This document shows positions 1 through 64,000 of a DNA stretch of 64,000 nucleotides, piece after piece (the first letter of the stretch is position 1; the number at the start of each line of letters is the position of its first letter). Source of the DNA: Thermoleophilaceae bacterium (GTDB lineage: Bacteria > Actinomycetota > Thermoleophilia > Solirubrobacterales > Thermoleophilaceae). Location of the stretch: assembly GCA_036378175.1 (NCBI GenBank), contig DASUWY010000012.1, forward strand, positions 1-64,000, in the 5' to 3' direction. The translations under genes were made by a program, and so were the position numbers. Under the pieces are notes generated by a model. That model saw nothing but the letters and a program-made list of their open reading frames with translations, was not told the origin of the DNA and ran no database searches.

Positions 1-468
1 CTCGGCCCAGGTGAGGTCGCGGCCGACGTAGCGGGGCTGCTGGAGCGGCCAGTCCTCGGCGATCCAGCGGGGCACGAGGTCGTCGAGGGCGCGCTCGACG
101 TCGCTGCCGACGAGCCGGTCGACGACCCACCACGAGATCTCGGCGTCGGCACCGGGCTTCTCGGGCGGGTCGATGTAGACGCACCCGAGCAGCGCCGTCT
201 CGTCGGCGTCGAACAGCGCGTAGTTGAACGACTCGTGGGTCTCCATCTCGGCGGCGTGGCGGGCCAGGTCCTCGCGGTCCTGCTCGTGGCTCATGTGCGC
301 CGGCGGCCAGCCCCACGCCTCGCCGTACTTCTCCCACAGGCGCTCGCGCGAACCCATCACCGCCGGGTAGTCGATGTCCACGTCATCCGCACGGATCGGA
401 CGCAGGTGATGACCCGTCGGAAGGTCGACCCGCTCGGGATGCTCGAAGCCGTCAGGAAGCCAACTCAT
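1..468 (-). CDS. GNAT-family acetyltransferase, C-terminus cut by window edge
   Basis: Reading leftwards from an ATG at 468, 156 codons run off the window edge, so the C-terminus is missing. The N-terminal half resembles actinobacterial GNAT acetyltransferases that begin with a LRPIRADD-type strand, followed by an ISWWVVD strand and a conserved YIDPP turn. Such enzymes transfer acetyl groups from acetyl-CoA to amines; the substrate cannot be inferred. The start is supported by a TAAGCT -10 box (476-481, read on the minus strand) 7 nt before the ATG, which suggests a leaderless transcript. It is divergent from the small gene at 529. The family call is by pattern recognition only. Confidence 0.75.
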   Translation of the reverse strand, partial: MSWLPDGFEHPERVDLPTGHHLRPIRADDVDIDYPAVMGSRERLWEKYGEAWGWPPAHMSHEQDREDLARHAAEMETHESFNYALFDADETALLGCVYIDPPEKPGADAEISWWVVDRLVGSDVERALDDLVPRWIAEDWPLQQPRYVGRDLTWAE

Positions 469-528
469 GGGGGTGAGCTTATGGCTCCTTGTGATTAGAA
501 GTTCGGAAAAGGGGGGATCAGGGGCGTC

Positions 529-726
529 ATGGAACGGGAGATTCCAGACGGACCGGCCACGAGCCCGGCAGGGCATTACCTCGCGATGCTGAGAGCAGCG
601 CGGGACTTCGGGCTCGAGCCTTCAGAGATACAGGCGATCGTTCAGCGCTATCCGATGCCGAAGCCCTCAGAGGGCCTCGTGGACGCGCTGGCCGAGGCCA
701 TCCTGTCGCGCGGCTGGTCCTTCTAA
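529..726 (+). CDS. Small hypothetical protein, 65 aa
   Basis: A 65-residue acidic soluble protein that I do not recognise. It has a plausible Shine-Dalgarno (AGGGG) six bases before the ATG and high G/C at third codon positions, which argues for real coding. No membrane segment, cysteine cluster or repeat is visible; two predicted helices flank a PMPKPSEG turn. It is convergent with the membrane protein ending at 728, with a gap of one base. The open frame in the same region on the opposite strand is a shadow. Confidence 0.55.
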   Translation: MEREIPDGPATSPAGHYLAMLRAARDFGLEPSEIQAIVQRYPMPKPSEGLVDALAEAILSRGWSF

Positions 727-727
727 C

Positions 728-967
728 TCAGCTCGCGTGTAACACGACGACCAGCCCGCCCAGGATCCCGGCGAGGCCGATCAGCTGACCCACGCCGAGG
801 CGCAGGTGGGCGCCGCTGCGCTTGCCGAAATGCACCGCGCGCCGCATCAGAGGCCAGCGCTTGGGCGCGGGTGGAGGCACGTCGCCCTCGGTGATGATCT
901 CCATGTACGGGCGCGACAGTGCGAAGAATGCGATCCCGATGAGGATGAGGCCGATTCCTTTCGCCAT
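728..967 (-). CDS. Small membrane protein, 79 aa
   Basis: A 79-residue protein with hydrophobic segments at about residues 4-18 (GIGLILIGIAFFAL) and 60-77 (LIGLAGILGGLVVVL), separated by a basic loop. This is a two-helix hairpin in the membrane. There is no catalytic motif and no family that I recognise. It is divergent from the SRP RNA gene that begins near 1010. A second frame covering the same bases (723-974) gives a non-hydrophobic, arginine-rich product and is a shadow. Confidence 0.6.
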   Translation of the reverse strand: MAKGIGLILIGIAFFALSRPYMEIITEGDVPPPAPKRWPLMRRAVHFGKRSGAHLRLGVGQLIGLAGILGGLVVVLHAS

Positions 968-1009
968 GTGCCACGTCGTACCCGGTTTTCGCCGCTAGGC
1001 TTCCACCTG

Positions 1010-1284
1010 GACCGTGCTAGGCGGGGAGGTAGCGGTGCCCTGCACTCGCAATCCGCTCTAGCGAGGCTGAATCCCCGTCATGAGGGGTTGAGCCTTCGGG
1101 GTCAGTACGCCGGTGGATGGCGTTGATGGCCAGGTCCCGTGCGGTGGACGGCCGTGAACCAGGTCAGGTCCGGGAGGAAGCAGCCTTAAGCGGTACCGCT
1201 CATGCGCCACGGGGAAGCCTGGCAGTAGTCACCAACCGGCGGGAACGCCCGGGGACCAACTTCGACGGCGGGTGCACGGTCCAT
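1010..1284 (+). ncRNA. ffs: Signal recognition particle RNA, large (Alu-domain) bacterial type
   Basis: The SRP core is unmistakable near 1163-1190 (GGTCAGGTCCGGGAGGAAGC), the Ffh-binding helix 8 loop. The 5' part (1011-1060: GTGCTAGGCGGGGAGGTAGC, GGTGCCC, CAATCCGCTCTAGC) and the 3' end (GGTGCACGG, 1271-1279) match the Alu-domain ends of the Bacillus-type approximately 270-nt scRNA rather than the roughly 100-nt 4.5S form. A -10 box TAGGCT lies at 996-1001, placing the 5' end near 1008-1011. The RNA partners Ffh to target nascent membrane and secreted proteins. The exact ends are approximate. Confidence 0.93.
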
Positions 1285-1286
1285 TT

Positions 1287-2696
1287 TCAACGCTCGAAGT
1301 AGTGGCAGAGCGGCGCGGCGTAGACGCTCCACGAGCGGTTTGCGCTCGCCTCTCGCCATCCGGGCGGGACGGTGAGCCGCCGCGGGCGCGGCTCGTGTGG
1401 GTCGAGTATCGAGAGCCGCTGCACGCGCACGTTGGCTGGGAGTACGAGCTCGCCCGAGGAAATCACGGGCGATTGCGCCAAGATGCGCCGCGGCTCGAGG
1501 TGGTGCCAGTAGGCGAGCAGGGGCACGAGCCGGTGGTCCGGCACGTAGATCGGGCGGCAGCCGGGGAGAGCCAGCGCGCGGAGGTCGGCCTGCACCTCGG
1601 CTCGCGCGCGTACGTCGGTGCGCAGCGATGTGAGCCGGTCCACCTGCTGCAGGCCGAAGAAGACGAGGATGGCCACGAGCGCGGCGGAGCCGATCAGGCG
1701 CCACGCCCGGTGGGCCGGCACCGTCAGCCAGCCCAGGCAGCCCACCGCGGCGAACAGCGCGGCCATCACCCCTGCGAGAAACAGGTAGCGCCCGAGCAGC
1801 GACAGCCCGGCCACCGCGAGCACCGCGAAGGCCAAGCCGTTGAGCGCGGCCACGGCCAGGGGGAGCGCGACGCGCCGCGGATACGCCGCGAGGCCGAACA
1901 CCACACCGATCACCGCCGCGATCAGCTCCGGCAGCCGCACGATCTCTCCGATCCGCCGCGGCGCGGTCTTCACCGCGTTCAGCAGGCCCGTCTGGCGCCC
2001 GAGCGCGGACGCCAGATCGTGCGTTCCGTGCAGCGACCAGAGGAAGTCTCCGGAAATTGCGAGATCGCTGAGTCCCCACGCGAGCGGCGGCCCGAGCACG
2101 AGCACCACGAGGAGAGCTCGCTCCGGCGGGGTCCGGGCCGGCCAGAGCCAGAGCCAGTACGCGCCCGCGTACAGCCACGCCTCCGGGCGAAGCAGTCCGG
2201 CGAGCGCGAGCAGTGCCAGCACCGGCGCGCCACGCCGCGGCTGGCGCGCCTCGAGCACCGCCGCCCACACCACCAGCGCGATGGCCACGATGTCCACATA
2301 GCCGCGGATGCCGTAGTTGAGAATCGGCACGCGGGTGGCCACGATCAGCGCCGCCAGTGCCCCCACCGGCCGGTTGAAAAGCTGCTCTCCGAGCCGGAAC
2401 ATGCCCACCACCAGGGCGCCGAGCGCGGCGATCACAACCGCGAGCATCGCGGCCTCCCCGGCACTGCCGAGGAGCGACGCCCCCTCGCCCGCGAGCTCCG
2501 CCAGCGGATGCGGCGTGGGCGCCACCAGCACGCGGTAATCGGGCGTGTGCCCGTGGGCCAGGTCGCGGCCCCAGAGCAGCGCGTAGAAGGTGTCGTAGTT
2601 AAGGAACGTCCGCCCGAAGAAGGCGAAGATTGCGAGCCCGATCAGGCCCGATGCGACGGCGTCGAAGAGGGGTCTCCGCCGCGCCATCGCGACCAA
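1287..2696 (-). CDS. Polytopic membrane protein, glycosyltransferase-like (GT39/ArnT-like topology)
   Basis: A 469-aa protein with about ten to twelve hydrophobic segments and a short periplasmic-looking C-terminal region. After the first helix comes a loop with YDTFYALLWGRDLAHGHTPDY, which fits the first extracytoplasmic loop of GT-C/ArnT-like polyprenol-sugar transferases, where acidic residues are catalytic. No definite family call is possible by eye. It may mannosylate or glycosylate cell-envelope substrates. The start at 2696 or an internal ATG at 2687 are both possible. It is divergent from dnaX and convergent with the SRP RNA. Confidence 0.7.
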   Translation of the reverse strand: MVAMARRRPLFDAVASGLIGLAIFAFFGRTFLNYDTFYALLWGRDLAHGHTPDYRVLVAPTPHPLAELAGEGASLLGSAGEAAMLAVVIAALGALVVGMFRLGEQLFNRPVGALAALIVATRVPILNYGIRGYVDIVAIALVVWAAVLEARQPRRGAPVLALLALAGLLRPEAWLYAGAYWLWLWPARTPPERALLVVLVLGPPLAWGLSDLAISGDFLWSLHGTHDLASALGRQTGLLNAVKTAPRRIGEIVRLPELIAAVIGVVFGLAAYPRRVALPLAVAALNGLAFAVLAVAGLSLLGRYLFLAGVMAALFAAVGCLGWLTVPAHRAWRLIGSAALVAILVFFGLQQVDRLTSLRTDVRARAEVQADLRALALPGCRPIYVPDHRLVPLLAYWHHLEPRRILAQSPVISSGELVLPANVRVQRLSILDPHEPRPRRLTVPPGWREASANRSWSVYAAPLCHYFER

Positions 2697-2734
2697 GGTA
2701 CCGATCTGATCCTGTGTCTAGGATGAATCCGCCG

Positions 2735-4417
2735 ATGCTTTCCCTCTATCGCCGCCACCGTCCCCGCACGTTCGATGACGTGGTGGGGCAGGAGCACATC
2801 GTTCGCACCCTGCGGAACGCCATCGAGCTCGACAAGGTTCATCACGCGTATCTGTTCGTCGGGTCGCGCGGCACCGGCAAGACCAGCATGGCCAAGCTGC
2901 TCGCCTGCGCGCTCAACGCCCAGGGCGGCCCGCGTTCGGACTTCTCGCCGGACGATCCCGCCTGCCAGGCGATCGCGCGCGGCACGTCGCTCGACGTGGT
3001 GGAGATGGACGCCGCCTCGCACAACGGCGTGGACGACATCCGTGAGCTGCGTGAGAACGTGGCGCTGGCGCCGATGGGCGGCGGCAAGCGCGTGTACATC
3101 CTCGACGAGGCGCACATGCTCTCCACCGCTGCGTGGAACGCCTTCCTCAAGACGCTCGAGGAGCCGCCGTCGCACGTGGTGTTCGTGCTCGCCACCACCG
3201 AGGCGCACAAGGTGCCGGCCACGATCGTGGACCGCTGCCACCGCTTCGACTTCCACCGCCCATCCCTCCAGCAGATCGCGGGCGTGCTCCGCAAGGTCGC
3301 CGCCGAGGAGGGGATCGAGGTGCCGGACGCCGCCATCACCATGATCGCCCGCTCCGCCACCGGCAGCTTCCGCGACGCGCTCGGCACGCTCGAGCAGCTC
3401 GTCACCTACGGCGGCAAGGAGGTCAATCTCGACGATGTGCTCGAGGTGCTCGGCGTGGCCGACGCCGAGCTCATCCTCGGCGCCGCCGAGGCGCTCGCCG
3501 ACCATGACGCGGGCGCGGCGCTGATGGCTGTGGAGAAGCTGTCCGCCTCCGGGCGCGACCTCACCCAGTTCATGCGCGAGCTGGCCGCGCACCTGCGCCA
3601 CCTCTTCGTCGTGCAGACGCTCGGCGAGGTGCCCGACTCCTTCGCCGTCACCGCCGAGCACACCGACCGGCTTCAGTCACAGGCCGAGCGCATTCCGCAG
3701 GCGGAGGTGCTGCGCGCGATCGATCTCCTGGCGGCTGCTCTGAGCGCCGTGAAGGACGGCTCGGACCCGCGCATCCAGCTCGAGATCGCTCTGCTCAAGT
3801 CGGCGCAGCCAAAGGCGGATGCGTCGGTGCAGGCGCTGATGGCGCGGATCGATCGCCTGGAGCAGGCGCTTGGCGGACGCGCACCCGCGCCCGCGCCCGC
3901 GGCGCCGCCCGCGCGCGAGTCGAAGCCCGACCCTGCGCCAGCTCCGCCGGAGCCGCCGCGCGCCGCGGTCCGCCCGGAGGCCGCCACCGCCGCGGTCGCA
4001 TCCACCGCAGTGGCCGAGCCCGAGCCGGAACCCGTGGCGGCCATGTCCGTCGACCTCCAGCACCTCCAGTCGCTCTGGCCGGCGGCCGTGGAAGCGGTGC
4101 GCGAGGAGAACGCGATGGTCGGAGCGTTGCTCGCGGACGCGCGTCCTGCCGAGCTCGAGGGCAACTGCCTCACGGTTGCGTTTGCCGAGGGGGCCACCTT
4201 CTCGAAGAAGAAGGCCGAGAACAACCGCGCCCTGCTCGCGAAGGCGCTACGTGACCTCACGGGCAATTCGCTCGAGCTGGTCTATGAGCTGCGCGACGGG
4301 GAGAACGGCCACGCGGGCTACTCGGAGGCGTCATCCTCTATTGACGAGGAGGAGCTCCTCGAGCGGCTCAAGCAGGAGTTCGGCGCAACTGAGGTCTTCG
4401 ACGACGAGGGATCGTGA
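2735..4417 (+). CDS. dnaX: DNA polymerase III subunit gamma/tau
   Basis: This is the clamp-loader ATPase that loads the beta sliding clamp and couples the replisome. From the ATG at 2735 the protein is 560 aa. The N-terminus (LYRRHRPRTFDDVVGQEH), Walker A GSRGTGKTSMAK, the DEAH box in YILDEAHMLS and SRC-type region with LATTEAHKVP are canonical. A Pro/Ala/Glu-rich linker (about residues 385-435) precedes a tau-like C-terminal domain. A -10 box TAGGAT (2719-2724) sits 10 nt before this ATG, favouring it over the ATG at 2723. Odd point: the usual four-cysteine zinc module after Walker A has only two cysteines here. It overlaps ybaB at its 3' end. Confidence 0.97.
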   Translation: MLSLYRRHRPRTFDDVVGQEHIVRTLRNAIELDKVHHAYLFVGSRGTGKTSMAKLLACALNAQGGPRSDFSPDDPACQAIARGTSLDVVEMDAASHNGVDDIRELRENVALAPMGGGKRVYILDEAHMLSTAAWNAFLKTLEEPPSHVVFVLATTEAHKVPATIVDRCHRFDFHRPSLQQIAGVLRKVAAEEGIEVPDAAITMIARSATGSFRDALGTLEQLVTYGGKEVNLDDVLEVLGVADAELILGAAEALADHDAGAALMAVEKLSASGRDLTQFMRELAAHLRHLFVVQTLGEVPDSFAVTAEHTDRLQSQAERIPQAEVLRAIDLLAAALSAVKDGSDPRIQLEIALLKSAQPKADASVQALMARIDRLEQALGGRAPAPAPAAPPARESKPDPAPAPPEPPRAAVRPEAATAAVASTAVAEPEPEPVAAMSVDLQHLQSLWPAAVEAVREENAMVGALLADARPAELEGNCLTVAFAEGATFSKKKAENNRALLAKALRDLTGNSLELVYELRDGENGHAGYSEASSSIDEEELLERLKQEFGATEVFDDEGS

Positions 4418-4419
4418 CC

Positions 4420-4770
4420 ATGCCCAAGCAGCCCAACATCAACCAGATGATGCGCCAGGTCCAGCAGATGCAGGACGAGATGGCGAAGGCGCAGGAGGCG
4501 CTCAAGACCGAGGTGGTTGAGGCGAGCGCCGGCGGCGGGATGGTGACCGTGCGCATCACCGGCGCGCTCGAGATCAAGGAGATCCGCATCGACCCGGACG
4601 CGGTGGATCCCGAGGACGTGGAGATGCTCCAGGACATGGTCCTCGCCGCCACCAACGAGGCGATCCGCTCCGCGCAGGAACTGGCCGAGTCGCGGCTCGG
4701 CGGCGCGATGGGCGGCCTCGGCGGACCGGGCGGGCTCGACCTCGGCGGCCTGGGTCTGCCCGGCTTCTAA
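4420..4770 (+). CDS. ybaB: YbaB/EbfC family nucleoid-associated protein
   Basis: A 116-aa homodimeric DNA-binding protein of the YbaB/EbfC family, almost always encoded between dnaX and recR. The N-terminal coiled-coil (NQMMRQVQQMQDEMAKAQEAL), the GGGMVTV beta strand and the D-P-E-DVEMLQDMV helix are typical; a Gly/Leu-rich tail (GGLGGPGG repeats) ends the protein. The start could be the GTG at 4414, overlapping the dnaX stop, or the ATG at 4420; I chose the ATG, which has GAGG about 10 bases upstream. It is translationally coupled to dnaX. Confidence 0.95.
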   Translation: MPKQPNINQMMRQVQQMQDEMAKAQEALKTEVVEASAGGGMVTVRITGALEIKEIRIDPDAVDPEDVEMLQDMVLAATNEAIRSAQELAESRLGGAMGGLGGPGGLDLGGLGLPGF

Positions 4771-4821
4771 ACGAGGCGTAACATCGGGCGCCGGTCCCGA
4801 GCCGCCACGGAGGTGGTGTGC

Positions 4822-5007
4822 ATGTGTCACGAGAGGTGGTTCCGCCGGGAGCAGCGTGACGAGCGGTTCGAAAGTGAGCTCCGCGACCTGATGGATCGCG
4901 AGCGGGAGCGTCCCGAGCCGCCCACCCCGCTTGCGGAGCACAAGCCGGATGCTGACCCGGTAGCCGAGCGGTCGCCGCACGAGGCGCCCGTGGCCGGCAG
5001 CCGCTAG
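4822..5007 (+). CDS. Small charged hypothetical protein, 61 aa
   Basis: A 61-residue highly charged protein (MCHERWFRREQRDERFE, then Pro/Glu-rich tail). The ATG at 4822 is preceded by a near-ideal Shine-Dalgarno GGAGGT (4809-4814) seven bases upstream, and a TAACAT -10-like hexamer lies about 40 bases further upstream, so it appears to be transcribed with its own leader. The N-terminal half is predicted helical and amphipathic; there is no known domain. It lies between ybaB and the DUF3891 gene in a replication/repair cluster. Function unknown. Confidence 0.6.
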   Translation: MCHERWFRREQRDERFESELRDLMDRERERPEPPTPLAEHKPDADPVAERSPHEAPVAGSR

Positions 5008-5076
5008 ATCTGCGCAGACGGGGCGGCCGCTTCTGCGACCGCCCCGCCTCGGCGCCGCGTGCGATGCTCATCTCCG

Positions 5077-5778
5077 ATGTTGATCAGAGAGGAGCAGGAC
5101 GGCAGCTTCCTCGCGATCGGACAGGCCTCGCACGCATGGCTCTCCGGTCAGCTCGCGCGCGCGTGGGGTAACGAGCGCTTCGGCGCGGTGGAGCCGTGGG
5201 AGGAGGTGTGTCTCGGCGCCGAGCAGCACGACGTGGGCTGGGCCGAGTGGGATCTCCACCCGGAGCTCGATCCCGGCACCGGCCGCCCGCACACGTTCAT
5301 CTCGCTGCCTCTGCCCCAGAAGCTCGAGCTGTGGTCGCGAGCGGCGCGCAAGGTGATCAGCCAGAGCCGCTACGCGGCTCTCCTCGTGTCGATGCACGGC
5401 ACGGCGCTGTTCGAGAGGTGGCCGCCAAAGGGCCACGACGCGCTCCTGCGCAGCTTTCTCGACGAGCAGCACGCACTGCAGCGCGACCTGGCGGCCGGTT
5501 TCGACCCTGAGGAGCTGCGCCGCAATCAGAAGCTCGTATTCGCGTGGGACTACATCTCGCTCGCGCTCTGCCTCGACTGGGCGCCGGCGGAGGTGAAGGA
5601 CGTGCCAACCGCCTCGGGCGAGCCGGTCACGCTCGAGCTTGGGGAGGACGGTGTGCTCGATCCCTGGCCATTCCGCGCGGACGCCGTGCACCTCAAGGTG
5701 GATGGCCGCCGCTGGAACGGAAGCTTCGAGGCCTCGCCTCCCATCACGCTCGAGTTCACGCTCCGACCCCGGCGCTAG
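5077..5778 (+). CDS. DUF3891 family protein
   Basis: A 233-aa soluble protein that looks like the DUF3891 family: N-terminal FLAIGQASHAWLSGQLARAWG, then EQHDVGWAEWD, and later LLVSMHGTALFER. The conserved histidines in QASH, EQHD and MHGTAL resemble an HD-type metal-binding helical fold, but no activity has been shown that I can name. The start ATG at 5077 directly precedes the LIREEQDGSF strand. It lies 11 bases upstream of recR and is probably in the same transcription unit. Confidence 0.75.
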   Translation: MLIREEQDGSFLAIGQASHAWLSGQLARAWGNERFGAVEPWEEVCLGAEQHDVGWAEWDLHPELDPGTGRPHTFISLPLPQKLELWSRAARKVISQSRYAALLVSMHGTALFERWPPKGHDALLRSFLDEQHALQRDLAAGFDPEELRRNQKLVFAWDYISLALCLDWAPAEVKDVPTASGEPVTLELGEDGVLDPWPFRADAVHLKVDGRRWNGSFEASPPITLEFTLRPRR

Positions 5779-5789
5779 ATTCACCTTCC

Positions 5790-6404
5790 TTGCTCTCGCC
5801 GCCCGTCAATCGCCTGATCACGGAGCTTGCGCGTCTGCCCGGCATCGGCCAGCGCACGGCGCAGCGGCTCGCGTTCCACATCCTGCGCGTGCCGAACGAC
5901 GAGGCGCTCGCCCTCGCCGACGCCATCCGCGAGGTGAAGGAGACCGTGACCCAATGCGAGGTGTGCTTCAACCTCGCGGTCGGCCCACGCTGCCGCATCT
6001 GCGAGGACGAGCGCCGGGACCCGGCCGTGATCTGCGTGGTGGAGGAGCCGAGCGACGTGATCCCGATCGAGCGCACCAACGAGTTCAACGGCCGCTACCA
6101 CGTGCTCGGCGGCGCGCTCTCGCCGATCGATGGCATCGACCCTGAGGACATCCGCCTCGCGGAGCTCTTCACGCGCGTGGAAGGCGCCGGCACGAATGGC
6201 GACGGCGTGCGCGAGATAGTGGTGGCCACGAACTCCACCACCACCGGCGAGGCCACCGCGCTCTACATCGCAGAGGAGCTTCACCAGCGCGCGCCGTCGG
6301 TGGCGGTCACGCGCCTGGCGAGCGGCCTGCCCGTGGGCGCCGACCTCGAGTACGCCGACGAGATCACGCTCGGCAAGGCGCTGCGCGGGCGCCGCGAGCT
6401 CTAG
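5790..6404 (+). CDS. recR: Recombination mediator protein RecR
   Basis: RecR loads RecA at gaps together with RecO/RecF. From a TTG at 5790 the protein is 204 aa, close to the family norm of about 200. It contains the helix-hairpin-helix (LARLPGIGQRTAQRLAFH), the four-cysteine zinc finger (CEVCFNL...CRICED, with C-x2-C pairs) and the Toprim acidic motif (VVEEPSDVIPIE), followed by LASGLPVGADLEYADE. A TAGATT -10-like box at 5776-5781 overlaps the upstream stop and lies 8 nt before the TTG. The familiar dnaX-ybaB-recR order supports the call. Its stop codon is followed at once by a heptamer repeat array. Confidence 0.96.
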   Translation: MLSPPVNRLITELARLPGIGQRTAQRLAFHILRVPNDEALALADAIREVKETVTQCEVCFNLAVGPRCRICEDERRDPAVICVVEEPSDVIPIERTNEFNGRYHVLGGALSPIDGIDPEDIRLAELFTRVEGAGTNGDGVREIVVATNSTTTGEATALYIAEELHQRAPSVAVTRLASGLPVGADLEYADEITLGKALRGRREL

Positions 6405-6408
6405 GCGC

Positions 6409-6457
6409 GTAGGGCGAAGGGCGTAGGGCGTAGGGCGAAGGGCGTAGGGCGTAGGGC
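6409..6457 (+). repeat. Tandem heptamer array, GWAGGGC x7
   Basis: Seven perfect tandem heptamers (GTAGGGC or GAAGGGC in the order T-A-T-T-A-T-T at the second position) begin four bases after the recR stop. The same heptamer theme, with A instead of C at the sixth position, occurs at 21377-21408 and 23411-23438. Confidence 0.9.
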
Positions 6458-6510
6458 GTTCCCCTCTGGGACAGCGCTCTTCCCTTGCGCGCCGAGCCTC
6501 TTTTGCGCGA

Positions 6511-6641
6511 CCTACCGACTTAGGCAACAACTTTGACCGTGGGGCAACGGAATTGCTCCACCGTCAAATCCATTGTCAAGAGAATTGACGGGGAGTCAAT
6601 CTTTTTGACGGGGGATCAATCTGTTTGACTAACTCGGTAGG
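6511..6641. repeat. Novel inverted-repeat-bounded element, copy 1 (131 bp)
   Basis: The element is bounded by CCTACCGACTTAGGCAA (6511-6527) and its imperfect inverse TTGACTAACTCGGTAGG (6625-6641); the arms differ at two of 17 positions. Inside are 15-bp units starting at 6533, 6553, 6585 and 6605 such as TTGACGGGGAGTCAA and TTGACGGGGGATCAA, on a 20-bp spacing with one 12-bp step after a degenerate unit at 6573. The first two units pair with each other to form one long hairpin. It lies between the convergent recR and response-regulator genes. A related copy is at 59906-60004. Confidence 0.88.
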
Positions 6642-6657
6642 GCGCGGAGAGGGAAGC

Positions 6658-6712
6658 TTCCTGACTTGACCCCGATATGCGAGGTCCATCCAGGAACCTT
6701 CGATGGGATTCG
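6658..6712 (+). repeat. Hairpin repeat family 2, copy A
   Basis: This sequence shares CAGGAACCTTCG (12/12), TTGACCCC (8/8) and TTCCTG (6/6), in the same order and spacing, with the reverse strand of 43921-43974. TTCCTG and CAGGAA can pair as the base of a hairpin; here flanking GAAG/CTTC extends the stem. It is 17 bases downstream of the 131-bp element. Confidence 0.7.
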
Positions 6713-6765
6713 CCGTTATTGCTGCTGTAAACGCACCGCGGCACCGCGGCGCTGGCGGCAGGCCG

Positions 6766-7152
6766 TCAGGCCAGCTTCGAGCGCGCCTCGATCGAGCGGT
6801 GCAGTGACTGCAGGATCTGCTCGCGCGTGGCGCCCTTCACGAGGTAGCTCATCGCCCCGGCCTGGAGCATCTCGATCACGATGTTGCGCTCGTCGTAGGC
6901 GGACAGCGCCACCACGCTCGTCTGCGGCGAGTAGGCCTGCAGCTCACGCACCACGCGAAGGCCCCCGCCACCGGGCATGCTCACGTCGAGAAGTGCGGCG
7001 TCCGGCTTGTGCTCGTTGGCCAGCGCGATCGCCTCGTCGGCATCCGCGGCCACTCCCACGAGCTTGAAGGTGGGATCCGAGCTCACAAAGGCAGCCAGAA
7101 GCCCGCGGACGTCCGCGTCATCATCGGCAACAAGAACACGTGTCCGCTCCAT
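6766..7152 (-). CDS. Single-domain response regulator (receiver only)
   Basis: A 128-aa CheY-like receiver with no output domain. The acidic pocket DDD (residues 10-12), the phospho-acceptor Asp in ALLDVSMPG (about residue 56), the Ser of VVALSAYD and the Lys of SYLVKG are all present, so it should be phosphorylatable. The ATG at 7152 gives a protein starting one strand before the domain; a GTG at 7194 would add a 14-residue tail. It is divergent from lysC; no kinase is nearby. Its role, presumably phosphotransfer or protein binding, is unknown. Confidence 0.88.
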   Translation of the reverse strand: MERTRVLVADDDADVRGLLAAFVSSDPTFKLVGVAADADEAIALANEHKPDAALLDVSMPGGGGLRVVRELQAYSPQTSVVALSAYDERNIVIEMLQAGAMSYLVKGATREQILQSLHRSIEARSKLA

Positions 7153-7216
7153 GACATCCCAGTCGTCGGCCCCGCACGCCGGAACTTGAGCCACCGGCCT
7201 CTATCTTTCACCGACC

Positions 7217-8491
7217 ATGATGGAGACGGTGGTCATGAAATTCGGCGGGACCTCCGTGGCGGACGCCGAACGGATCAAGCGCGCCGCGAACCGGATCGTG
7301 GCCGCCCGCGAGGAGGGCAACCGCGTGGTGGCCGTGCTGTCCGCGCGCGGCAAGACCACCGATCAGCTCGTGGCGATGGCACATGAGGTGTCTGAGCGCC
7401 CGCACCCCCGCGAGATGGACATGCTGCTCTCCACGGGCGAGCGCATCTCGTGCGCGCTTGCCGCCATGGTCATAAACGACCTCGGCCACGAGGCGATCTC
7501 GCTCACCGGCTCCCAGGCGGGCATCGTCACCGACACCTCGCACACCAAGGCGCGCATCCTCGACGTCCGCGCGGACCGCATAAAAACCGCGCTCGACGAG
7601 GGCAAGGTGGTGCTCGTGGCCGGCTTCCAGGGCGTGTCCACCACCGCCGACGTGACGACGCTCGGCCGCGGCGGCTCCGACACCACGGCGGTGGCACTCG
7701 CCGCGGCGCTCGGCGCCGACGTATGCGAGATCTACACCGACGTGTCGGGGGTGTACAGCGCGGATCCGCGCATCGTTCCCGGCGCGCGCAAGCTGCGCCA
7801 GGTGTCGTTCGAGGAGATGCTCGAGATGGCCGCAAGCGGCGCGCGCGTGCTGCAGCTGCGCTCGGTCGAGTACGCCCGCAACCACGGCGTGCGCATCCAC
7901 TGCAGATCAAGCTTTCTCGATGAACCCGGTACCTTCGTCGTGACAGAACAGGAAACGATGGAACACCCACTCGTCACCGCAGTCACCCATTCCACAGACG
8001 AGGCCCGCATCACTCTCACGGGCCTCCCAGACCGCCCAGGCGTTGCCGGTCGCGTGCTCACGGCTATGGCCGAGGCCAACGTGAACGTGGACATGATCAT
8101 CCAGAACGAGCCCGAGTCCGAGGGGCACGGGGCGGACATGTCGTTCACCGTCCCCCGTGCCGACCTCGTGATCGCGCGCGAGAAGCTCGAGGAGATCAAG
8201 GCCGAGCTCGGCTTTGGCGCCGTGGTCAGCGACCCCACGATGGGGCAGGTGTCGCTGGTCGGCGCTGGAATGAAGAGTCATCCGGGCGTCGCGGCCAAGG
8301 CCTTCAGCGTGATCGGAGACGCCGGGATCAACATCGAGATGATCTCCACCTCGCCCATCAAGATCTCGTGCGTCATCCGTCAGGACGACGTGCAGAAGGC
8401 AGTGGTGGAGCTGGCTTCCGCGTTCGGGTTGGACAGCGACGCGGTGAAGCGCGAGGACGTGCAGGGCGACCACAGGCCGGTGGTGTCATGA
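7217..8491 (+). CDS. lysC: Aspartate kinase
   Basis: Catalyses ATP-dependent phosphorylation of L-aspartate, the first step to Lys, Thr, Met and diaminopimelate. The 424-aa protein has the N-terminal kinase motif [12 protein letters not shown], the [19 protein letters not shown] motif (kept here as GRGGSDTTA) and two C-terminal ACT domains (from about residue 260, e.g. [16 protein letters not shown] and [15 protein letters not shown]), the usual sites of Lys/Thr feedback. A TATCTT -10 box (7202-7207) lies 9 nt before the ATG, suggesting a leaderless message. It overlaps asd by 4 bp (ATGA), so the two are translationally coupled. Confidence 0.97.
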
Positions 8492-9513
8492 GGGTTGCCG
8501 TCGTAGGCGCGACGGGCGCGGTGGGCTCCACGATCCTGGGTGTGATGCGGGAGCGCAACTTCCCGGCGGACGAGGTTGTGCCGTTCGCGTCAGAGAGATC
8601 GGCCGGGCGCAAGATCGACTTCGGCGACGCAGACCTCACGGTGCAGGCGTTGAGCCAGGATGCCATCCGCGGCTTCGACCTCGCCCTCTTCTCGGCCGGC
8701 GGGTCGAGGAGCGAGGAGTGGGCGCCGCGCTTCGTGGAGGCGGGCGCCGTGGTGGTGGACAACTCCTCCTTCTGGCGCATGCATGAGGAGGTTCCGCTTG
8801 TGGTGGCCGAGGTCAACCCGGACGCGCTCAGCGGCCACCGCGGCATAGTCGCCAACCCGAACTGCTCGACCATGCAGATGGTCGTCGCACTCAAGCCGAT
8901 CCTGGACGCGGTGGGCATCGAGCGCCTGATCGTGTCCACCTATCAGTCGGTGTCCGGCACCGGTCAGCGCGCCGTCGAGGAGCTCGAGAACCAGACGCGC
9001 ATGATCATCGAGGCGAAGGAGCTGGGCACGCCGAGCGTCTATCCGCACCGGATCGCGTTCAACGTGCTCCCCCAGGTGGAGACCTTCAAGGACGGCGACG
9101 ACTACACCACCGAGGAGCGCAAGATGATGGCCGAGACGCGCAAGATCCTCGGCGACGAGTCGATCGGCGTGTCCGCCACCTGCGCGCGCGTGCCCGTGTA
9201 CACCGGGCACTCCGAGTCGATCAACATCCAGACGCGCGATCCGCTCTCGCCCGAGGAGTGCCGCGAGCTGCTCGCGGCGTCCCCGGGGGTGATGGTGCTC
9301 GACAACCCCGGCGACGGCATCTACCCGCTCGCGATCGACGCCGCCGGCCGCGACGAGGTGTTCGTCGGGCGCATCCGCCGGGACCCGTCGCACGAGCGCT
9401 GCCTCAACCTTTGGGTGGTGGGGGACAACCTGCGCAAGGGCGCAGCCACGAACGCCGTGCAGATCGCGGAGGCGCTCGTGGAGCGCGATCTGCTGCGCGG
9501 CGTCGCCGTTTAG
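8488..9513 (+). CDS. asd: Aspartate-semialdehyde dehydrogenase
   Basis: Reduces aspartyl phosphate from LysC with NADPH to aspartate semialdehyde. The 341-aa protein has the Rossmann motif [13 protein letters not shown] at the N-terminus, the catalytic cysteine in NPNCSTMQM and the YQSVSGTGQ substrate-binding segment. The ATG overlaps the lysC stop as ATGA. A strong intrinsic terminator at 9543-9577 ends the lysC-asd operon. Confidence 0.97.
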
Positions 9514-9542
9514 CCCGTCTGCCGTAGGGGAATTAGTTCCTT

Positions 9543-9577
9543 GCGCCCAGGCCTGCGGGAGGCCGGGCGACTTTTAT
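9543..9577 (+). terminator. Intrinsic terminator after lysC-asd
   Basis: CGCCC-A-GGCCT pairs with AGGCC-GGGCG around a GCGGG loop (about 10 bp with a one-base bulge), followed by ACTTTTATT. Confidence 0.85.
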
Positions 9578-9602
9578 TGCTCTGGAGGAGCAGGGGGACT
9601 AG

Positions 9603-11435
9603 ATGCTCAGGAAGATCGCCGTCGCGGCTGCCTTCGCAAGCGCGCTGATCGCGCCTGCCGACGCCCACGCCGACTGGACCTCGTACGACCGGCCGGCCCA
9701 GTACTCCACGGTCACGGACAAGGACGTGCCGATCACGATGAGCGACGGCATTCACCTCTATGCGGACGTGATCCGTCCAGACAAGCCCGGCCGCTACCCC
9801 GTCCTCCTCGAGCAGACTCCTTACAACAAGAACGCCGTGGATTCGGCCACCGCCTTCGGCGACAACAGCTACTTCGCGCAGCGCGGCTACGTGGTGGTGA
9901 TCGAGGACGTGCGCGGCACCGGCAGCTCGGAGGGCCAGTGGCAGTCGTTCGACGAGCGCGAGCAGCGCGACGGCTTCGAGACGGTGCAGTGGGCTGCGGC
10001 CCAGCCGTGGAGCGACGGCAAGGTCGGGCTCTTCGGCCCCTCGTACATGGGGCTCAACCAGCTCTTCACCGCAGCGCAGCACCCGAAGGGCCTCAAGGCG
10101 ATCTTCCCGGTGGTGCCGATGGCGGACGGCTATCGCGACATCACCTACTCGGGCGGCGAGATCAACACGGGCTTCATCCCGCTGTGGCTCGGGCTCGTGA
10201 CCGGGGCGAGCCTCGTGCCTCCGAGTTACGCGCTCGATGGCAATCCCGCCGACCTGGTGCGCGCCACCACCGAGTTGGCGGGACACGCGTCCGGCCTGGC
10301 CGGCTTCCAGCTGAGCACGGTGGCGAACGGCATCACCGGCGGCGACGAGGCGTACGACGGCCCGTTCTGGAAGACGCGCTCTCCGATCGAGGTGCTCGAC
10401 AACGTGAACGTGCCGGCGTTCGTGGTCGGCGGCCTGCACGACCTCTTCCAGCGCGGCGAGCCGCTCGTGTACGAACGCCTGAAGAGGCACGTGAACACGC
10501 GCCTCCTGATCGGCCCGTGGACGCACGTGGACGGCTCCGTGGGCAAGGGGCTCCCCGGGAACGGCGTGCCCGAGTCCCTCAGCCAGATCGAGCTGCGCTG
10601 GTTCGACCACTACCTGAAGGGCATGAACACCGACATCGCGGCAATCCCCAAGGTCACGCAATGGGCGTGGGGCAACGAGCGCTTCGAGACCCAGGCGGAC
10701 TGGCCGGACCCGCGGCTTGCACCCACTCGCGAGTACCTGCGCGCGGGGAAGCAGCTCAGCCCGAGTGCGCCCACCACGAGCGAGGCGCCCGACCAGTTCG
10801 TGCAGAACCCTGTGACCGGCGTGTGCACGCAGAGCACCTCGCAGTGGACCGCGGGGCTCGCTGGCCAGATCCCGTGCACAAGCGACGACCGGGTGAACGA
10901 GGCCACGAGCGGCGGGGCGAGCTACACCACGCCGCCGCTCACGACCCCGCTGCGCTTTGACGGGCCGATCCTCGCCGACCTGTGGGTATCCACCACCGCG
11001 AAGGACGCCGTCGCGACCGTACGCGTGACCGACGTCGCGCCCGACGGCAGCTCAACCGAGCTCACCGACGGCTGGCTGGCCGCCTCCTTCCGGAAGGTCG
11101 ACCCCACGCGCAGCCGCTACGTGGGCGGGCAGCTCCTGCAGCCGTGGCACCCGTTCACGCGCGACTCCGTACTGCCGGTGCCCGCGGGTCAGCCCGTGGA
11201 GATGCAGGTGGAGGTGTTCCCGACCAACGCGATGATCGCGCCCGGCCGCAGCCTCCGCATCGACGTGGAGGGCGGTGACTTCCCGCACGCATCGCCCACC
11301 CTTCCGATGTTCGCCAACGAGCTCGGCGGCGTGGTGAACGTGCTGCACGACCCGCAGCACCCGTCATACGTGGCGCTGCCCACGCTGGGCACGACGGCGC
11401 ACAACATGCCCGTTCCGAATCTGACTCGCGGCTAG
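9603..11435 (+). CDS. Secreted CocE/NonD family hydrolase (S15-like alpha/beta hydrolase)
   Basis: A 610-aa protein with a signal peptide (residues 1 to about 22, AHA-D cleavage) followed by a CocE/PepX-type alpha/beta-hydrolase domain: VLLEQTPYNK, RGYVVVIEDVRGTGSSEG and the nucleophile elbow GPSYMG (Ser147). The C-terminal half is a jelly-roll (X-Pro dipeptidyl-peptidase C-terminal type; TPLRFDGPILADLWVSTT). Such enzymes cleave esters or amides, including cocaine esterase and glutaryl-7-ACA acylase relatives; the substrate is unknown. GGAGGAG lies about 12 bases before the ATG. It is convergent with the next gene, the two stop codons overlapping by two bases. Confidence 0.9.
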   Translation: MLRKIAVAAAFASALIAPADAHADWTSYDRPAQYSTVTDKDVPITMSDGIHLYADVIRPDKPGRYPVLLEQTPYNKNAVDSATAFGDNSYFAQRGYVVVIEDVRGTGSSEGQWQSFDEREQRDGFETVQWAAAQPWSDGKVGLFGPSYMGLNQLFTAAQHPKGLKAIFPVVPMADGYRDITYSGGEINTGFIPLWLGLVTGASLVPPSYALDGNPADLVRATTELAGHASGLAGFQLSTVANGITGGDEAYDGPFWKTRSPIEVLDNVNVPAFVVGGLHDLFQRGEPLVYERLKRHVNTRLLIGPWTHVDGSVGKGLPGNGVPESLSQIELRWFDHYLKGMNTDIAAIPKVTQWAWGNERFETQADWPDPRLAPTREYLRAGKQLSPSAPTTSEAPDQFVQNPVTGVCTQSTSQWTAGLAGQIPCTSDDRVNEATSGGASYTTPPLTTPLRFDGPILADLWVSTTAKDAVATVRVTDVAPDGSSTELTDGWLAASFRKVDPTRSRYVGGQLLQPWHPFTRDSVLPVPAGQPVEMQVEVFPTNAMIAPGRSLRIDVEGGDFPHASPTLPMFANELGGVVNVLHDPQHPSYVALPTLGTTAHNMPVPNLTRG

Positions 11436-12058
11436 GCCTTCGCCGCGGACCGCGACAGCGACGCGAGGTCGCGACGCGAGGTGATGCCGAGCTTGCGGTA
11501 GATGTTCCGCGCGTGCGTGCGCACCGTCTCGATTCCTATCGAGAGCGTGTGCGCGATCTCAGCATTGGTGCGGCCCTCCTGGAGAAGCTCGAGCACGTCG
11601 GCCTCTCGCGGGGTGAGCAGGTCGGGGCCCGGCAAACCGAGCTGACGCTCCGCCATCCCGCCCGCCGACGCCGACCGCGGCAGCACATGCATCCCGCGCG
11701 AGGCGAGGTGGATGGCGTTGATGATGTCGCGGCCCTGCGTCTCCTTCGAGATGCAGGCCGTGGCGCCGAACGAGAGCATCTGGTTGCACTCAGCCGCCGT
11801 GGGCCGGTTGGCCAGCACCACGATCCGCGTCTCCGGGTGGCGCTCGTGCAGCTGGTGCACCATCCCCGGCGTCGGCAGCGAGCCGAAGTTGAGCAGCACG
11901 ACGGCCGGCGAATGCTCCTCGATGGCAGGCGTGATCTGGGCCAGCGGAACGTCGCTCGCCACGAGCTCGAGGTTCTCGTCCTCGGATATGAGCTGGCGGA
12001 GCCCTACCTTCACCAGATCTTCGAACTCCGCCGTCACGACCGTCACGGGGGATCGCAT
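11432..12058 (-). CDS. LuxR-family regulator with degenerate receiver domain
   Basis: A 208-aa NarL-like protein: pseudo-receiver (1-120) and a LuxR HTH (LLTPREADVLELLQEGRTNAEIAHTL...VRTHARNIYRKLGI). The phospho-acceptor position is Asn57 (VVLLNFGS instead of VLLD), and the conserved Thr/Ser is Ala (VVLANR), though the Lys (CISKE) is retained. Phosphorylation control is therefore unlikely. A TAGACT -10 box (12068-12073 on the minus strand) lies 9 nt before the ATG. It is divergent from rpiA across a 302-bp gap. Targets are unknown. Confidence 0.9.
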   Translation of the reverse strand: MRSPVTVVTAEFEDLVKVGLRQLISEDENLELVASDVPLAQITPAIEEHSPAVVLLNFGSLPTPGMVHQLHERHPETRIVVLANRPTAAECNQMLSFGATACISKETQGRDIINAIHLASRGMHVLPRSASAGGMAERQLGLPGPDLLTPREADVLELLQEGRTNAEIAHTLSIGIETVRTHARNIYRKLGITSRRDLASLSRSAAKA

Positions 12059-12167
12059 GGGTGGCGGAGTCTACAGGTCGGGGGGATAAGGGGGGAGGAA
12101 CTCATCCCCCCTGCGTCACCCCCTGGTTAGCCCGAAAAATCCCCCGCAAATCACACGTGAGAGGGGA

Positions 12168-12185
12168 TGTGAAAGCTCTTTCACA
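12168..12185. promoter_or_regulatory. 18-bp palindrome, possible operator
   Basis: TGTGAAAG-CT-CTTTCACA has perfect 8-bp arms. It lies about 110 bp upstream of the LuxR-type regulator start and 175 bp upstream of rpiA. The binding protein is unknown. Confidence 0.5.
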
Positions 12186-12288
12186 TGGGCACCATTCAGG
12201 CACACACCAGTCAGGGACAGACTGGACGGGGGGCAGGGACAAAGCTTTCCACAGGGCGGAATTGGGGTACGCCTAGCACCGCGAGGAG

Positions 12289-12314
12289 CCGACCAGCCAC
12301 TGGTCGGTTTTCTC
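12289..12314 (+). terminator. Intrinsic terminator in a divergent intergenic gap
   Basis: CCGACCA pairs with TGGTCGG around GCCAC, followed by TTTTCTC. It reads on the plus strand, but the nearest upstream gene is on the minus strand, so it must end some other plus-strand RNA or act as an insulator before the rpiA promoter. The rest of the 12059-12360 gap holds the palindrome at 12168 and no evident ORF. Confidence 0.75.
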
Positions 12315-12360
12315 GTTCTGGGGCCTTTTCGGTCACGCGGCGGATATACGATGCCGCCGC

Positions 12361-13053
12361 GTGACCGGAGATCCCAGAGACCTCGCGCGCGAGGCCACGG
12401 CAGCGGCCGCCGCGGACCGCATCGAGTCCGGGATGACGATCGGCCTCGGCTCAGGGCGCGCGGTGTGGAAGGTGGTGGAGGAGATCGGCCGGCGGGGTAT
12501 CCAGGTGCGCGCGGCGGCGGCCTCGGTGCGCACGGAGGAGCTCGCCGCCCAGGCCGGAGTCGAGCTCGTGGAGCTCGACAACGCCGCGCCACTCGACCTC
12601 GCGATCGACGGCGCCGACGAGATCGACCCCCAGCTCGGCCTGATCAAGGGCGCCGGGGGCGCGCTGCTCCGCGAGAAGGTCGTGATCGCCGCCGCTCGCC
12701 ATTTCCTGGTGGTTGCTGAGACGGACAAGAAGGTCCACCGCCTGGGCGAGCACCGGCCGGTGCCGGTGGAGGTGGTGCGCTTCGGCTGGCGCTCCACTCA
12801 AGCGCGGCTGCTCGATGGCATCGTGCCGGACGCCGAGCTGCGCCTGGCGGGTGACTCGCCGTACGTCACCGACGAGGGACACGTGATCCTCGACTGCAGG
12901 GTGCCGGCGGAGGGCAGCATCGAGGAGCTCGCGGCCGCGCTCAAGTCCGAGACCGGCGTTGTGGAGCACGGCTTCTTCCTCGGCATGGCTGACGAGGTGC
13001 TGCTCGGCACACTCGACGGGGGCGTGGAGCAGCTCAGCGTGCCAGCACGTTGA
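12361..13053 (+). CDS. rpiA: Ribose-5-phosphate isomerase A
   Basis: Interconverts ribose 5-phosphate and ribulose 5-phosphate in the pentose phosphate pathway. The 230-aa protein has the family motifs MTIGLGSGRAV (phosphate loop), DLAIDGADEID with the catalytic acids, and LIKGAGGALLREK with the active-site Lys and Glu. It starts with GTG; a TACGAT -10 box (12347-12352) lies 8 nt upstream, a leaderless arrangement. The last 20 bp overlap the convergent methyltransferase gene. Confidence 0.96.
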   Translation: MTGDPRDLAREATAAAAADRIESGMTIGLGSGRAVWKVVEEIGRRGIQVRAAAASVRTEELAAQAGVELVELDNAAPLDLAIDGADEIDPQLGLIKGAGGALLREKVVIAAARHFLVVAETDKKVHRLGEHRPVPVEVVRFGWRSTQARLLDGIVPDAELRLAGDSPYVTDEGHVILDCRVPAEGSIEELAAALKSETGVVEHGFFLGMADEVLLGTLDGGVEQLSVPAR

Positions 13054-13855
13054 TACAGGCGCCGGGCAGGTCGCAGCCCGGAAGCGCAGCCTCGATCTCG
13101 GAGCGGACCGCTCGCTGCTCGCTCTCATCGAGCTCGGCGATCACCGCCGCGAGCGCGCCGGCGATCTCGTTCGTGTAGGTCCAGAACTCGTCGAAGCTCT
13201 CGAAGTGCCACGACATCGGCACCTCGCGCAGCTCGAGCGATTCGAACCCGGCCCCCTTCACGAGCTCCTCGATCCGGGCGGGATTCGCCATCGCGAAGAT
13301 GCCGGGCGCGCCGCTCTCGGGCGGCTGCATGTGCCCGCGCTGAACCAGCACTCTTCCCGGCACGCTCGCCCACGGGTTGTCCTCGGGCGCTGCCCATACC
13401 GAGAAGCTGAGCCTGCCGCCGTCGCGCAGCACGCGCCGTGTCTCGCGGAGCGCGGCCGCCGGATCGCCCATGAGCATGTACGCCCAGCGGCAGAGCACAC
13501 CGTCCACCGAGTCGTCATCCAGGTCCATGCTCTCGGCGTCCATCACGCGGTACTCGACGTTGTTGAAGCCGAGCTCCGCACCACGCCGCTCACATGCCTT
13601 GACCATGTTCGACGCGAAGTCGCTCATGATCAGGCGGCCCTCGCCTTCCATCAGCGATGCCGCGACGAAGCCGCCGACCCCGGCACCCGAGGCGAGCTCG
13701 AGGATCGTCTCGCCCGGCTTGGGATCGAGCGCGGCAACCATGTGGTCCGTCACCGGTCGCGACGCCTCGGCGAGCATCTGGTTCCAGCGGTCCCAGCCGG
13801 AGGCCATCCGCTCCCAGGTCTCCTGGCTCTGCTGTCGGTATTCCGCGATGTCCAC
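13034..13855 (-). CDS. Class I SAM-dependent methyltransferase
   Basis: A 273-aa methyltransferase of the UbiE/Methyltransf_11 type: motif I ILELASGAGVGGFVAA, acidic DFASNM, DAESMDLDDDSVDGVLCRWAYM (motif II/III) and LRETRRVLRDGGRL. The substrate is unknown. A longer frame from a GTG at 13864 exists, but a TAGGGT -10 box (13863-13868, minus strand) lies 7 nt before the GTG at 13855, so I prefer that start. It overlaps rpiA tail to tail. Confidence 0.88.
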   Translation of the reverse strand: MDIAEYRQQSQETWERMASGWDRWNQMLAEASRPVTDHMVAALDPKPGETILELASGAGVGGFVAASLMEGEGRLIMSDFASNMVKACERRGAELGFNNVEYRVMDAESMDLDDDSVDGVLCRWAYMLMGDPAAALRETRRVLRDGGRLSFSVWAAPEDNPWASVPGRVLVQRGHMQPPESGAPGIFAMANPARIEELVKGAGFESLELREVPMSWHFESFDEFWTYTNEIAGALAAVIAELDESEQRAVRSEIEAALPGCDLPGACINVLAR

Positions 13856-13872
13856 GCGGGGCACCCTAACCG

Positions 13873-14781
13873 CTAGGCGGCGGCCAGCTCAGCGATCTTG
13901 CGCTGCACGTCGCCCGTCTTCACCACGTGCTTGTTCATCCCGAGCTCCTTCGGCTCGATGCCGAGGGCGAGGCCCACGAGCTGCGGGAAGTGGAGCACCG
14001 GCAGGCCGAGGTCGCGCTCCACGTACTTCGCGGCGTCGGGCTGCTGGAGGTCGAGGTTCAGATGGCAGAGCGGGCACGGGGTGACCATGCAGTCCGCGTC
14101 GGCGTCGATCGCGTCCGCGATGTGGCGCCCGGCCTGCCGCAGCGAGGTGGTGCGGTTCATCGTGATCAGCGGGAAGCCGCAGCACTTGTGCTTGCCGGCG
14201 TAGTCGACCGGGGTGGCGCCGATCGCCTCGATCACCTGCTCGAGGTAGAGGTCGCGCTCGGGCCGCTCGTCGTAGCCGAGGCGGGACTGCGGCCGCACGA
14301 TGTAGCAGCCGTAGAACGGAGCCACACGCAGGCCGGTGAGGGGCCGCACCACGCGCTCGCGCAGCGCGTCGATGCCGATGTCCTCAACGAGCAGCCACAG
14401 GAAGTTCTTGTTCCACCAAGCCGAGTTCTTCTCGTAAGCGAGTCCCTCCGGCTCGAGGTGCTCGTTGATGTGCTGGCGGTACGCGGTGTCGGCGTCGAGG
14501 CGCTCCTGGCACTCGGACTGCGCGCCCTGGCAGGTGGAGCAGATGTTCATCATCCCCACCGCGCCCTCCACGCCCTGCGCGAGGGCGAAAGTGCGGGCGT
14601 TCAGGGAGTCCACGAGCTCCTGGTTGTGCTCGGCGATCACGCCGGCGCCGCAGCAGTTCGCGCGGTCGAGCTGGATCAGCTCGATGTCGAGCTTGGGCGC
14701 GACGGCGGCCATCGAGCCATGCAGCTCGGGGGTGAAGCCGCGAGAAACACAACCGGGCCAATACGCAACTTTGATGCTCAA
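13873..14781 (-). CDS. sdhE: CCG-domain (HdrB-like) third subunit of succinate dehydrogenase
   Basis: A 302-aa protein with two cysteine-rich CCG domains: CVSRG...NCCGAG...[11 protein letters not shown] in the first half and CYIVR...KCCGFP...CPLCHLN in the second. This is the HdrB/SdhE module of class E succinate:quinone reductases, as in Sulfolobus and epsilon-proteobacteria, where it binds a special [4Fe-4S] cluster and helps dock the complex to the membrane without haem b anchors. It overlaps sdhB by 4 bp. The symbol follows class E usage and must not be confused with the flavinylation factor SdhE. Confidence 0.85.
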
Positions 14782-15881
14782 GCCTCCTGGCTCCCTTCCG
14801 CCATAGCGCCTTCTTCCTCACCGCCGGACTCGCCGACGATGTACATGTTCAGTTCGATCCGCTCGCCGTGCGAGTGCACCTCGTTGTAGATGCGTCGCAC
14901 CTGGCTCTGATCCGGCAGCTTGTTGTGCCAGAGCGCGGCCTTCGGCGCCACCTTGCCCGACTTCAGCCCGTTCACCACGGTGGGGAACGCGGTGATGAGC
15001 TGCTTCACCGAGTGCGGGTCGAGCTGCGAGCGGACGAGGCTGCCCTGGCCGTACGAGCGCGGCAGGAGCTGCGACTCGTGCAGCGTGCCGTAGCGCTCGA
15101 TCAGGTCGACAAACGCCTTCTCGTGGCCATAGCCGTTGTTGTCGTCCTTTATGCCGTAGTCGCCGGTGGCGCGGCGGCGCAGGCGCATGATCTGGTTCAT
15201 GGGCGCCACGTCCTTCGGGCACACCTCCACGCAGGCGAAGCAGTGGGTGCAGTCGTAGATGCCGTGCTCGTCCTCGGCCAGGTCCCGCAGCCGCTCCTCC
15301 TCGTGGGCGTCGCGCGGATCCCCGACGAAGCGGTAGGCCTTGGCCAGCGCCGCCGGGCCGACGAACTCGGGATCGACCTCCATCGAAAGACAGGCGGAAA
15401 CGCACACGCCGCAGTGGATGCAGGCCATCGACTGGGTGATGTCGATCATCGACTCGGCCGGCACGATGTACTCGCGCTCCGGCGGGTCGCCCTCGGGCAG
15501 CAGCCACGGCACCACGCGCTGGACCTTCTTCCAGTGGACCGCGTCCATGTCCACGATCAGGTCCTTGATCACGGGCATGTTCCCCATCGGCTCGACCACG
15601 ATCGCGTCGCGCCCCATCTTCTCCGCGCGCTCGGCGGCCTCGCCGATCTTCGTGTTGCAGGCGAGGCGCGACTTGCCGTTGATGCGCACGCCGCACGAGC
15701 CGCAGATCGCGGCCTGGCACGAGCAGCGGATGCCGATCGAGCCGTCCTGGTCGTTGCGCGCCTGGAGGATGCCGTCGAGCACCGAGCGCTCGGGCGCCAG
15801 CTCGACGTTGAACTCCTGCCAGTAGGCGGACTGGCCGGACTCGGGGTCGTAGCGGCGGAGCTTCAGCGTGTACGCGGGCAT
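14778..15881 (-). CDS. sdhB: Succinate dehydrogenase/fumarate reductase iron-sulfur subunit
   Basis: A 367-aa iron-sulfur subunit, longer than the usual 230-260 aa. The [2Fe-2S] motif is [18 protein letters not shown]...C, followed by two ferredoxin-like clusters [11 protein letters not shown] and [12 protein letters not shown]. The extra 100 residues at the C-terminus end in an acidic tail. It passes electrons from SdhA to quinone, probably through the CCG-domain subunit encoded just downstream. It begins 4 bases after the sdhA stop; the three genes form one operon. Confidence 0.93.
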
Positions 15882-15885
15882 GGCG

Positions 15886-17568
15886 CTAGTAGGTCCTCGC
15901 CTCTGGTTGCCACTGGGTGATCGTCACGTCCGAGTAGGAGATCTGCGGCCCGTCCTCGGAGTAGGTGAGGTTGATGTGCTTAAGCCACTCGTCGTCGTTT
16001 CGCTCCGGATAGTCGGTGCGGAACTGGGCCCCGCGGCTCTCCTTGCGCTCGAGCGCGCCCACAACGACACACTCCGCGTTGTCGAGCATGTAGCCGAGCT
16101 CGAGCGCACCGAAGAGATCCTGGTTGAAGACGCTGCCCTTGTCGTCAATGGCCACCGTCTTCGCCTCCTCCTTCAACCGGCGCACGATCTCGAGCGCCTG
16201 GTTCAGCCCCTCCTCGTCCCGGAAGACCGCTGCGTACTTGTCCATTGTCGAGCCGAGCTCCGCCTTGATCTCGGACACGCGCCGGCCCGTCCGGTCGCGG
16301 CCGACGATCTCGCGCACGCTCTGCTCCTCGTGCTCGAGGTGCTCGCGCGAGGCGGTGGGCTGGGCCATCGTCTTCGCGCGCTGAGCGGCGTGTCGACCGG
16401 AGCGCCCGCCGAAGATCAGGGTGTCGAGCAGCGAGTTCGCGCCGAGGCGGTTGCCACCGTGCACCGACACGCACGCCACCTCGCCCGCGGCGTAGAGACC
16501 GGGGATCTCCGTCTGCCCGTCCACGTTGGTCTTCACCCCGCCCATCACGTAGTGGTTGCCCGGCTTGATGTGGATCGGCTCCTTGGTGATGTCCACTCCG
16601 GCGAAGTCGCGGCCCACGTTCACGATCTCGCGCAGCGCCTCGTGGATGCGCTTGCGCGGCACCACCGTGATGTCGAGCGCCACTGTGCCGTCGGGGAAGC
16701 CGCGGCCCTCGTTGATTTCGGTCTGCTCCGCGCGCGACACCACATCGCGTGAGGCGAGCTCGAGCTTGTTGGGCGCGTACTTCTCCATGAAGCGCTCGCC
16801 CTGCGCGTTGTAGAGATGCGCGCCCTCGCCACGGGCGCCCTCGGTGATGAGAAGGCCGTTGCCCTGAAGGGTGGTGGGGTGGTACTGCACCATCTCCATG
16901 TCCATGAGCGGCGCGCCGGCCCGGTAGGCGAGCGCGATGCCGTCCCCGGTGCAGATGAGCGCGTTGGTGGTGGGGTTGTAGATCTGGCCGTTGCCGCCGC
17001 ACGCGAGGATCACGGCCTTGGCGCCGAACAGCTCCATCGTGCCGTCGCGCATGTTGCGTGCCACCACGCCCGCCACCTGGCCGCCGTCGTCCTGGACGAT
17101 CGCGGTGTTGAACCACTCCTCGTAGCGGTAGATCTCGTCGTGCTTCATCAGCTGCTCGTAGAGCACATGCAGGATCGCCTGGCCGGTGATGTCCGCCACG
17201 TAGTAGGTCCGCGCAGCGGACGCGCCGCCGAAGGCGCGGGTGCCGAGCCGGCCCTGCTCGTTGCGGTGGAAGGTCACCCCGAGGTGCTCGAGATCGAGGA
17301 TCTCCTGGGGCGCGGCCTTGCACATGATCTCGATCGCGTCCTGGTCGCCCAGGTAGTCCGAGCCCTTCACGGTGTCGAAGGCGTGGGACTCCCAGGTGTC
17401 CTCCTCGCCGAGGGCCGCGTTGATGCCGCCCTGCGCCGCGTTGGAGTGCGAGCGCACGGGGTGGACCTTGGAGAGGATTCCCACGGATGCGCCCGCCTCC
17501 GCAGCCGCGAGGGCTGCGCGCTGTCCGGCGAGGCCGGCGCCGATCACTAGTACGTCGTGGGTGGGCAC
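15886..17568 (-). CDS. sdhA: Succinate dehydrogenase/fumarate reductase flavoprotein subunit
   Basis: The 560-aa FAD-binding subunit oxidises succinate to fumarate (TCA cycle). It has the Rossmann motif [21 protein letters not shown], the FAD-linking region [19 protein letters not shown] with the conserved His, and the catalytic segment [16 protein letters not shown] plus [13 protein letters not shown]. The GTG start is preceded by a TAACAT -10 box (17578-17583, minus strand) at 9 nt, so the operon is probably leaderless. No membrane-anchor sdhC/sdhD genes lie on either side. Confidence 0.96.
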
Positions 17569-17688
17569 GGGGGCCGCATGTTATGCAAACGGCTCGGTGC
17601 GCCGAGTCCTAGGCGGTGAAAGTCATGCCGCCCGCGTTGGTATTGCCATAACCATCTCTCACCCCTCCAGGGCTCGTGTTGCGCCGGG

Positions 17689-18852
17689 TTACACCGCGGG
17701 CGTTGGCGGTTGCAGTGCCCGCCTCACCTGATCCAGCGTCACCACGCCCTTCAGCACGCCCTCGCCATCCACAGCCATCAGCGCTCCAAGCGTTCGCAGG
17801 CCCTCGCGCCCGAGGAGCGACTCGAGCGGCGCGTCGGTGAGCACCCGCAGGGAACCCTCGGCGTCCTTGCTCATCACCTCGTCCACCGTCCAGCCGGGCC
17901 GGAGCTCCTCCGGCACCTCGTCCACCTTCTCCCGGATCACCAGCCCAAGGAAGCGGCCGGCACGATCGATCACCGGGAACCACGGCCAGCGATAGCGCAG
18001 GAAGAACTCGTCGAGCACGCGGTCGAGGTGCGCCTCAGATGGCACCGCCACCGGCTCCGCATCCATCACGTCCGCCACGCTGAGCCCCTCGAGCTGTGAG
18101 GTGATGCGCGTCTGCATCTCCGTGCCGCGTGCCGCCTGGGCGAAGAAGTTGCCGATCAGGATGAACCAGATGCCGGTGAACACCGCGCCGCGGATAGCCA
18201 CGTACACGCCGAACGCCATCATCAGGTACGCGAACACGCGGCCGGTGCGGGCCGCGAAACGGGTGGCGCGCAGGCGGTCGCCCGTGCGCCACCACGCAAT
18301 GGCGCGCAGGATGTTGCCGCCGTCGAGCGGATAGCCCGGGATGAGGTTGAAGAGGAGCAGCCCCGCGTTCACGAGCGCCACGTAGCCGAGGAGGATCTCC
18401 GCCGTGCTGTAGCCGAAGCGCTCGTCGAGATACGCGGCGTGGATGAAGTTGCCCCAGCCCCAGATCAGGGCGCCGGCCAGCCACGAGCCCACCGCGATCA
18501 CGAGCGTGACGGCCGGCCCCGCGGCCGAGATCCGGAAGGCCGCGCCGGGCGTATCCGGCTCGCGGGTCATCGTGGCGATGCCTCCGAAGAGCCACAGCTC
18601 GATACCGGCGATCGGCACGTTGTTGCGACGCGCCACCAGAGCATGGCCCAGCTCGTGCAGCAACACGCAGAGGAACAGCAGCAGGGCGCTGGCCACCGCG
18701 AGCCCGAACGCTTTGGTGTCATGTCCCGGGAAGGCGTCCTTGTACTGGCCGGTGAGCAGCCAGATCAGCAGGAACAGCACGACGAACCAACTTGGGTTGG
18801 CGCCGATCCGAATCCCGAAGATGCGGCCGAGTTGTATGGAGCGACCCAGCAT
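17689..18852 (-). CDS. M50 site-2-protease-like membrane metalloprotease with CBS domains
   Basis: A 387-aa membrane protease. HELGHA (in a transmembrane helix near residue 66) and the distal NLIPGYPLDGGNILRA motif supply the zinc ligands. About six membrane segments are followed by two CBS domains (from about residue 250; VADVMDAEPVAV and VDEVMSKDAEGS), which usually sense adenine nucleotides. Such proteases cut transmembrane regulators such as anti-sigma factors. It is divergent from icd. The substrate is unknown. Confidence 0.92.
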   Translation of the reverse strand: MLGRSIQLGRIFGIRIGANPSWFVVLFLLIWLLTGQYKDAFPGHDTKAFGLAVASALLLFLCVLLHELGHALVARRNNVPIAGIELWLFGGIATMTREPDTPGAAFRISAAGPAVTLVIAVGSWLAGALIWGWGNFIHAAYLDERFGYSTAEILLGYVALVNAGLLLFNLIPGYPLDGGNILRAIAWWRTGDRLRATRFAARTGRVFAYLMMAFGVYVAIRGAVFTGIWFILIGNFFAQAARGTEMQTRITSQLEGLSVADVMDAEPVAVPSEAHLDRVLDEFFLRYRWPWFPVIDRAGRFLGLVIREKVDEVPEELRPGWTVDEVMSKDAEGSLRVLTDAPLESLLGREGLRTLGALMAVDGEGVLKGVVTLDQVRRALQPPTPAV

Positions 18853-18953
18853 CAGATACGCATCGTCTCACAGCGTTTACGGCGATTTCCGCTCGGGCAA
18901 GCGATAATGCGCGGCCCCCTAGCAGTTCCCGTAATCAAGAAAGGAACGCCCCA

Positions 18954-20048
18954 GTGGCTCATCGCGTGACCTTCATCCCCGGCGACGGCACCGGGCCGGA
19001 GATATCGGAAGCAGTCGAGCGTGTGCTCGAGGCCACCGGCGTCGAATTCGAGTGGGACTTCCAGGACGCGGGCGCAGACGTATACGAGGCGGAGGGAACC
19101 CCGCTCCCAGACCGTGTGATCGAATCGATCAAGGAGCGCGGCGTGGCCATCAAGGGCCCGATCACCACGCCCGTGGGCTCCGGCTTCCGCTCGATCAACG
19201 TCGCCCTCCGCAAGGAGCTCGACCTCTATGCCTGCCTGCGACCGTGCAAGGCCTACGAGGGCGTGCGCACCCGCTTTCCCGAGACCGACATCGTGATCGT
19301 CCGGGAGAACCACGAGGACCTGTACGCGGGCATCGAGTTCCAGCTGAACGATCCGAAGACCGAGCAGCTCCGCCAGTTCATCAAGGACACGGAGGGCACC
19401 GAGCTGCGCAAGGACATCGGCGTATCGATCAAGCCGATCTCGGTGTTCGGCACCCAGCGGATCGTGCGCGCCGCCTTCAACTACGCCAAGCTCAACGGGC
19501 GCAAGAAGGTCACCCTTGCGCACAAGGCCAACATCATGAAACACACCGACGGGCTGTTCCTCGACGTCGGCCGGCACGTGGCTCAGGGGGAGTTCCCGGA
19601 CATCGAGTTCGAGGACCGGATCATCGACAACCTGTGCAACCAGCTCGTGTCGCGGCCCGAGGAGTACGACGTGATCGTGCTGCCTAACCTGTACGGCGAC
19701 ATCGTGTCCGATCTCGGCGCCGGCATGATCGGCGGCCTCGGGCTCGCTCCCGGCGCGAACATCGGCGACGAATATGCGGTGTTCGAGGCGGTGCACGGCT
19801 CGGCGCCGAAGTACAAGGGGCAGAACAAGGTGAATCCCACCGCCCTGCTCCTGTCGGGCGTGATGATGCTGCGCCACCTCGAGGAGTTCGACGCGGCGGA
19901 GCGGATGGAGAACGCGATCGCGGACGTGATCCGCGAGGGCGAGTCCGTGACCTACGACATGAAGGAGAGCCGCGACGACCCGAGCGCCGTGGGCACCTCC
20001 GAATTCGCCGACGCGATCATCTCGAAGATGGAGAAGGTCGCGGCTTAG
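18954..20048 (+). CDS. icd: Isocitrate dehydrogenase, isocitrate/isopropylmalate dehydrogenase family
   Basis: Oxidative decarboxylation of isocitrate to 2-oxoglutarate (TCA cycle). The 364-aa protein has FIPGDGTGPEI at the N-terminus, the SxN substrate motif (GSGFRSINVALRKELDLYA), YEGVRTRFPETDIVIVRENHEDLYAG and the metal-binding acids in NLYGDIVSDLGAGMIGGLG. The combination with the TCA genes favours IDH over leuB. Cofactor preference (NAD or NADP) is not certain. GTG start with AAAGGA about 9 bases upstream. It is convergent with the next gene, overlapping by 4 bp. Confidence 0.9.
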   Translation: MAHRVTFIPGDGTGPEISEAVERVLEATGVEFEWDFQDAGADVYEAEGTPLPDRVIESIKERGVAIKGPITTPVGSGFRSINVALRKELDLYACLRPCKAYEGVRTRFPETDIVIVRENHEDLYAGIEFQLNDPKTEQLRQFIKDTEGTELRKDIGVSIKPISVFGTQRIVRAAFNYAKLNGRKKVTLAHKANIMKHTDGLFLDVGRHVAQGEFPDIEFEDRIIDNLCNQLVSRPEEYDVIVLPNLYGDIVSDLGAGMIGGLGLAPGANIGDEYAVFEAVHGSAPKYKGQNKVNPTALLLSGVMMLRHLEEFDAAERMENAIADVIREGESVTYDMKESRDDPSAVGTSEFADAIISKMEKVAA

Positions 20049-20395
20049 CTTGCGACGTAGCCCTTGCCCTGTTTCGTCACTGCTCCGTCTGATTGCAGAT
20101 TGGCGACGACGCGATACAGGTAATTGGGAGGGCTGATGTTCATCATGCGCGCGAGCTCGCTTACCGTGACACCCGGGTTCTGGCGGATAAGGTTGAGCGT
20201 CTCGTCCGCGCGAGTGGAGCCGCCGCGGCGCCTGCGCCGCCTCGTGGAGCCGCGTGGGCGCCCGCGGCGCGGCGTGTCCACGCCGTCAAGCGCGGCCTTC
20301 GCGCGCTCGAGCTTGAGGTACTCCTCGTGAAGCGGCCGGAGTTCCCTCAATCGTTCGTCGATCTCGGCGCGCTTCTCGGCAAGGAAGTCGGCCAC
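20045..20395 (-). CDS. Coiled-coil, winged-helix-like small DNA-binding protein
   Basis: A 116-aa protein with an N-terminal coiled coil (ADFLAEKRAEIDERLREL...), a very basic middle with a GRPRGSTRRRRRRGG AT-hook-like stretch, and a C-terminal HTH (PGVTVSELARMMNI...YRVVANLQSDGAVTKQG). Similar proteins are annotated as hypothetical in Thermoleophilia. I chose the GTG at 20395, not 20401, because AAGGAG lies 5 bases before it. It may be nucleoid-associated or a regulator; target unknown. It is divergent from mdh. Confidence 0.7.
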   Translation of the reverse strand: MADFLAEKRAEIDERLRELRPLHEEYLKLERAKAALDGVDTPRRGRPRGSTRRRRRRGGSTRADETLNLIRQNPGVTVSELARMMNISPPNYLYRVVANLQSDGAVTKQGKGYVAS

Positions 20396-20422
20396 TTTCA
20401 CTCCTTAAGGATTTCGAGTTAA

Positions 20423-21370
<948 letters not shown>

Positions 21371-21376
21371 GAGGCG

Positions 21377-21408
21377 TAGGGAGTAGGGAGCTCCTTGCTC
21401 CCTACTCC
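21377..21408. repeat. TAGGGAG heptamers arranged as a palindrome
   Basis: Two tandem TAGGGAG units (21377-21390) are followed by inverted units; GGAGTAGGGAGC (21380-21391) pairs perfectly with GCTCCCTACTCC (21397-21408). It lies after the mdh stop and also supplies the TAG stop of the minus-strand gene ending at 21402. Confidence 0.85.
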
Positions 21409-21677
21409 ACGAAGTTCAGCCGCAGCGCGCTGCACGCCAGCGCGGCGGCCTGCTCGAGCGCGCTCGACCAGGAGCCGCAGGCGCGCTCGACGGTGGTGTC
21501 GCGCGGCAGGCCCACGTGCGGATGGCGCCCGCGGACATCGGCGTAGCGCTCCTGGGTGAGCTCATCCAGGGCGCACTGCTCGATCTCGCGCGCCTTGAGC
21601 ACGGCCTCCGCGGCGGCCTTGCAGTCACGCCACGGCGGGCGCGCGAACGGGGACCAGCGCTGCTCCTGCGCGCTCAC
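21402..21677 (-). CDS. Hypothetical protein, 91 aa
   Basis: A mostly helical 91-aa soluble protein (PPWRDCKAAAEAVLKAREIEQCALDEL) that I do not recognise. GTG start with GGAGAGG 7 bases upstream, 4 bases after the stop of the START-domain gene, so it is the third gene of an operon. Three cysteines do not form a metal motif. Its stop codon is the first triplet of a TAGGGAG heptamer, so the repeat may have truncated or redefined the C-terminus. Confidence 0.65.
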   Translation of the reverse strand: MSAQEQRWSPFARPPWRDCKAAAEAVLKAREIEQCALDELTQERYADVRGRHPHVGLPRDTTVERACGSWSSALEQAAALACSALRLNFVE

Positions 21678-21681
21678 TCGC

Positions 21682-22122
21682 TCACCTCTCCACGATCCGC
21701 TTGAGCTCCTCGAGCGTCTTCTCGGACTCGCGCTCCGCGGTCCGCTTGAGAACGCCCCCTGCGATCCGCCCGAGCGGTCCGCCCGGCATCGAGTACTCGT
21801 TCATGTAGGAGAAGCAAGTCTTTCCATCTCCGTCGGGGTCGAGGTCATACACAACTTTCGCTCGCGAGTGCACCGGTCCTTTGCCCTCCCAGACCACGCG
21901 TCTCGGCTTCTCGGCCTGGACCACCTCCCAATGGACGTCGAAGCGGCGTCCCGCAAGCTTCAGGCACTGCACCATCTCGGATCCCTTCTGCAGTTCGCCC
22001 GCTGGCGCGTCCTTCAAACCCACATGGATCGTGACCCAATCGCCGAGCCTGCGGGGATCCATCACAAGGTCGTACACGCGGTCGGCAGGCGCGTCGATTT
22101 CGATCGTGCGCTCCACCCTCAT
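21682..22122 (-). CDS. SRPBCC/START-like domain protein
   Basis: A 146-aa single-domain protein of the SRPBCC (polyketide cyclase/dehydrase-like) fold. It opens with RVERTIEIDAPADRVYDLVMDP, the typical first strand and helix, and ends with a long helix (KTLEELKRIVER). Such proteins bind hydrophobic ligands in a helix-grip cavity. The ATG overlaps the upstream oxidoreductase stop (ATGA), so they are coupled and may share a lipid or polyketide-like ligand. An upstream extension to 22152 is possible but unsupported. Confidence 0.85.
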   Translation of the reverse strand: MRVERTIEIDAPADRVYDLVMDPRRLGDWVTIHVGLKDAPAGELQKGSEMVQCLKLAGRRFDVHWEVVQAEKPRRVVWEGKGPVHSRAKVVYDLDPDGDGKTCFSYMNEYSMPGGPLGRIAGGVLKRTAERESEKTLEELKRIVER

Positions 22123-23045
22123 CGGGCCGCCAGCTCCTCGCGCGACTCCCATTCGGCGAGCGCGTGCTCGACCGCTCGCTCGAACGAGTGAACGCGGACG
22201 CCGTAAAGCCGCCGTGCCTCGTTGTCCCGGGGCAGGAGGTCACGCTCCAAGGAGTACATGAGCGGCCGGACGAGCTCCACCGGCTGGTCAACGATCGCGC
22301 TGACCACCGCGCTCGCGACGGGCGTGGCGGACGCGTTCAGGCGAAGGGGAGTCCGGCCGACGCCCATCAGATCGGCAATGCGCTCGATCATCTCGCCGTA
22401 GGACAGCATTTCTGGGCCCGCGATGTCGAGAGACTTCCCTTCCGCGGCCGGCGTAAACGGGGTACGCGCGAGATATTCGATCGCGTCGCGCTCGTCGATC
22501 GGCTGAGTGCGGTGTTGGCTCCAGGCGGGGAAGGGCAGCAGCCGCAGCCGCTCCACGAGCCGCACGAGGATCCGAAACGACGACGATCTCGCTCCGATCA
22601 GGATCGAGGCGCGCAACGCTGTCGAGCGCGGGGTCGACTCGAGCAGGATCCGCTCCACCTCGAGGCGGGAGGCGAGGTGCGGTGAGAGCTGTCCCGGGTC
22701 CTGCGGCACGAGGCCGCCGAGGTAGACGATCCGCTCGACCCCGGCTCCCTCCGCAGCGCGCGCGAAGTTCTCGGCGGCGATGCGGTCGCGGCTCGCGAAG
22801 TCCCCGTCCGCTCCGGCGGCCGGCTCCATCGAGTGCACGAGGTAGTACGCGACGTCGCAGCCATCGAGCGCGCGATCGACGCCGCGCCCCGTCACGAGGT
22901 CGCCCTTCACGGCCTTCACCTCGGCTGGCGCCTCGAGCCTGGACGGATTCCGCGCGAGCGCCCTCACCTCGCGCCCCTCGCGCAGCAGCCGCTCGATCAG
23001 GCGGCCGCCGACGTATCCGGTCGCGCCGGTCACCAGCTCGGGCAT
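22119..23045 (-). CDS. NAD(P)H-binding epimerase-like protein (atypical SDR)
   Basis: A 308-aa atypical short-chain dehydrogenase with N-terminal VTGATGYVGGRLIERLL, LARNPSRL and KGDLVTGRGVDRALDGCDVAYYLVHSM. The typical YxxxK is not evident, matching NmrA/complex I subunit NDUFA9-like members that bind rather than turn over NADPH. Many of these in actinobacteria are annotated DUF2867/NAD(P)H-binding. A TAGGTT -10 box (23052-23057, minus) lies 6 nt before the ATG. It is the first gene of a three-gene operon with the START-domain and 91-aa proteins. Confidence 0.85.
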   Translation of the reverse strand: MPELVTGATGYVGGRLIERLLREGREVRALARNPSRLEAPAEVKAVKGDLVTGRGVDRALDGCDVAYYLVHSMEPAAGADGDFASRDRIAAENFARAAEGAGVERIVYLGGLVPQDPGQLSPHLASRLEVERILLESTPRSTALRASILIGARSSSFRILVRLVERLRLLPFPAWSQHRTQPIDERDAIEYLARTPFTPAAEGKSLDIAGPEMLSYGEMIERIADLMGVGRTPLRLNASATPVASAVVSAIVDQPVELVRPLMYSLERDLLPRDNEARRLYGVRVHSFERAVEHALAEWESREELAAR

Positions 23046-23227
23046 CCGAGAAACCTACGCAAAGAGCGGGGCAATCCCGGCGCCGTGTGCAAAAACATGC
23101 AAATTGCAGGGAGAAGAAAAGAGCGGCATTTGCGGGAACTGGTGTGCCACGAGGGGGGCGAAGTGTTTAAAGATGCACCCACAGCCGTTCCGGACTCGTT
23201 CAGAAGCAACTAGGGGAGACACACCAG

Positions 23228-23413
23228 ATGGCGAAGCGCGTGAGCTGCAAGGACTGCTACTTCCACACCAACATGCTCTGCGCGCTGAAGCTCCAGGAAC
23301 CCTGCCCCACCTACCGCCCGGCCGAGCGCAACCTCGCGCCGGAACGCCAGCTCGCCTTCGTGTTCCGCACGGAGCGGACGCAGACGGCGTACGCATTTCC
23401 ACAGCCGCAGTAG
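23228..23413 (+). CDS. Small cysteine-rich protein, 61 aa
   Basis: A 61-aa protein with four cysteines in the first half (SCKDCYFHTNMLCAL...EPCPTY, a C-x2-C-x7-C-x7-C spacing), suggesting a zinc site. The rest is Arg/Glu-rich. GGGGAG precedes the ATG by about 10 bases. It has no family that I can name; similar small proteins may be conserved in the lineage. The stop codon is the first triplet of a TAGGGAG heptamer array. The gap after it (23439-23621) shows no gene. Confidence 0.65.
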   Translation: MAKRVSCKDCYFHTNMLCALKLQEPCPTYRPAERNLAPERQLAFVFRTERTQTAYAFPQPQ

Positions 23414-23438
23414 GGAGTGGGGAGTAAGGAGTAGGGAG
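23411..23438 (+). repeat. Tandem heptamer array, TAGGGAG x4
   Basis: Four tandem heptamers: TAGGGAG, TGGGGAG, TAAGGAG, TAGGGAG. The first supplies the stop codon of the cysteine-rich protein. It belongs to the same family as 6409-6457 and 21377-21408. Confidence 0.85.
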
Positions 23439-23621
23439 GCCTGCAACTCGCCTGGTCGCCCGAGCCCGGTACCGGGCCAACGGCAGCAATAAGCGTTGGG
23501 CGCCATCGCTGGACCCACCCTTGATTGCCCAGTCTGACCACGCACAAAGCTCCAGCCTCGCGACTAACTGATTCGCAGCCTCTGCACCTCAGCCCTTCCA
23601 CAACTCCCGCAGTGCTCGCCC

Positions 23622-24536
23622 TCAGCGCCGAAGGCGCTGCGCGGCCGCCACGATCTGTTCCTCCATCGCCGGCACCGACGGCACCCGCCGGTTCGCGGGC
23701 TGCACGCACCAGATGTCTCGCCCAGGCGGTGTTTGGGGCAGCTGCCGCACGACCACTCCGGGATGCCGCTGGGCGAGGTTCAGCCCAGGGAGCAGGGCGA
23801 CCGCGAGACCCGCAGCGATGAGCGGCTGCGCCATTGCCACGTCATCCGTGGGATAGGCGATCCGCGGGTCGAAGCCGCCGTGCTCGCGGCAGAACTCCCG
23901 CAGCAGGAGCGTGGCATGGCTGTCGAGGGGCGGGCTGCTCCAGCTCGCCTCCGCGAGGTCCGAGACCTTCAAGCGCCCCTTCCGCGCGAGCGGGCTGCGG
24001 GCGGGCACGGCGAGCGCCCAGTGATCGCGAGCCACGTGCGTGCTCACGAGCTGCGCAGCCGGATCCGCCGCCGGATCGCCGCGCTCGAATTGGTAGACCA
24101 CCGCAAGGTCGATCTCTCCGGCGCGCAGGTGGCGAAGCGCCTCAGGCGGATCGAGCTGCTCGATCTCCAGCTCCACGCGTGGGTGCGCCCGGGCGAAGGC
24201 GGCCACGGCGGCGGGGAGGAAGCTGGACCATGCCGTGTAGAAGCCCGCGATGCGCAGCCGCCCGACGTCCCCGTGAGCGAGTGACACGAGGTCCTGCTCG
24301 ATGGCGGTGACCTGCCCGAGCAGCGTTTCGGCGTGATCGAGGACCAGCTCGCCGGCGGGCGTGACGCGAACTGGCCGGCTGGAGCGGTCGAGCAAGGTCA
24401 CACCGAGCTCGCGCTCCAGCACCGCCACTCCCTCCGAAACGCTGGACTGCGTATACGACAGATCGAGCGCGGCCGCCGAGAACGACTGCCGCGTGGCCAC
24501 CGCGTGGAACATCTGGAGCCGCCGCAGATCGATCAT
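23622..24536 (-). CDS. LysR-family transcriptional regulator
   Basis: A 304-aa LysR regulator from the ATG at 24536: N-terminal winged HTH (LRRLQMFHAVATRQSFSAAA...SSVSEGVAVLERELGVTLLDRSSRPV) followed by a two-lobed periplasmic-binding-like effector domain (LRIAGFYTAWSSFLPAAV...IDLAVVYQFERGDPAA). The effector is unknown. A TAATAT -10 box (24548-24553, minus) lies 11 nt before this ATG; the longer frame to 24575 is not supported. It is divergent from the cupin gene, which is its likely target by the usual LysR layout. Confidence 0.93.
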   Translation of the reverse strand: MIDLRRLQMFHAVATRQSFSAAALDLSYTQSSVSEGVAVLERELGVTLLDRSSRPVRVTPAGELVLDHAETLLGQVTAIEQDLVSLAHGDVGRLRIAGFYTAWSSFLPAAVAAFARAHPRVELEIEQLDPPEALRHLRAGEIDLAVVYQFERGDPAADPAAQLVSTHVARDHWALAVPARSPLARKGRLKVSDLAEASWSSPPLDSHATLLLREFCREHGGFDPRIAYPTDDVAMAQPLIAAGLAVALLPGLNLAQRHPGVVVRQLPQTPPGRDIWCVQPANRRVPSVPAMEEQIVAAAQRLRR

Positions 24537-24590
24537 CGCCAGGACCGATATTAGCTTCGCCGATTCCAGTTGCACCGATGAGGGGCTCGG

Positions 24591-25052
24591 ATGAGCATGC
24601 CAGCCATGAACACAACCACCACACCCACACGCGCCGCCGAGCTCGTGTTCCTCGGCGCGCGCTGCCGCATCCTCGTCGACTCGTCAGCCGGCGGCGAGGG
24701 GTATGGCCTCGTCGACATGATGGAGGTGCCGGCCGGAGACATGCCGCCCCTCCACGTGCATCACAGGCACGACGAGGGTTTTCTCCTCCTCGAGGGCGAG
24801 CTGTCCCTGTTCCTTCCCGGCCGCGAGATCGCACTCCAGCCCGGCGAGTTCGTGCTGGCGCCGCACGGGGTCCCGCACGCCTACCAGGTGGGCGATGCGC
24901 CGGCCCGCTTTCTCGTGCTCTCGCGGCCCGGCGGCTTCGAGCAGTTCGTGCGCGCCGTCGCGGCCATGGACGAGCTCTCTCCCGAGGCGCTGGGCGCCAC
25001 GGCAGCGGTGCACCACATCGAGATCCTGGGCCCTCCCGGCACGCTGCCCTAG
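24591..25052 (+). CDS. Cupin-domain protein
   Basis: A 153-aa single-cupin protein. The metal motif is present as HVHHRHDEGFLLLEGE (His, His, Glu) and PGEFVLAPHGVPHAYQ (His). Such proteins may be small dioxygenases, isomerases or ligand sensors. The start ATG at 24591 has GAGGGG upstream; an ATG at 24606 is an alternative. It is divergent from the LysR gene. A large octamer inverted repeat follows its stop. Confidence 0.85.
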   Translation: MSMPAMNTTTTPTRAAELVFLGARCRILVDSSAGGEGYGLVDMMEVPAGDMPPLHVHHRHDEGFLLLEGELSLFLPGREIALQPGEFVLAPHGVPHAYQVGDAPARFLVLSRPGGFEQFVRAVAAMDELSPEALGATAAVHHIEILGPPGTLP

Positions 25053-25058
25053 TCAGAG

Positions 25059-25149
25059 TTGCGGAATTGCGGACTTGCGGAATGGCAGGGCTTCCGCCTA
25101 ACGCCCTGCAATTCCGCATCTCTGCAGCTCCGCAATTCCGCAGTTGTGC
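25059..25149. repeat. Octamer TTGCGGAN repeats forming a large inverted repeat
   Basis: The left arm (25059-25091) is TTGCGGAA, TTGCGGAC, TTGCGGAA then TGGCAGGGC. The right arm (25103-25149) is its inverse with one extra octamer (on the minus strand: CTGCGGAA, TTGCGGAG, CTGCAGAG, ATGCGGAA, TTGCAGGGC). The 11-base loop is 25092-25102. It fills the gap between the cupin stop and the hydrolase start, and could terminate transcription. Confidence 0.85.
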
Positions 25150-25161
25150 GATGTTTCCGAA

Positions 25162-25959
25162 ATGAGGCTGACGGTGTTGGGGAAGTCGCCGTCCTGGCAG
25201 GACGCCGACGGGGCGTGCTCGGGCTACCTCCTCGAGGAGGACGGCGTTGCGGTACTGCTCGACTGCGGCAACGGCGTGTTCTCGAAGCTCAGGCGCTACC
25301 GGGACTACACGGCCGTCGACGCGGTGGTGATCTCGCACCTGCATGCGGACCACTTCCTCGATCTCGTCCCCTTCTCGTACGCGCTCACCTACGCGCCGCG
25401 GCAGCAGCCGGTGCCGGTGGACCGATGGCCCGGCACCGCGGAGCCGGCGCGTCCGCGGCTCATCGCCCCGCCCGGCGCGGGCGAGGTGTTCCGGCGTGTG
25501 ACCGGGGCATGGGGAAGCGAGACGCTGATCGAGAATGCGTTTTCACTCGAGGAGTACGACGTCTCGTCGAGCCCGGAGGTGGGGCCGTTCCGGTTCCGCT
25601 TCTGCGAGGTGCCGCACTTCCAGGAGACCTTTGCGATCTGCGTGACGTCGTCGTCGAACGGCGGCGGCAAGCTCGTGTTCGGTGCCGACTCGCGCCCCAC
25701 GAGCGAGCTCGTGGAATTCGCACGCGGCGTCGACCTGCTGCTGATCGAGGCCACGCTGCCGCGGCCGGAGCGCGACGGCCAGCGCGGCCATCTCACCCCG
25801 CGCGAGGCCGGGGAGCACGGGCGCGACTCTGGTGTGGGGCGGCTCGTGCTCACCCACATCTCGGATGAGCTCGACCACCTATGGGCGCGCAAGGAGGCGA
25901 GCTCGGCCTACGGGGGCCCGGTGGAGGTCGCGCGCGAAGGAGCCGTTTACTCCATCTAG
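25162..25959 (+). CDS. MBL-fold metallo-hydrolase (RNase Z/phnP-like)
   Basis: A 265-aa metallo-beta-lactamase fold protein with the zinc motif SHLHADH (H59, H61, D63, H64), then GADSRPT and LLIEATLP, ending with a LTHIS strand. This set resembles ribonuclease Z/phosphodiesterase-type members, but substrate is unknown. I chose the ATG at 25162; the upstream TTG lies inside the octamer hairpin. No Shine-Dalgarno is evident. Confidence 0.88.
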   Translation: MRLTVLGKSPSWQDADGACSGYLLEEDGVAVLLDCGNGVFSKLRRYRDYTAVDAVVISHLHADHFLDLVPFSYALTYAPRQQPVPVDRWPGTAEPARPRLIAPPGAGEVFRRVTGAWGSETLIENAFSLEEYDVSSSPEVGPFRFRFCEVPHFQETFAICVTSSSNGGGKLVFGADSRPTSELVEFARGVDLLLIEATLPRPERDGQRGHLTPREAGEHGRDSGVGRLVLTHISDELDHLWARKEASSAYGGPVEVAREGAVYSI

Positions 25960-25983
25960 GCGACGGTCATTAGTCTTGGGTCC

Positions 25984-26444
25984 ATGTCAGTCGGACGTGA
26001 TCCCTTCGCCAGTTTCGAGCGCATGCGCCGCGAGATCGACGAGCTCTTCGGAGACGTCTTCGAACGCAGCGGATTTGCGCCGCGCCGCGGCTTCTCGCCC
26101 CGCGTAGACGTGTACTACTGCGGCGACCCGCCGAAAGCCGTCGTGAACGTCGACCTCGCGGGCGTGAACATCGAAGAGGTGGGACTCGAGATCAGGGGCC
26201 GGCAGCTCCTCATCAGCGGGGAGCGCCTCACCCAGGACGCCGAGGGCCGGCTCTACCAGCAGATCGAGATCGAGCAGGGCCCGTTCCGCCGGGTGGTCGA
26301 GCTCGGCGCGGACGTGGACTCGGAGAACGCGCAGGCCACCTACGACGACGGCGTGCTCAGGATCGACATCCCGCTCGTCCGCCAGGACGAGGCGGTCCGG
26401 CGTGTCCCGATCGAGGGCCGGGACCGTCCGGAGGTCGATCCCGG

Positions 26445-26448
<4 letters not shown>
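25984..26448 (+). CDS. Small heat-shock protein Hsp20
   Basis: A 154-aa alpha-crystallin-type chaperone: N-terminal DPFASFERMRREIDELFGD, the alpha-crystallin domain (PRVDVYYCGDP...VVNVDLAGVNIEEVGLEI...LLISGERL) and the ATYDDGVLRIDIPL segment. It holds unfolding proteins. TAGTCT (25971-25976) lies 7 nt before the ATG. It overlaps lon by 4 bp, so the chaperone and protease are co-translated. Confidence 0.95.
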
Positions 26449-28805
<2,357 letters not shown>

Positions 28806-28874
28806 TGCCGGCCTCCCTGGTTCGGCTCAGCCAACCCGGGTAATCTCCCGTTGGCAACGGACCCGAGGAGACGC

Positions 28875-29354
28875 ATGGCATCGAAGAAGAAGCAGGCCGC
28901 CAAGGCCGGAGCCGGCGCCGTAGCCGCGGGCAAGGCGGTGAAGGACAACCCGTACGTGCAGCGGCTCATCGAGGACGAGGAGCTGCGGGACAACGTGCGG
29001 GCCGCCTACGAGTCGGCACGCAAGGCCTACGGCCGCATGTCCAACGGCAAGGGCCCGGTGAAGGCAATCACCGAGGACAAGAAGACCCAGAAGCAGCTCC
29101 GCGAGGCGGCCACGTCGCTGCGCGAGGCGGCGGATGCACTGAGGGACGCGAAGAGCGGGCGCAGGAAGCGCAAGCGTGGTCGCGCGCTGATGCTCCTGAT
29201 CATCGGCGCGGGTCTCGCCATCGCCCTCAACGAGGGCTTGCGCTCGAAGGTGCTGGACGCGCTGTTTGGCTCCGAGGAGGAGTTCGAGTACACCTCGACC
29301 ACCTCGCCCCAGCAGAGCGGCACCAACGCCGCGCCGGTTGGAAGCACCTCTTAG
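28875..29354 (+). CDS. Single-TM hypothetical protein, 159 aa
   Basis: A protein with a Lys/Ala-rich N-terminus, charged helices, a stretch of Lys/Arg (GRRKRKRGR) and then one membrane helix (ALMLLIIGAGLAIAL, about residues 105-120), ending with a polar acidic tail EEEFEYTSTTS. This orientation puts the basic half in the cytoplasm. The start ATG at 28875 has GAGGAG 5 bases before it. It follows lon. I do not recognise the family. A clear terminator follows. Confidence 0.75.
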   Translation: MASKKKQAAKAGAGAVAAGKAVKDNPYVQRLIEDEELRDNVRAAYESARKAYGRMSNGKGPVKAITEDKKTQKQLREAATSLREAADALRDAKSGRRKRKRGRALMLLIIGAGLAIALNEGLRSKVLDALFGSEEEFEYTSTTSPQQSGTNAAPVGSTS

Positions 29355-29379
29355 CCGGCGCTGAACTGGCTTTCGGAGA

Positions 29380-29401
29380 GGGCGCCCGCGGGCGCCCTTT
29401 T
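29380..29401 (+). terminator. Intrinsic terminator after the single-TM protein gene
   Basis: GGGCGCCC-GC-GGGCGCCC palindrome followed by TTTTCG, ending the hsp20-lon-membrane protein unit. Confidence 0.85.
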
Positions 29402-29418
29402 CGTTTGCCCTCATGCAA

Positions 29419-29444
29419 TCGGGCGAGCCCTGAGACTCGCCCGA
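29419..29444. other. Second hairpin between convergent genes
   Basis: TCGGGCGAG pairs perfectly with CTCGCCCGA around an 8-base loop; AAAA follows on the plus strand. On the minus strand no T-run follows, so intrinsic termination of the asparaginase gene is unproven. Confidence 0.5.
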
Positions 29445-29549
29445 AAAGCTTCCTGCGCCTGGTCACTCAGGCACCCGCCGGTTGACAGATGCAATTCCAA
29501 GTTAAGCCGAAGCCTGCCGCGCCGCCATACCTCAGATGGTGAGTATTGG

Positions 29550-30491
29550 TCAGCGGTTCGTGAACAGCTCGCGAGGGTCGCGCTCGAGCGCGAGCGCAAG
29601 GAGCACGCGGATGCGTGCCTTCCACGCGGAGGCGCTCCCGGCGAGGACCACGCCGCGCTGCGCGAGGTCCGTCTCGGAGCCCTCGAATCCGTAGGTGCGC
29701 TCGAGCGTGCCGCCGCGCTCGGGCCGCGCGCACAGCACCACCGGGATGCCGGCGGCGAGCGTCCGGTCAACGCCGGCAAGCATCGTCTGCGGGAGGTGAC
29801 CGGCGCCCAGGCCGATGATCACAAACGCGGCGGCGTCCTGCTCGAATGCGCGTGAGTCCATGCCCGCCGCGGCGACGATGATCGGCACGTACGCGTCGAG
29901 CCGTGCGTCGGGGAGCGCGATCGCATCGAGCGGCTGCGGCGTCCTCAACACCCGCACGCGTCCCTCACGGATCTCCGCCAGCGGTGCCTCCGAGCTGAAG
30001 GCGTCCGACCGCCAGCTGTGGGATTTCACCGCGTCGCCGGCTGCGTGCGCCAGCCCATCGAACACCACCACCGGCCCCAGCCCGCGCGCTTCAGGCGCAG
30101 CCGCATAGAGCACGGCGTCGAGGAGGTTCCGCGGACCGTCCGATCCGGTGGAGCCTCCGGTGCGGATCGCGCCAGTGATTGCAAGAGGCTCGTCCCGCGC
30201 CCAGGTGAGCGAAGCGAGCTCGGCCGTCTCCTCGATCGTGTCCGTTCCCTGAGTGAGCACCACGCCATCCGCCGGGGTGCTCGAAGCCGCGGCGAGCGCG
30301 CGTGCCATGGCCGGCGGGTCGAGGTTCACGCCGGGTATGTTCGACAGCTGCTCGACCTGAAGCTCCGCCACATCAGCGAGCCCGGGCACCGCGACCACGA
30401 GCTCTTGCCCGCTCAGCGCCGGCCGCGCCGGAGTCCCGGTCATGGCGATCGTGCCGCCGGTAGCCAGGAGCTTTACGAGCGGCCGGGCCAT
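29550..30491 (-). CDS. L-asparaginase
   Basis: A 313-aa type I/II-like asparaginase hydrolysing L-asparagine to aspartate and ammonia. The two nucleophile motifs are present: KLLATGGTIAMTG (first Thr) and VLTQGTDTIEETA (second Thr, Asp). No signal peptide, so it is probably cytoplasmic. TAGCCT (30502-30507, minus) lies 10 nt before the ATG. It is divergent from the TetR gene, which may control it. Confidence 0.92.
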   Translation of the reverse strand: MARPLVKLLATGGTIAMTGTPARPALSGQELVVAVPGLADVAELQVEQLSNIPGVNLDPPAMARALAAASSTPADGVVLTQGTDTIEETAELASLTWARDEPLAITGAIRTGGSTGSDGPRNLLDAVLYAAAPEARGLGPVVVFDGLAHAAGDAVKSHSWRSDAFSSEAPLAEIREGRVRVLRTPQPLDAIALPDARLDAYVPIIVAAAGMDSRAFEQDAAAFVIIGLGAGHLPQTMLAGVDRTLAAGIPVVLCARPERGGTLERTYGFEGSETDLAQRGVVLAGSASAWKARIRVLLALALERDPRELFTNR

Positions 30492-30530
30492 CGCGGCCGG
30501 GAGGCTACATCTGCGACTAGAGTTGCGCCG

Positions 30531-31154
30531 ATGGAGGCTTCATCCGCACCCCCGCAGGGGGAGCGCAGGCTGGAGAGCGAGAAGGCGCAGCGGATAGTCG
30601 CGGCCATGCGCGAGAGCGTGGGCACGCGCGGTGCCGCGGGTGCCACCTTCGATCACGTGGCGCGCGAGGCGGGCGTCTCCCGCGGCCTGCTCCACTACTA
30701 CTTCGGCTCCAAGGAGCGTCTGCTCGTGGAGGTCGTGCGCCATGACACCGAGCTGCGCGTGGCCACGCTGGAGCGCAATCTCGCGCCCGCGTCCACGCTC
30801 GACGCAGTCGTGCAGGTGCTCGTCACGCAGGTGCGCAGCTTCCTTGCCGAGGACCCGGCGTCACAGGCGGTGATCTACGAGATGTTCAGCGCGTCTCGGC
30901 ACAACGAGGAGCTGCGCGCCGAGATGGCCAGCCTCTTCACCCAGACCCGCGACCACATCGCCGCCGCATTGCGAGAGAAGCACGAGGCGGGCGTGGTGAA
31001 GCTGCGCGACAAGCCCGAGAACGTGGCGTCGGTGCTGCTCGGCCTCGGCGACGGCATCACGATGCAACTCATCTCGGACCCGGAGTGGGACAGCGACGCC
31101 GCATTCGAGCTCGGCATCCGCACGGCACGCTTCCTGCTCGGCGCGGACGACTAG
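30531..31154 (+). CDS. TetR-family transcriptional regulator
   Basis: A 207-aa TetR regulator: HTH (TFDHVAREAGVSRGLLHYYFGSKERLLVEVV) followed by a helical ligand-binding domain. TAGAGT (30518-30523) lies 7 nt before the ATG. The promoters of this gene and the asparaginase face each other over 39 bp, so autoregulation and asparaginase control are plausible. Its stop overlaps the glyS stop tail to tail. Confidence 0.92.
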   Translation: MEASSAPPQGERRLESEKAQRIVAAMRESVGTRGAAGATFDHVAREAGVSRGLLHYYFGSKERLLVEVVRHDTELRVATLERNLAPASTLDAVVQVLVTQVRSFLAEDPASQAVIYEMFSASRHNEELRAEMASLFTQTRDHIAAALREKHEAGVVKLRDKPENVASVLLGLGDGITMQLISDPEWDSDAAFELGIRTARFLLGADD

Positions 31155-32503
31155 GGGTTGAGCTTCGGCGACTTCCAGTCGGCGGCCAGCCGCCGCTCCA
31201 GCTCGTCGCCGAGCGCGTTGATCGCGATGCGGTCCTGTGACAGCGAATCGCGATCGCGAAGCGTCACGGTGTCGTCCTCCATCGTCTGGTGGTCGACCGT
31301 GACGCCCCATGGCGTGCCGATCTCGTCCTGGCGCCGGTAGCGCTTCCCGATCGAGCCGCCCGTGTCGAACTCGGCGGGCATGCGCTTGCGCAGCTCCTCG
31401 TAGATCGCGCGCGCCTTCTCCGGCTGGCCGTCCTTGTTCACGAGCGGCAGCACCGCCGCCTTCACCGGCGCGAGCCGCGGATGGAGGCGCAGCACCACGC
31501 GCTGGCGCCCCTCCACCTCCTCCTCGTCATACGCGTCCACCATGAACGCGAGCGTGCCGCGGTCGGCCCCGGCGGACGGCTCGATCACGTATGGCACGTA
31601 GCGCTCGCCGGTGGCGGTGTCCACGTAGTCGAGCTTCTCGCCCGAGAACTTCGCGTGCTGGGTGAGGTCGAAGTCGCCGCGGTTGGCGATGCCCTCGAGC
31701 TCCGACCAACCCATCGGGAAGAGGTACTCGATGTCGGACGTGGCGCTCGAGTAGTGCGAAAGCTCGTCCGAACCGTGCTCGCGCATGCGCAGGTGGTCGG
31801 CTCGGATGCCGAGCCGCTCGTACCAATCGAGCCGCCACTGGCGCCAGCGGTCGTACCAGACGGGCGCCTCCTGAGGCGGTACGAAGAACTCGATCTCCAT
31901 CTGCTCGAACTCGCGTGTGCGGAAGATGAAGTTCCCGGGAGTGATCTCGTTGCGGAACGACTTCCCCACCTGGGCGATGCCGAACGGCGGCCGCTTGCGC
32001 GCGAACTGGAGCACGTTCTTGAAGTTCACGAAGATGCCCTGCGCCGTCTCCGGCCGCAGGTAGATCGTGGAGCCCTCCTCCACCACAGGCCCCATGTTGG
32101 TCTGGAACATGAGGTTGAACTGGCGAGGCTCGGACAGCTCGCCGCCGCACACCGGGCAGCGAAGCTCGCCCTCGGGCTGCGCCTCGCGCAGATGGTCCTC
32201 GCGGAAGCGCTGCTTGCACTCCCCGAGGCACTGGACGAGCGGATCGGAGAAGCCGGCGAGGTGGCCTGACGCCTCCCATACCTTCGGGTGCATGAGGATC
32301 GCGGCGTCGAGGGCGACCATGTCGTCGCGCTCCTGCAGGTTCGCGCGCCACCACTCGTTCTTCACGTTCTGCTTGAGCAGCACGCCGTAGTGGCCGTAGT
32401 CGTAGGTGGACGCCAGGCCGCCGTAGATCTCGGACGACTGGAAGATGAAGCCGCGCCGCTTGCAGAGGGCGACGATCTTCTCCATGGTCACGACATCGCT
32501 CAT
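31151..32503 (-). CDS. glyS: Glycyl-tRNA synthetase (alpha2 class)
   Basis: Charges tRNA-Gly. The 450-aa protein is the dimeric eukaryote/archaeal-like class II type: KIVALCKRRGFIFQSSEIYGG, motif 2 RSF-type VGKSFRNEITPGNFIFRTREFEQME, a CPVCGGEL zinc pair and the C-terminal anticodon-binding domain from about residue 340. TAGGGT (32514-32519, minus) lies 10 nt before the ATG. Confidence 0.97.
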   Translation of the reverse strand: MSDVVTMEKIVALCKRRGFIFQSSEIYGGLASTYDYGHYGVLLKQNVKNEWWRANLQERDDMVALDAAILMHPKVWEASGHLAGFSDPLVQCLGECKQRFREDHLREAQPEGELRCPVCGGELSEPRQFNLMFQTNMGPVVEEGSTIYLRPETAQGIFVNFKNVLQFARKRPPFGIAQVGKSFRNEITPGNFIFRTREFEQMEIEFFVPPQEAPVWYDRWRQWRLDWYERLGIRADHLRMREHGSDELSHYSSATSDIEYLFPMGWSELEGIANRGDFDLTQHAKFSGEKLDYVDTATGERYVPYVIEPSAGADRGTLAFMVDAYDEEEVEGRQRVVLRLHPRLAPVKAAVLPLVNKDGQPEKARAIYEELRKRMPAEFDTGGSIGKRYRRQDEIGTPWGVTVDHQTMEDDTVTLRDRDSLSQDRIAINALGDELERRLAADWKSPKLNP

Positions 32504-32625
32504 GCGGGAGCGAACCCTAGCGGCGCCTGCCGGATGAGTGTTAACGCGCCAGTTCCGCCACGAACACCCCGCATCCTCCGCACCCGCAGGAGTTTGGCGG
32601 CCGGACGCCGGGGTAACTTGACGCC

Positions 32626-32760
32626 ATGGTCACCTTGGCCTTGCGGGCCACGTCTCACGTGGCGGCCTGGATCGTCTGGCAGTCGATGCGGATCTCCCTG
32701 CTGGACGACCTCGAAGCCCCGCGCCCGCCGGCCGAGGAGCTTGAGATGAAAGCCGCCTAG
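32626..32760 (+). CDS. Candidate small protein, 44 aa
   Basis: A 44-codon ORF in an otherwise gene-free 420-base gap. TAACTT (32614-32619) lies 6 nt before the ATG, fitting the leaderless pattern of this window, and third positions are mostly G/C. The product has an amphipathic/hydrophobic first half (HVAAWIVWQSMRISLL) and acidic second half. No family recognised; could be spurious. Confidence 0.4.
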   Translation: MVTLALRATSHVAAWIVWQSMRISLLDDLEAPRPPAEELEMKAA

Positions 32761-32870
32761 CAGTCGTCGGCAGCGCGGCGCTGCTCGGTTGCACGGAAAG
32801 CAGCCCGCAGGCCTGCTCTAAATGCTCGGCCCCTTGCCTCGCTGTTTGCAGGGTGTTAGGTTCGCCCCAA

Positions 32871-32893
32871 CCCTTGGGTCCGTTCCCCAAGGG
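32871..32893 (+). promoter_or_regulatory. 5'-leader hairpin upstream of the secreted propeller gene
   Basis: CCCTTGGG pairs with CCCAAGGG. A TAGGTT hexamer lies about 10 bases upstream and GGAGGT before the ATG downstream, so the hairpin may sit in the 5' leader. Confidence 0.4.
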
Positions 32894-32922
32894 GGGCTCG
32901 TTGCCTAAACCTGGAGGTCAGT

Positions 32923-34905
32923 ATGAGAGGCCGCAATTGTCGGCGCGGCGCGTCGCTGCGCGTTGCCTTGCTGGCGGTACTGGTGGTCGCCGTTCCCATG
33001 TTGGTGAACTCCGCTCCTGCGGGCGCGGACGCCTTCGGACCACAGTTTCAAGTCTCGCTCAACGGAGGGACCGGCGATCCCACTGGCACTGGGCAGAAGC
33101 CGGACATCGCCTACAACACACGCCACAATGAGCACCTCGTCGTGTGGGTGGCGACGGGAAACGGCACGGTCGCGATCTACGGTCAGCGGATTGATCAGGA
33201 CGGCAACGCGATCGGCGGGCCGTTTCAAATCTCCGACAACAGCACGGCGAAGGCACAAAATACGTCTGAGCCTCCGACGGTGACCTACAACCCCGTGGCG
33301 GACGAGTACCTCGTCGCATGGGGTGCTCGCCCGACCGGTGGCGGGGAGGACGTGTACGTGCAGCGCGTGGCCGCCGACGGGACGCTGCTGCTGCCAGCCG
33401 ACGAACTGATCTCGGATACCGGCACCTACAGCGATCTGGAGACTCAGGAGCCGGTTTACAGCCCGGACTCAAACGAGTATTTCGTCGTCTGGAAGGCGGA
33501 CGGGAGCACAGGCGGTCAGCAGATCTACGGGCAGCGCCTGGCGGCCGACGGCAGCCAGATCGGCTCGGACATCCAGATATCGCAGATGACCGGTCAGGCC
33601 GACGACGCCGTCTCGCTCGCCTACAACAGCCGCGAGCACGAGTACCTGGCGGTCTGGCGTGGCTTCCAGACCGGTGCCGAGGACGAAATCTACGGCCAGC
33701 GGCTCTCGCTCACGGGCGCGGAGATCGGGACGAACGATTTCCAGATCTCCGACATGACCGCGAGCGGCACCGCCAACCCGCCGCGCGTCGCGTACAACTC
33801 GCGCGACGATCAGTACCTCGTCGCTTGGACGGGGGACTTCGGAACAGGCAATGACCAGGTGTTCATCCAGTTGCTCGACGCTGCGGGAAACAAGGTCGGA
33901 GCCCAGGCGCCGATCTCGGACGACACCGTCGAGGCGTTCCGCCCGGACATCGCCTACAACCCGAACTCTGACGAGTACTTCGTCAGCTGGCACAACGGCG
34001 ACAACGAAGTACACGGCCAGTACCTGTCCGCCGCGGGAGCGGAGACCGGGACCAACGACTTCCTGATCTCCGAGAACCCGCCGGACGTCTTTGCCCGGCC
34101 GTCGGTGGACTACAACTCGGCCACCTGCGACTACGCGGCGGTCTATATGGCCGGGACGCTGGCGCCGCCGCCGGGCGCGGCCACACGGGGCATCCCGTTC
34201 ACGTCGCTCGACGTCTACGGACGACGGGTGAGCGCCCCGCCCTGCATGGCGGACCTCAGTGTCACCAAGACCGCGGCCGCCCAGGTGCAGCTCGGCGGGA
34301 ACGTCACCTACACGATCACTGTGACGAGCAACGGGCCGAGCGACGCGCTCGGCGTGACGCTCACCGACACGGTTCCGGCTGGCACCAAGTTCGTCTCCGC
34401 GACAAGCTCGCAGGGCAGCTGCACCGGCACCACCGCGGTGAGCTGCAGCATCGGCACCCTCGCGGTTGGCGCTTCGGCCAACGTCACAGTTGTCGTGCGT
34501 CCGACGAAGACCGGGACGGTGAGCAACACCGCCACGGTGGCGGGTTCCCGCCAGGATCAGAACGCGGCGAACAACAGCGCGACCGCGACCACCAAGGTCG
34601 TTGACACGATCCGGCCGCGAGTGTCTGTCGCCGGCGTCAGGTTGTGCGTCAGGCGGGCCATGGTCGTTCGCGTTCACATTCGCGACCGGTCGCCGCTCCG
34701 TTACGCGCGGGTGTTCGTCGACGGCAAGCGAATCAAGTCGACCAAGCGCAAGGCGTTCCTGGTGAAGATCAGCGCCAAGTCGCTCCACGGGAAGCAGCAT
34801 CGGCTCAAGGTGGTCGCGCGTGACACATCCGGCAACACGAGGACGGTGAGGCGGGTGTTCGCGAAGTGCGCAGTCCGGCATATCGCGCCGCGCTTTACCG
34901 GCTGA
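32923..34905 (+). CDS. Secreted seven-bladed beta-propeller protein with DUF11 domain
   Basis: A 660-aa exported protein with signal peptide (LRVALLAVLVVAVPMLV, cleavage near ADA). Residues about 38-440 hold seven repeats of the form YN(S/P)xxDEYLVxW...IYGQRLxxDGxxIG...FQIS; an extra FQVS strand at the N-terminus could close the ring with blade 7 (a Velcro closure). Next is a DUF11-type domain (ADLSVTKTAAAQVQLGG) and a basic C-terminal Ig-like region (VRVHIRDRSPLRYARVFVDG). There is no sortase motif. GGAGGT precedes the ATG. Function unknown; a surface/adhesion role is a guess. Confidence 0.85.
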   Translation: MRGRNCRRGASLRVALLAVLVVAVPMLVNSAPAGADAFGPQFQVSLNGGTGDPTGTGQKPDIAYNTRHNEHLVVWVATGNGTVAIYGQRIDQDGNAIGGPFQISDNSTAKAQNTSEPPTVTYNPVADEYLVAWGARPTGGGEDVYVQRVAADGTLLLPADELISDTGTYSDLETQEPVYSPDSNEYFVVWKADGSTGGQQIYGQRLAADGSQIGSDIQISQMTGQADDAVSLAYNSREHEYLAVWRGFQTGAEDEIYGQRLSLTGAEIGTNDFQISDMTASGTANPPRVAYNSRDDQYLVAWTGDFGTGNDQVFIQLLDAAGNKVGAQAPISDDTVEAFRPDIAYNPNSDEYFVSWHNGDNEVHGQYLSAAGAETGTNDFLISENPPDVFARPSVDYNSATCDYAAVYMAGTLAPPPGAATRGIPFTSLDVYGRRVSAPPCMADLSVTKTAAAQVQLGGNVTYTITVTSNGPSDALGVTLTDTVPAGTKFVSATSSQGSCTGTTAVSCSIGTLAVGASANVTVVVRPTKTGTVSNTATVAGSRQDQNAANNSATATTKVVDTIRPRVSVAGVRLCVRRAMVVRVHIRDRSPLRYARVFVDGKRIKSTKRKAFLVKISAKSLHGKQHRLKVVARDTSGNTRTVRRVFAKCAVRHIAPRFTG

Positions 34906-34935
34906 GGACGAGCGAGTCCGCCCTCCAGTCGGGCA

Positions 34936-34959
34936 GGAGCCCCGCTTCGGCGGGGCTCC
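34936..34959 (+). terminator. Hairpin with TTCG tetraloop after the propeller gene
   Basis: GGAGCCCCGC-TTCG-GCGGGGCTCC, a perfect 10-bp stem, 30 bases after the stop. There is no T-run, so termination strength is uncertain. Confidence 0.6.
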
Positions 34960-35047
34960 GTGTCCGGCCGAAATCGCATTGCCAAGCCAAAACAAGCGCG
35001 CTTGCATGCGGCCCGCCGAAGCTCGGCGCTCCTATACTGAGAGTGCC

Positions 35048-35338
35048 ATGCCGATCTACGAGTATCGCTGCGAGAGGGGCCACACCTTTGAGGTGATGCA
35101 GCGCATGAGCGACGAGCCGATCACCAACTGCACCACCTGCGACGCGACGGTGCAGCGCGTGTTCCACCCGGTCGCCGTCCACTTCAAGGGATCCGGCTTC
35201 TACACCACGGACTACGGGAAGAAGCGTTCGGGCGCCTCCTCCTCGAGCGGCGACTCGTCGTCCTCCAGCGACAGCAAGTCCGAGTCGAAGAGCGAGACGA
35301 AGAGCTCTTCCGAGTCTTCGTCGTCCTCCTCGGACTAA
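35048..35338 (+). CDS. FmdB-type zinc-ribbon protein
   Basis: A 96-aa protein starting PIYEYRCERGHTFE, with the second half-knuckle NCTTCDA and the conserved FHPVAVHFKGSGFYTTDYG segment; the tail is Ser/Lys-rich and low complexity. The first knuckle has a single Cys (C-ERGH) where most families have C-x2-C; His may replace it. A consensus TATACT -10 box (35033-35038) sits 9 nt before the ATG. The stop overlaps the LCP gene stop by 4 bp. Confidence 0.88.
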   Translation: MPIYEYRCERGHTFEVMQRMSDEPITNCTTCDATVQRVFHPVAVHFKGSGFYTTDYGKKRSGASSSSGDSSSSSDSKSESKSETKSSSESSSSSSD

Positions 35339-36411
35339 CGCCCGAGCAGCTGTCGCACCGCCGCCTGCCGCTCGGCGGGCGAGATGATCAGGCTCGTGCC
35401 GGGCCCGATGCCCGAGGGCTTGAGCACGTGCGTGGAGCCCGACCCGCCAGTGACGAGGTCTGTGAACAGGGTGCCCAGGCTCATCCCGCCCATGTCGGTG
35501 CGCACCGCGCGCGGCGCGTTCCACGCCACCCACGGCAGGCGGAAGAAGGTGGTGGGCTTGAGCGCCTGGGCGCGCATCCGCTGAAGCACGAGCTGCTGGC
35601 GCTCGGCGCGCTGGATGTCGGTCTCGTTGGGGGCGCAGCGGTTCTCGCGGATACGCGAGAACTCGAGCGCCTGCTTGCCGTTCAGGTGATGCGTGCCCCT
35701 GTGGAGCTTGAAGATGTCGCCGTTCTCGAACACGTTTTGCGACACCACGCAGTGCTTGAGGGTGACGGTGATTCCGCCGAGCGAGTCGATCAGGTGCGGG
35801 AAGTCCTGAAAGCTCACCTCCACCACATGGTTGATGCGCACGCCGCCGCCGAGGAAGTTCTCGACCGTCCGCACCGCAAGGCCCGCGCCGCCGAACGCGA
35901 ACGCGGCGTTGATCTTCTGCGAGCCGTGGCCGGGGATCGCGGCGTAGGAGTCGCGCGGGATCGAGAGCCGGCGCACGCTCCCGAAGGCGGCGTGGAGCAG
36001 CATGATGCTGTCCGACCGGCTGGGGCCGCCCGCGCCCGGCTCGTGCTCATTCGGCGGCCGCGCGTCGGACCCGAGGACGAGCACCGTGCTGCCCGACAGC
36101 AGGTTGCCGCCGTGGGAGAGCGAGTCCTCCGCGCTCTTCGGCAGCCCGGAATTCGTCTGCGCGCTGATGAAGAACAGGACCACGGACAGCAGCACCCACG
36201 CCACAGCCGCGATCAGCACGTACTTCACCCCGCGCTTGATCCAGAAGGCCTTTCCGCGCTGCGGCTGCCCCGGCAGCCGGCGCTTGAACTGTCGGTTGCG
36301 GCGCAGGCGATCCCATGCCTCGCCAGGCGAGCGCATGCGGTCGAGCAGGCCCGGCCTCGACTTGTAGACCTTGTAGTCCGGCGGCGGGGGGCCGGGGGCT
36401 CCGTCAGTCAC
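35335..36411 (-). CDS. LytR-CpsA-Psr (LCP) family protein
   Basis: A 358-aa membrane protein: Pro-rich cytoplasmic tail, one membrane helix (VLIAAVAWVLLSVVLFFI, about 64-81), then the extracytoplasmic LCP domain (VLVLGSDARP, RSDSIMLLHA, SIPRDSYAAIPGHGSQKINAAFAFGG, GITVTLKHC...FSRIREN). LCP proteins transfer polyprenol-linked glycopolymers to peptidoglycan. GTG start with AGAGG 6 bases upstream. TATACA (about 36424-36429 minus) overlaps the divergent glk -10 region. Confidence 0.93.
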   Translation of the reverse strand: MTDGAPGPPPPDYKVYKSRPGLLDRMRSPGEAWDRLRRNRQFKRRLPGQPQRGKAFWIKRGVKYVLIAAVAWVLLSVVLFFISAQTNSGLPKSAEDSLSHGGNLLSGSTVLVLGSDARPPNEHEPGAGGPSRSDSIMLLHAAFGSVRRLSIPRDSYAAIPGHGSQKINAAFAFGGAGLAVRTVENFLGGGVRINHVVEVSFQDFPHLIDSLGGITVTLKHCVVSQNVFENGDIFKLHRGTHHLNGKQALEFSRIRENRCAPNETDIQRAERQQLVLQRMRAQALKPTTFFRLPWVAWNAPRAVRTDMGGMSLGTLFTDLVTGGSGSTHVLKPSGIGPGTSLIISPAERQAAVRQLLGR

Positions 36412-36437
36412 CTGTTGCCTCTGTATAGCGTTCGGTC

Positions 36438-37406
36438 ATGGCGCCGCGGCGCGTAATCGGAATGGACGCGGGAGGAACCAAGCTGCTTGGCGGCGTGGTG
36501 GACGCGGACCTCGTGGTGCACCACAGGGTGCACCGGCGCATCGACGGGCTCGACCAGGCAGAGCTCGTGGAGACGATAGTGGACGCGGTGGAGGAAGCCC
36601 GTGCCGTCGCGCCCGATGTGGGGGCGGTGGGGTTCGGAATTCCCGCATTGGTACGACCCGCCACGGGATCTGTGATGGTCTCGAACCATCTGCCGCTCGA
36701 CGGCATCCCCTTCAAGGCGCTCATGAGCGAGCGGCTCGACATGCCGGTGGCGGTGGACAACGACTCGAACGTCGCGATCCTCGCCGAGCATCGCGCGGGT
36801 GCGGCCCGCGGCGCCGACGATGCGGTGATGCTCACTCTCGGCACGGGCATCGGCGGAGGGCTGCTGTTCGAGGGGAAGGTCTACCGCGGCTCCGTCGGCG
36901 CCGGGGCCGAGCTCGGGCACATCGTGGTGGACCCCAACGGGCCCGAATGCCCCGGGGACTGCCCTGGGCGTGGCTGCCTCGAGGCATTCGCCTCGGGCAA
37001 TGCGATCGGGCGCGCGGGCCAGGAGGCGGCGCGCCGCTCGCCGGAGTCGAGTCTGGGCAGGGCGCTCGCACAGGGGCGTGAGGTCACCGGCGGGCTCGTG
37101 ACGGAGCTCGCGCACGACGGCGACGAACTGGCGATCGAGGTGCTGGCCGAGGCTGGGCGCTGGCTCGGAATCGGGCTGGTGTCGCTCGTGAACGCGCTCA
37201 ATCCGGAGCTTGTGATCGTGGGTGGCGGCGCGTCGGCCGCGGGTGAGCTGATGCTCGGTCCAGCGCGCGAGGTGCTCTCGGAGCGGGGACTGCCGCCGAA
37301 CCGGGAGCTCGTCAAGCTCGTGACGGCGCACTTCGGCAGCGAGGCGGGCATGATCGGCGCCGCGCTGCTCGCCCTCGACCTGATCACGCGGAAGGTGCCG
37401 GAGTGA
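36438..37406 (+). CDS. glk: ROK-family glucokinase
   Basis: Phosphorylates glucose with ATP. The 322-aa protein has the N-terminal IGMDAGGTKLLGG phosphate loop, VDNDSNVAILAEH, TLGTGIGGGLL, and the ROK zinc motif CPGDCPGRGCLEAF; the Glu-His pair (AELGHIVV) is present. TAGCGT (36426-36431) lies 6 nt before the ATG. It overlaps rsmI by 4 bp, an unusual pairing but common in this lineage as far as I can infer. Confidence 0.92.
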   Translation: MAPRRVIGMDAGGTKLLGGVVDADLVVHHRVHRRIDGLDQAELVETIVDAVEEARAVAPDVGAVGFGIPALVRPATGSVMVSNHLPLDGIPFKALMSERLDMPVAVDNDSNVAILAEHRAGAARGADDAVMLTLGTGIGGGLLFEGKVYRGSVGAGAELGHIVVDPNGPECPGDCPGRGCLEAFASGNAIGRAGQEAARRSPESSLGRALAQGREVTGGLVTELAHDGDELAIEVLAEAGRWLGIGLVSLVNALNPELVIVGGGASAAGELMLGPAREVLSERGLPPNRELVKLVTAHFGSEAGMIGAALLALDLITRKVPE

Positions 37407-38215
37407 GCGGCCGCCTGGTTGTTTGCCCCACTCCGATCGGCAATCTCGAGGATGTCACCCTGCGCGTGCTGTCCGCGCTGCGCGAGGCGGACCTCGTGGC
37501 GTGTGAGGACACGCGCCGCACGCGCACGCTGCTCGACCGCTACGGCGTGAAGGCGAAGCTCGTGTCCTACCACGAGCACAACGAGGACCAGCGCTCAGCC
37601 GAGCTCGTCACGCGCATGAATGAAGGCGCGACTGTGGCGCTGGTATCGGACGCCGGCATGCCGCTCGTGTCGGACCCGGGCTACGTGCTCGTGCGCGCGT
37701 GCGTGGCGGCCGGGCTGCCGGTGGAGGTGCTGCCGGGACCCAGCGCCGCGCTGGCTGCCCTCGTGGCCTCGGCGCTGCCGTCGGATCGCTGGCGCTTCGT
37801 CGGCTTCCTTCCGCGCAAGAAGGGCGAGCTGCGGCGTGCGCTGGCCGAACCCGGCGGCACGCTTGTGGCGTTCGAGGCGCCCGGGCGGGTGCCGGCGACC
37901 TTGGCCGTGCTCGCGGAGCTCGACCCGCAGCGCGAGGTTGCGGTGTGCCGGGAGCTCACGAAGATGCACGAGGAGGTGGTGCGTGGCGGCGCGGAGGAAC
38001 TGGCGAAGCGTTACGCGAATGCGCCGCCCAAGGGCGAGGTGGTGCTGGTGATCGCACCGGCGCCGGAGGGCGACGCGAGCCACGTGGACGAGGCCGCGCT
38101 GCACGCACTCACGAGGCTTGTGGAGGCCGGGGCGCGGGCGCGCGCGGCGGCGACGGTGGTGGCCGAGCTCACCGGTACGAGCGCGAACGCGCTCTACCGC
38201 GCGTATATCGACTAG
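37403..38215 (+). CDS. rsmI: 16S rRNA 2'-O-ribose C1402 methyltransferase RsmI
   Basis: A 270-aa tetrapyrrole-methylase-fold enzyme: VVCPTPIGNLEDVTLRVL, EDTRRTRTLLDRYG, VSDAGMPLVSDPGYVLV and GFLPRKKGE, all diagnostic for RsmI. It methylates the ribose of C1402 in 16S rRNA. GTG start overlapping the glk stop. Confidence 0.97.
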   Translation: MSGRLVVCPTPIGNLEDVTLRVLSALREADLVACEDTRRTRTLLDRYGVKAKLVSYHEHNEDQRSAELVTRMNEGATVALVSDAGMPLVSDPGYVLVRACVAAGLPVEVLPGPSAALAALVASALPSDRWRFVGFLPRKKGELRRALAEPGGTLVAFEAPGRVPATLAVLAELDPQREVAVCRELTKMHEEVVRGGAEELAKRYANAPPKGEVVLVIAPAPEGDASHVDEAALHALTRLVEAGARARAAATVVAELTGTSANALYRAYID

Positions 38216-38243
38216 CGCCGCCGCTAAGTAGCATCGGCGGCTC

Positions 38244-39746
38244 ATGTCGTTCTACATCACCACGCCCATCTACTACGTCAACGCGGAGCCGCATCTCGGC
38301 CACGCGTACACCACCATCGCGGCCGACATCCTCGCGCGCCACATGCGCCAGCGCGGGGAGGACGTGTTCTTCCTCACCGGCACCGACGAGCACGGCGAGC
38401 CGGTGGCGCAGGCCGCCGAGCGCGAGGGCGTGTCGCCGCGCGAGCTGGCCGATCGCAACTCGGTGAAGTTCCGCGACCTCGTGAAGCGCGTGAACGCGAC
38501 CAACGACTTCTTCATCCGCACGAGCGATCCCGAGCACGAGCGCGCCGTGCAGGAGGTGGTGCAGAAGATCCACGACAACGGCTTCGTCTACGAGGGCACG
38601 TACGAGGGCTACTACTGCCCGCGCTGCGCGGACTTCAAGACGGACGCGGAGCTCGTTGAGGGCAACAAATGCCCCATCCACCTGATCGTGCTCGAGCGCG
38701 AGAAGGAGGACAACTGGTTCTTCAAGCTCTCCGCCTTCCAGGAGCCGCTCGAGAAGCTGTACGCGGAGCGCCCGGACTGGGTCACGCCACAGGCGCGCTA
38801 CAACGAGGCGCTCTCGTTCATCAAGGGCGGACTGCAGGACGTGTCGCTGAGCCGCGCGCGCATCAGCTGGGGCGTGCCGGTGCCGTGGGACGAGTCGCAG
38901 GTGATCTACGTGTGGATCGACGCGCTCCTCAACTACTACACGGCGCTCTCATACGCGCGCGAGGGAGAGGACCTCACCGAGCGCTACTGGCCGGCGCGCC
39001 ACCTGATCGGCAAGGACATCCTCAAGTTCCACGCGGTCATCTGGCCGGCGATGCTGATGGCGGCGGGCATCGAGGTGCCGAAGTCGATCTTCATCCACGG
39101 CTACCTGCTGATGGACGAGCACAAGATGTCGAAGTCGCTCGGCAACGTGATCGACCCGTTCGAGGTGATGGACCGCTTCGGCACCGACACGCTGCGCTAC
39201 TACGTCTTCCGAGAGGTGAACTTCGGGCAGGACGGCTCGATCTCTGCCGCCGGCTTCGAGACCCGCTACAACGCGGAGCTCGCGAACGAGTACGGCAACC
39301 TCGCGAGCCGCACGCTCGCGATGATCGGCCGCTATCGCGACGGCGTGGTGCCCGACGGGTCCCCGGACATCGATCTCGCCGGTGTTGAGAGGCGCGTCAG
39401 CCAGAAGCTCGATCGGGTCGACCTGAGTGGCGCGCTCGAGGAGATCTGGAACGCGGTTCGAACGCTCAACCGCTACGTGCAGGACGAAGAGCCGTGGAAG
39501 CTCGCGAAGGACCCGGCGGCGGAGGAGCGGCTCGACACGGTGTTGTATTCGCTCGCGGAAGGCCTGCGGTTCGTGTCCGTGCTGCTGCACCCGTACATGC
39601 CGGATTCGGCGTCGAAGCTGCTCGCGGCGCTCGGGCAGGAAGAGCTCTCCTACGACGTTGCCTCTTTCGGGGCGGGGGCCGGCGGCGCAACGGTGGGAAA
39701 GCTCGATCCGCTCTTCCCGCGCATCGAGTCGCCAGCGGCCGCGTAG
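38244..39746 (+). CDS. metG: Methionyl-tRNA synthetase
   Basis: Charges initiator and elongator tRNA-Met. The 500-aa class I synthetase has YYVNAEPHLGHAYTT (HIGH region), CPRC...CPIH zinc residues, and the HKMSKSLGNV (KMSKS) loop; there is no C-terminal tRNA-binding OB domain. TAGCAT (38229-38234) lies 9 nt before the ATG, so a second promoter appears inside the glk-rsmI-metG region. tatD starts 4 bases after the stop. Confidence 0.98.
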   Translation: MSFYITTPIYYVNAEPHLGHAYTTIAADILARHMRQRGEDVFFLTGTDEHGEPVAQAAEREGVSPRELADRNSVKFRDLVKRVNATNDFFIRTSDPEHERAVQEVVQKIHDNGFVYEGTYEGYYCPRCADFKTDAELVEGNKCPIHLIVLEREKEDNWFFKLSAFQEPLEKLYAERPDWVTPQARYNEALSFIKGGLQDVSLSRARISWGVPVPWDESQVIYVWIDALLNYYTALSYAREGEDLTERYWPARHLIGKDILKFHAVIWPAMLMAAGIEVPKSIFIHGYLLMDEHKMSKSLGNVIDPFEVMDRFGTDTLRYYVFREVNFGQDGSISAAGFETRYNAELANEYGNLASRTLAMIGRYRDGVVPDGSPDIDLAGVERRVSQKLDRVDLSGALEEIWNAVRTLNRYVQDEEPWKLAKDPAAEERLDTVLYSLAEGLRFVSVLLHPYMPDSASKLLAALGQEELSYDVASFGAGAGGATVGKLDPLFPRIESPAAA

Positions 39747-39750
39747 AGCG

Positions 39751-40503
39751 GTGGTCGACACCCACTGCCATCTCGACTCCTGCAAGCCGCCGGACGCCGA
39801 GCTTGTGGAGCGGGCGCGCGCGGCCGGGGTCACGCATCTCGCCACCGTGGGCATGCATGACGAGTCGATCGAGCGGGCTCTACAGGCCGCCCACGAGTTC
39901 GACAACGTGGTGGCGATCGTGGGCCGCCATCCGCACTACACCGAGGGCTTCGGCGAGGCGGATCTGCACGCCATCGAGCGCGCCGCCGCCGACCCGCGCG
40001 CGCGGGCGACCGGCGAGACCGGGCTCGACTACTTCCGCGACCACTCACCGCGCGACGACCAGCGCCGCGCCTTCGAGGCTCAGATCGACCTCGCCGCGCG
40101 AACGCGGCTACCGCTCGTGATCCACACTCGCGAGGCGGAGGAGCACACGTTCGATCTGCTCCGCGATCGTGCGAGCGAGCTCACCGTGATCCTGCACTGC
40201 TTCTCCGCGCCGTCGCGCGTGGAGGAATGCGTGGAGCGCGGCTACATGTGCTCGTTCGCCGGCAACGTGACCTACCCAAAGGCGGTGGAACTGCAGGCGG
40301 CCGCACGCGACCTTCCCGAGGAGCTCCTGCTGGTGGAAACGGACTCGCCGTACCTCGCGCCGCAGCCCGTCCGCGGGAAGCCGAACGAGCCGGCGAACGT
40401 CGTGGCCACGGCGCAGTTCGTCGCGGAGCTGCGGGGCATCCCCTACGAGCAGCTCGACGCGGCAGTTGAGCGCAACGCCGCGCGGGTCTTCGCCGGCTGG
40501 TGA
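39751..40503 (+). CDS. tatD: TatD-family metal-dependent DNase
   Basis: A 250-aa TIM-barrel hydrolase: VDTHCHLDSC metal site, TGETGLDYFRD, LPLVIHTREAEEHT and LLVETDSPYLAPQPVRGKPNEP are all diagnostic. TatD-type proteins act as 3'-5' DNases or D-aminoacyl-related hydrolases. I chose the GTG at 39751, just before the metal-binding strand, 4 bases after metG. It overlaps rsmA by 4 bp; metG-tatD-rsmA-ispE is a conserved order. Confidence 0.95.
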   Translation: MVDTHCHLDSCKPPDAELVERARAAGVTHLATVGMHDESIERALQAAHEFDNVVAIVGRHPHYTEGFGEADLHAIERAAADPRARATGETGLDYFRDHSPRDDQRRAFEAQIDLAARTRLPLVIHTREAEEHTFDLLRDRASELTVILHCFSAPSRVEECVERGYMCSFAGNVTYPKAVELQAAARDLPEELLLVETDSPYLAPQPVRGKPNEPANVVATAQFVAELRGIPYEQLDAAVERNAARVFAGW

Positions 40504-41312
40504 CGGGGCAGGCGAGCAGGCGGCGAATGCGCGAGTTCGGCGTGCGGCCGAACCGCGAGCTCGGCCAGAACTTCCTGGTGGACGACAACATCCTCGGCGT
40601 GATCGGCCGAGCCGCGGAGCTCGCACCCGACGATGTTGTGCTCGAGGTCGGCGGCGGGCTCGGCGTGCTATCGGAGTACCTGGCGGAGCGAGTGGCGCAT
40701 CTGCACGTGGTGGAGGTGGACCGGTCGCTCGAGCCGGCGCTGCGCGATGCGCTCGACCCCTTCGGCGAGCGCGCGACCCTGCACCTTGCGGACGCGGTGC
40801 AGCTCGACTTCGCGGAGTTGCGCCCGCCGCCGAACAAGGTGGTGGCCAACCTCCCGTACGGTGTGGCCGCGACGGTGATCCTGAAGGCGCTCGAGGAGCT
40901 GCCGGACGCCACGCTCGTGGTGGCGATGGTTCAGCGCGAGGTTGGCGAGCGGCTGGCCGCCGCGCCGGGGTCGAAGATCTACGGCGCGACGTCGGTGCTC
41001 GCGCAGCTGTCCGCCGAGGTGAAGGTGCTACGGAAGGTGTCAGCCAACGTGTTCCACCCGGTGCCGAACGTGGAGTCCGCGCTGGTGCTCCTGCGTCGCA
41101 CGGCGGCACCTCCCGACGCGACGCTCGTGAAGCTGGTGCACGATGGGTTCGCCCACCGGCGCAAGGCGCTGGCAGGGTCGCTGGCGCTTGCGCGGCCGGG
41201 CATCCGCGATCGGGCGCGCGCGGCGCTCGAGGAAATCGGGCAACCCCCGGACGCCCGGGCGGAGAGGCTCTCGCCGCAGGACTTCGCCGCACTGGAGGAA
41301 CGGCTCGGATGA
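40500..41312 (+). CDS. rsmA: 16S rRNA (adenine1518/1519-N6)-dimethyltransferase
   Basis: A 270-aa KsgA/RsmA enzyme: GQNFLVDDNIL, motif I VLEVGGGLGVLSEYLA, VEVDRSL and motif IV NLPYGVAATVI, with the family signature FHPVPNVESALVLL. It dimethylates two adenines of helix 45 during 30S assembly. GTG start overlapping tatD; its stop overlaps the ispE start (ATGA). Confidence 0.97.
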   Translation: MTGQASRRRMREFGVRPNRELGQNFLVDDNILGVIGRAAELAPDDVVLEVGGGLGVLSEYLAERVAHLHVVEVDRSLEPALRDALDPFGERATLHLADAVQLDFAELRPPPNKVVANLPYGVAATVILKALEELPDATLVVAMVQREVGERLAAAPGSKIYGATSVLAQLSAEVKVLRKVSANVFHPVPNVESALVLLRRTAAPPDATLVKLVHDGFAHRRKALAGSLALARPGIRDRARAALEEIGQPPDARAERLSPQDFAALEERLG

Positions 41313-42139
41313 TTCGCGAATCGGCTCCGGCGAAGGTCAACCTCGTGCTCCAGGTGGGCCACCCGCGCGCGGACGGTCTGCACGAGATCTGCTCGATCTT
41401 TGCCTCGCTGCGTCTCGCCGACGAGCTCACCGTGCGGGCCAGCGAGGACGATGCTGACCGGGTGCTGTGTCCCGGAGTGGACGGCCCGAACCTGGTGGAG
41501 AGCGCGCTCCGGCTCTTTCGCGAGCGGGTGGACCCCGGGCTGCCGCCGCTCGAGGTGACGATCGACAAGAGGATCCCGGTCGCGGCGGGGCTGGGCGGCG
41601 GGAGCGCGGATGCCGCCGCGGCGCTGCGCGCGGCCAACGAGCTCGCCGGACGGCCGCTCGACACGGAGGAGCTGCGGCAGCTCGCAGCCGAGCTGGGCGC
41701 CGACGTACCCAGCCAGATCAAGCCCCGCCACGCGCTCGTGACCGGCGCGGGCGAGAACGTGGAGCGTCTCGACCTTCCTGCGATGGGCCTCGTGCTCGTG
41801 CCTTCCGAGAACGGGCTCTCGACGGCGGACGTCTACAGGGAGGCCGACCGGATCGAGAGCACGCGCGAGCAGCTCGATCCCGACGCCCTGCGGGCGCTGG
41901 CGGGCGGCACGCTCGCGATCCTTGCCGCCGGAGTGGAGAACGACCTTCAGCCGGCCGCGATGTCGCTGCGGCCGGACATCGGCGTGCCGATCGAGCGGCT
42001 GCGCGAGGCCGGCGCGCTGGCGGCCGCGGTGAGCGGCTCGGGGCCGACGGCGTTCGGCATTTTCTCCGGTCCCGCGATGGCCGAGCGCGCCGCCGCCGGC
42101 GTGCCCGGCGCGCTCGTTACTAGGCTCGCCACTGGATGA
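41309..42139 (+). CDS. ispE: 4-diphosphocytidyl-2-C-methyl-D-erythritol kinase
   Basis: A 276-aa GHMP kinase of the MEP isoprenoid pathway: SAPAKVNLVLQVGHPRADGLHEI, and the ATP-binding VAAGLGGGSADAAAALRA, with C-terminal VSGSGPTAFGIF. ATG at 41309 overlaps the rsmA stop. The longer open frame starting at 40466 in this phase is antiphase noise over rsmA. Its stop overlaps the next start (ATGA). Confidence 0.97.
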   Translation: MIRESAPAKVNLVLQVGHPRADGLHEICSIFASLRLADELTVRASEDDADRVLCPGVDGPNLVESALRLFRERVDPGLPPLEVTIDKRIPVAAGLGGGSADAAAALRAANELAGRPLDTEELRQLAAELGADVPSQIKPRHALVTGAGENVERLDLPAMGLVLVPSENGLSTADVYREADRIESTREQLDPDALRALAGGTLAILAAGVENDLQPAAMSLRPDIGVPIERLREAGALAAAVSGSGPTAFGIFSGPAMAERAAAGVPGALVTRLATG

Positions 42140-43686
42140 GTCCCAGCCACATCGTCGCCCTGGTCGTAGCTGTCCTGCTGCTCGCCTTCGTGCTGGTGCG
42201 GCGCAAGCAGCTCGCGGGCGAACGTTTGGTGGTCGGGCTGGTGGTTGCGGCGGGCCTCGCGGTGTACGGGAGCGGCGTGCTCGCGCACGTGAACATCCAG
42301 AAGGGCATCGAGGATCTGGCGAAGGCTCTCGGTCCGTGGACGTACGCGCTCGTGGGCTTCATGGCCTTCGCCGAGACGGGCGCGTTCGTCGGGCTCGTGG
42401 CTCCCGGCGAATTCACCGTGCTCCTGGGCGGCGTGATCGCGGGCCAGGGCACGATCAACATCTTCGTGCTGATCGCGATCGTGTGGGTGTGCACGCTGTC
42501 GGGCGACAGCCTCAGCTTCTTCCTGGGGCGCCGGCTCGGGCGCCGCTTCCTCGAGAAACACGGACCGAAGGTGCGGATCACGCCCGAGCGGCTCGCCCAG
42601 GTGGACGAGCACTTCAAGAAGCGGGGCGGCGCCACTGTGCTCGTCGGCCGCTTCATCGGCTTCGTGCGGCCGATCGCGCCGTTCGTGGCCGGCACGTCGG
42701 GGATGCAGTACCGGCGCTTCATCCCCTACAGCATCCTCGGCACCGGCATCTGGGGGCCGGGGCTGTGCGTGCTCGGCTTCATCTTCTATCGCTCGTTCGA
42801 CCAGGTGACGAAGATCGCCGGGCGCGCCACGCTGATCTTCAGCCTCGTGATGGCCGTGGGCGTGGCGATCTGGTGGGCGCGCAAGAAGCTCCGCGATCCG
42901 GCGGAGCGCGCACGGCTCGAGGCGTGGGTGGAGGGGAAGCCGGTGATCGGCCCGCTGTGGCGGAGGCTGCTGAAGCCCGCCGTCGCGTTCATCGCGCCGC
43001 GCCTGCGCTTCCTCGGCGAGCGGCTCACGCCCGGAGCGCTCGGGCTCGAGTTCACCACGGCGCTCGCGGTCACCGCGGTTGGCCTCTACGTCTTCATCGC
43101 GTACGCGATCACGCTCGGCGGCGACCCGAGCATGCTCACCCCGGCGGACAGCTCGCTGCTCAAGCTGGCCGACCGCACGCGCACCTCGGGGCTGGTGGAC
43201 GTGGTGAAGGTCTACACGAACCTCGGCTCCTCCCCGGTGGTCGGGTTGTTCGTGGCGATTTCGGTTGTGGCGCTCGCCCTGCGGCGGCGTCCGGTGGAGC
43301 TGGCGGCGCTGCTCGTGGGCTTCGTCGTGCTCCTGATCGCGGTGACGGCGACCAAGGCGGGCGTCGACAGGCCGCGCCCACCGCACAAGCTCGTGCACAC
43401 GCTCGGCGCGAGCTTCCCCAGCGGACATTCTGCGTACTCCACCGCGTACGTGGCGATGGCGGTGATCGCCTGGCGGGTGATCCCGGGCTTCACGCGGCGT
43501 CTGCTCGTCCTGCTCGGCACGATCCTCGTGGTCGTCTCGGTCGGCATGTCGAGGCTGTACCTGCGCGCCCACTACTGGTCGGACGTCGCCGCCGGATGGG
43601 GCCTCGGCTTCGGTATCTTCGGGCTGTGCGCCATCGTGGCGCTCGTCGTCCTCTACATGCGCGACACTGCCCCAGCGAGGACCTGA
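42136..43686 (+). CDS. DedA-PAP2 fusion membrane protein
   Basis: A 516-aa protein joining two membrane domains. The N-terminal half is DedA/SNARE-associated (MAFAETGAFVGLVAPGEFTVLLGG...GRFIGFVRPIAPFVAGTSGM), a family implicated in flipping polyprenyl phosphate. The C-terminal half is a PAP2 phosphatase with KAGVDRPRPPH, SFPSGHSAYS and SRLYLRAHYWSDVAAG. The fusion suggests coupled dephosphorylation and flipping of undecaprenyl lipid carrier. It is translationally coupled to ispE (ATGA), a polyprenol-precursor gene. Confidence 0.92.
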   Translation: MSPSHIVALVVAVLLLAFVLVRRKQLAGERLVVGLVVAAGLAVYGSGVLAHVNIQKGIEDLAKALGPWTYALVGFMAFAETGAFVGLVAPGEFTVLLGGVIAGQGTINIFVLIAIVWVCTLSGDSLSFFLGRRLGRRFLEKHGPKVRITPERLAQVDEHFKKRGGATVLVGRFIGFVRPIAPFVAGTSGMQYRRFIPYSILGTGIWGPGLCVLGFIFYRSFDQVTKIAGRATLIFSLVMAVGVAIWWARKKLRDPAERARLEAWVEGKPVIGPLWRRLLKPAVAFIAPRLRFLGERLTPGALGLEFTTALAVTAVGLYVFIAYAITLGGDPSMLTPADSSLLKLADRTRTSGLVDVVKVYTNLGSSPVVGLFVAISVVALALRRRPVELAALLVGFVVLLIAVTATKAGVDRPRPPHKLVHTLGASFPSGHSAYSTAYVAMAVIAWRVIPGFTRRLLVLLGTILVVVSVGMSRLYLRAHYWSDVAAGWGLGFGIFGLCAIVALVVLYMRDTAPART

Positions 43687-43689
43687 CCG

Positions 43690-43914
43690 ATGACCAGCCT
43701 CTCACCCACAACCTGGGCTCTGATCGGCGCCGGCGCCGTGGCGCTCGTGGGCTACAGCGTGTTCATCCTCGCGCCGGCGTGGGCGTCGTACGGGCGGGTG
43801 TGGGAACGGCTCGCGGCGAGCTTCCTCACGCTGTTCATGCTCGTCACGCTGCTGGGGGTCGGAACCGGGATCGGCTTCGCGATCGTGTGGTTCTACGACC
43901 AATACGCGGGCTGA
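43690..43914 (+). CDS. Small two-helix membrane protein, 74 aa
   Basis: A 74-aa protein with two hydrophobic helices (ALIGAGAVALVGYSVFIL and FLTLFMLVTLLGVGTGIGFAI), linked by a short basic loop. It begins 3 bases after the DedA-PAP2 stop and probably ends the operon. It may be an accessory subunit; not a family I can name. Confidence 0.7.
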   Translation: MTSLSPTTWALIGAGAVALVGYSVFILAPAWASYGRVWERLAASFLTLFMLVTLLGVGTGIGFAIVWFYDQYAG

Positions 43915-43920
43915 GCCCGG

Positions 43921-43974
43921 CGATCGCACCGAAGGTTCCTGCCTGAGCCCCCTATACGGGGGTCAATCCAGGAA
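43921..43974 (-). repeat. Hairpin repeat family 2, copy B
   Basis: On the minus strand it shares TTCCTG, TTGACCCC and CAGGAACCTTCG with 6658-6712. CCCCC and GGGGG pair around GTATA inside, TGA/TCA extend it, and TTCCTG/CAGGAA close the outer stem. It lies in the gap before the PucR gene. Confidence 0.7.
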
Positions 43975-43987
43975 TGTTGACGCGAGC

Positions 43988-44028
43988 TATCCCAGGTGGC
44001 TGTTGCGAGGGAACAGCCAATTGGGATA
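43988..44028. promoter_or_regulatory. Large palindrome upstream of the PucR regulator (distal)
   Basis: TATCCCA-GGT-GGCTGTT pairs with AACAGCC-AAT-TGGGATA around a 7-base centre (GCGAGGG). The two arms contain 14 paired bases split by a 3-base mismatch. Centre is about 103 bp before the regulator start. It is likely an operator, not an RNA hairpin, as the transcript appears leaderless. Confidence 0.7.
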
Positions 44029-44058
44029 CCAGCCCCACCTCGGGTCCTGCACCTCACT

Positions 44059-44091
44059 GCTGCCTGTTCGGCCAACCCCCGAACAGGCAGC
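44059..44091. promoter_or_regulatory. Large palindrome upstream of the PucR regulator (proximal)
   Basis: GCTGCCTGTTCGG and CCGAACAGGCAGC are perfect 13-bp inverted arms around 7 bases. Centred near -36 from the ATG at 44111 and 7 bp upstream of the TAAACT -10 box (44098-44103), so a bound protein would cover the -35 region. Confidence 0.75.
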
Positions 44092-44110
44092 CCCGCCTAA
44101 ACTGCTCCCC

Positions 44111-45364
44111 ATGCCGCCAGCCGAGCAGCGCACCGAAAGCGCTGCAAATCCAGCATTTCTAGAGGCCGTCGCCGATGTGTCGGAGGCGGTTGAGTCTGGC
44201 GCGGGGCTGCCGGCCGTGGCGCGCGCGGTGTCGAAGGCGCTGAATGCGAGCGTGGCCGTGGTGGACGCGTCGGCGAACGTGCTCGCCGTGGCGTGCGCGT
44301 CGCCTGACGACGAGCGCGCTGTGCTCTCGAGCGGCGACATCCTCGAGCTGCGGGTGGCGGACGTGAGTGCGGGGCAGCTGCGCTACCGCGCGCGTGGCGA
44401 AGCTCCGCCGGCTGCGCTGCTCAGGCTGCTGGGCGCGCTGATCGCGCAGGAGGTCGAGCGCTCCAAGGCGCCGGGTCGAGCGAGCGAGGCGGCGGCCGCC
44501 GCGTTCATCTCGGACGTGCTCGATCGCCGCGTCACCGACCGCGAGAACATCGTCGCGCGCGGGAACGAGCTCGGGATCGACCTCGCGGGCGGCGGCAGCA
44601 TGGTCGTCCTCCGCGCGCTGCCTCTACAGCCGACCGAGGGCGACTGGCGCGCGCGGGTCTTGAGCGTGGCCGAGCGAGGGGTGCGCACGGTCGAGCGCGG
44701 CTATCTCGCGGCCTGGGTCGAGCTCCGCACCTGGGGCCGCGCGCAGCACGACGCGGAGCTTGTGGTGGCGCTCCCGGGGGCGGACCCCGAGCTCGCCTCG
44801 CGAGCCGTCCACGCGATGCGGCAGGAGCTCGAGGCGAGCATGCCCGGTTTCATGGTCGCGGTTGCTCGCAGCCGCCCGGCGGCCGACCCGGTGGACCTCC
44901 ACCGGGCGGGCGCGGAGGCATTCCTCGCCGCCAATGTGGCCGTAGCGCAGGGCATGCCCGAGCTGGCGTTCGAGGAGACGGGCGCCTACCGGCTTCTGCT
45001 CCCCGCGATGGTGGAGGACCCCGAGGAGCTGCGGCGTTTCCACGAGGAGACGGTCGCCCCGCTTGTGGTGTACGACGAGCAGTACGAGACCGAGCTCGTG
45101 CGCACGCTCGAGACGTTCCTCGATGCGGATGGCAACGTGGCGCAGACGGCGCAGCGTCTCTACACGCACCGCCACACGGTCCGCTACCGGCTCGAGCGCG
45201 TGAAGGAGCTCACCGGGCTCGACGTCGCGTCCACCGATGGGCGCGAGCGGCTCGGGCTCGGCCTGAAGGCCATGCGGGTTCTCGGCATCCTCGCTCCGCA
45301 TGGGCCGGCCACGGAGCCGGGCGCCGAGGCGGGGCGGGTTCCACGTGAAGAGAAGGACCGCTGA
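44111..45364 (+). CDS. PucR-family transcriptional regulator (CdaR-like)
   Basis: A 417-aa regulator with a GAF-like sensory N-terminus (AVVDASANVLAVACA), a central GGDEF-like degenerate domain of the CdaR type, and the C-terminal PucR HTH (ETLETFLDADGNVAQTAQRLYTHRHTVRYRLERVKELTG). A TAAACT -10 box (44098-44103) lies 7 nt before the ATG at 44111, so the upstream extension to 44003 is rejected. Effector unknown; two big palindromes just upstream suggest autoregulation. Confidence 0.93.
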   Translation: MPPAEQRTESAANPAFLEAVADVSEAVESGAGLPAVARAVSKALNASVAVVDASANVLAVACASPDDERAVLSSGDILELRVADVSAGQLRYRARGEAPPAALLRLLGALIAQEVERSKAPGRASEAAAAAFISDVLDRRVTDRENIVARGNELGIDLAGGGSMVVLRALPLQPTEGDWRARVLSVAERGVRTVERGYLAAWVELRTWGRAQHDAELVVALPGADPELASRAVHAMRQELEASMPGFMVAVARSRPAADPVDLHRAGAEAFLAANVAVAQGMPELAFEETGAYRLLLPAMVEDPEELRRFHEETVAPLVVYDEQYETELVRTLETFLDADGNVAQTAQRLYTHRHTVRYRLERVKELTGLDVASTDGRERLGLGLKAMRVLGILAPHGPATEPGAEAGRVPREEKDR

Positions 45365-45409
45365 CCCCCGCGCGACTTCCGTCGGCCAAATGCGTTAGAA
45401 CCCTGTTGA

Positions 45410-45548
45410 ACCAACCTTGCTGAACCGCTGCCACCGCTCTCGGTGGTGACGGCGGCCGGGGGACCCAGTTCGTCGGGGCGAATCGTCAATCGCGACGTAG
45501 CGCGACTCTTTCCGCGCGAGCCCGTCAGCTAACCCCGGAAGCGCTGAC
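45410..45548 (+). promoter_or_regulatory. Cyclic di-AMP riboswitch (ydaO-yuaA type)
   Basis: The leader holds the hallmark blocks of ydaO RNAs in order: GCCGGGGGACCCAG (about 45454-45467), GGGGCGAATCG (45475-45485), CTCTTTCCGC (45506-45515) and CCGTCAGCTAACCCCGGAAGC (45522-45542; the diagnostic part is GTCAGCTAACC). It sits directly before a cell-wall hydrolase gene, the usual target in actinobacteria. In known cases ligand binding turns the gene off. Ends approximate. Confidence 0.88.
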
Positions 45549-45565
45549 GAAAGAGAGATTGGCAC

Positions 45566-46324
45566 ATGAGAAAGGCTCCCTTGGGGCGCGCATGGCTCGC
45601 GTGCGCTCTGACGGCCCTGATGGGATTGGCGCTCGCGCCCGCCGCGTTTGCGCGGTTTGGCGACTCGACTCTGAGGAAGGGCTCCCGAGGTCACGACGTG
45701 AAGGTGCTCCAGTCGTGGCTCACGCATCTCGGCTATCGCACTTCGATCGACGGGGTGTTCGGGCCGGGCACGCTGCGATCGGTGCGCCGCTTCGAGCGCC
45801 ACGAGAACCTGACGGTGGACGGGATTGTCGATCCGCCCGAGGAGGCGCTGCTGCGCAAGCGGATGCAGGCGCTCGCCTCGAACCCCACTCAGCCGAGCGA
45901 TCCCGTGCCCGGCGAGAAGGCGGTGATCTCGAGCGATGGGCACACCGCACAGGCGCCGGCAGACGCTCCGGTGGAGGTGCAGGAGGTGATCTCGGCGGCG
46001 AACGAGATCACCCACGACCCCTACCGCTACGGCGGCGGACACGGCAGCTTCAACGACACCGCGTTCGACTGCTCGGGCGCCGTGAGCCACGCGCTGCACG
46101 GAGCCGACCTCGTCACGCGTCCGCTCGACTCGAGCGACTTCGAGAGCTGGGGCTCGGGCGGCCGGGGTAAGTGGATCACCGTGTACGCGAATTCAGGCCA
46201 TGCGTACATGGTCGTGGCGGGCCTGCGCTTCGACACCTCGGGTAGCGGCGAGAGCGGCCCCCGCTGGCGGACCACCCGGGCATCCACGAGCGGCTACGTG
46301 GTGCGCCACCCGGCCGGCCTGTAG
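45566..46324 (+). CDS. Secreted peptidoglycan-binding NlpC/P60-like hydrolase
   Basis: A 252-aa exported protein. Signal peptide 1-29 (LTALMGLALAPAAFA), then a PG_binding_1 domain (LRKGSRGHDVKVLQSWLTHLGY...DGVFGPGTLRSVRRFE), a linker, and a C-terminal NlpC/P60-like domain with the catalytic Cys169 (FDCSGAVSHAL) and His212 (SGHAYMVV). It probably cleaves stem peptides of peptidoglycan. A c-di-AMP riboswitch lies in its leader, linking it to cell-wall homeostasis. A strong hairpin follows the stop. Confidence 0.92.
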   Translation: MRKAPLGRAWLACALTALMGLALAPAAFARFGDSTLRKGSRGHDVKVLQSWLTHLGYRTSIDGVFGPGTLRSVRRFERHENLTVDGIVDPPEEALLRKRMQALASNPTQPSDPVPGEKAVISSDGHTAQAPADAPVEVQEVISAANEITHDPYRYGGGHGSFNDTAFDCSGAVSHALHGADLVTRPLDSSDFESWGSGGRGKWITVYANSGHAYMVVAGLRFDTSGSGESGPRWRTTRASTSGYVVRHPAGL

Positions 46325-46338
46325 CGCTCCGAAAAAAC

Positions 46339-46378
46339 CTGGCGCCGCTGCATCTCGCGGGAGAGGTGGCGGCGCCAG
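46339..46378. terminator. Long hairpin after the cell-wall hydrolase gene
   Basis: CTGGCGCCGC pairs with GCGGCGCCAG; inside, CATCTC pairs with GAGGTG. On the minus strand a GTTTTTTC run follows it, on the plus strand there is none, so it may be bidirectional. Confidence 0.65.
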
Positions 46379-46419
46379 ACCAATCCCTGCGGCCCGCCGC
46401 TACGCTCCTCCCGACCACT

Positions 46420-46491
46420 TGGGGAGTGGTGTAATCGGCAGCACGCAACACTTTGGATGTTGAAGTTCTGGTTCAAGTCCAGGCTCCCCAG
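46420..46491 (+). tRNA. trnQ: tRNA-Gln (anticodon TTG)
   Basis: A 72-nt cloverleaf: acceptor TGGGGAG (46420-46426) pairs with CTCCCCA (46484-46490), anticodon stem CAACA/TGTTG, loop CTTTGGA with anticodon TTG at 46453-46455, T-loop TTCAAGT. Discriminator G; CCA is not encoded. Confidence 0.96.
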
Positions 46492-46528
46492 CTCACCTGG
46501 ATTGTTAGCGCTTCCGTCCGCTCGTCAG

Positions 46529-46544
46529 GCGAACATACGTTCGC
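46529..46544. promoter_or_regulatory. LexA-type SOS box before the HNH endonuclease gene
   Basis: GCGAACATACGTTCGC is a perfect palindrome containing CGAAC-N4-GTTCG, the actinobacterial/Bacillus LexA operator consensus. It ends one base before the HNH ATG at 46546, where repressor binding would block transcription start. Confidence 0.85.
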
Positions 46545-46545
46545 T

Positions 46546-47283
46546 ATGGCACGGTATGACGAGCCAACGCTGAGACGGGTAATTGCTGAGTCGTTCTCGT
46601 TCAGCGACGCGCTGAGACGGTTAGGTCTCCGGGCGGCGGGTGGTAATCACGCCACCATCAAGAAGTACGTGGAGTTGTGGGGAATCAGCACCTCGCACTT
46701 CAACTACGACCGTGCGCCCACGCACCTCCTGCGAGCTCGGACTCCGCTCGGCGAGATCTTGGTCGAGCGCTCCACGTATCACCGCGGACATCTCAAGCGG
46801 CGGCTCTACGAGGAGGGAATCAAGCTGCCGCGCTGCGAGATGTGTGGGCAAGGCGAAGTCTGGAAGGGCCGCCCGATGGCCCTCATCCTCGACCACATCA
46901 ACGGAATACCCAACGACAACCGTCTCGAGAACCTTCGCATCGTCTGCCCTAACTGCGCGGCGACCCTCGATACGCACTGCGGTCGCAAGAACCGCCTTCA
47001 GCGCGCGCGGCGCGGTTGCCTCCGATGCGGCACCGAGTTCGTGCCTGCCAATCGCAGGCAACGCTACTGCTCTCGATTCTGCGGCCAGCGGTGGGATAGG
47101 TCTGGCCGTGGGAGACCGGAGACGCGAAAGGTCGAGCGCCCACCCTACGAACAGCTCATGGCCGAGATAGCCGCCACGAGCTACCTCGCGGTCGGGCGGA
47201 AGTACGGCGTGTCGGACAACGCGATCCGGAAGTGGGTTCGGCAGTACGAACGGGAGCGGAAGAGCGGGACGGATGGTCACTGA
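46546..47283 (+). CDS. HNH endonuclease with N- and C-terminal HTH-like regions
   Basis: A 245-aa protein. N-terminal about 55 residues (YDEPTLRRVIAESFSFSDALRRLGL) look like a DNA-binding helical module; the HNH core is CEMCGQGEVWKGRPMALILDH, then NGIPNDNRLENLRIVCPNC, with two C-x2-C pairs and H-N; next a second zinc pair CLRCG...YCSRFC; last a HTH (YLAVGRKYGVSDNAIRKWVRQYE). It resembles phage/mobile-element HNH nucleases. It sits 55 bp after tRNA-Gln and carries a LexA box, so DNA damage probably induces it. Its target is unknown. Confidence 0.9.
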   Translation: MARYDEPTLRRVIAESFSFSDALRRLGLRAAGGNHATIKKYVELWGISTSHFNYDRAPTHLLRARTPLGEILVERSTYHRGHLKRRLYEEGIKLPRCEMCGQGEVWKGRPMALILDHINGIPNDNRLENLRIVCPNCAATLDTHCGRKNRLQRARRGCLRCGTEFVPANRRQRYCSRFCGQRWDRSGRGRPETRKVERPPYEQLMAEIAATSYLAVGRKYGVSDNAIRKWVRQYERERKSGTDGH

Positions 47284-47347
47284 TCCCACTCCTGGCTCCG
47301 CCGCCGGCGAACCTACTCCAAGCCGACGCTCGGCTACGCTCCGCTCG

Positions 47348-48745
47348 ATGGCCAAGCCCACCGTCCTGATCATGGCCGCGGGACACGGCACCAGGATGCG
47401 TTCGTCGCTGCCGAAGGTGCTGCATCCGGTCTGCGGCCGACCGATGATCCACTGGGTGATCGAGGCTGCGCAGCGCGCTGGCGCCAGCCGCATCGTCTGC
47501 GTCACGCGGCCCGGCGAGGGCGTGGCGGAGGAGCTGCCCGAGGGCGTGGAGGCTGCCGAGCAGACCACGGGCGAGGGCACCGGTTCGGCGGTGCTCGCCG
47601 CGCGCGACGGCATCACCTCCGACGCGACGGTGGTCGTCCTCTCCGGGGACCACCCGCTGATCTCGGCGGACCTGATCGCGTCGCTAGTGAACCGCCACGA
47701 GAAGGAGAGCGCCGCCGCCACGCTGCTCACCACCGACCAGATCGATCCGGCCGGCTACGGCCGCGTGATCCGCGCGGCGGACGACTCGGTGGCGCGCATC
47801 GTCGAGACGAAGCATCCGGAGAACGTGCCGCCGGAGGAGCTGCAGATCCGCGAGATCAACATCGGCGCCTACGCGTTCCAGGCGGGAGCCCTGTTCGGCG
47901 CGCTCGACTCGGTGAACGAGACTGGCGGCGAGCGCTACCTCACGGGCGTCTTCCCCGTGATCAAGGAGAATGGCGGGCGCATCGCCGCCGAGATGACCGG
48001 AGACGTTCTGAGCTCCATCGGCGTGAACACTCGGGCGGATCTGATGGAGGTGGAGCGCCACTTGTCCCAGCGGCTGATCGAGGAGCACGCGTTGAACGGC
48101 GTGACCTTCGCATCGCCGCAGACGACCACGATCGAGGCCGACGTCCAGATAGGCGAGGACACGGTGATCGGCCCCGGGGTGACGATCCAGGCCGGCACTC
48201 GCATCGGAAGCGGCTGCGATGTCGGTCCGCACACCACACTGATCAATGCGCGTTTGGGAGACGGCGTCTGGGTAGCCCATTCGTACCTCGTCGACTGCGA
48301 GGTGGAGAACGGCGGCAGGATCGGCCCGTTCGCCTACCTGCGCCCCGGCACGGTCGTTCGCGAGGGAGCCAAGATTGGCACGTTCGTGGAGGTGAAGAAC
48401 TCGGACATCGGCCGCGGGACCAAGGTTCCGCACCTCTCCTACCTCGGCGATGCCGACGTGGGGGAGCAGGCAAACATCGGGGCCGGAAACATCACCGCGA
48501 ACTACAACGCCGCCACTCGCAAGAAGAGCCGCACGAAGATCGGAAATCGCGCGAAAACCTCGGTCGACACGTCGTTCGTGGCCCCCGTTAGCGTCGGCGA
48601 CGACGCGTACACTGGTGCCGGGTCCGTCATCACCGAGGATGTCCCCGATGGCGCTCTCGGAATCGCTCGGGCTCGGCAGAAAAACGTCGAGGGCTACGCC
48701 AAGCGAAAGGAACAAGAGGCGTCAGATGAGCAGCGTGGAGACTGA
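47348..48745 (+). CDS. glmU: Bifunctional UDP-GlcNAc pyrophosphorylase/glucosamine-1-phosphate acetyltransferase
   Basis: Makes UDP-GlcNAc for peptidoglycan. The 465-aa protein has the uridyltransferase loop LIMAAGHGTRMRSSLPKVLHPVCGRPM and LSGDHPLI, then a left-handed beta-helix acetyltransferase (hexapeptide repeats IGEDTVIGPGVTI, IGPFAYLRPGT, VPHLSYLGDADVG, ANIGAGNITANY). TACGCT (47335-47340) lies 7 nt before the ATG at 47348; the extension to 47273 is not needed. It overlaps prs by 20 bp. Confidence 0.97.
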   Translation: MAKPTVLIMAAGHGTRMRSSLPKVLHPVCGRPMIHWVIEAAQRAGASRIVCVTRPGEGVAEELPEGVEAAEQTTGEGTGSAVLAARDGITSDATVVVLSGDHPLISADLIASLVNRHEKESAAATLLTTDQIDPAGYGRVIRAADDSVARIVETKHPENVPPEELQIREINIGAYAFQAGALFGALDSVNETGGERYLTGVFPVIKENGGRIAAEMTGDVLSSIGVNTRADLMEVERHLSQRLIEEHALNGVTFASPQTTTIEADVQIGEDTVIGPGVTIQAGTRIGSGCDVGPHTTLINARLGDGVWVAHSYLVDCEVENGGRIGPFAYLRPGTVVREGAKIGTFVEVKNSDIGRGTKVPHLSYLGDADVGEQANIGAGNITANYNAATRKKSRTKIGNRAKTSVDTSFVAPVSVGDDAYTGAGSVITEDVPDGALGIARARQKNVEGYAKRKEQEASDEQRGD

Positions 48746-49766
48746 GTCGCGCCCCCTCGCCACGAGCCTGCCGTTTGGCTACGACAAGCGGCTGATGATC
48801 ACCGCCGGCCGGGCCAGCCGCGAGCTCGGCGCGAGCATCGCCGAGAAGATGGGCGTCGGCCTCACGGACGCCGGGCTCAAGACCTTCACCGACGGTGAGG
48901 TGTACTGCCGCTACAGCGAGTCGATCCGCGGCGCCGACCTCTTCATCGTGCAGTCAATCGCCGGCAACCCCCGCGAGGCCCTCACTCCGAACGACGCGCT
49001 GATGGAGCTGCTCATCATGGTGGACGCCGCGGTGGGCGCGTCCGCGCATCGCGTGATCGCCGTCACCCCCTGGTACGGCTACTCGCGTCAGGACAAGAAG
49101 TCCGCGCCGCGCGAGCCGATCACGGCGCGACTCGTGGCGCGCATGCTCGAGTCCGCCGGCATAGACCGGCTCGTGACGATGGACCTCCACGCTGGCCAGT
49201 TGCAGGGCTTTTTCCAGAAGCCAGTCGACCACATGACGGCGATGAACATCCTGTCCCAGTACGTCAAGGACCAGCTCGGTCCCGCGTCGGACCTTGTGAT
49301 CATCGCCCCGGATGCGGGCCGCGTGAAGCTCACGCGCAAGTTCGCGGAGAAGGTCGGGACCGAGTACGCGCTGCTCGAAAAGGAGCGCCCCGCGCAGCAG
49401 GTCGCGGAGATCGGCTACGTGATCGGCATCGAGAACGTGCGCGGCCGCCGCGCCGTCATCGTCGACGACATCATCGACACGGGCGGCACGCTCGCCGCCG
49501 GCGCGCGCACCGTCATGGAGTCCGGCGCAAGCGAGGTGTACGCCGTCGCCACCCACGGCCTCTTCTCGGGGAACGCGTTCCAGACGCTGTCCGAATCGCC
49601 GCTCTCCGGGATCCTCGTCACGGACACGGTGCCACTCCGCGACGGTGCGCCCGAGGGCCTCGTCCGCGTGCTGACCTGCAGCGACATCCTCACCGACAGC
49701 GTCCGTCAGATCTTCACGGACGGCTCGGTGTCAGAGATCTTCGCCGGCGAGAACCAGCTCTTCTAG
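48726..49766 (+). CDS. prs: Ribose-phosphate pyrophosphokinase
   Basis: Forms PRPP from ribose 5-phosphate and ATP. The 346-aa protein shows YSRQDKKSAPREPITARLVA, the flexible-loop DLHAGQLQGFF and the PRPP motif VIVDDIIDTGGTLAA. It is about 30 residues longer than usual at the N-terminus (SSVETESRPLATSLPFGY). The ATG at 48726 has GAGG about 7 bases upstream and lies within the end of glmU. The glmU-prs pair is conserved in actinobacteria. Confidence 0.96.
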   Translation: MSSVETESRPLATSLPFGYDKRLMITAGRASRELGASIAEKMGVGLTDAGLKTFTDGEVYCRYSESIRGADLFIVQSIAGNPREALTPNDALMELLIMVDAAVGASAHRVIAVTPWYGYSRQDKKSAPREPITARLVARMLESAGIDRLVTMDLHAGQLQGFFQKPVDHMTAMNILSQYVKDQLGPASDLVIIAPDAGRVKLTRKFAEKVGTEYALLEKERPAQQVAEIGYVIGIENVRGRRAVIVDDIIDTGGTLAAGARTVMESGASEVYAVATHGLFSGNAFQTLSESPLSGILVTDTVPLRDGAPEGLVRVLTCSDILTDSVRQIFTDGSVSEIFAGENQLF

Positions 49767-49787
49767 ACCCGGCCCGTGGCCCGCGGC

Positions 49788-51212
49788 CTAGGTGGTGGCG
49801 CGAGCACCAAACTTGCGCACCCGCTTCTCGCCCTTCGCCTCGAAGTAGGCCCACTCTTCACGGCCCAGCTCGGTAGCCGGCTCGCCACAGAACCACCACT
49901 CGCGGCCGATGCGCCACCAGTTGCGCGTGGCGCGCAGCTGCCCCAGCACCGCCAGCACGCCCGCCTCCATGCGCCGCCCCATCATCTCGTTGGCGGGGAG
50001 GTTCTCCCGTCGCATCACGTCGAAGAACTCCGAGCGCGGATCGGACGACGCCGTGATCACGCGCATCACGAGCTCGGAGTCGATGGTCAGCTCGCGATCC
50101 TCCATGTACCAGCCGCCCACCTCCTTCACGTGCTCCATCAGCCGCTCGGCGTCGATGCGCTTGGGATTGGCGAGGAACCCGAGGTCGTGCAAGGCGGAGC
50201 GCAGGCGCTCCGGGTCGCCCTCGAACGCGGCGTCCAGCGCGGCGATCTCGAGCTCGATCTGCTCCTTGTCGAGCTGCTTGGTCATTCCGAAGTCGAGGAA
50301 CGCCACCTTCCCGTTCTCCATGAGCAGGTAGTTGCCGGGATGGGCGTCGGCGTTGAAGTGCTGCAGGTGGTAGATCGAGCCGTAGTAGAAGCGGTAGATG
50401 ATCTCGCCGATGCGGTCCCGCTCCTCCTGGGGGAGCGAGCGCGCGGTCTCGAAGCTCTCCCCATCCACCCATTCGGTGACGAGCACTCGCCGGCGCGAGA
50501 GCCGCGTGATCACGTCCGGCACGTAGATGAAGGGGTGACCGCGATAGGCGCGGGCGAACGTGCGCTGGTTCTGCGCCTCGTACTCGTAGTCGAGCTCCTC
50601 GAGCACGCGCTCGCGGAGCTCGCGAGCCGCTGCCCGCGCGTCGAGCCCGGGCGCGATCGCCTTCGCCAGACGCAGGATCATGCCGGCGTTCGAGAGGTCC
50701 GCCTCGAGCGCCTTCGCCACCTTCGGGTACTGCACCTTCACCGCCACCTTGCGGCCGTCCGGCAGCACGGCGTGGTGCACCTGACCGATCGACGCGGACG
50801 CGGCGGCGTCGTGGTCGAACTCCTCGAACAGCTCCTCCACCGGCTCCTCCAGCTCGTCCTCGAGCACCGCCTTCACGTCCTTCCACGGCATCGGCGGTGC
50901 GGAGTCGCGCAGCTTGGAGAGCTTCTCCTGGTAGAGCTCGCGGTACTCGGGCGGGAGGAAGTCCGTATCGATGAACGAGGCGAGCTGCCCGATCTTCATC
51001 GCCGCGCCCTTCATCGAACCGAGGGCGTCCACCATCCGCTCGGCCGCCTCCATGTGCGCACGGTCGAGATGCTCGGTGCGGGCCTCCTCGCTTCGACCCA
51101 CGGATCGCGCCCGCGCGCCCGCGTAGCCGGCACCGCTCGCGCCGAGGGCCGACGCCACCTTGGCCGTGCGCCTGATGCGCCCGGTGGGGATGCTGTTGTC
51201 TTCCTTCGCCAC
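49788..51212 (-). CDS. AarF/ABC1/UbiB family kinase-like protein
   Basis: A 474-aa atypical kinase: the KxGQ motif (AAMKIGQLASF), the Ala-rich loop ASASIGQVHHAV, GRKVAVKVQYP and the NADAHPGN-LDFG catalytic pair. Such proteins act in isoprenoid-lipid (quinone) metabolism. TAACCT (51222-51227, minus) lies 9 nt before the GTG start. It is divergent from rplY; the two starts are 47 bp apart. Confidence 0.93.
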   Translation of the reverse strand: MAKEDNSIPTGRIRRTAKVASALGASGAGYAGARARSVGRSEEARTEHLDRAHMEAAERMVDALGSMKGAAMKIGQLASFIDTDFLPPEYRELYQEKLSKLRDSAPPMPWKDVKAVLEDELEEPVEELFEEFDHDAAASASIGQVHHAVLPDGRKVAVKVQYPKVAKALEADLSNAGMILRLAKAIAPGLDARAAARELRERVLEELDYEYEAQNQRTFARAYRGHPFIYVPDVITRLSRRRVLVTEWVDGESFETARSLPQEERDRIGEIIYRFYYGSIYHLQHFNADAHPGNYLLMENGKVAFLDFGMTKQLDKEQIELEIAALDAAFEGDPERLRSALHDLGFLANPKRIDAERLMEHVKEVGGWYMEDRELTIDSELVMRVITASSDPRSEFFDVMRRENLPANEMMGRRMEAGVLAVLGQLRATRNWWRIGREWWFCGEPATELGREEWAYFEAKGEKRVRKFGARATT

Positions 51213-51259
51213 TGCTCACTGAGGTTAAACAGCAACCGGTCGCTACACTGGCCGACTGC

Positions 51260-51979
51260 ATGGCAGACGGAAAACGCCCATCACTTGAAGTCGAGGAGCG
51301 CGAGGAGCGCGGCACCCGCGCCACCAAGCGCCTCCGCAAGGACGGCTACGTGCCCGGCGTGGTCTATGGCGGCGACGATTGCGTGCCGTTCAAGGTCAAC
51401 TACCGGACGCTGCGCGCCGCGCTGCATGACGGCTCGGCGCTGATCGACCTGAAGATCGGCGGCGGCACGGCCCGCCCGGTGATCGTCAAGGACCAGCAGC
51501 ACCACCCGGTCCGCGGCGACGTGATGCACATCGACCTCCTGCAGGTCCGTCTCGACGAGAAGATCAGCTCGACGGTCGCGCTCGAGCTCGAGAACGTCGA
51601 GGAGGCGCCCGGCGTGAAGGAGGGCGGCGTGCTCGAGCACGTCACCCGCGAGCTCAACATCGAGGCGCTGCCCACCGACATCCCCGAGCGCATCACGGTC
51701 GACGTGTCCGGCATGGACATCAACGCCACGATGCACCTCTCCGAGATCAGCGCGCCGCAGGGCGTGGCCTTCCTCGACGACCCCGAGGAGACGATCATCG
51801 CCACGATCACCGTGCCCACCGAGGTTGTGGAGCCGGAGATCGAGGAGGAGACCGAGCTCGTGGGCGAGGAGGCCGAGGCAGCCGCGGAGGCTGAGGCCGA
51901 GGCCGGCGCCGAGGGCGCAACCGGCGACGAGGCTGAGGCAGCCGGCGAAGCTGCGGCAGAGGGCGGCGAAGAGTCCTGA
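51260..51979 (+). CDS. rplY: 50S ribosomal protein bL25 (CTC/TL5 form)
   Basis: Binds 5S rRNA in the large subunit. The 239-aa protein has the bL25 domain (RGTRATKRLRKDGYVPGVVYGGDD) and the CTC beta-domain (HIDLLQVRLDEKISSTVALELEN), plus an Ala/Glu-rich low-complexity tail of about 45 residues. TACACT (51244-51249) lies 10 nt before the ATG. The stop TGA overlaps the presumed CTG start of pth. Confidence 0.95.
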   Translation: MADGKRPSLEVEEREERGTRATKRLRKDGYVPGVVYGGDDCVPFKVNYRTLRAALHDGSALIDLKIGGGTARPVIVKDQQHHPVRGDVMHIDLLQVRLDEKISSTVALELENVEEAPGVKEGGVLEHVTRELNIEALPTDIPERITVDVSGMDINATMHLSEISAPQGVAFLDDPEETIIATITVPTEVVEPEIEEETELVGEEAEAAAEAEAEAGAEGATGDEAEAAGEAAAEGGEES

Positions 51980-52560
51980 GCCTCTTCCGGCGCGGCGGGG
52001 ACCGCGGCCGGGCCGACTGGCTGATCGTCGGGCTGGGCAACCCCGGCGACCGCTACGCGGGAACTCGTCACAACGTCGGCTTCGAGGTGGCGAACGAGCT
52101 GGCCTCGCGCTGGCAGCTCCCGAAGGCGAAGAAGAAGTACGCGGGCCTCATCACCCACGGCCGGACCGGCCCGGGAGGGCCGCACGTGGCCGTGCTCCTG
52201 CCGCAGACCTTCATGAACGAGGCCGGCAAGTCGGCCGGCCCCGCCCGCGGGGCATACGGCGTCCCGCTCGACCACGTGCTCGTGATCCACGACGAGATCG
52301 ACCTGCCGTTCGGCGAGATCCGGACTCGTCTCGGTGGCGGGCTGGCCGGCCACAACGGTCTGAAATCGCTGAAGCAGGGGCTCGGGAGCGCGGACTTCCA
52401 GCGGGTTCGCGTGGGAGTCGGGCGCCCAGAGTCGAGCGATCCGGACATCGTCGCGTCGTACGTGCTCGCGAAGTTCCGGGAGCCGAAGGCGGACGTGGAG
52501 GCGCTGATCGGTCGCGCCGCTGACGAAGCTGAGCGGTTGATCGAGTCGTCCGGTGGGTAG
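51976..52560 (+). CDS. pth: Peptidyl-tRNA hydrolase, apparent CTG start
   Basis: Cleaves peptidyl-tRNA released by stalled ribosomes. The core starts WLIVGLGNPGDRYAGTRHNVGFEVAN (catalytic His32 in this numbering) and includes QTFMNEAGKSAGPA and HDEIDLPFGEIRTRLGGGLAGHNG. The nearest conventional start (GTG 52087) would delete the first strand and catalytic His, so it cannot be right. The frame upstream offers CTG at 51976, giving a CTGA overlap with the rplY stop that mirrors the ATGA overlaps of this genome. A sequencing error turning ATG to CTG is the alternative. About 194 aa, the usual size. Confidence 0.9.
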   Translation: MSLFRRGGDRGRADWLIVGLGNPGDRYAGTRHNVGFEVANELASRWQLPKAKKKYAGLITHGRTGPGGPHVAVLLPQTFMNEAGKSAGPARGAYGVPLDHVLVIHDEIDLPFGEIRTRLGGGLAGHNGLKSLKQGLGSADFQRVRVGVGRPESSDPDIVASYVLAKFREPKADVEALIGRAADEAERLIESSGG

Positions 52561-52569
52561 CTGCGCGGC

Positions 52570-53367
52570 ATGACCACCACAGCTACACACGCCGGCACCT
52601 TCAAGCTCGGCGGAGAACTCGAGGTGAACCGGTTCGGCTTCGGCGCCATGCGGCTCACCGGCGACGGCATCTGGGGAGAGCCGGCCGACCGCGAGCAGTG
52701 CAAACGGGTGCTGCTGCGCGCCCTCGAGCTCGGCATCAACTTCATCGACACCGCCGACTCGTACGGCCCAGAGGTGAGCGAGAACCTGATCGCGGAAACG
52801 CTCCACCCATACCCTGACGGGCTCCTGATCGCGACGAAGGGCGGCTTCCTGCGCGACGGCCCCAACAAGTGGCGTCCGGACTGCCGGCCCGAGCATCTCA
52901 AGGAGGCGTGCGAGGCGAGCCTGCGGCGGCTGAAGGTCGACCGCATCGACCTCTACCAACTCCACACCGTCGACCAAAAGGTGCCTTACGAGGAATCGGT
53001 CGGCGCGATCAAGGAGCTCCAGGACGAGGGCAAGATCCGCCTCGCCGGCGTATCGAACGTCGACACTGCCGAGCTCGAGACCGCGCGCGGCATCGTCGAC
53101 GTCGTGTCGGTCCAGAACCGCTACAACCTCGCCGACCGGAGCTCGGAGGACGTGCTCGAGGCGTGCGAGCGCGACGGCATCGGCTTCATTCCCTGGGCGC
53201 CGCTCGAGGCGGGCCGCTCGGACGTGCCGAACGAGCTCGCGCTCGCGTGGCTTCTGCACCGCTCGCCGGTGATGATCCCGATCCCCGGCACCTCATCGGT
53301 GGAGCATCTCGAACAGAACGTGTCGGCCGTCGAGGTCGAGCCAGAGGCGCTATCTAGAATCGGCTAG
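52570..53367 (+). CDS. Aldo/keto reductase
   Basis: A 265-aa NADPH-dependent oxidoreductase of the aldo/keto reductase barrel family: NRFGFGAMRLTGDGIWG, NFIDTADSYGPEVSENLI, IATKGGF, DLYQLHTVDQKVP, and C-terminal IPIPGTSSVEHLEQN cofactor motif. The catalytic tetrad Asp-Tyr (DTADSYG), Lys (ATKGG) and His (QLH) is present. The substrate is unknown. It lies 9 bases after pth. Confidence 0.92.
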   Translation: MTTTATHAGTFKLGGELEVNRFGFGAMRLTGDGIWGEPADREQCKRVLLRALELGINFIDTADSYGPEVSENLIAETLHPYPDGLLIATKGGFLRDGPNKWRPDCRPEHLKEACEASLRRLKVDRIDLYQLHTVDQKVPYEESVGAIKELQDEGKIRLAGVSNVDTAELETARGIVDVVSVQNRYNLADRSSEDVLEACERDGIGFIPWAPLEAGRSDVPNELALAWLLHRSPVMIPIPGTSSVEHLEQNVSAVEVEPEALSRIG

Positions 53368-53409
53368 CAACTGCCGCGCGGCGTCTCGGGCGGCCGTTTG
53401 CGCTGCCCG

Positions 53410-56721
<3,312 letters not shown>

Positions 56722-56732
56722 GCGTCGCCACG

Positions 56733-56754
56733 GAACGAAAACGTTCGCTAGTAT
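56733..56754 (+). promoter_or_regulatory. Promoter region of the PPIase-mazG-eno operon with a palindrome
   Basis: GAACG-AAAA-CGTTC palindrome (56733-56746) and a TAGTAT -10-like box (56749-56754) lie about 80 bases before the ATG at 56833, giving a leader of about 70 nt. The palindrome spacing does not fit the LexA consensus. Confidence 0.45.
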
Positions 56755-56832
56755 CGATTCCCTGCGCGCAAGGCCCGGGAGGCTCGCGCATCCCCGCGCG
56801 CAACCGCCGAGTCACCGACACCTCTTTTCTGA

Positions 56833-57976
56833 ATGAAACGAAAGCTGCTCTCCGTCGTTGCCCTGCCCACGCTTGCCGCTGCGCTTCTCGTAGCGGGCTG
56901 CGGAAGTGGCGTACCCACCGATTCGGTCGCGACCGTCGACGGCACGTCGATCAAGAAGACCGACTTCAACCACTGGCTCGCGGTGGCCGCACGGCAGTCC
57001 GTGCCGCCGGGCAGCACCGCTCAGCCGGCGATCCCGGACCCGCCGAACTACACGAACTGCGTGGCCACGCTCCAGAAGCAGCCGGTGCCGAAGGGGCAGA
57101 AGAAGCCGTCGGCAGCAGCGCTCAAGGCGCAGTGCGAGCAGCAGTACAACGGGCTCAAGACTCAGGTGATGCAGTTCCTGATCCAGTCCCAGTGGCTGCT
57201 CAAGGAGGCTGACGCGCGGAACCTCACCGCCAAGCCCGCGCAGGTGCAGAAGCAACTGGATGACCAGATCAAGCAGTCGTTCCCCAAGCGCGCGGACTTC
57301 AACAAGTTCCTCAAGACCTCCGGGATGACCATGCAGGACCTGCTCTTCCGCGTGAAGGTGGACGTGCTCACGCAGCAGGTCCGCCAGAAGGTGGTCGCGG
57401 GCCAGGACAAGGTTTCCCCCGCCGCCGTCACCAACTACTACAACAAGAACAAGGCGCGCTTCGCGCAGCCTGAGCGCCGCGACCTGCTGGTGGTTCTCAC
57501 CAAAACGCAGGCGAAGGCCAACCAGGCGAAGGCAGCGATCCAGAGCGGCCAGTCCTGGGCCTCCGTGGCGAAGAAGTTCTCGATCGACCAGGCCTCGAAG
57601 TCGCAGGGCGGCAAGCTGCCCGGAGTCGCGAAGGGCCAGCAGGAGAAGTCGTTCGACAACGCGATCTTCTCCGCCAAGAAGAACACACTCGTCGGCCCGG
57701 TGAAGACGCAGTTCGGCTACTACGTCTTCAAGGTCACGAAGGTCACGCCCGCCTCGCAGCAGACCGAGCAGCAGGCGCACGACACGATCGTCAACCTGCT
57801 GCGCTCGCAGCAGGAGCAGACGGCGATCAACAACTTCGTGAAGGACTACCAGAAGAAGTACAAGTCCAAGACGAACTGCGCCAAGGGCTACGTGATCGAC
57901 AGCTGCAAGAACGCTCCGAAGGCGAAGACGAACACGGCGCCGGCCGGCGGCGCGACAGGCGCCCAGGGCACGACTG

Positions 57977-57984
<8 letters not shown>
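56833..57984 (+). CDS. PpiC/SurA-like peptidyl-prolyl isomerase lipoprotein
   Basis: A 383-aa lipoprotein with lipobox VAGC (Cys23), an N-terminal SurA_N helical domain (VDGTSIKKTDFNHWL; MTMQDLLFRVKVDVL) and a parvulin rotamase domain (about 210-310; VVLTKTQAKANQAKAAIQSG...FGYYVFKVTKV). It acts outside the membrane in folding exported proteins, PrsA-like. Rich in Lys and Gln. It overlaps mazG by 8 bp. Confidence 0.9.
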
Positions 57985-59888
<1,904 letters not shown>

Positions 59889-59905
59889 GGACCTCTCCCG
59901 CGGGC

Positions 59906-60004
59906 CCTACCGACTCAGACAAACGAATTGACTGGGGGTCAAACGGATTGACCGGTGGTCAAACGGATTGACCCGGGTGCAATTTCTTTGTCTGAGTCGG
60001 TAGG
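59906..60004. repeat. Novel inverted-repeat-bounded element, copy 2 (99 bp)
   Basis: Bounded by perfect inverted repeats: CCTACCGACTCAGACAAA (59906-59923) and TTTGTCTGAGTCGGTAGG (59987-60004). Inside, three 15-bp palindromic units start at 59928, 59948 and 59968 (TTGACTGGGGGTCAA, TTGACCGGTGGTCAA, TTGACCCGGGTGCAA), separated by 5-bp spacers such as ACGGA, giving an exact 20-bp period. The inner TTG of the right end (59988) and CAA of the left end are in phase with it. It lies between eno and ftsB. Copy 1 is at 6511-6641. Confidence 0.92.
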
Positions 60005-60048
60005 AAGCGGGAAGGACACGGTCCACGCAGGGCGAAGGGCGCTCCTGA

Positions 60049-60435
60049 ATGGCGCAGGCGGTGTCAGCGAGTGCTCAGCGGGCGGCGGCTCGCCGGCGGC
60101 AGAGGGCCGCGGGCGCTGCCCAGACGCGCAAGCGCGCCGGCGGGCGCGGCCCTTCCGGCATCCGCTGGGACCGTGTGGCGCGAACGGCGCTGCTGGCGAC
60201 CCTCGGCATCGTGCTTCTGCTCTACATCTCGCCGCTTCACCGCTGGCTCACACAGCGCAACCTGGCGGCCCAGGAGACCCAGCAGCTCCACCAGCTGCAG
60301 CAGCAGAACAAGCAGCTGAGGGCGCACATCGCGAAGCTGCACGACCCCACGGCCCTGGAGGCCGAGGCGCGCAAGCTCGGCATGGTCCGCCGCGGTGAGC
60401 GCGAGTACGTCGTGCAGAACCTCCCGCGGCGCTAG
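60049..60435 (+). CDS. FtsB/DivIC septum formation initiator-like protein
   Basis: A 128-aa bitopic protein: basic cytoplasmic N-terminus (about 40 aa with RRRQR and KRAGGRG), one membrane helix (TALLATLGIVLLLYI), then a coiled coil (AAQETQQLHQLQQQNKQLRAHI) and a conserved GMVRRGEREYVV ending. It belongs to the divisome FtsB-FtsL-FtsQ group. Position downstream of eno is the usual actinobacterial location. Confidence 0.88.
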   Translation: MAQAVSASAQRAAARRRQRAAGAAQTRKRAGGRGPSGIRWDRVARTALLATLGIVLLLYISPLHRWLTQRNLAAQETQQLHQLQQQNKQLRAHIAKLHDPTALEAEARKLGMVRRGEREYVVQNLPRR

Positions 60436-60486
60436 AGGATCAACCCCCTGGGCGGAGCCGGGCTCAGCGGCTAACGTCCTCGCCTC

Positions 60487-60831
60487 ATGTCGTACGCGGT
60501 TGAGAACGCACTGTTCCAGTGGGAGGACGGCGAGCGGCGGCTTCGCGAGACGCAGGAGCCCGCCCGCAGCCAGCTCGACCGCGGCGTGATGGTGGTGCTC
60601 GACGAGCTGCGGCGCCGGCTCGGGTCGGCCTTCAGCGTGGAGGAGCTGGCCGATCTGTACGCCGGTGACCTGGACTGGGCGTCGGACCTGGCTCAGGCCG
60701 CGGGAGCGGGCACTGACGCCTCCTGGGTGGTGGACGCCGCATTCCACCGCTACGCCCGCGAGGCCGCGAACTACGCGGGCGGGCGCACTCGCCTAAACGC
60801 GGGACGCGCGAACGTCCCGGGCAACGGCTGA
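60487..60831 (+). CDS. Hypothetical protein, 114 aa
   Basis: A soluble 114-aa mostly helical protein (LDELRRRLGSAFSVEELADLYAGDLDWASDLAQAAG). A TAACGT -10 box (60472-60477) sits 9 nt before the ATG. Its FSVEELADLYA helix resembles a HTH-like turn but no known family is certain. It lies after ftsB and converges with the charged protein at 60838. Confidence 0.7.
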   Translation: MSYAVENALFQWEDGERRLRETQEPARSQLDRGVMVVLDELRRRLGSAFSVEELADLYAGDLDWASDLAQAAGAGTDASWVVDAAFHRYAREAANYAGGRTRLNAGRANVPGNG

Positions 60832-60837
60832 GCCGGG

Positions 60838-61416
60838 CTACTCGTCGTCCGAGTCGTCGGCGTCGTCGGCGTCGCCGTTCCCGGCCGCTTCCTCGCCGGC
60901 GCGGCGGATGACGATGCGATCGGGCTCCACGCTGATGGTCACCGGCCGGTGGCCGGCCCAGTGCTCGGCGTAGACGGGGTTGTCCTGGATCGCTGGATCG
61001 AGCCAGAGCCCGTAGCCCTCGTCGCCGTGGTCGAAGGTGCCCTCGAGGTCGCGGTTCCGCGACCGTCCGCTCCCGCCACGCCGGCCGCGTCCTCCGCGCC
61101 GGCCGCGTCGCCGCCGCGGCTTGCCCTCCTTGGGCTCCTCGTCGCCCTCTTCTTCCTCTTCCTCGTCCTCATCCGGCTCCGCCTCGAGCTCGGCGGCGAC
61201 GAGCGCATCGTCCTCCGCGCGGAGGTCGAGCTCATCGTCCATGCCGGGGCCGAAGTCGCCGTCACCGGTGGAGGGAACGAGCTCGTGCTCGCGCTTGAAG
61301 GCGTCGATGTCGCGGACGCTCACGTCCAGCTGGTGGGCGATCCAGGCGTTCGTGCGGCCCTCGCGGACCCAGCTTCGAATCTGGTTCAGCTGCGATTTCA
61401 GCGATCTGCGTGCCAA
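60838..61416 (-). CDS. Charged HTH protein with acidic and RGG-like regions, 192 aa
   Basis: N-terminal RSLKSQLNQIRSWVREGRTNAWIAHQLDVS looks like a HTH; then a strongly acidic stretch (EDEEEEEEGDEE), a basic Gly/Arg stretch (RRRRGRRGGRGRRGGSG) and a C-terminal strand region (GYGLWLDPAIQDNP...PVTISVEPDRIVI). The composition suggests nucleic-acid binding. Starts with TTG; TAGTCT (61427-61432, minus) lies 10 nt upstream. Function unknown. Confidence 0.7.
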   Translation of the reverse strand: MARRSLKSQLNQIRSWVREGRTNAWIAHQLDVSVRDIDAFKREHELVPSTGDGDFGPGMDDELDLRAEDDALVAAELEAEPDEDEEEEEEGDEEPKEGKPRRRRGRRGGRGRRGGSGRSRNRDLEGTFDHGDEGYGLWLDPAIQDNPVYAEHWAGHRPVTISVEPDRIVIRRAGEEAAGNGDADDADDSDDE

Positions 61417-61561
61417 GGAGCGGGGGAGACTACCAACCCAAATCGGCCGGGATCTTGCTTAGACTGCGCATGTCACCACGGAAATGCCTCGCCCAGCCAG
61501 CTTAGGTAGCAGTGCGCCAGGTTGGGGGCGAGGGTCTATACACTGAGCCACGGAGGCGCTC

Positions 61562-61615
61562 ATGCAGGTGGGCCGCAAACCCGGGCAGGGAGGCATAGAT
61601 GCTGGTTCTGACTAG
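61562..61615 (+). CDS. Possible leader peptide overlapping csrA
   Basis: A 17-codon ORF, with GGAGG 6 bases before its ATG, overlaps the csrA start out of frame and stops 15 bases inside csrA. It could couple csrA translation to upstream translation. This may be coincidence. Confidence 0.25.
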
Positions 61616-61832
61616 AAAGTCCAACCAGAGCATCATGATCGGAGACGAGATCGAGGTGTCGGTCCTCGCGATCATGGGCGAAAAGGTGCGGATTGGGATA
61701 GAGGCCCCACGCAAGGTGCCGGTGTTCCGCAAAGAGGTCTACCTCGAGATCCAGCTCGAGCGCTCGGACGACGACTCGGAGCGCGAGCAGGTGACCGAGG
61801 CGCTGGAGCGCCTGAAGGCGAAAAAGGCCTAG
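61599..61832 (+). CDS. csrA: Carbon storage regulator CsrA
   Basis: A 77-aa RNA-binding dimer that binds GGA motifs near ribosome-binding sites: [37 protein letters not shown], with the key N-terminal strands and the VPVFRKEVY strand. GGGAGG lies 6 bases before the ATG, itself a possible CsrA site. CTATACACT at about 61537-61545 is a plausible promoter. No fliW or flagellar gene is in the window. It ends 4 bp into the convergent small membrane protein gene. Confidence 0.95.
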
Positions 61833-62077
61833 CTGCCGATAAGCAGAGAGAGGGTCTGGAACATCGCCCAGGTGACCACGACTGTGGTGGCGATGATCAC
61901 GGCCACGAGCACGGTGAAGTTCATGTTGCCGCGCTTCTCCACCCGCTGGGCTCGGCGCATGCGCGAACGTTGAGCGGCCTCCTTGCGAAGCCGCTCGCGG
62001 CGCAGCCGTTCCTCGGTCGTCTCCTCGTGGAAGGCGGCCTCGAACTCGGCCAGCGACTGTCGCATGCGCAGAGCCAT
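61829..62077 (-). CDS. Small single-TM protein, 82 aa
   Basis: An 82-aa protein with a charged helical N-terminus ([24 protein letters not shown]) and one C-terminal membrane helix ([18 protein letters not shown]). It looks like a tail-anchored protein. TAGCCT (62087-62092, minus) lies 9 nt before the ATG. No family recognised. It overlaps the csrA end by 4 bp. Confidence 0.7.
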
Positions 62078-62101
62078 GAACCGGGAAGGCTACACCCTTT
62101 A

Positions 62102-63034
62102 TCAGGCTGCGGCCTTGGCTTCGGACTCCTCGTAGACCTTCACGAATCTGAGGTAGTTCTCGCCGATCTGACGGGCCGCGTCCTCGCGCTCGATCGAGCC
62201 GTCGAGGAAGCCCTTCAGCGCGTCGCCCCAGATCGAGCGGCCGATCGCGAAGCCCACGAATCCCTCAACCGGGGCAGCCTGGGTGAGCCAGTGGTCGACC
62301 TTCTCGTCTGAAGCGCCGCGGCCCAGCAGCACGCATACGACGCCGTCGCGGCCGCCGGCGCGGGTCTGCTCGGCGAGCATCTCGGCGTCCGAGCGCTCGT
62401 CCACGCCCTCGATCTTCCAGATGTCCACCTCGATGCCCGCGTTCTGAATGTCCTCGATCGCGCGGCGCATCAGCTCCGGGCGAAGCTCGGCGTCGTAGCG
62501 GTCGCTGTCGCCATCCACCTGCGAGAGCTGGTCGTCGGTGGCCGGCACGAGCAGCTCGAAGAGGAACTTCCGGTCGTGGTCGTGGAGCCAGTCCGACAGG
62601 CGCTTGAGGCGCTCGAGCTGACGCGCGTTCATCTCGGTGTCCGGGTCGTCCGGGTTGTAGCGCACGAGCACCTTCGAGAAGTCCGGGTCGAACCTCTCGA
62701 TGTGGTCGCCGAACTGGTCGCCGTATTCGAAGTCGAACTCGTTCTGGCCGCTCTTCTCAACCGGCATCGCGAGCTTGAGCCCGCGGCCGCGCGCCTGGCC
62801 GGGCACATCGGTGGGGGCGCCGAACTGCTCGTCCACGAGCGCGCCGGTGATGCCGGCCTCCGCGCCCTCGTCCAGGGCATGCAGAAGTCCTTCGAAGATC
62901 AGGTGCTTCGCGTCCGAGATCTTGTGAGTGTCCTCATCCGTGGGCTCGCCCTCGAGGCCGAACCACTTCTTCTGGAAGGAGCCGCGATGGTCGAACGCGA
63001 GGATGAAGAGCTTGCCGTCGTAGCCGGGATTCAT
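62102..63034 (-). CDS. DUF2090 protein (2-deoxy-5-keto-gluconate-6-phosphate aldolase-like)
   Basis: A 310-aa protein resembling the C-terminal part of IolC fusion proteins (DUF2090), which cleave 2-deoxy-5-keto-D-gluconate 6-phosphate in inositol breakdown. LFILAFDHRGSFQKKWFG, VRYNPDD, FLFELLVP, and GFAIGRSIWGDAL with Asp/Arg/Lys residues resemble a class I aldolase barrel. GGAGGA precedes the ATG. No other inositol genes are near, so the actual substrate is unsure. Confidence 0.8.
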   Translation of the reverse strand: MNPGYDGKLFILAFDHRGSFQKKWFGLEGEPTDEDTHKISDAKHLIFEGLLHALDEGAEAGITGALVDEQFGAPTDVPGQARGRGLKLAMPVEKSGQNEFDFEYGDQFGDHIERFDPDFSKVLVRYNPDDPDTEMNARQLERLKRLSDWLHDHDRKFLFELLVPATDDQLSQVDGDSDRYDAELRPELMRRAIEDIQNAGIEVDIWKIEGVDERSDAEMLAEQTRAGGRDGVVCVLLGRGASDEKVDHWLTQAAPVEGFVGFAIGRSIWGDALKGFLDGSIEREDAARQIGENYLRFVKVYEESEAKAAA

Positions 63035-63107
63035 GGACCGTCCTCCGTCGTCTAAGTCGGTATGGGCGGGAGGTTATACCCGCCACCGTCGCGGATACGA
63101 TGCCCGC

Positions 63108-64000
63108 GTGGAGCACCGATTCACGGGGCCCCCATACACGATCGGCATAGAGGAAGAGCTGATGATCCTCGACGCCGAGACGCTCGACCTATCGAACTCG
63201 ATCGAGGCGATGCTCGAGGCCGTGGAGGGGGAGAACGGGCAGGTGAAGCCGGAGCTGATGGAGTCCGTCCTCGAGGTGGCCACCACTCCCTGCAGGAACA
63301 CGCAGGAGGCCGGGCGGGAACTGCGCGACCTGCGGGCGCGGGTGGCCGCGCTGGCGCGCGACCGCGGCCTCGCGATCGGTTCCGCCGGCACGCACCCCTA
63401 CGCCATGTGGGAGGACCAGCGGATCGTGGCCCGCCCGCGCTATCGCGATCTGGTGGCCGCCCTGCGCTTCGTGGCGCGCCAGGAGCTCATCTTCGGCGTT
63501 CACGTGCACGTAGGCGTGGACGATCCGGACAAGGCCATCCACGTGGCGAACGGCATGCGGGTGCACATGGGGATGCTGCTCGCGCTCTCGGCGAACTCGC
63601 CGTTCTGGCGGGCGGATGCCACCGGCCTCCTCTCCACCCGCACGCCGATCTTCCGCGCCTTCCCGAGGGTGGGCATCCCGCCCCGCTACAACGACTTCGA
63701 GGACTACTCCCGGCGCGTGCAGTTCATGATCGACTCGCGCACGATCGAGGACTACACCTACCTCTGGTACGACGTGCGGCCTCACCCGAACTTCGGCACC
63801 GTGGAGGTGCGGGTGATGGACGCGCAGACGCGCGTGGAGCACACGCTGGCGCTGGCGGCGCTCGTGCAATGCCTCGTGAAGGAGCTCTCCGAGCACTTCG
63901 AGGCGGGCAGGGACCTGTCCCGCTACCCGTACGAGATGCTCGACGAGAACAAGTGGCTGGCCGCGCGGCATGGCCTCGAGGGAGAGCTCGTGGACCTGCC
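63108..64000 (+). CDS. Carboxylate-amine ligase, GCS2/YbdK family (C-terminus missing)
   Basis: An incomplete 297-codon frame reaching the window edge, starting with GTG. The protein opens YTIGIEEELMILDAETLDLS and continues ELIFGVHVHVGVDD, WYDVRPHPNFGTVEVRVMDAQT; these are hallmarks of glutamate-cysteine ligase 2-like enzymes (YbdK, EgtA-related). A TACGAT -10 box (63096-63101) lies 6 nt before the start. No database entry was consulted. Confidence 0.9.
   Translation, partial: MEHRFTGPPYTIGIEEELMILDAETLDLSNSIEAMLEAVEGENGQVKPELMESVLEVATTPCRNTQEAGRELRDLRARVAALARDRGLAIGSAGTHPYAMWEDQRIVARPRYRDLVAALRFVARQELIFGVHVHVGVDDPDKAIHVANGMRVHMGMLLALSANSPFWRADATGLLSTRTPIFRAFPRVGIPPRYNDFEDYSRRVQFMIDSRTIEDYTYLWYDVRPHPNFGTVEVRVMDAQTRVEHTLALAALVQCLVKELSEHFEAGRDLSRYPYEMLDENKWLAARHGLEGELVDL

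Follow-up and report, generated by a model that had tools for sequence, protein, structure and literature searches.

A previously undescribed short intergenic repeat family with phased dyads, genome-specific inverted ends and a usual link to a small XRE gene in Thermoleophilia

What is the nature of the symmetric element that lies between eno and an ftsB/divIC-like gene on contig C12 of a Thermoleophilaceae genome (G000, the source genome; other C numbers denote further contigs)? In the window analyzed, a 64,000-nt stretch of this contig, the element occupies C12:59906-60004, with no strand assigned, and its sequence was read directly. Its left terminal arm (CCTACCGACTCAGACAAA, 59906-59923, plus strand) has its inverse copy in the right arm (TTTGTCTGAGTCGGTAGG, 59987-60004, minus strand); the perfect 18-bp inverted ends claimed in an earlier note on this DNA were borne out by this reading and by an inverted-repeat scan. 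The element was also confirmed to be intergenic, 17 bp past eno (58614-59888, plus strand; the stop codon ends at 59888), and the ftsB/divIC-like gene (60049-60432, plus strand) starts approximately 45 bp beyond it. Between the arms are three units without assigned strand: TTGACTGGGGGTCAA (59928-59942), TTGACCGGTGGTCAA (59948-59962) and TTGACCCGGGTGCAA (59968-59982). The description of these as three phased palindromes was correct in the phasing, with unit starts 20 bp apart and 5-bp spacers (TRF period 20), and too strong in the palindromes, as the dyads are mainly at the unit edges. Unit 3 is an imperfect dyad in which pairing is limited to TTG/CAA plus an inner ACCCGGGT. Chance would not be expected to produce such an inverted repeat. 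It is the only 18-bp inverted repeat with a gap of 20-230 bp in the whole window, and the window holds six 14-mer inverted pairs versus a mean of 0.4 and a maximum of 2 in 15 dinucleotide shuffles. A lone half-stem, CTAAGTCGGTA, at window positions 63053-63063 may be the remnant of an element arm or may be due to chance.

When the 17-base stem pattern was searched in G000 with up to three mismatches, 16 places were found, 15 of which fell in eight elements: the copy described above (copy 1), a second copy in the window at C12:6512-6640 (copy 2), and those on C36, C51, C68, C78, C45 and C61, the last having a right end too diverged for the pattern. The sixteenth match, inside a coding region on C33, was taken as chance. 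The same stem recurs in all eight elements, and the TTG/CAA grid was kept by all of them with few exceptions, while their sizes were 97, 129-130 or 206 bp. Copy 2 (6512-6640, no strand assigned) is of the 129-bp form, stem-U1-U2-TTGTCAA-U3-U4-stem, with its left arm CTACCGACTTAGGCAA at 6512-6527 (plus strand), its right arm TTGACTAACTCGGTAG at 6625-6640 (minus strand) and the central 7-bp half element TTGTCAA at 6573-6579 (no strand assigned). The full plan of this form is stem-N5-unit-N5-unit-N5-TTGTCAA-N5-unit-N5-unit-N5-stem; TTGTCAA or its reverse complement TTGACAA was found at the equivalent central place in four G000 copies and in five copies of a second genome of the genus (G001), and the fuller form in the source genus measures 129-131 bp. 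The label of an undescribed 99-bp element was right as to undescribed and too narrow as to size, since the elements come in several sizes between 42 and 206 bp, of which 97 bp (99 if the outer C-G pair is counted) is one, and since the key features, a partner HTH gene and a genome-specific stem, show only outside the window. The 206-bp C78 copy (L029 209-414) has eight units, and its terminal CTACCGACTTAG supplies the TAG stop of a converging M19-like peptidase gene.

The window contains several other features. A 7-bp tandem repeat of TAGGGCG, in eight copies, lies immediately left of copy 2 (6402-6459). A second dispersed inverted repeat (52 nt, 75% complementary; TTCCTG..TGACCCC..GGGGTCAA..CAGGAA) is present at 6658-6709 and 43923-43974, with one of its copies immediately right of copy 2. 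A c-di-AMP riboswitch (RF00379) is at 45408-45558 and a bacterial large SRP RNA (RF01854) at 1012-1279.

A total of 39 elements was collected, from nine genomes (G000, G001, G003, G006, G007, G011, G014, G016 and G019) that all belong to one GTDB family, by three routes: the grammar CAA-N5-TTG-N9-CAA, known elements as queries, and inspection of the region upstream of the XRE gene described below. The copy search in the genome and its relatives found further copies, the absence of which the earlier note had named as refuting its claim. G001, a Thermoleophilaceae MAG of the same genus, has five elements of the same plan with another stem (CCCCGCCGATTCGNCAA). Extension of the grammar (CAA-N5-TTG-N9-CAA-N5-TTG...) to the order and class added G011, G003 and G016 from the same GTDB family, and a concatenated query made mostly of XRE-linked elements revealed dispersed copies in G014, G007 and G006 and more in G011, G003 and G016. 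Grammar matches without phased stems were not accepted from the grammar search alone (G066, and one-mismatch matches in G006 and G019); the G066 match is a tandem 20-bp repeat with no phased stem. Outside G000, the G000 stem pattern gave only chance-level matches in relatives. Three of the four exact array matches in GTDB contigs were palindromes from unrelated phyla with no matching stems and were taken as chance; the exact array pattern was absent from IMG/VR contigs, and no element match was obtained in phage and plasmid collections. No Rfam match exceeded the gathering score and no described family of matching form was found in the literature searched, in agreement with the earlier statement that none was known. 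Across the extracted elements the number of internal units ranged from 1 to 8, and different genera have in common the TTG/CAA grid and a unit resembling TTGCGTGGGAGGCAA. It was concluded that copy 1 belongs to an undescribed short intergenic repeat family within one family of Thermoleophilia. A lone unit in G001 (C116:28809-28837; L209 ~1510-1538) has a spacer identical to that of the G001 elements (CAACTTTTTTGACTGGGGGTCAAATTT) and no stems, and is probably a decayed copy.

The stem was found to be specific to the genome, being near-identical among copies within the three best genomes and unlike the stems of other genera. Stem identity among copies of one genome was 1.00 for G014, 0.95 for G001 and 0.88 for G000, and was weaker over the full arm in G016, G003 and G011 (0.49-0.74), whereas between genomes it was 0.20-0.64. 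Elements nevertheless occupy orthologous sites in different genomes: eno-ftsB and HAD-PTH2 in G000 and G001, rfbA-XRE-rfbD in G000, G001 and also G011, and XRE-ileS in G006 and G019. At these sites the stem sequence is altered and its self-complementarity retained. Each of the two XRE-ileS elements measures 87 bp, and 7 of their 15 commonly paired stem positions have changed on both sides, while the C68 and C241 elements have odd locus-specific internals in common (GTCACA.A.TTTT..CGGTGG) and different stems. Spacers vary between copies of one genome while the stems agree, so the common stems are not accounted for by simple gene conversion of entire copies, which was set aside. A function linked to eno was rejected, as the element is absent from the eno-ftsB gap of the other family genomes in which that gap could be read.

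A small XRE/HTH_31 gene adjoins the C68 copy and also the counterpart of this copy in G001. The profile matches of the gene were DdrO, SinR, C.AhdI and ClgR, and it has a conserved HTH motif, FSRLERG. Homologues or remnants were present in 14 of the 31 genomes of the family, the other 17 giving no match; among 399 genomes of the class, at E <= 1e-14, no such gene was found beyond the family, and no phage relative of the protein was found. An element lies 23-81 bp 5' of the XRE start in G000, G001, G011 (C86), G016, G019, G006, G014 and G007, and farther upstream of a second G011 XRE gene (C379). The element thus usually adjoins the XRE gene, in most genomes that keep it; the tally leaves out G041, G017 and G005, where upstream elements are not clear, and is partly ascertained because it was the inspection upstream of this gene that turned up several of the elements. 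Among the genomes obtained from the unit grammar with phased stems (G000, G001, G003, G011 and G016), four of five carry the gene; in the 76% complete genome of G003, which has four elements, no XRE gene was found. The XRE-upstream inverted repeats by themselves exceeded every shuffle in G001, G006 and G014 only, and the XRE-upstream elements of the other genomes rest on the grammar and on further same-stem copies (for G007, on further copies). Dyads at the promoter of the XRE gene, as in an autoregulated operator, were observed in G000, G001, G006, G011, G014, G016 and G019. The stems of the XRE-linked elements are quite different, and their gene neighborhoods also differ (rfbA-XRE-rfbD, XRE-ileS and others). 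In G000 itself the XRE gene (C68, L024 1140-1460) has an internal deletion that shifts the reading frame; the part of the gene downstream of it stays open in another frame, and the upstream element remains well formed. Judged from the sequence, this deletion looks recent.

The pairing data were used to weigh DNA against RNA. A structured RNA (3'-UTR, attenuator or small RNA) formed of a closing stem and several hairpins would be consistent with the near-perfect closing stems, the compensated changes and the very stable predicted folds; it was nevertheless deemed very unlikely. On the sense strand of 21 oriented elements, the stems contained 287 Watson-Crick pairs, 10 G-U, 8 A-C and 39 other mismatches, and as G-U was not in excess of A-C, there was no sign of an RNA bias. 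The unit center is an oriented CCC/GGG core, C-rich and G-rich forms both being present. Pairing there is avoided across copies (positions 7 and 9 were Watson-Crick in 8 of 49 cases versus 21.0 expected), which led to the rejection of a model with the units as pure hairpins. Weak covariation was seen in the G000 and G001 unit arms at positions 4/12 and 5/11. The occurrence of copies in both orientations and at convergent sites, together with the lack of an Rfam match, also speaks against RNA, and structure alone does not require stems to be homogeneous genome-wide. The 3'-UTR or independent RNA suggested in the earlier note is thus not supported, and its other suggestion, an operator array on duplex DNA, fits best, given the 20-bp grid, the unbiased stems and the HTH gene with its upstream copy. 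That the XRE protein represses or activates, as in a classical regulon, the genes whose promoters bear arrays was considered distinctly improbable. The position of elements 23-81 bp upstream of XRE starts, 45 bp before ftsB and within about 30 bp of the starts of selB and a glycosyltransferase gene would favor it. However, dispersed copies sit between convergent, codirectional and divergent genes, and at least five are flanked by a convergent gene pair (recR/response regulator, crotonase/M19, adh/ABC permease, a G003 gene/mutM and crotonase/LOG), where no promoter role explains them; moreover, the neighbor genes have no common pathway and mostly differ between genera. This mixed orientation speaks against one promoter regulon and in favor of a roadblock, an insulator or a REPIN-like population.

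A MITE-like or REPIN-like nonautonomous mobile repeat, whose terminal inverted repeats are read by a putative transposase and for which the dyads and the XRE gene are secondary, was judged unlikely, though it accounts for much: the copies are multiple and intergenic with terminal inverted repeats and lineage-specific ends, vary from 1 to 8 units and have neighbors of every orientation. Against it, no target-site duplication was seen by eye in the flanks, no larger element with the same ends was found among the stem matches, and no informative empty site was found in the 0.99 Mb of G001 looked at. Copies at orthologous sites in different species, and a stem change common to copies that otherwise descend vertically, likewise speak against it. 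Several dispersed dyad arrays and a dedicated small HTH protein could also suggest a site for chromosome organization or segregation, as for ParB, Noc or SlmA; this was held to be highly improbable, since the 17 of 31 family genomes without an XRE match imply that the system is dispensable.

The nearest known kind of system is REPIN/RAYT. REPINs are intergenic palindromic repeat populations that are lineage-specific, persist vertically and are tied to a single-copy partner gene (PMC3116915, PMC8049555, PMC3733652), and the RAYT genes have GTAG repeats or long TIRs on their flanks (PMC3733652). The present family is alike in its vertical persistence, linkage to one gene, lineage specificity and intergenic dispersal. 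It differs in that the partner is an XRE HTH protein and not a tyrosine transposase, in its few copies (1-8) and in its phased internal dyads. The unpaired GTAG/CGTC foot of REPINs is absent; the CTAC..GTAG ends in G000 are paired within the stem, and the ends have other sequences elsewhere. No transposase was recognized beside the XRE-linked copies when the flanking ORFs were read. Bacterial MITEs (ERIC/IRU, RU-2, Correia/NEMIS and RUP) are intergenic elements of ~100-170 bp with inverted-repeat ends (PMC2229807), and are matched here in small size, intergenic position and terminal inverted repeats, but not in the 20-bp grid, the concerted stem change at orthologous sites or the lack of a visible target-site duplication or parent IS. 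The operators of C proteins (XRE) in restriction-modification systems consist of several dyads upstream of controlled genes (PMC3758141, PMC4321490). The likeness is confined to the XRE-linked copy, C.AhdI being a profile match of the XRE protein; here no restriction-modification genes are adjacent, and the arrays have up to eight units, an inverted-repeat frame and a dispersed chromosomal distribution. Mycobacteriophage stoperators are dispersed, mostly intergenic sites for one repressor. They are among the closest systems in this dispersed, mostly intergenic placement (PMC6550527) and differ from the present arrays, which are symmetric, are on a bacterial chromosome and have an XRE protein with no phage relative found.

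With the family, its grammar, the genome-specific stems, the orthologous persistence with compensated stem change and the XRE linkage established, the explanation given about an even chance of being right is that the elements are double-stranded DNA arrays for XRE dimers which autoregulate the XRE gene and persist as a REPIN-like population, binding and mobility being deduced from sequence. The TTG-N9-CAA dyads, spaced at two helical turns on the same face of the DNA and framed by the terminal inverted repeats, would be the predicted sites for small XRE/Cro-type HTH dimers. The copy immediately upstream of the XRE gene would most likely serve autoregulation, and the other copies, of which up to seven per genome were seen, would form a vertically persisting, REPIN-like intergenic population at which bound XRE protein may form a roadblock, insulator or bridge instead of controlling one promoter regulon. 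Conservation of the HTH motif and of the unit edges suggests recognition of the units by the XRE protein, and of the stem by another factor or surface; the stem would be genome-specific because it has to match a putative trans-acting factor of the lineage.

Bacterial short repeat families are usually explained by transposases, whereas the gene linked to this one is a DNA-binding regulator, the repeats resemble phased arrays of protein sites, and stem change is concerted at orthologous sites, with the internal details remaining local. It is tentatively proposed, as a possibility less probable than its negation, that this is a new kind of intragenomic repeat system, in which a nontransposase HTH protein and its own multidyad arrays are kept as a dispersed, vertically inherited population and a putative trans-acting reader would drive concerted, compensated stem change at all copies. 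The family may thereby offer a tractable case for how dispersed bacterial copies evolve together, and for whether binding, rather than transposition, can keep repeat populations.
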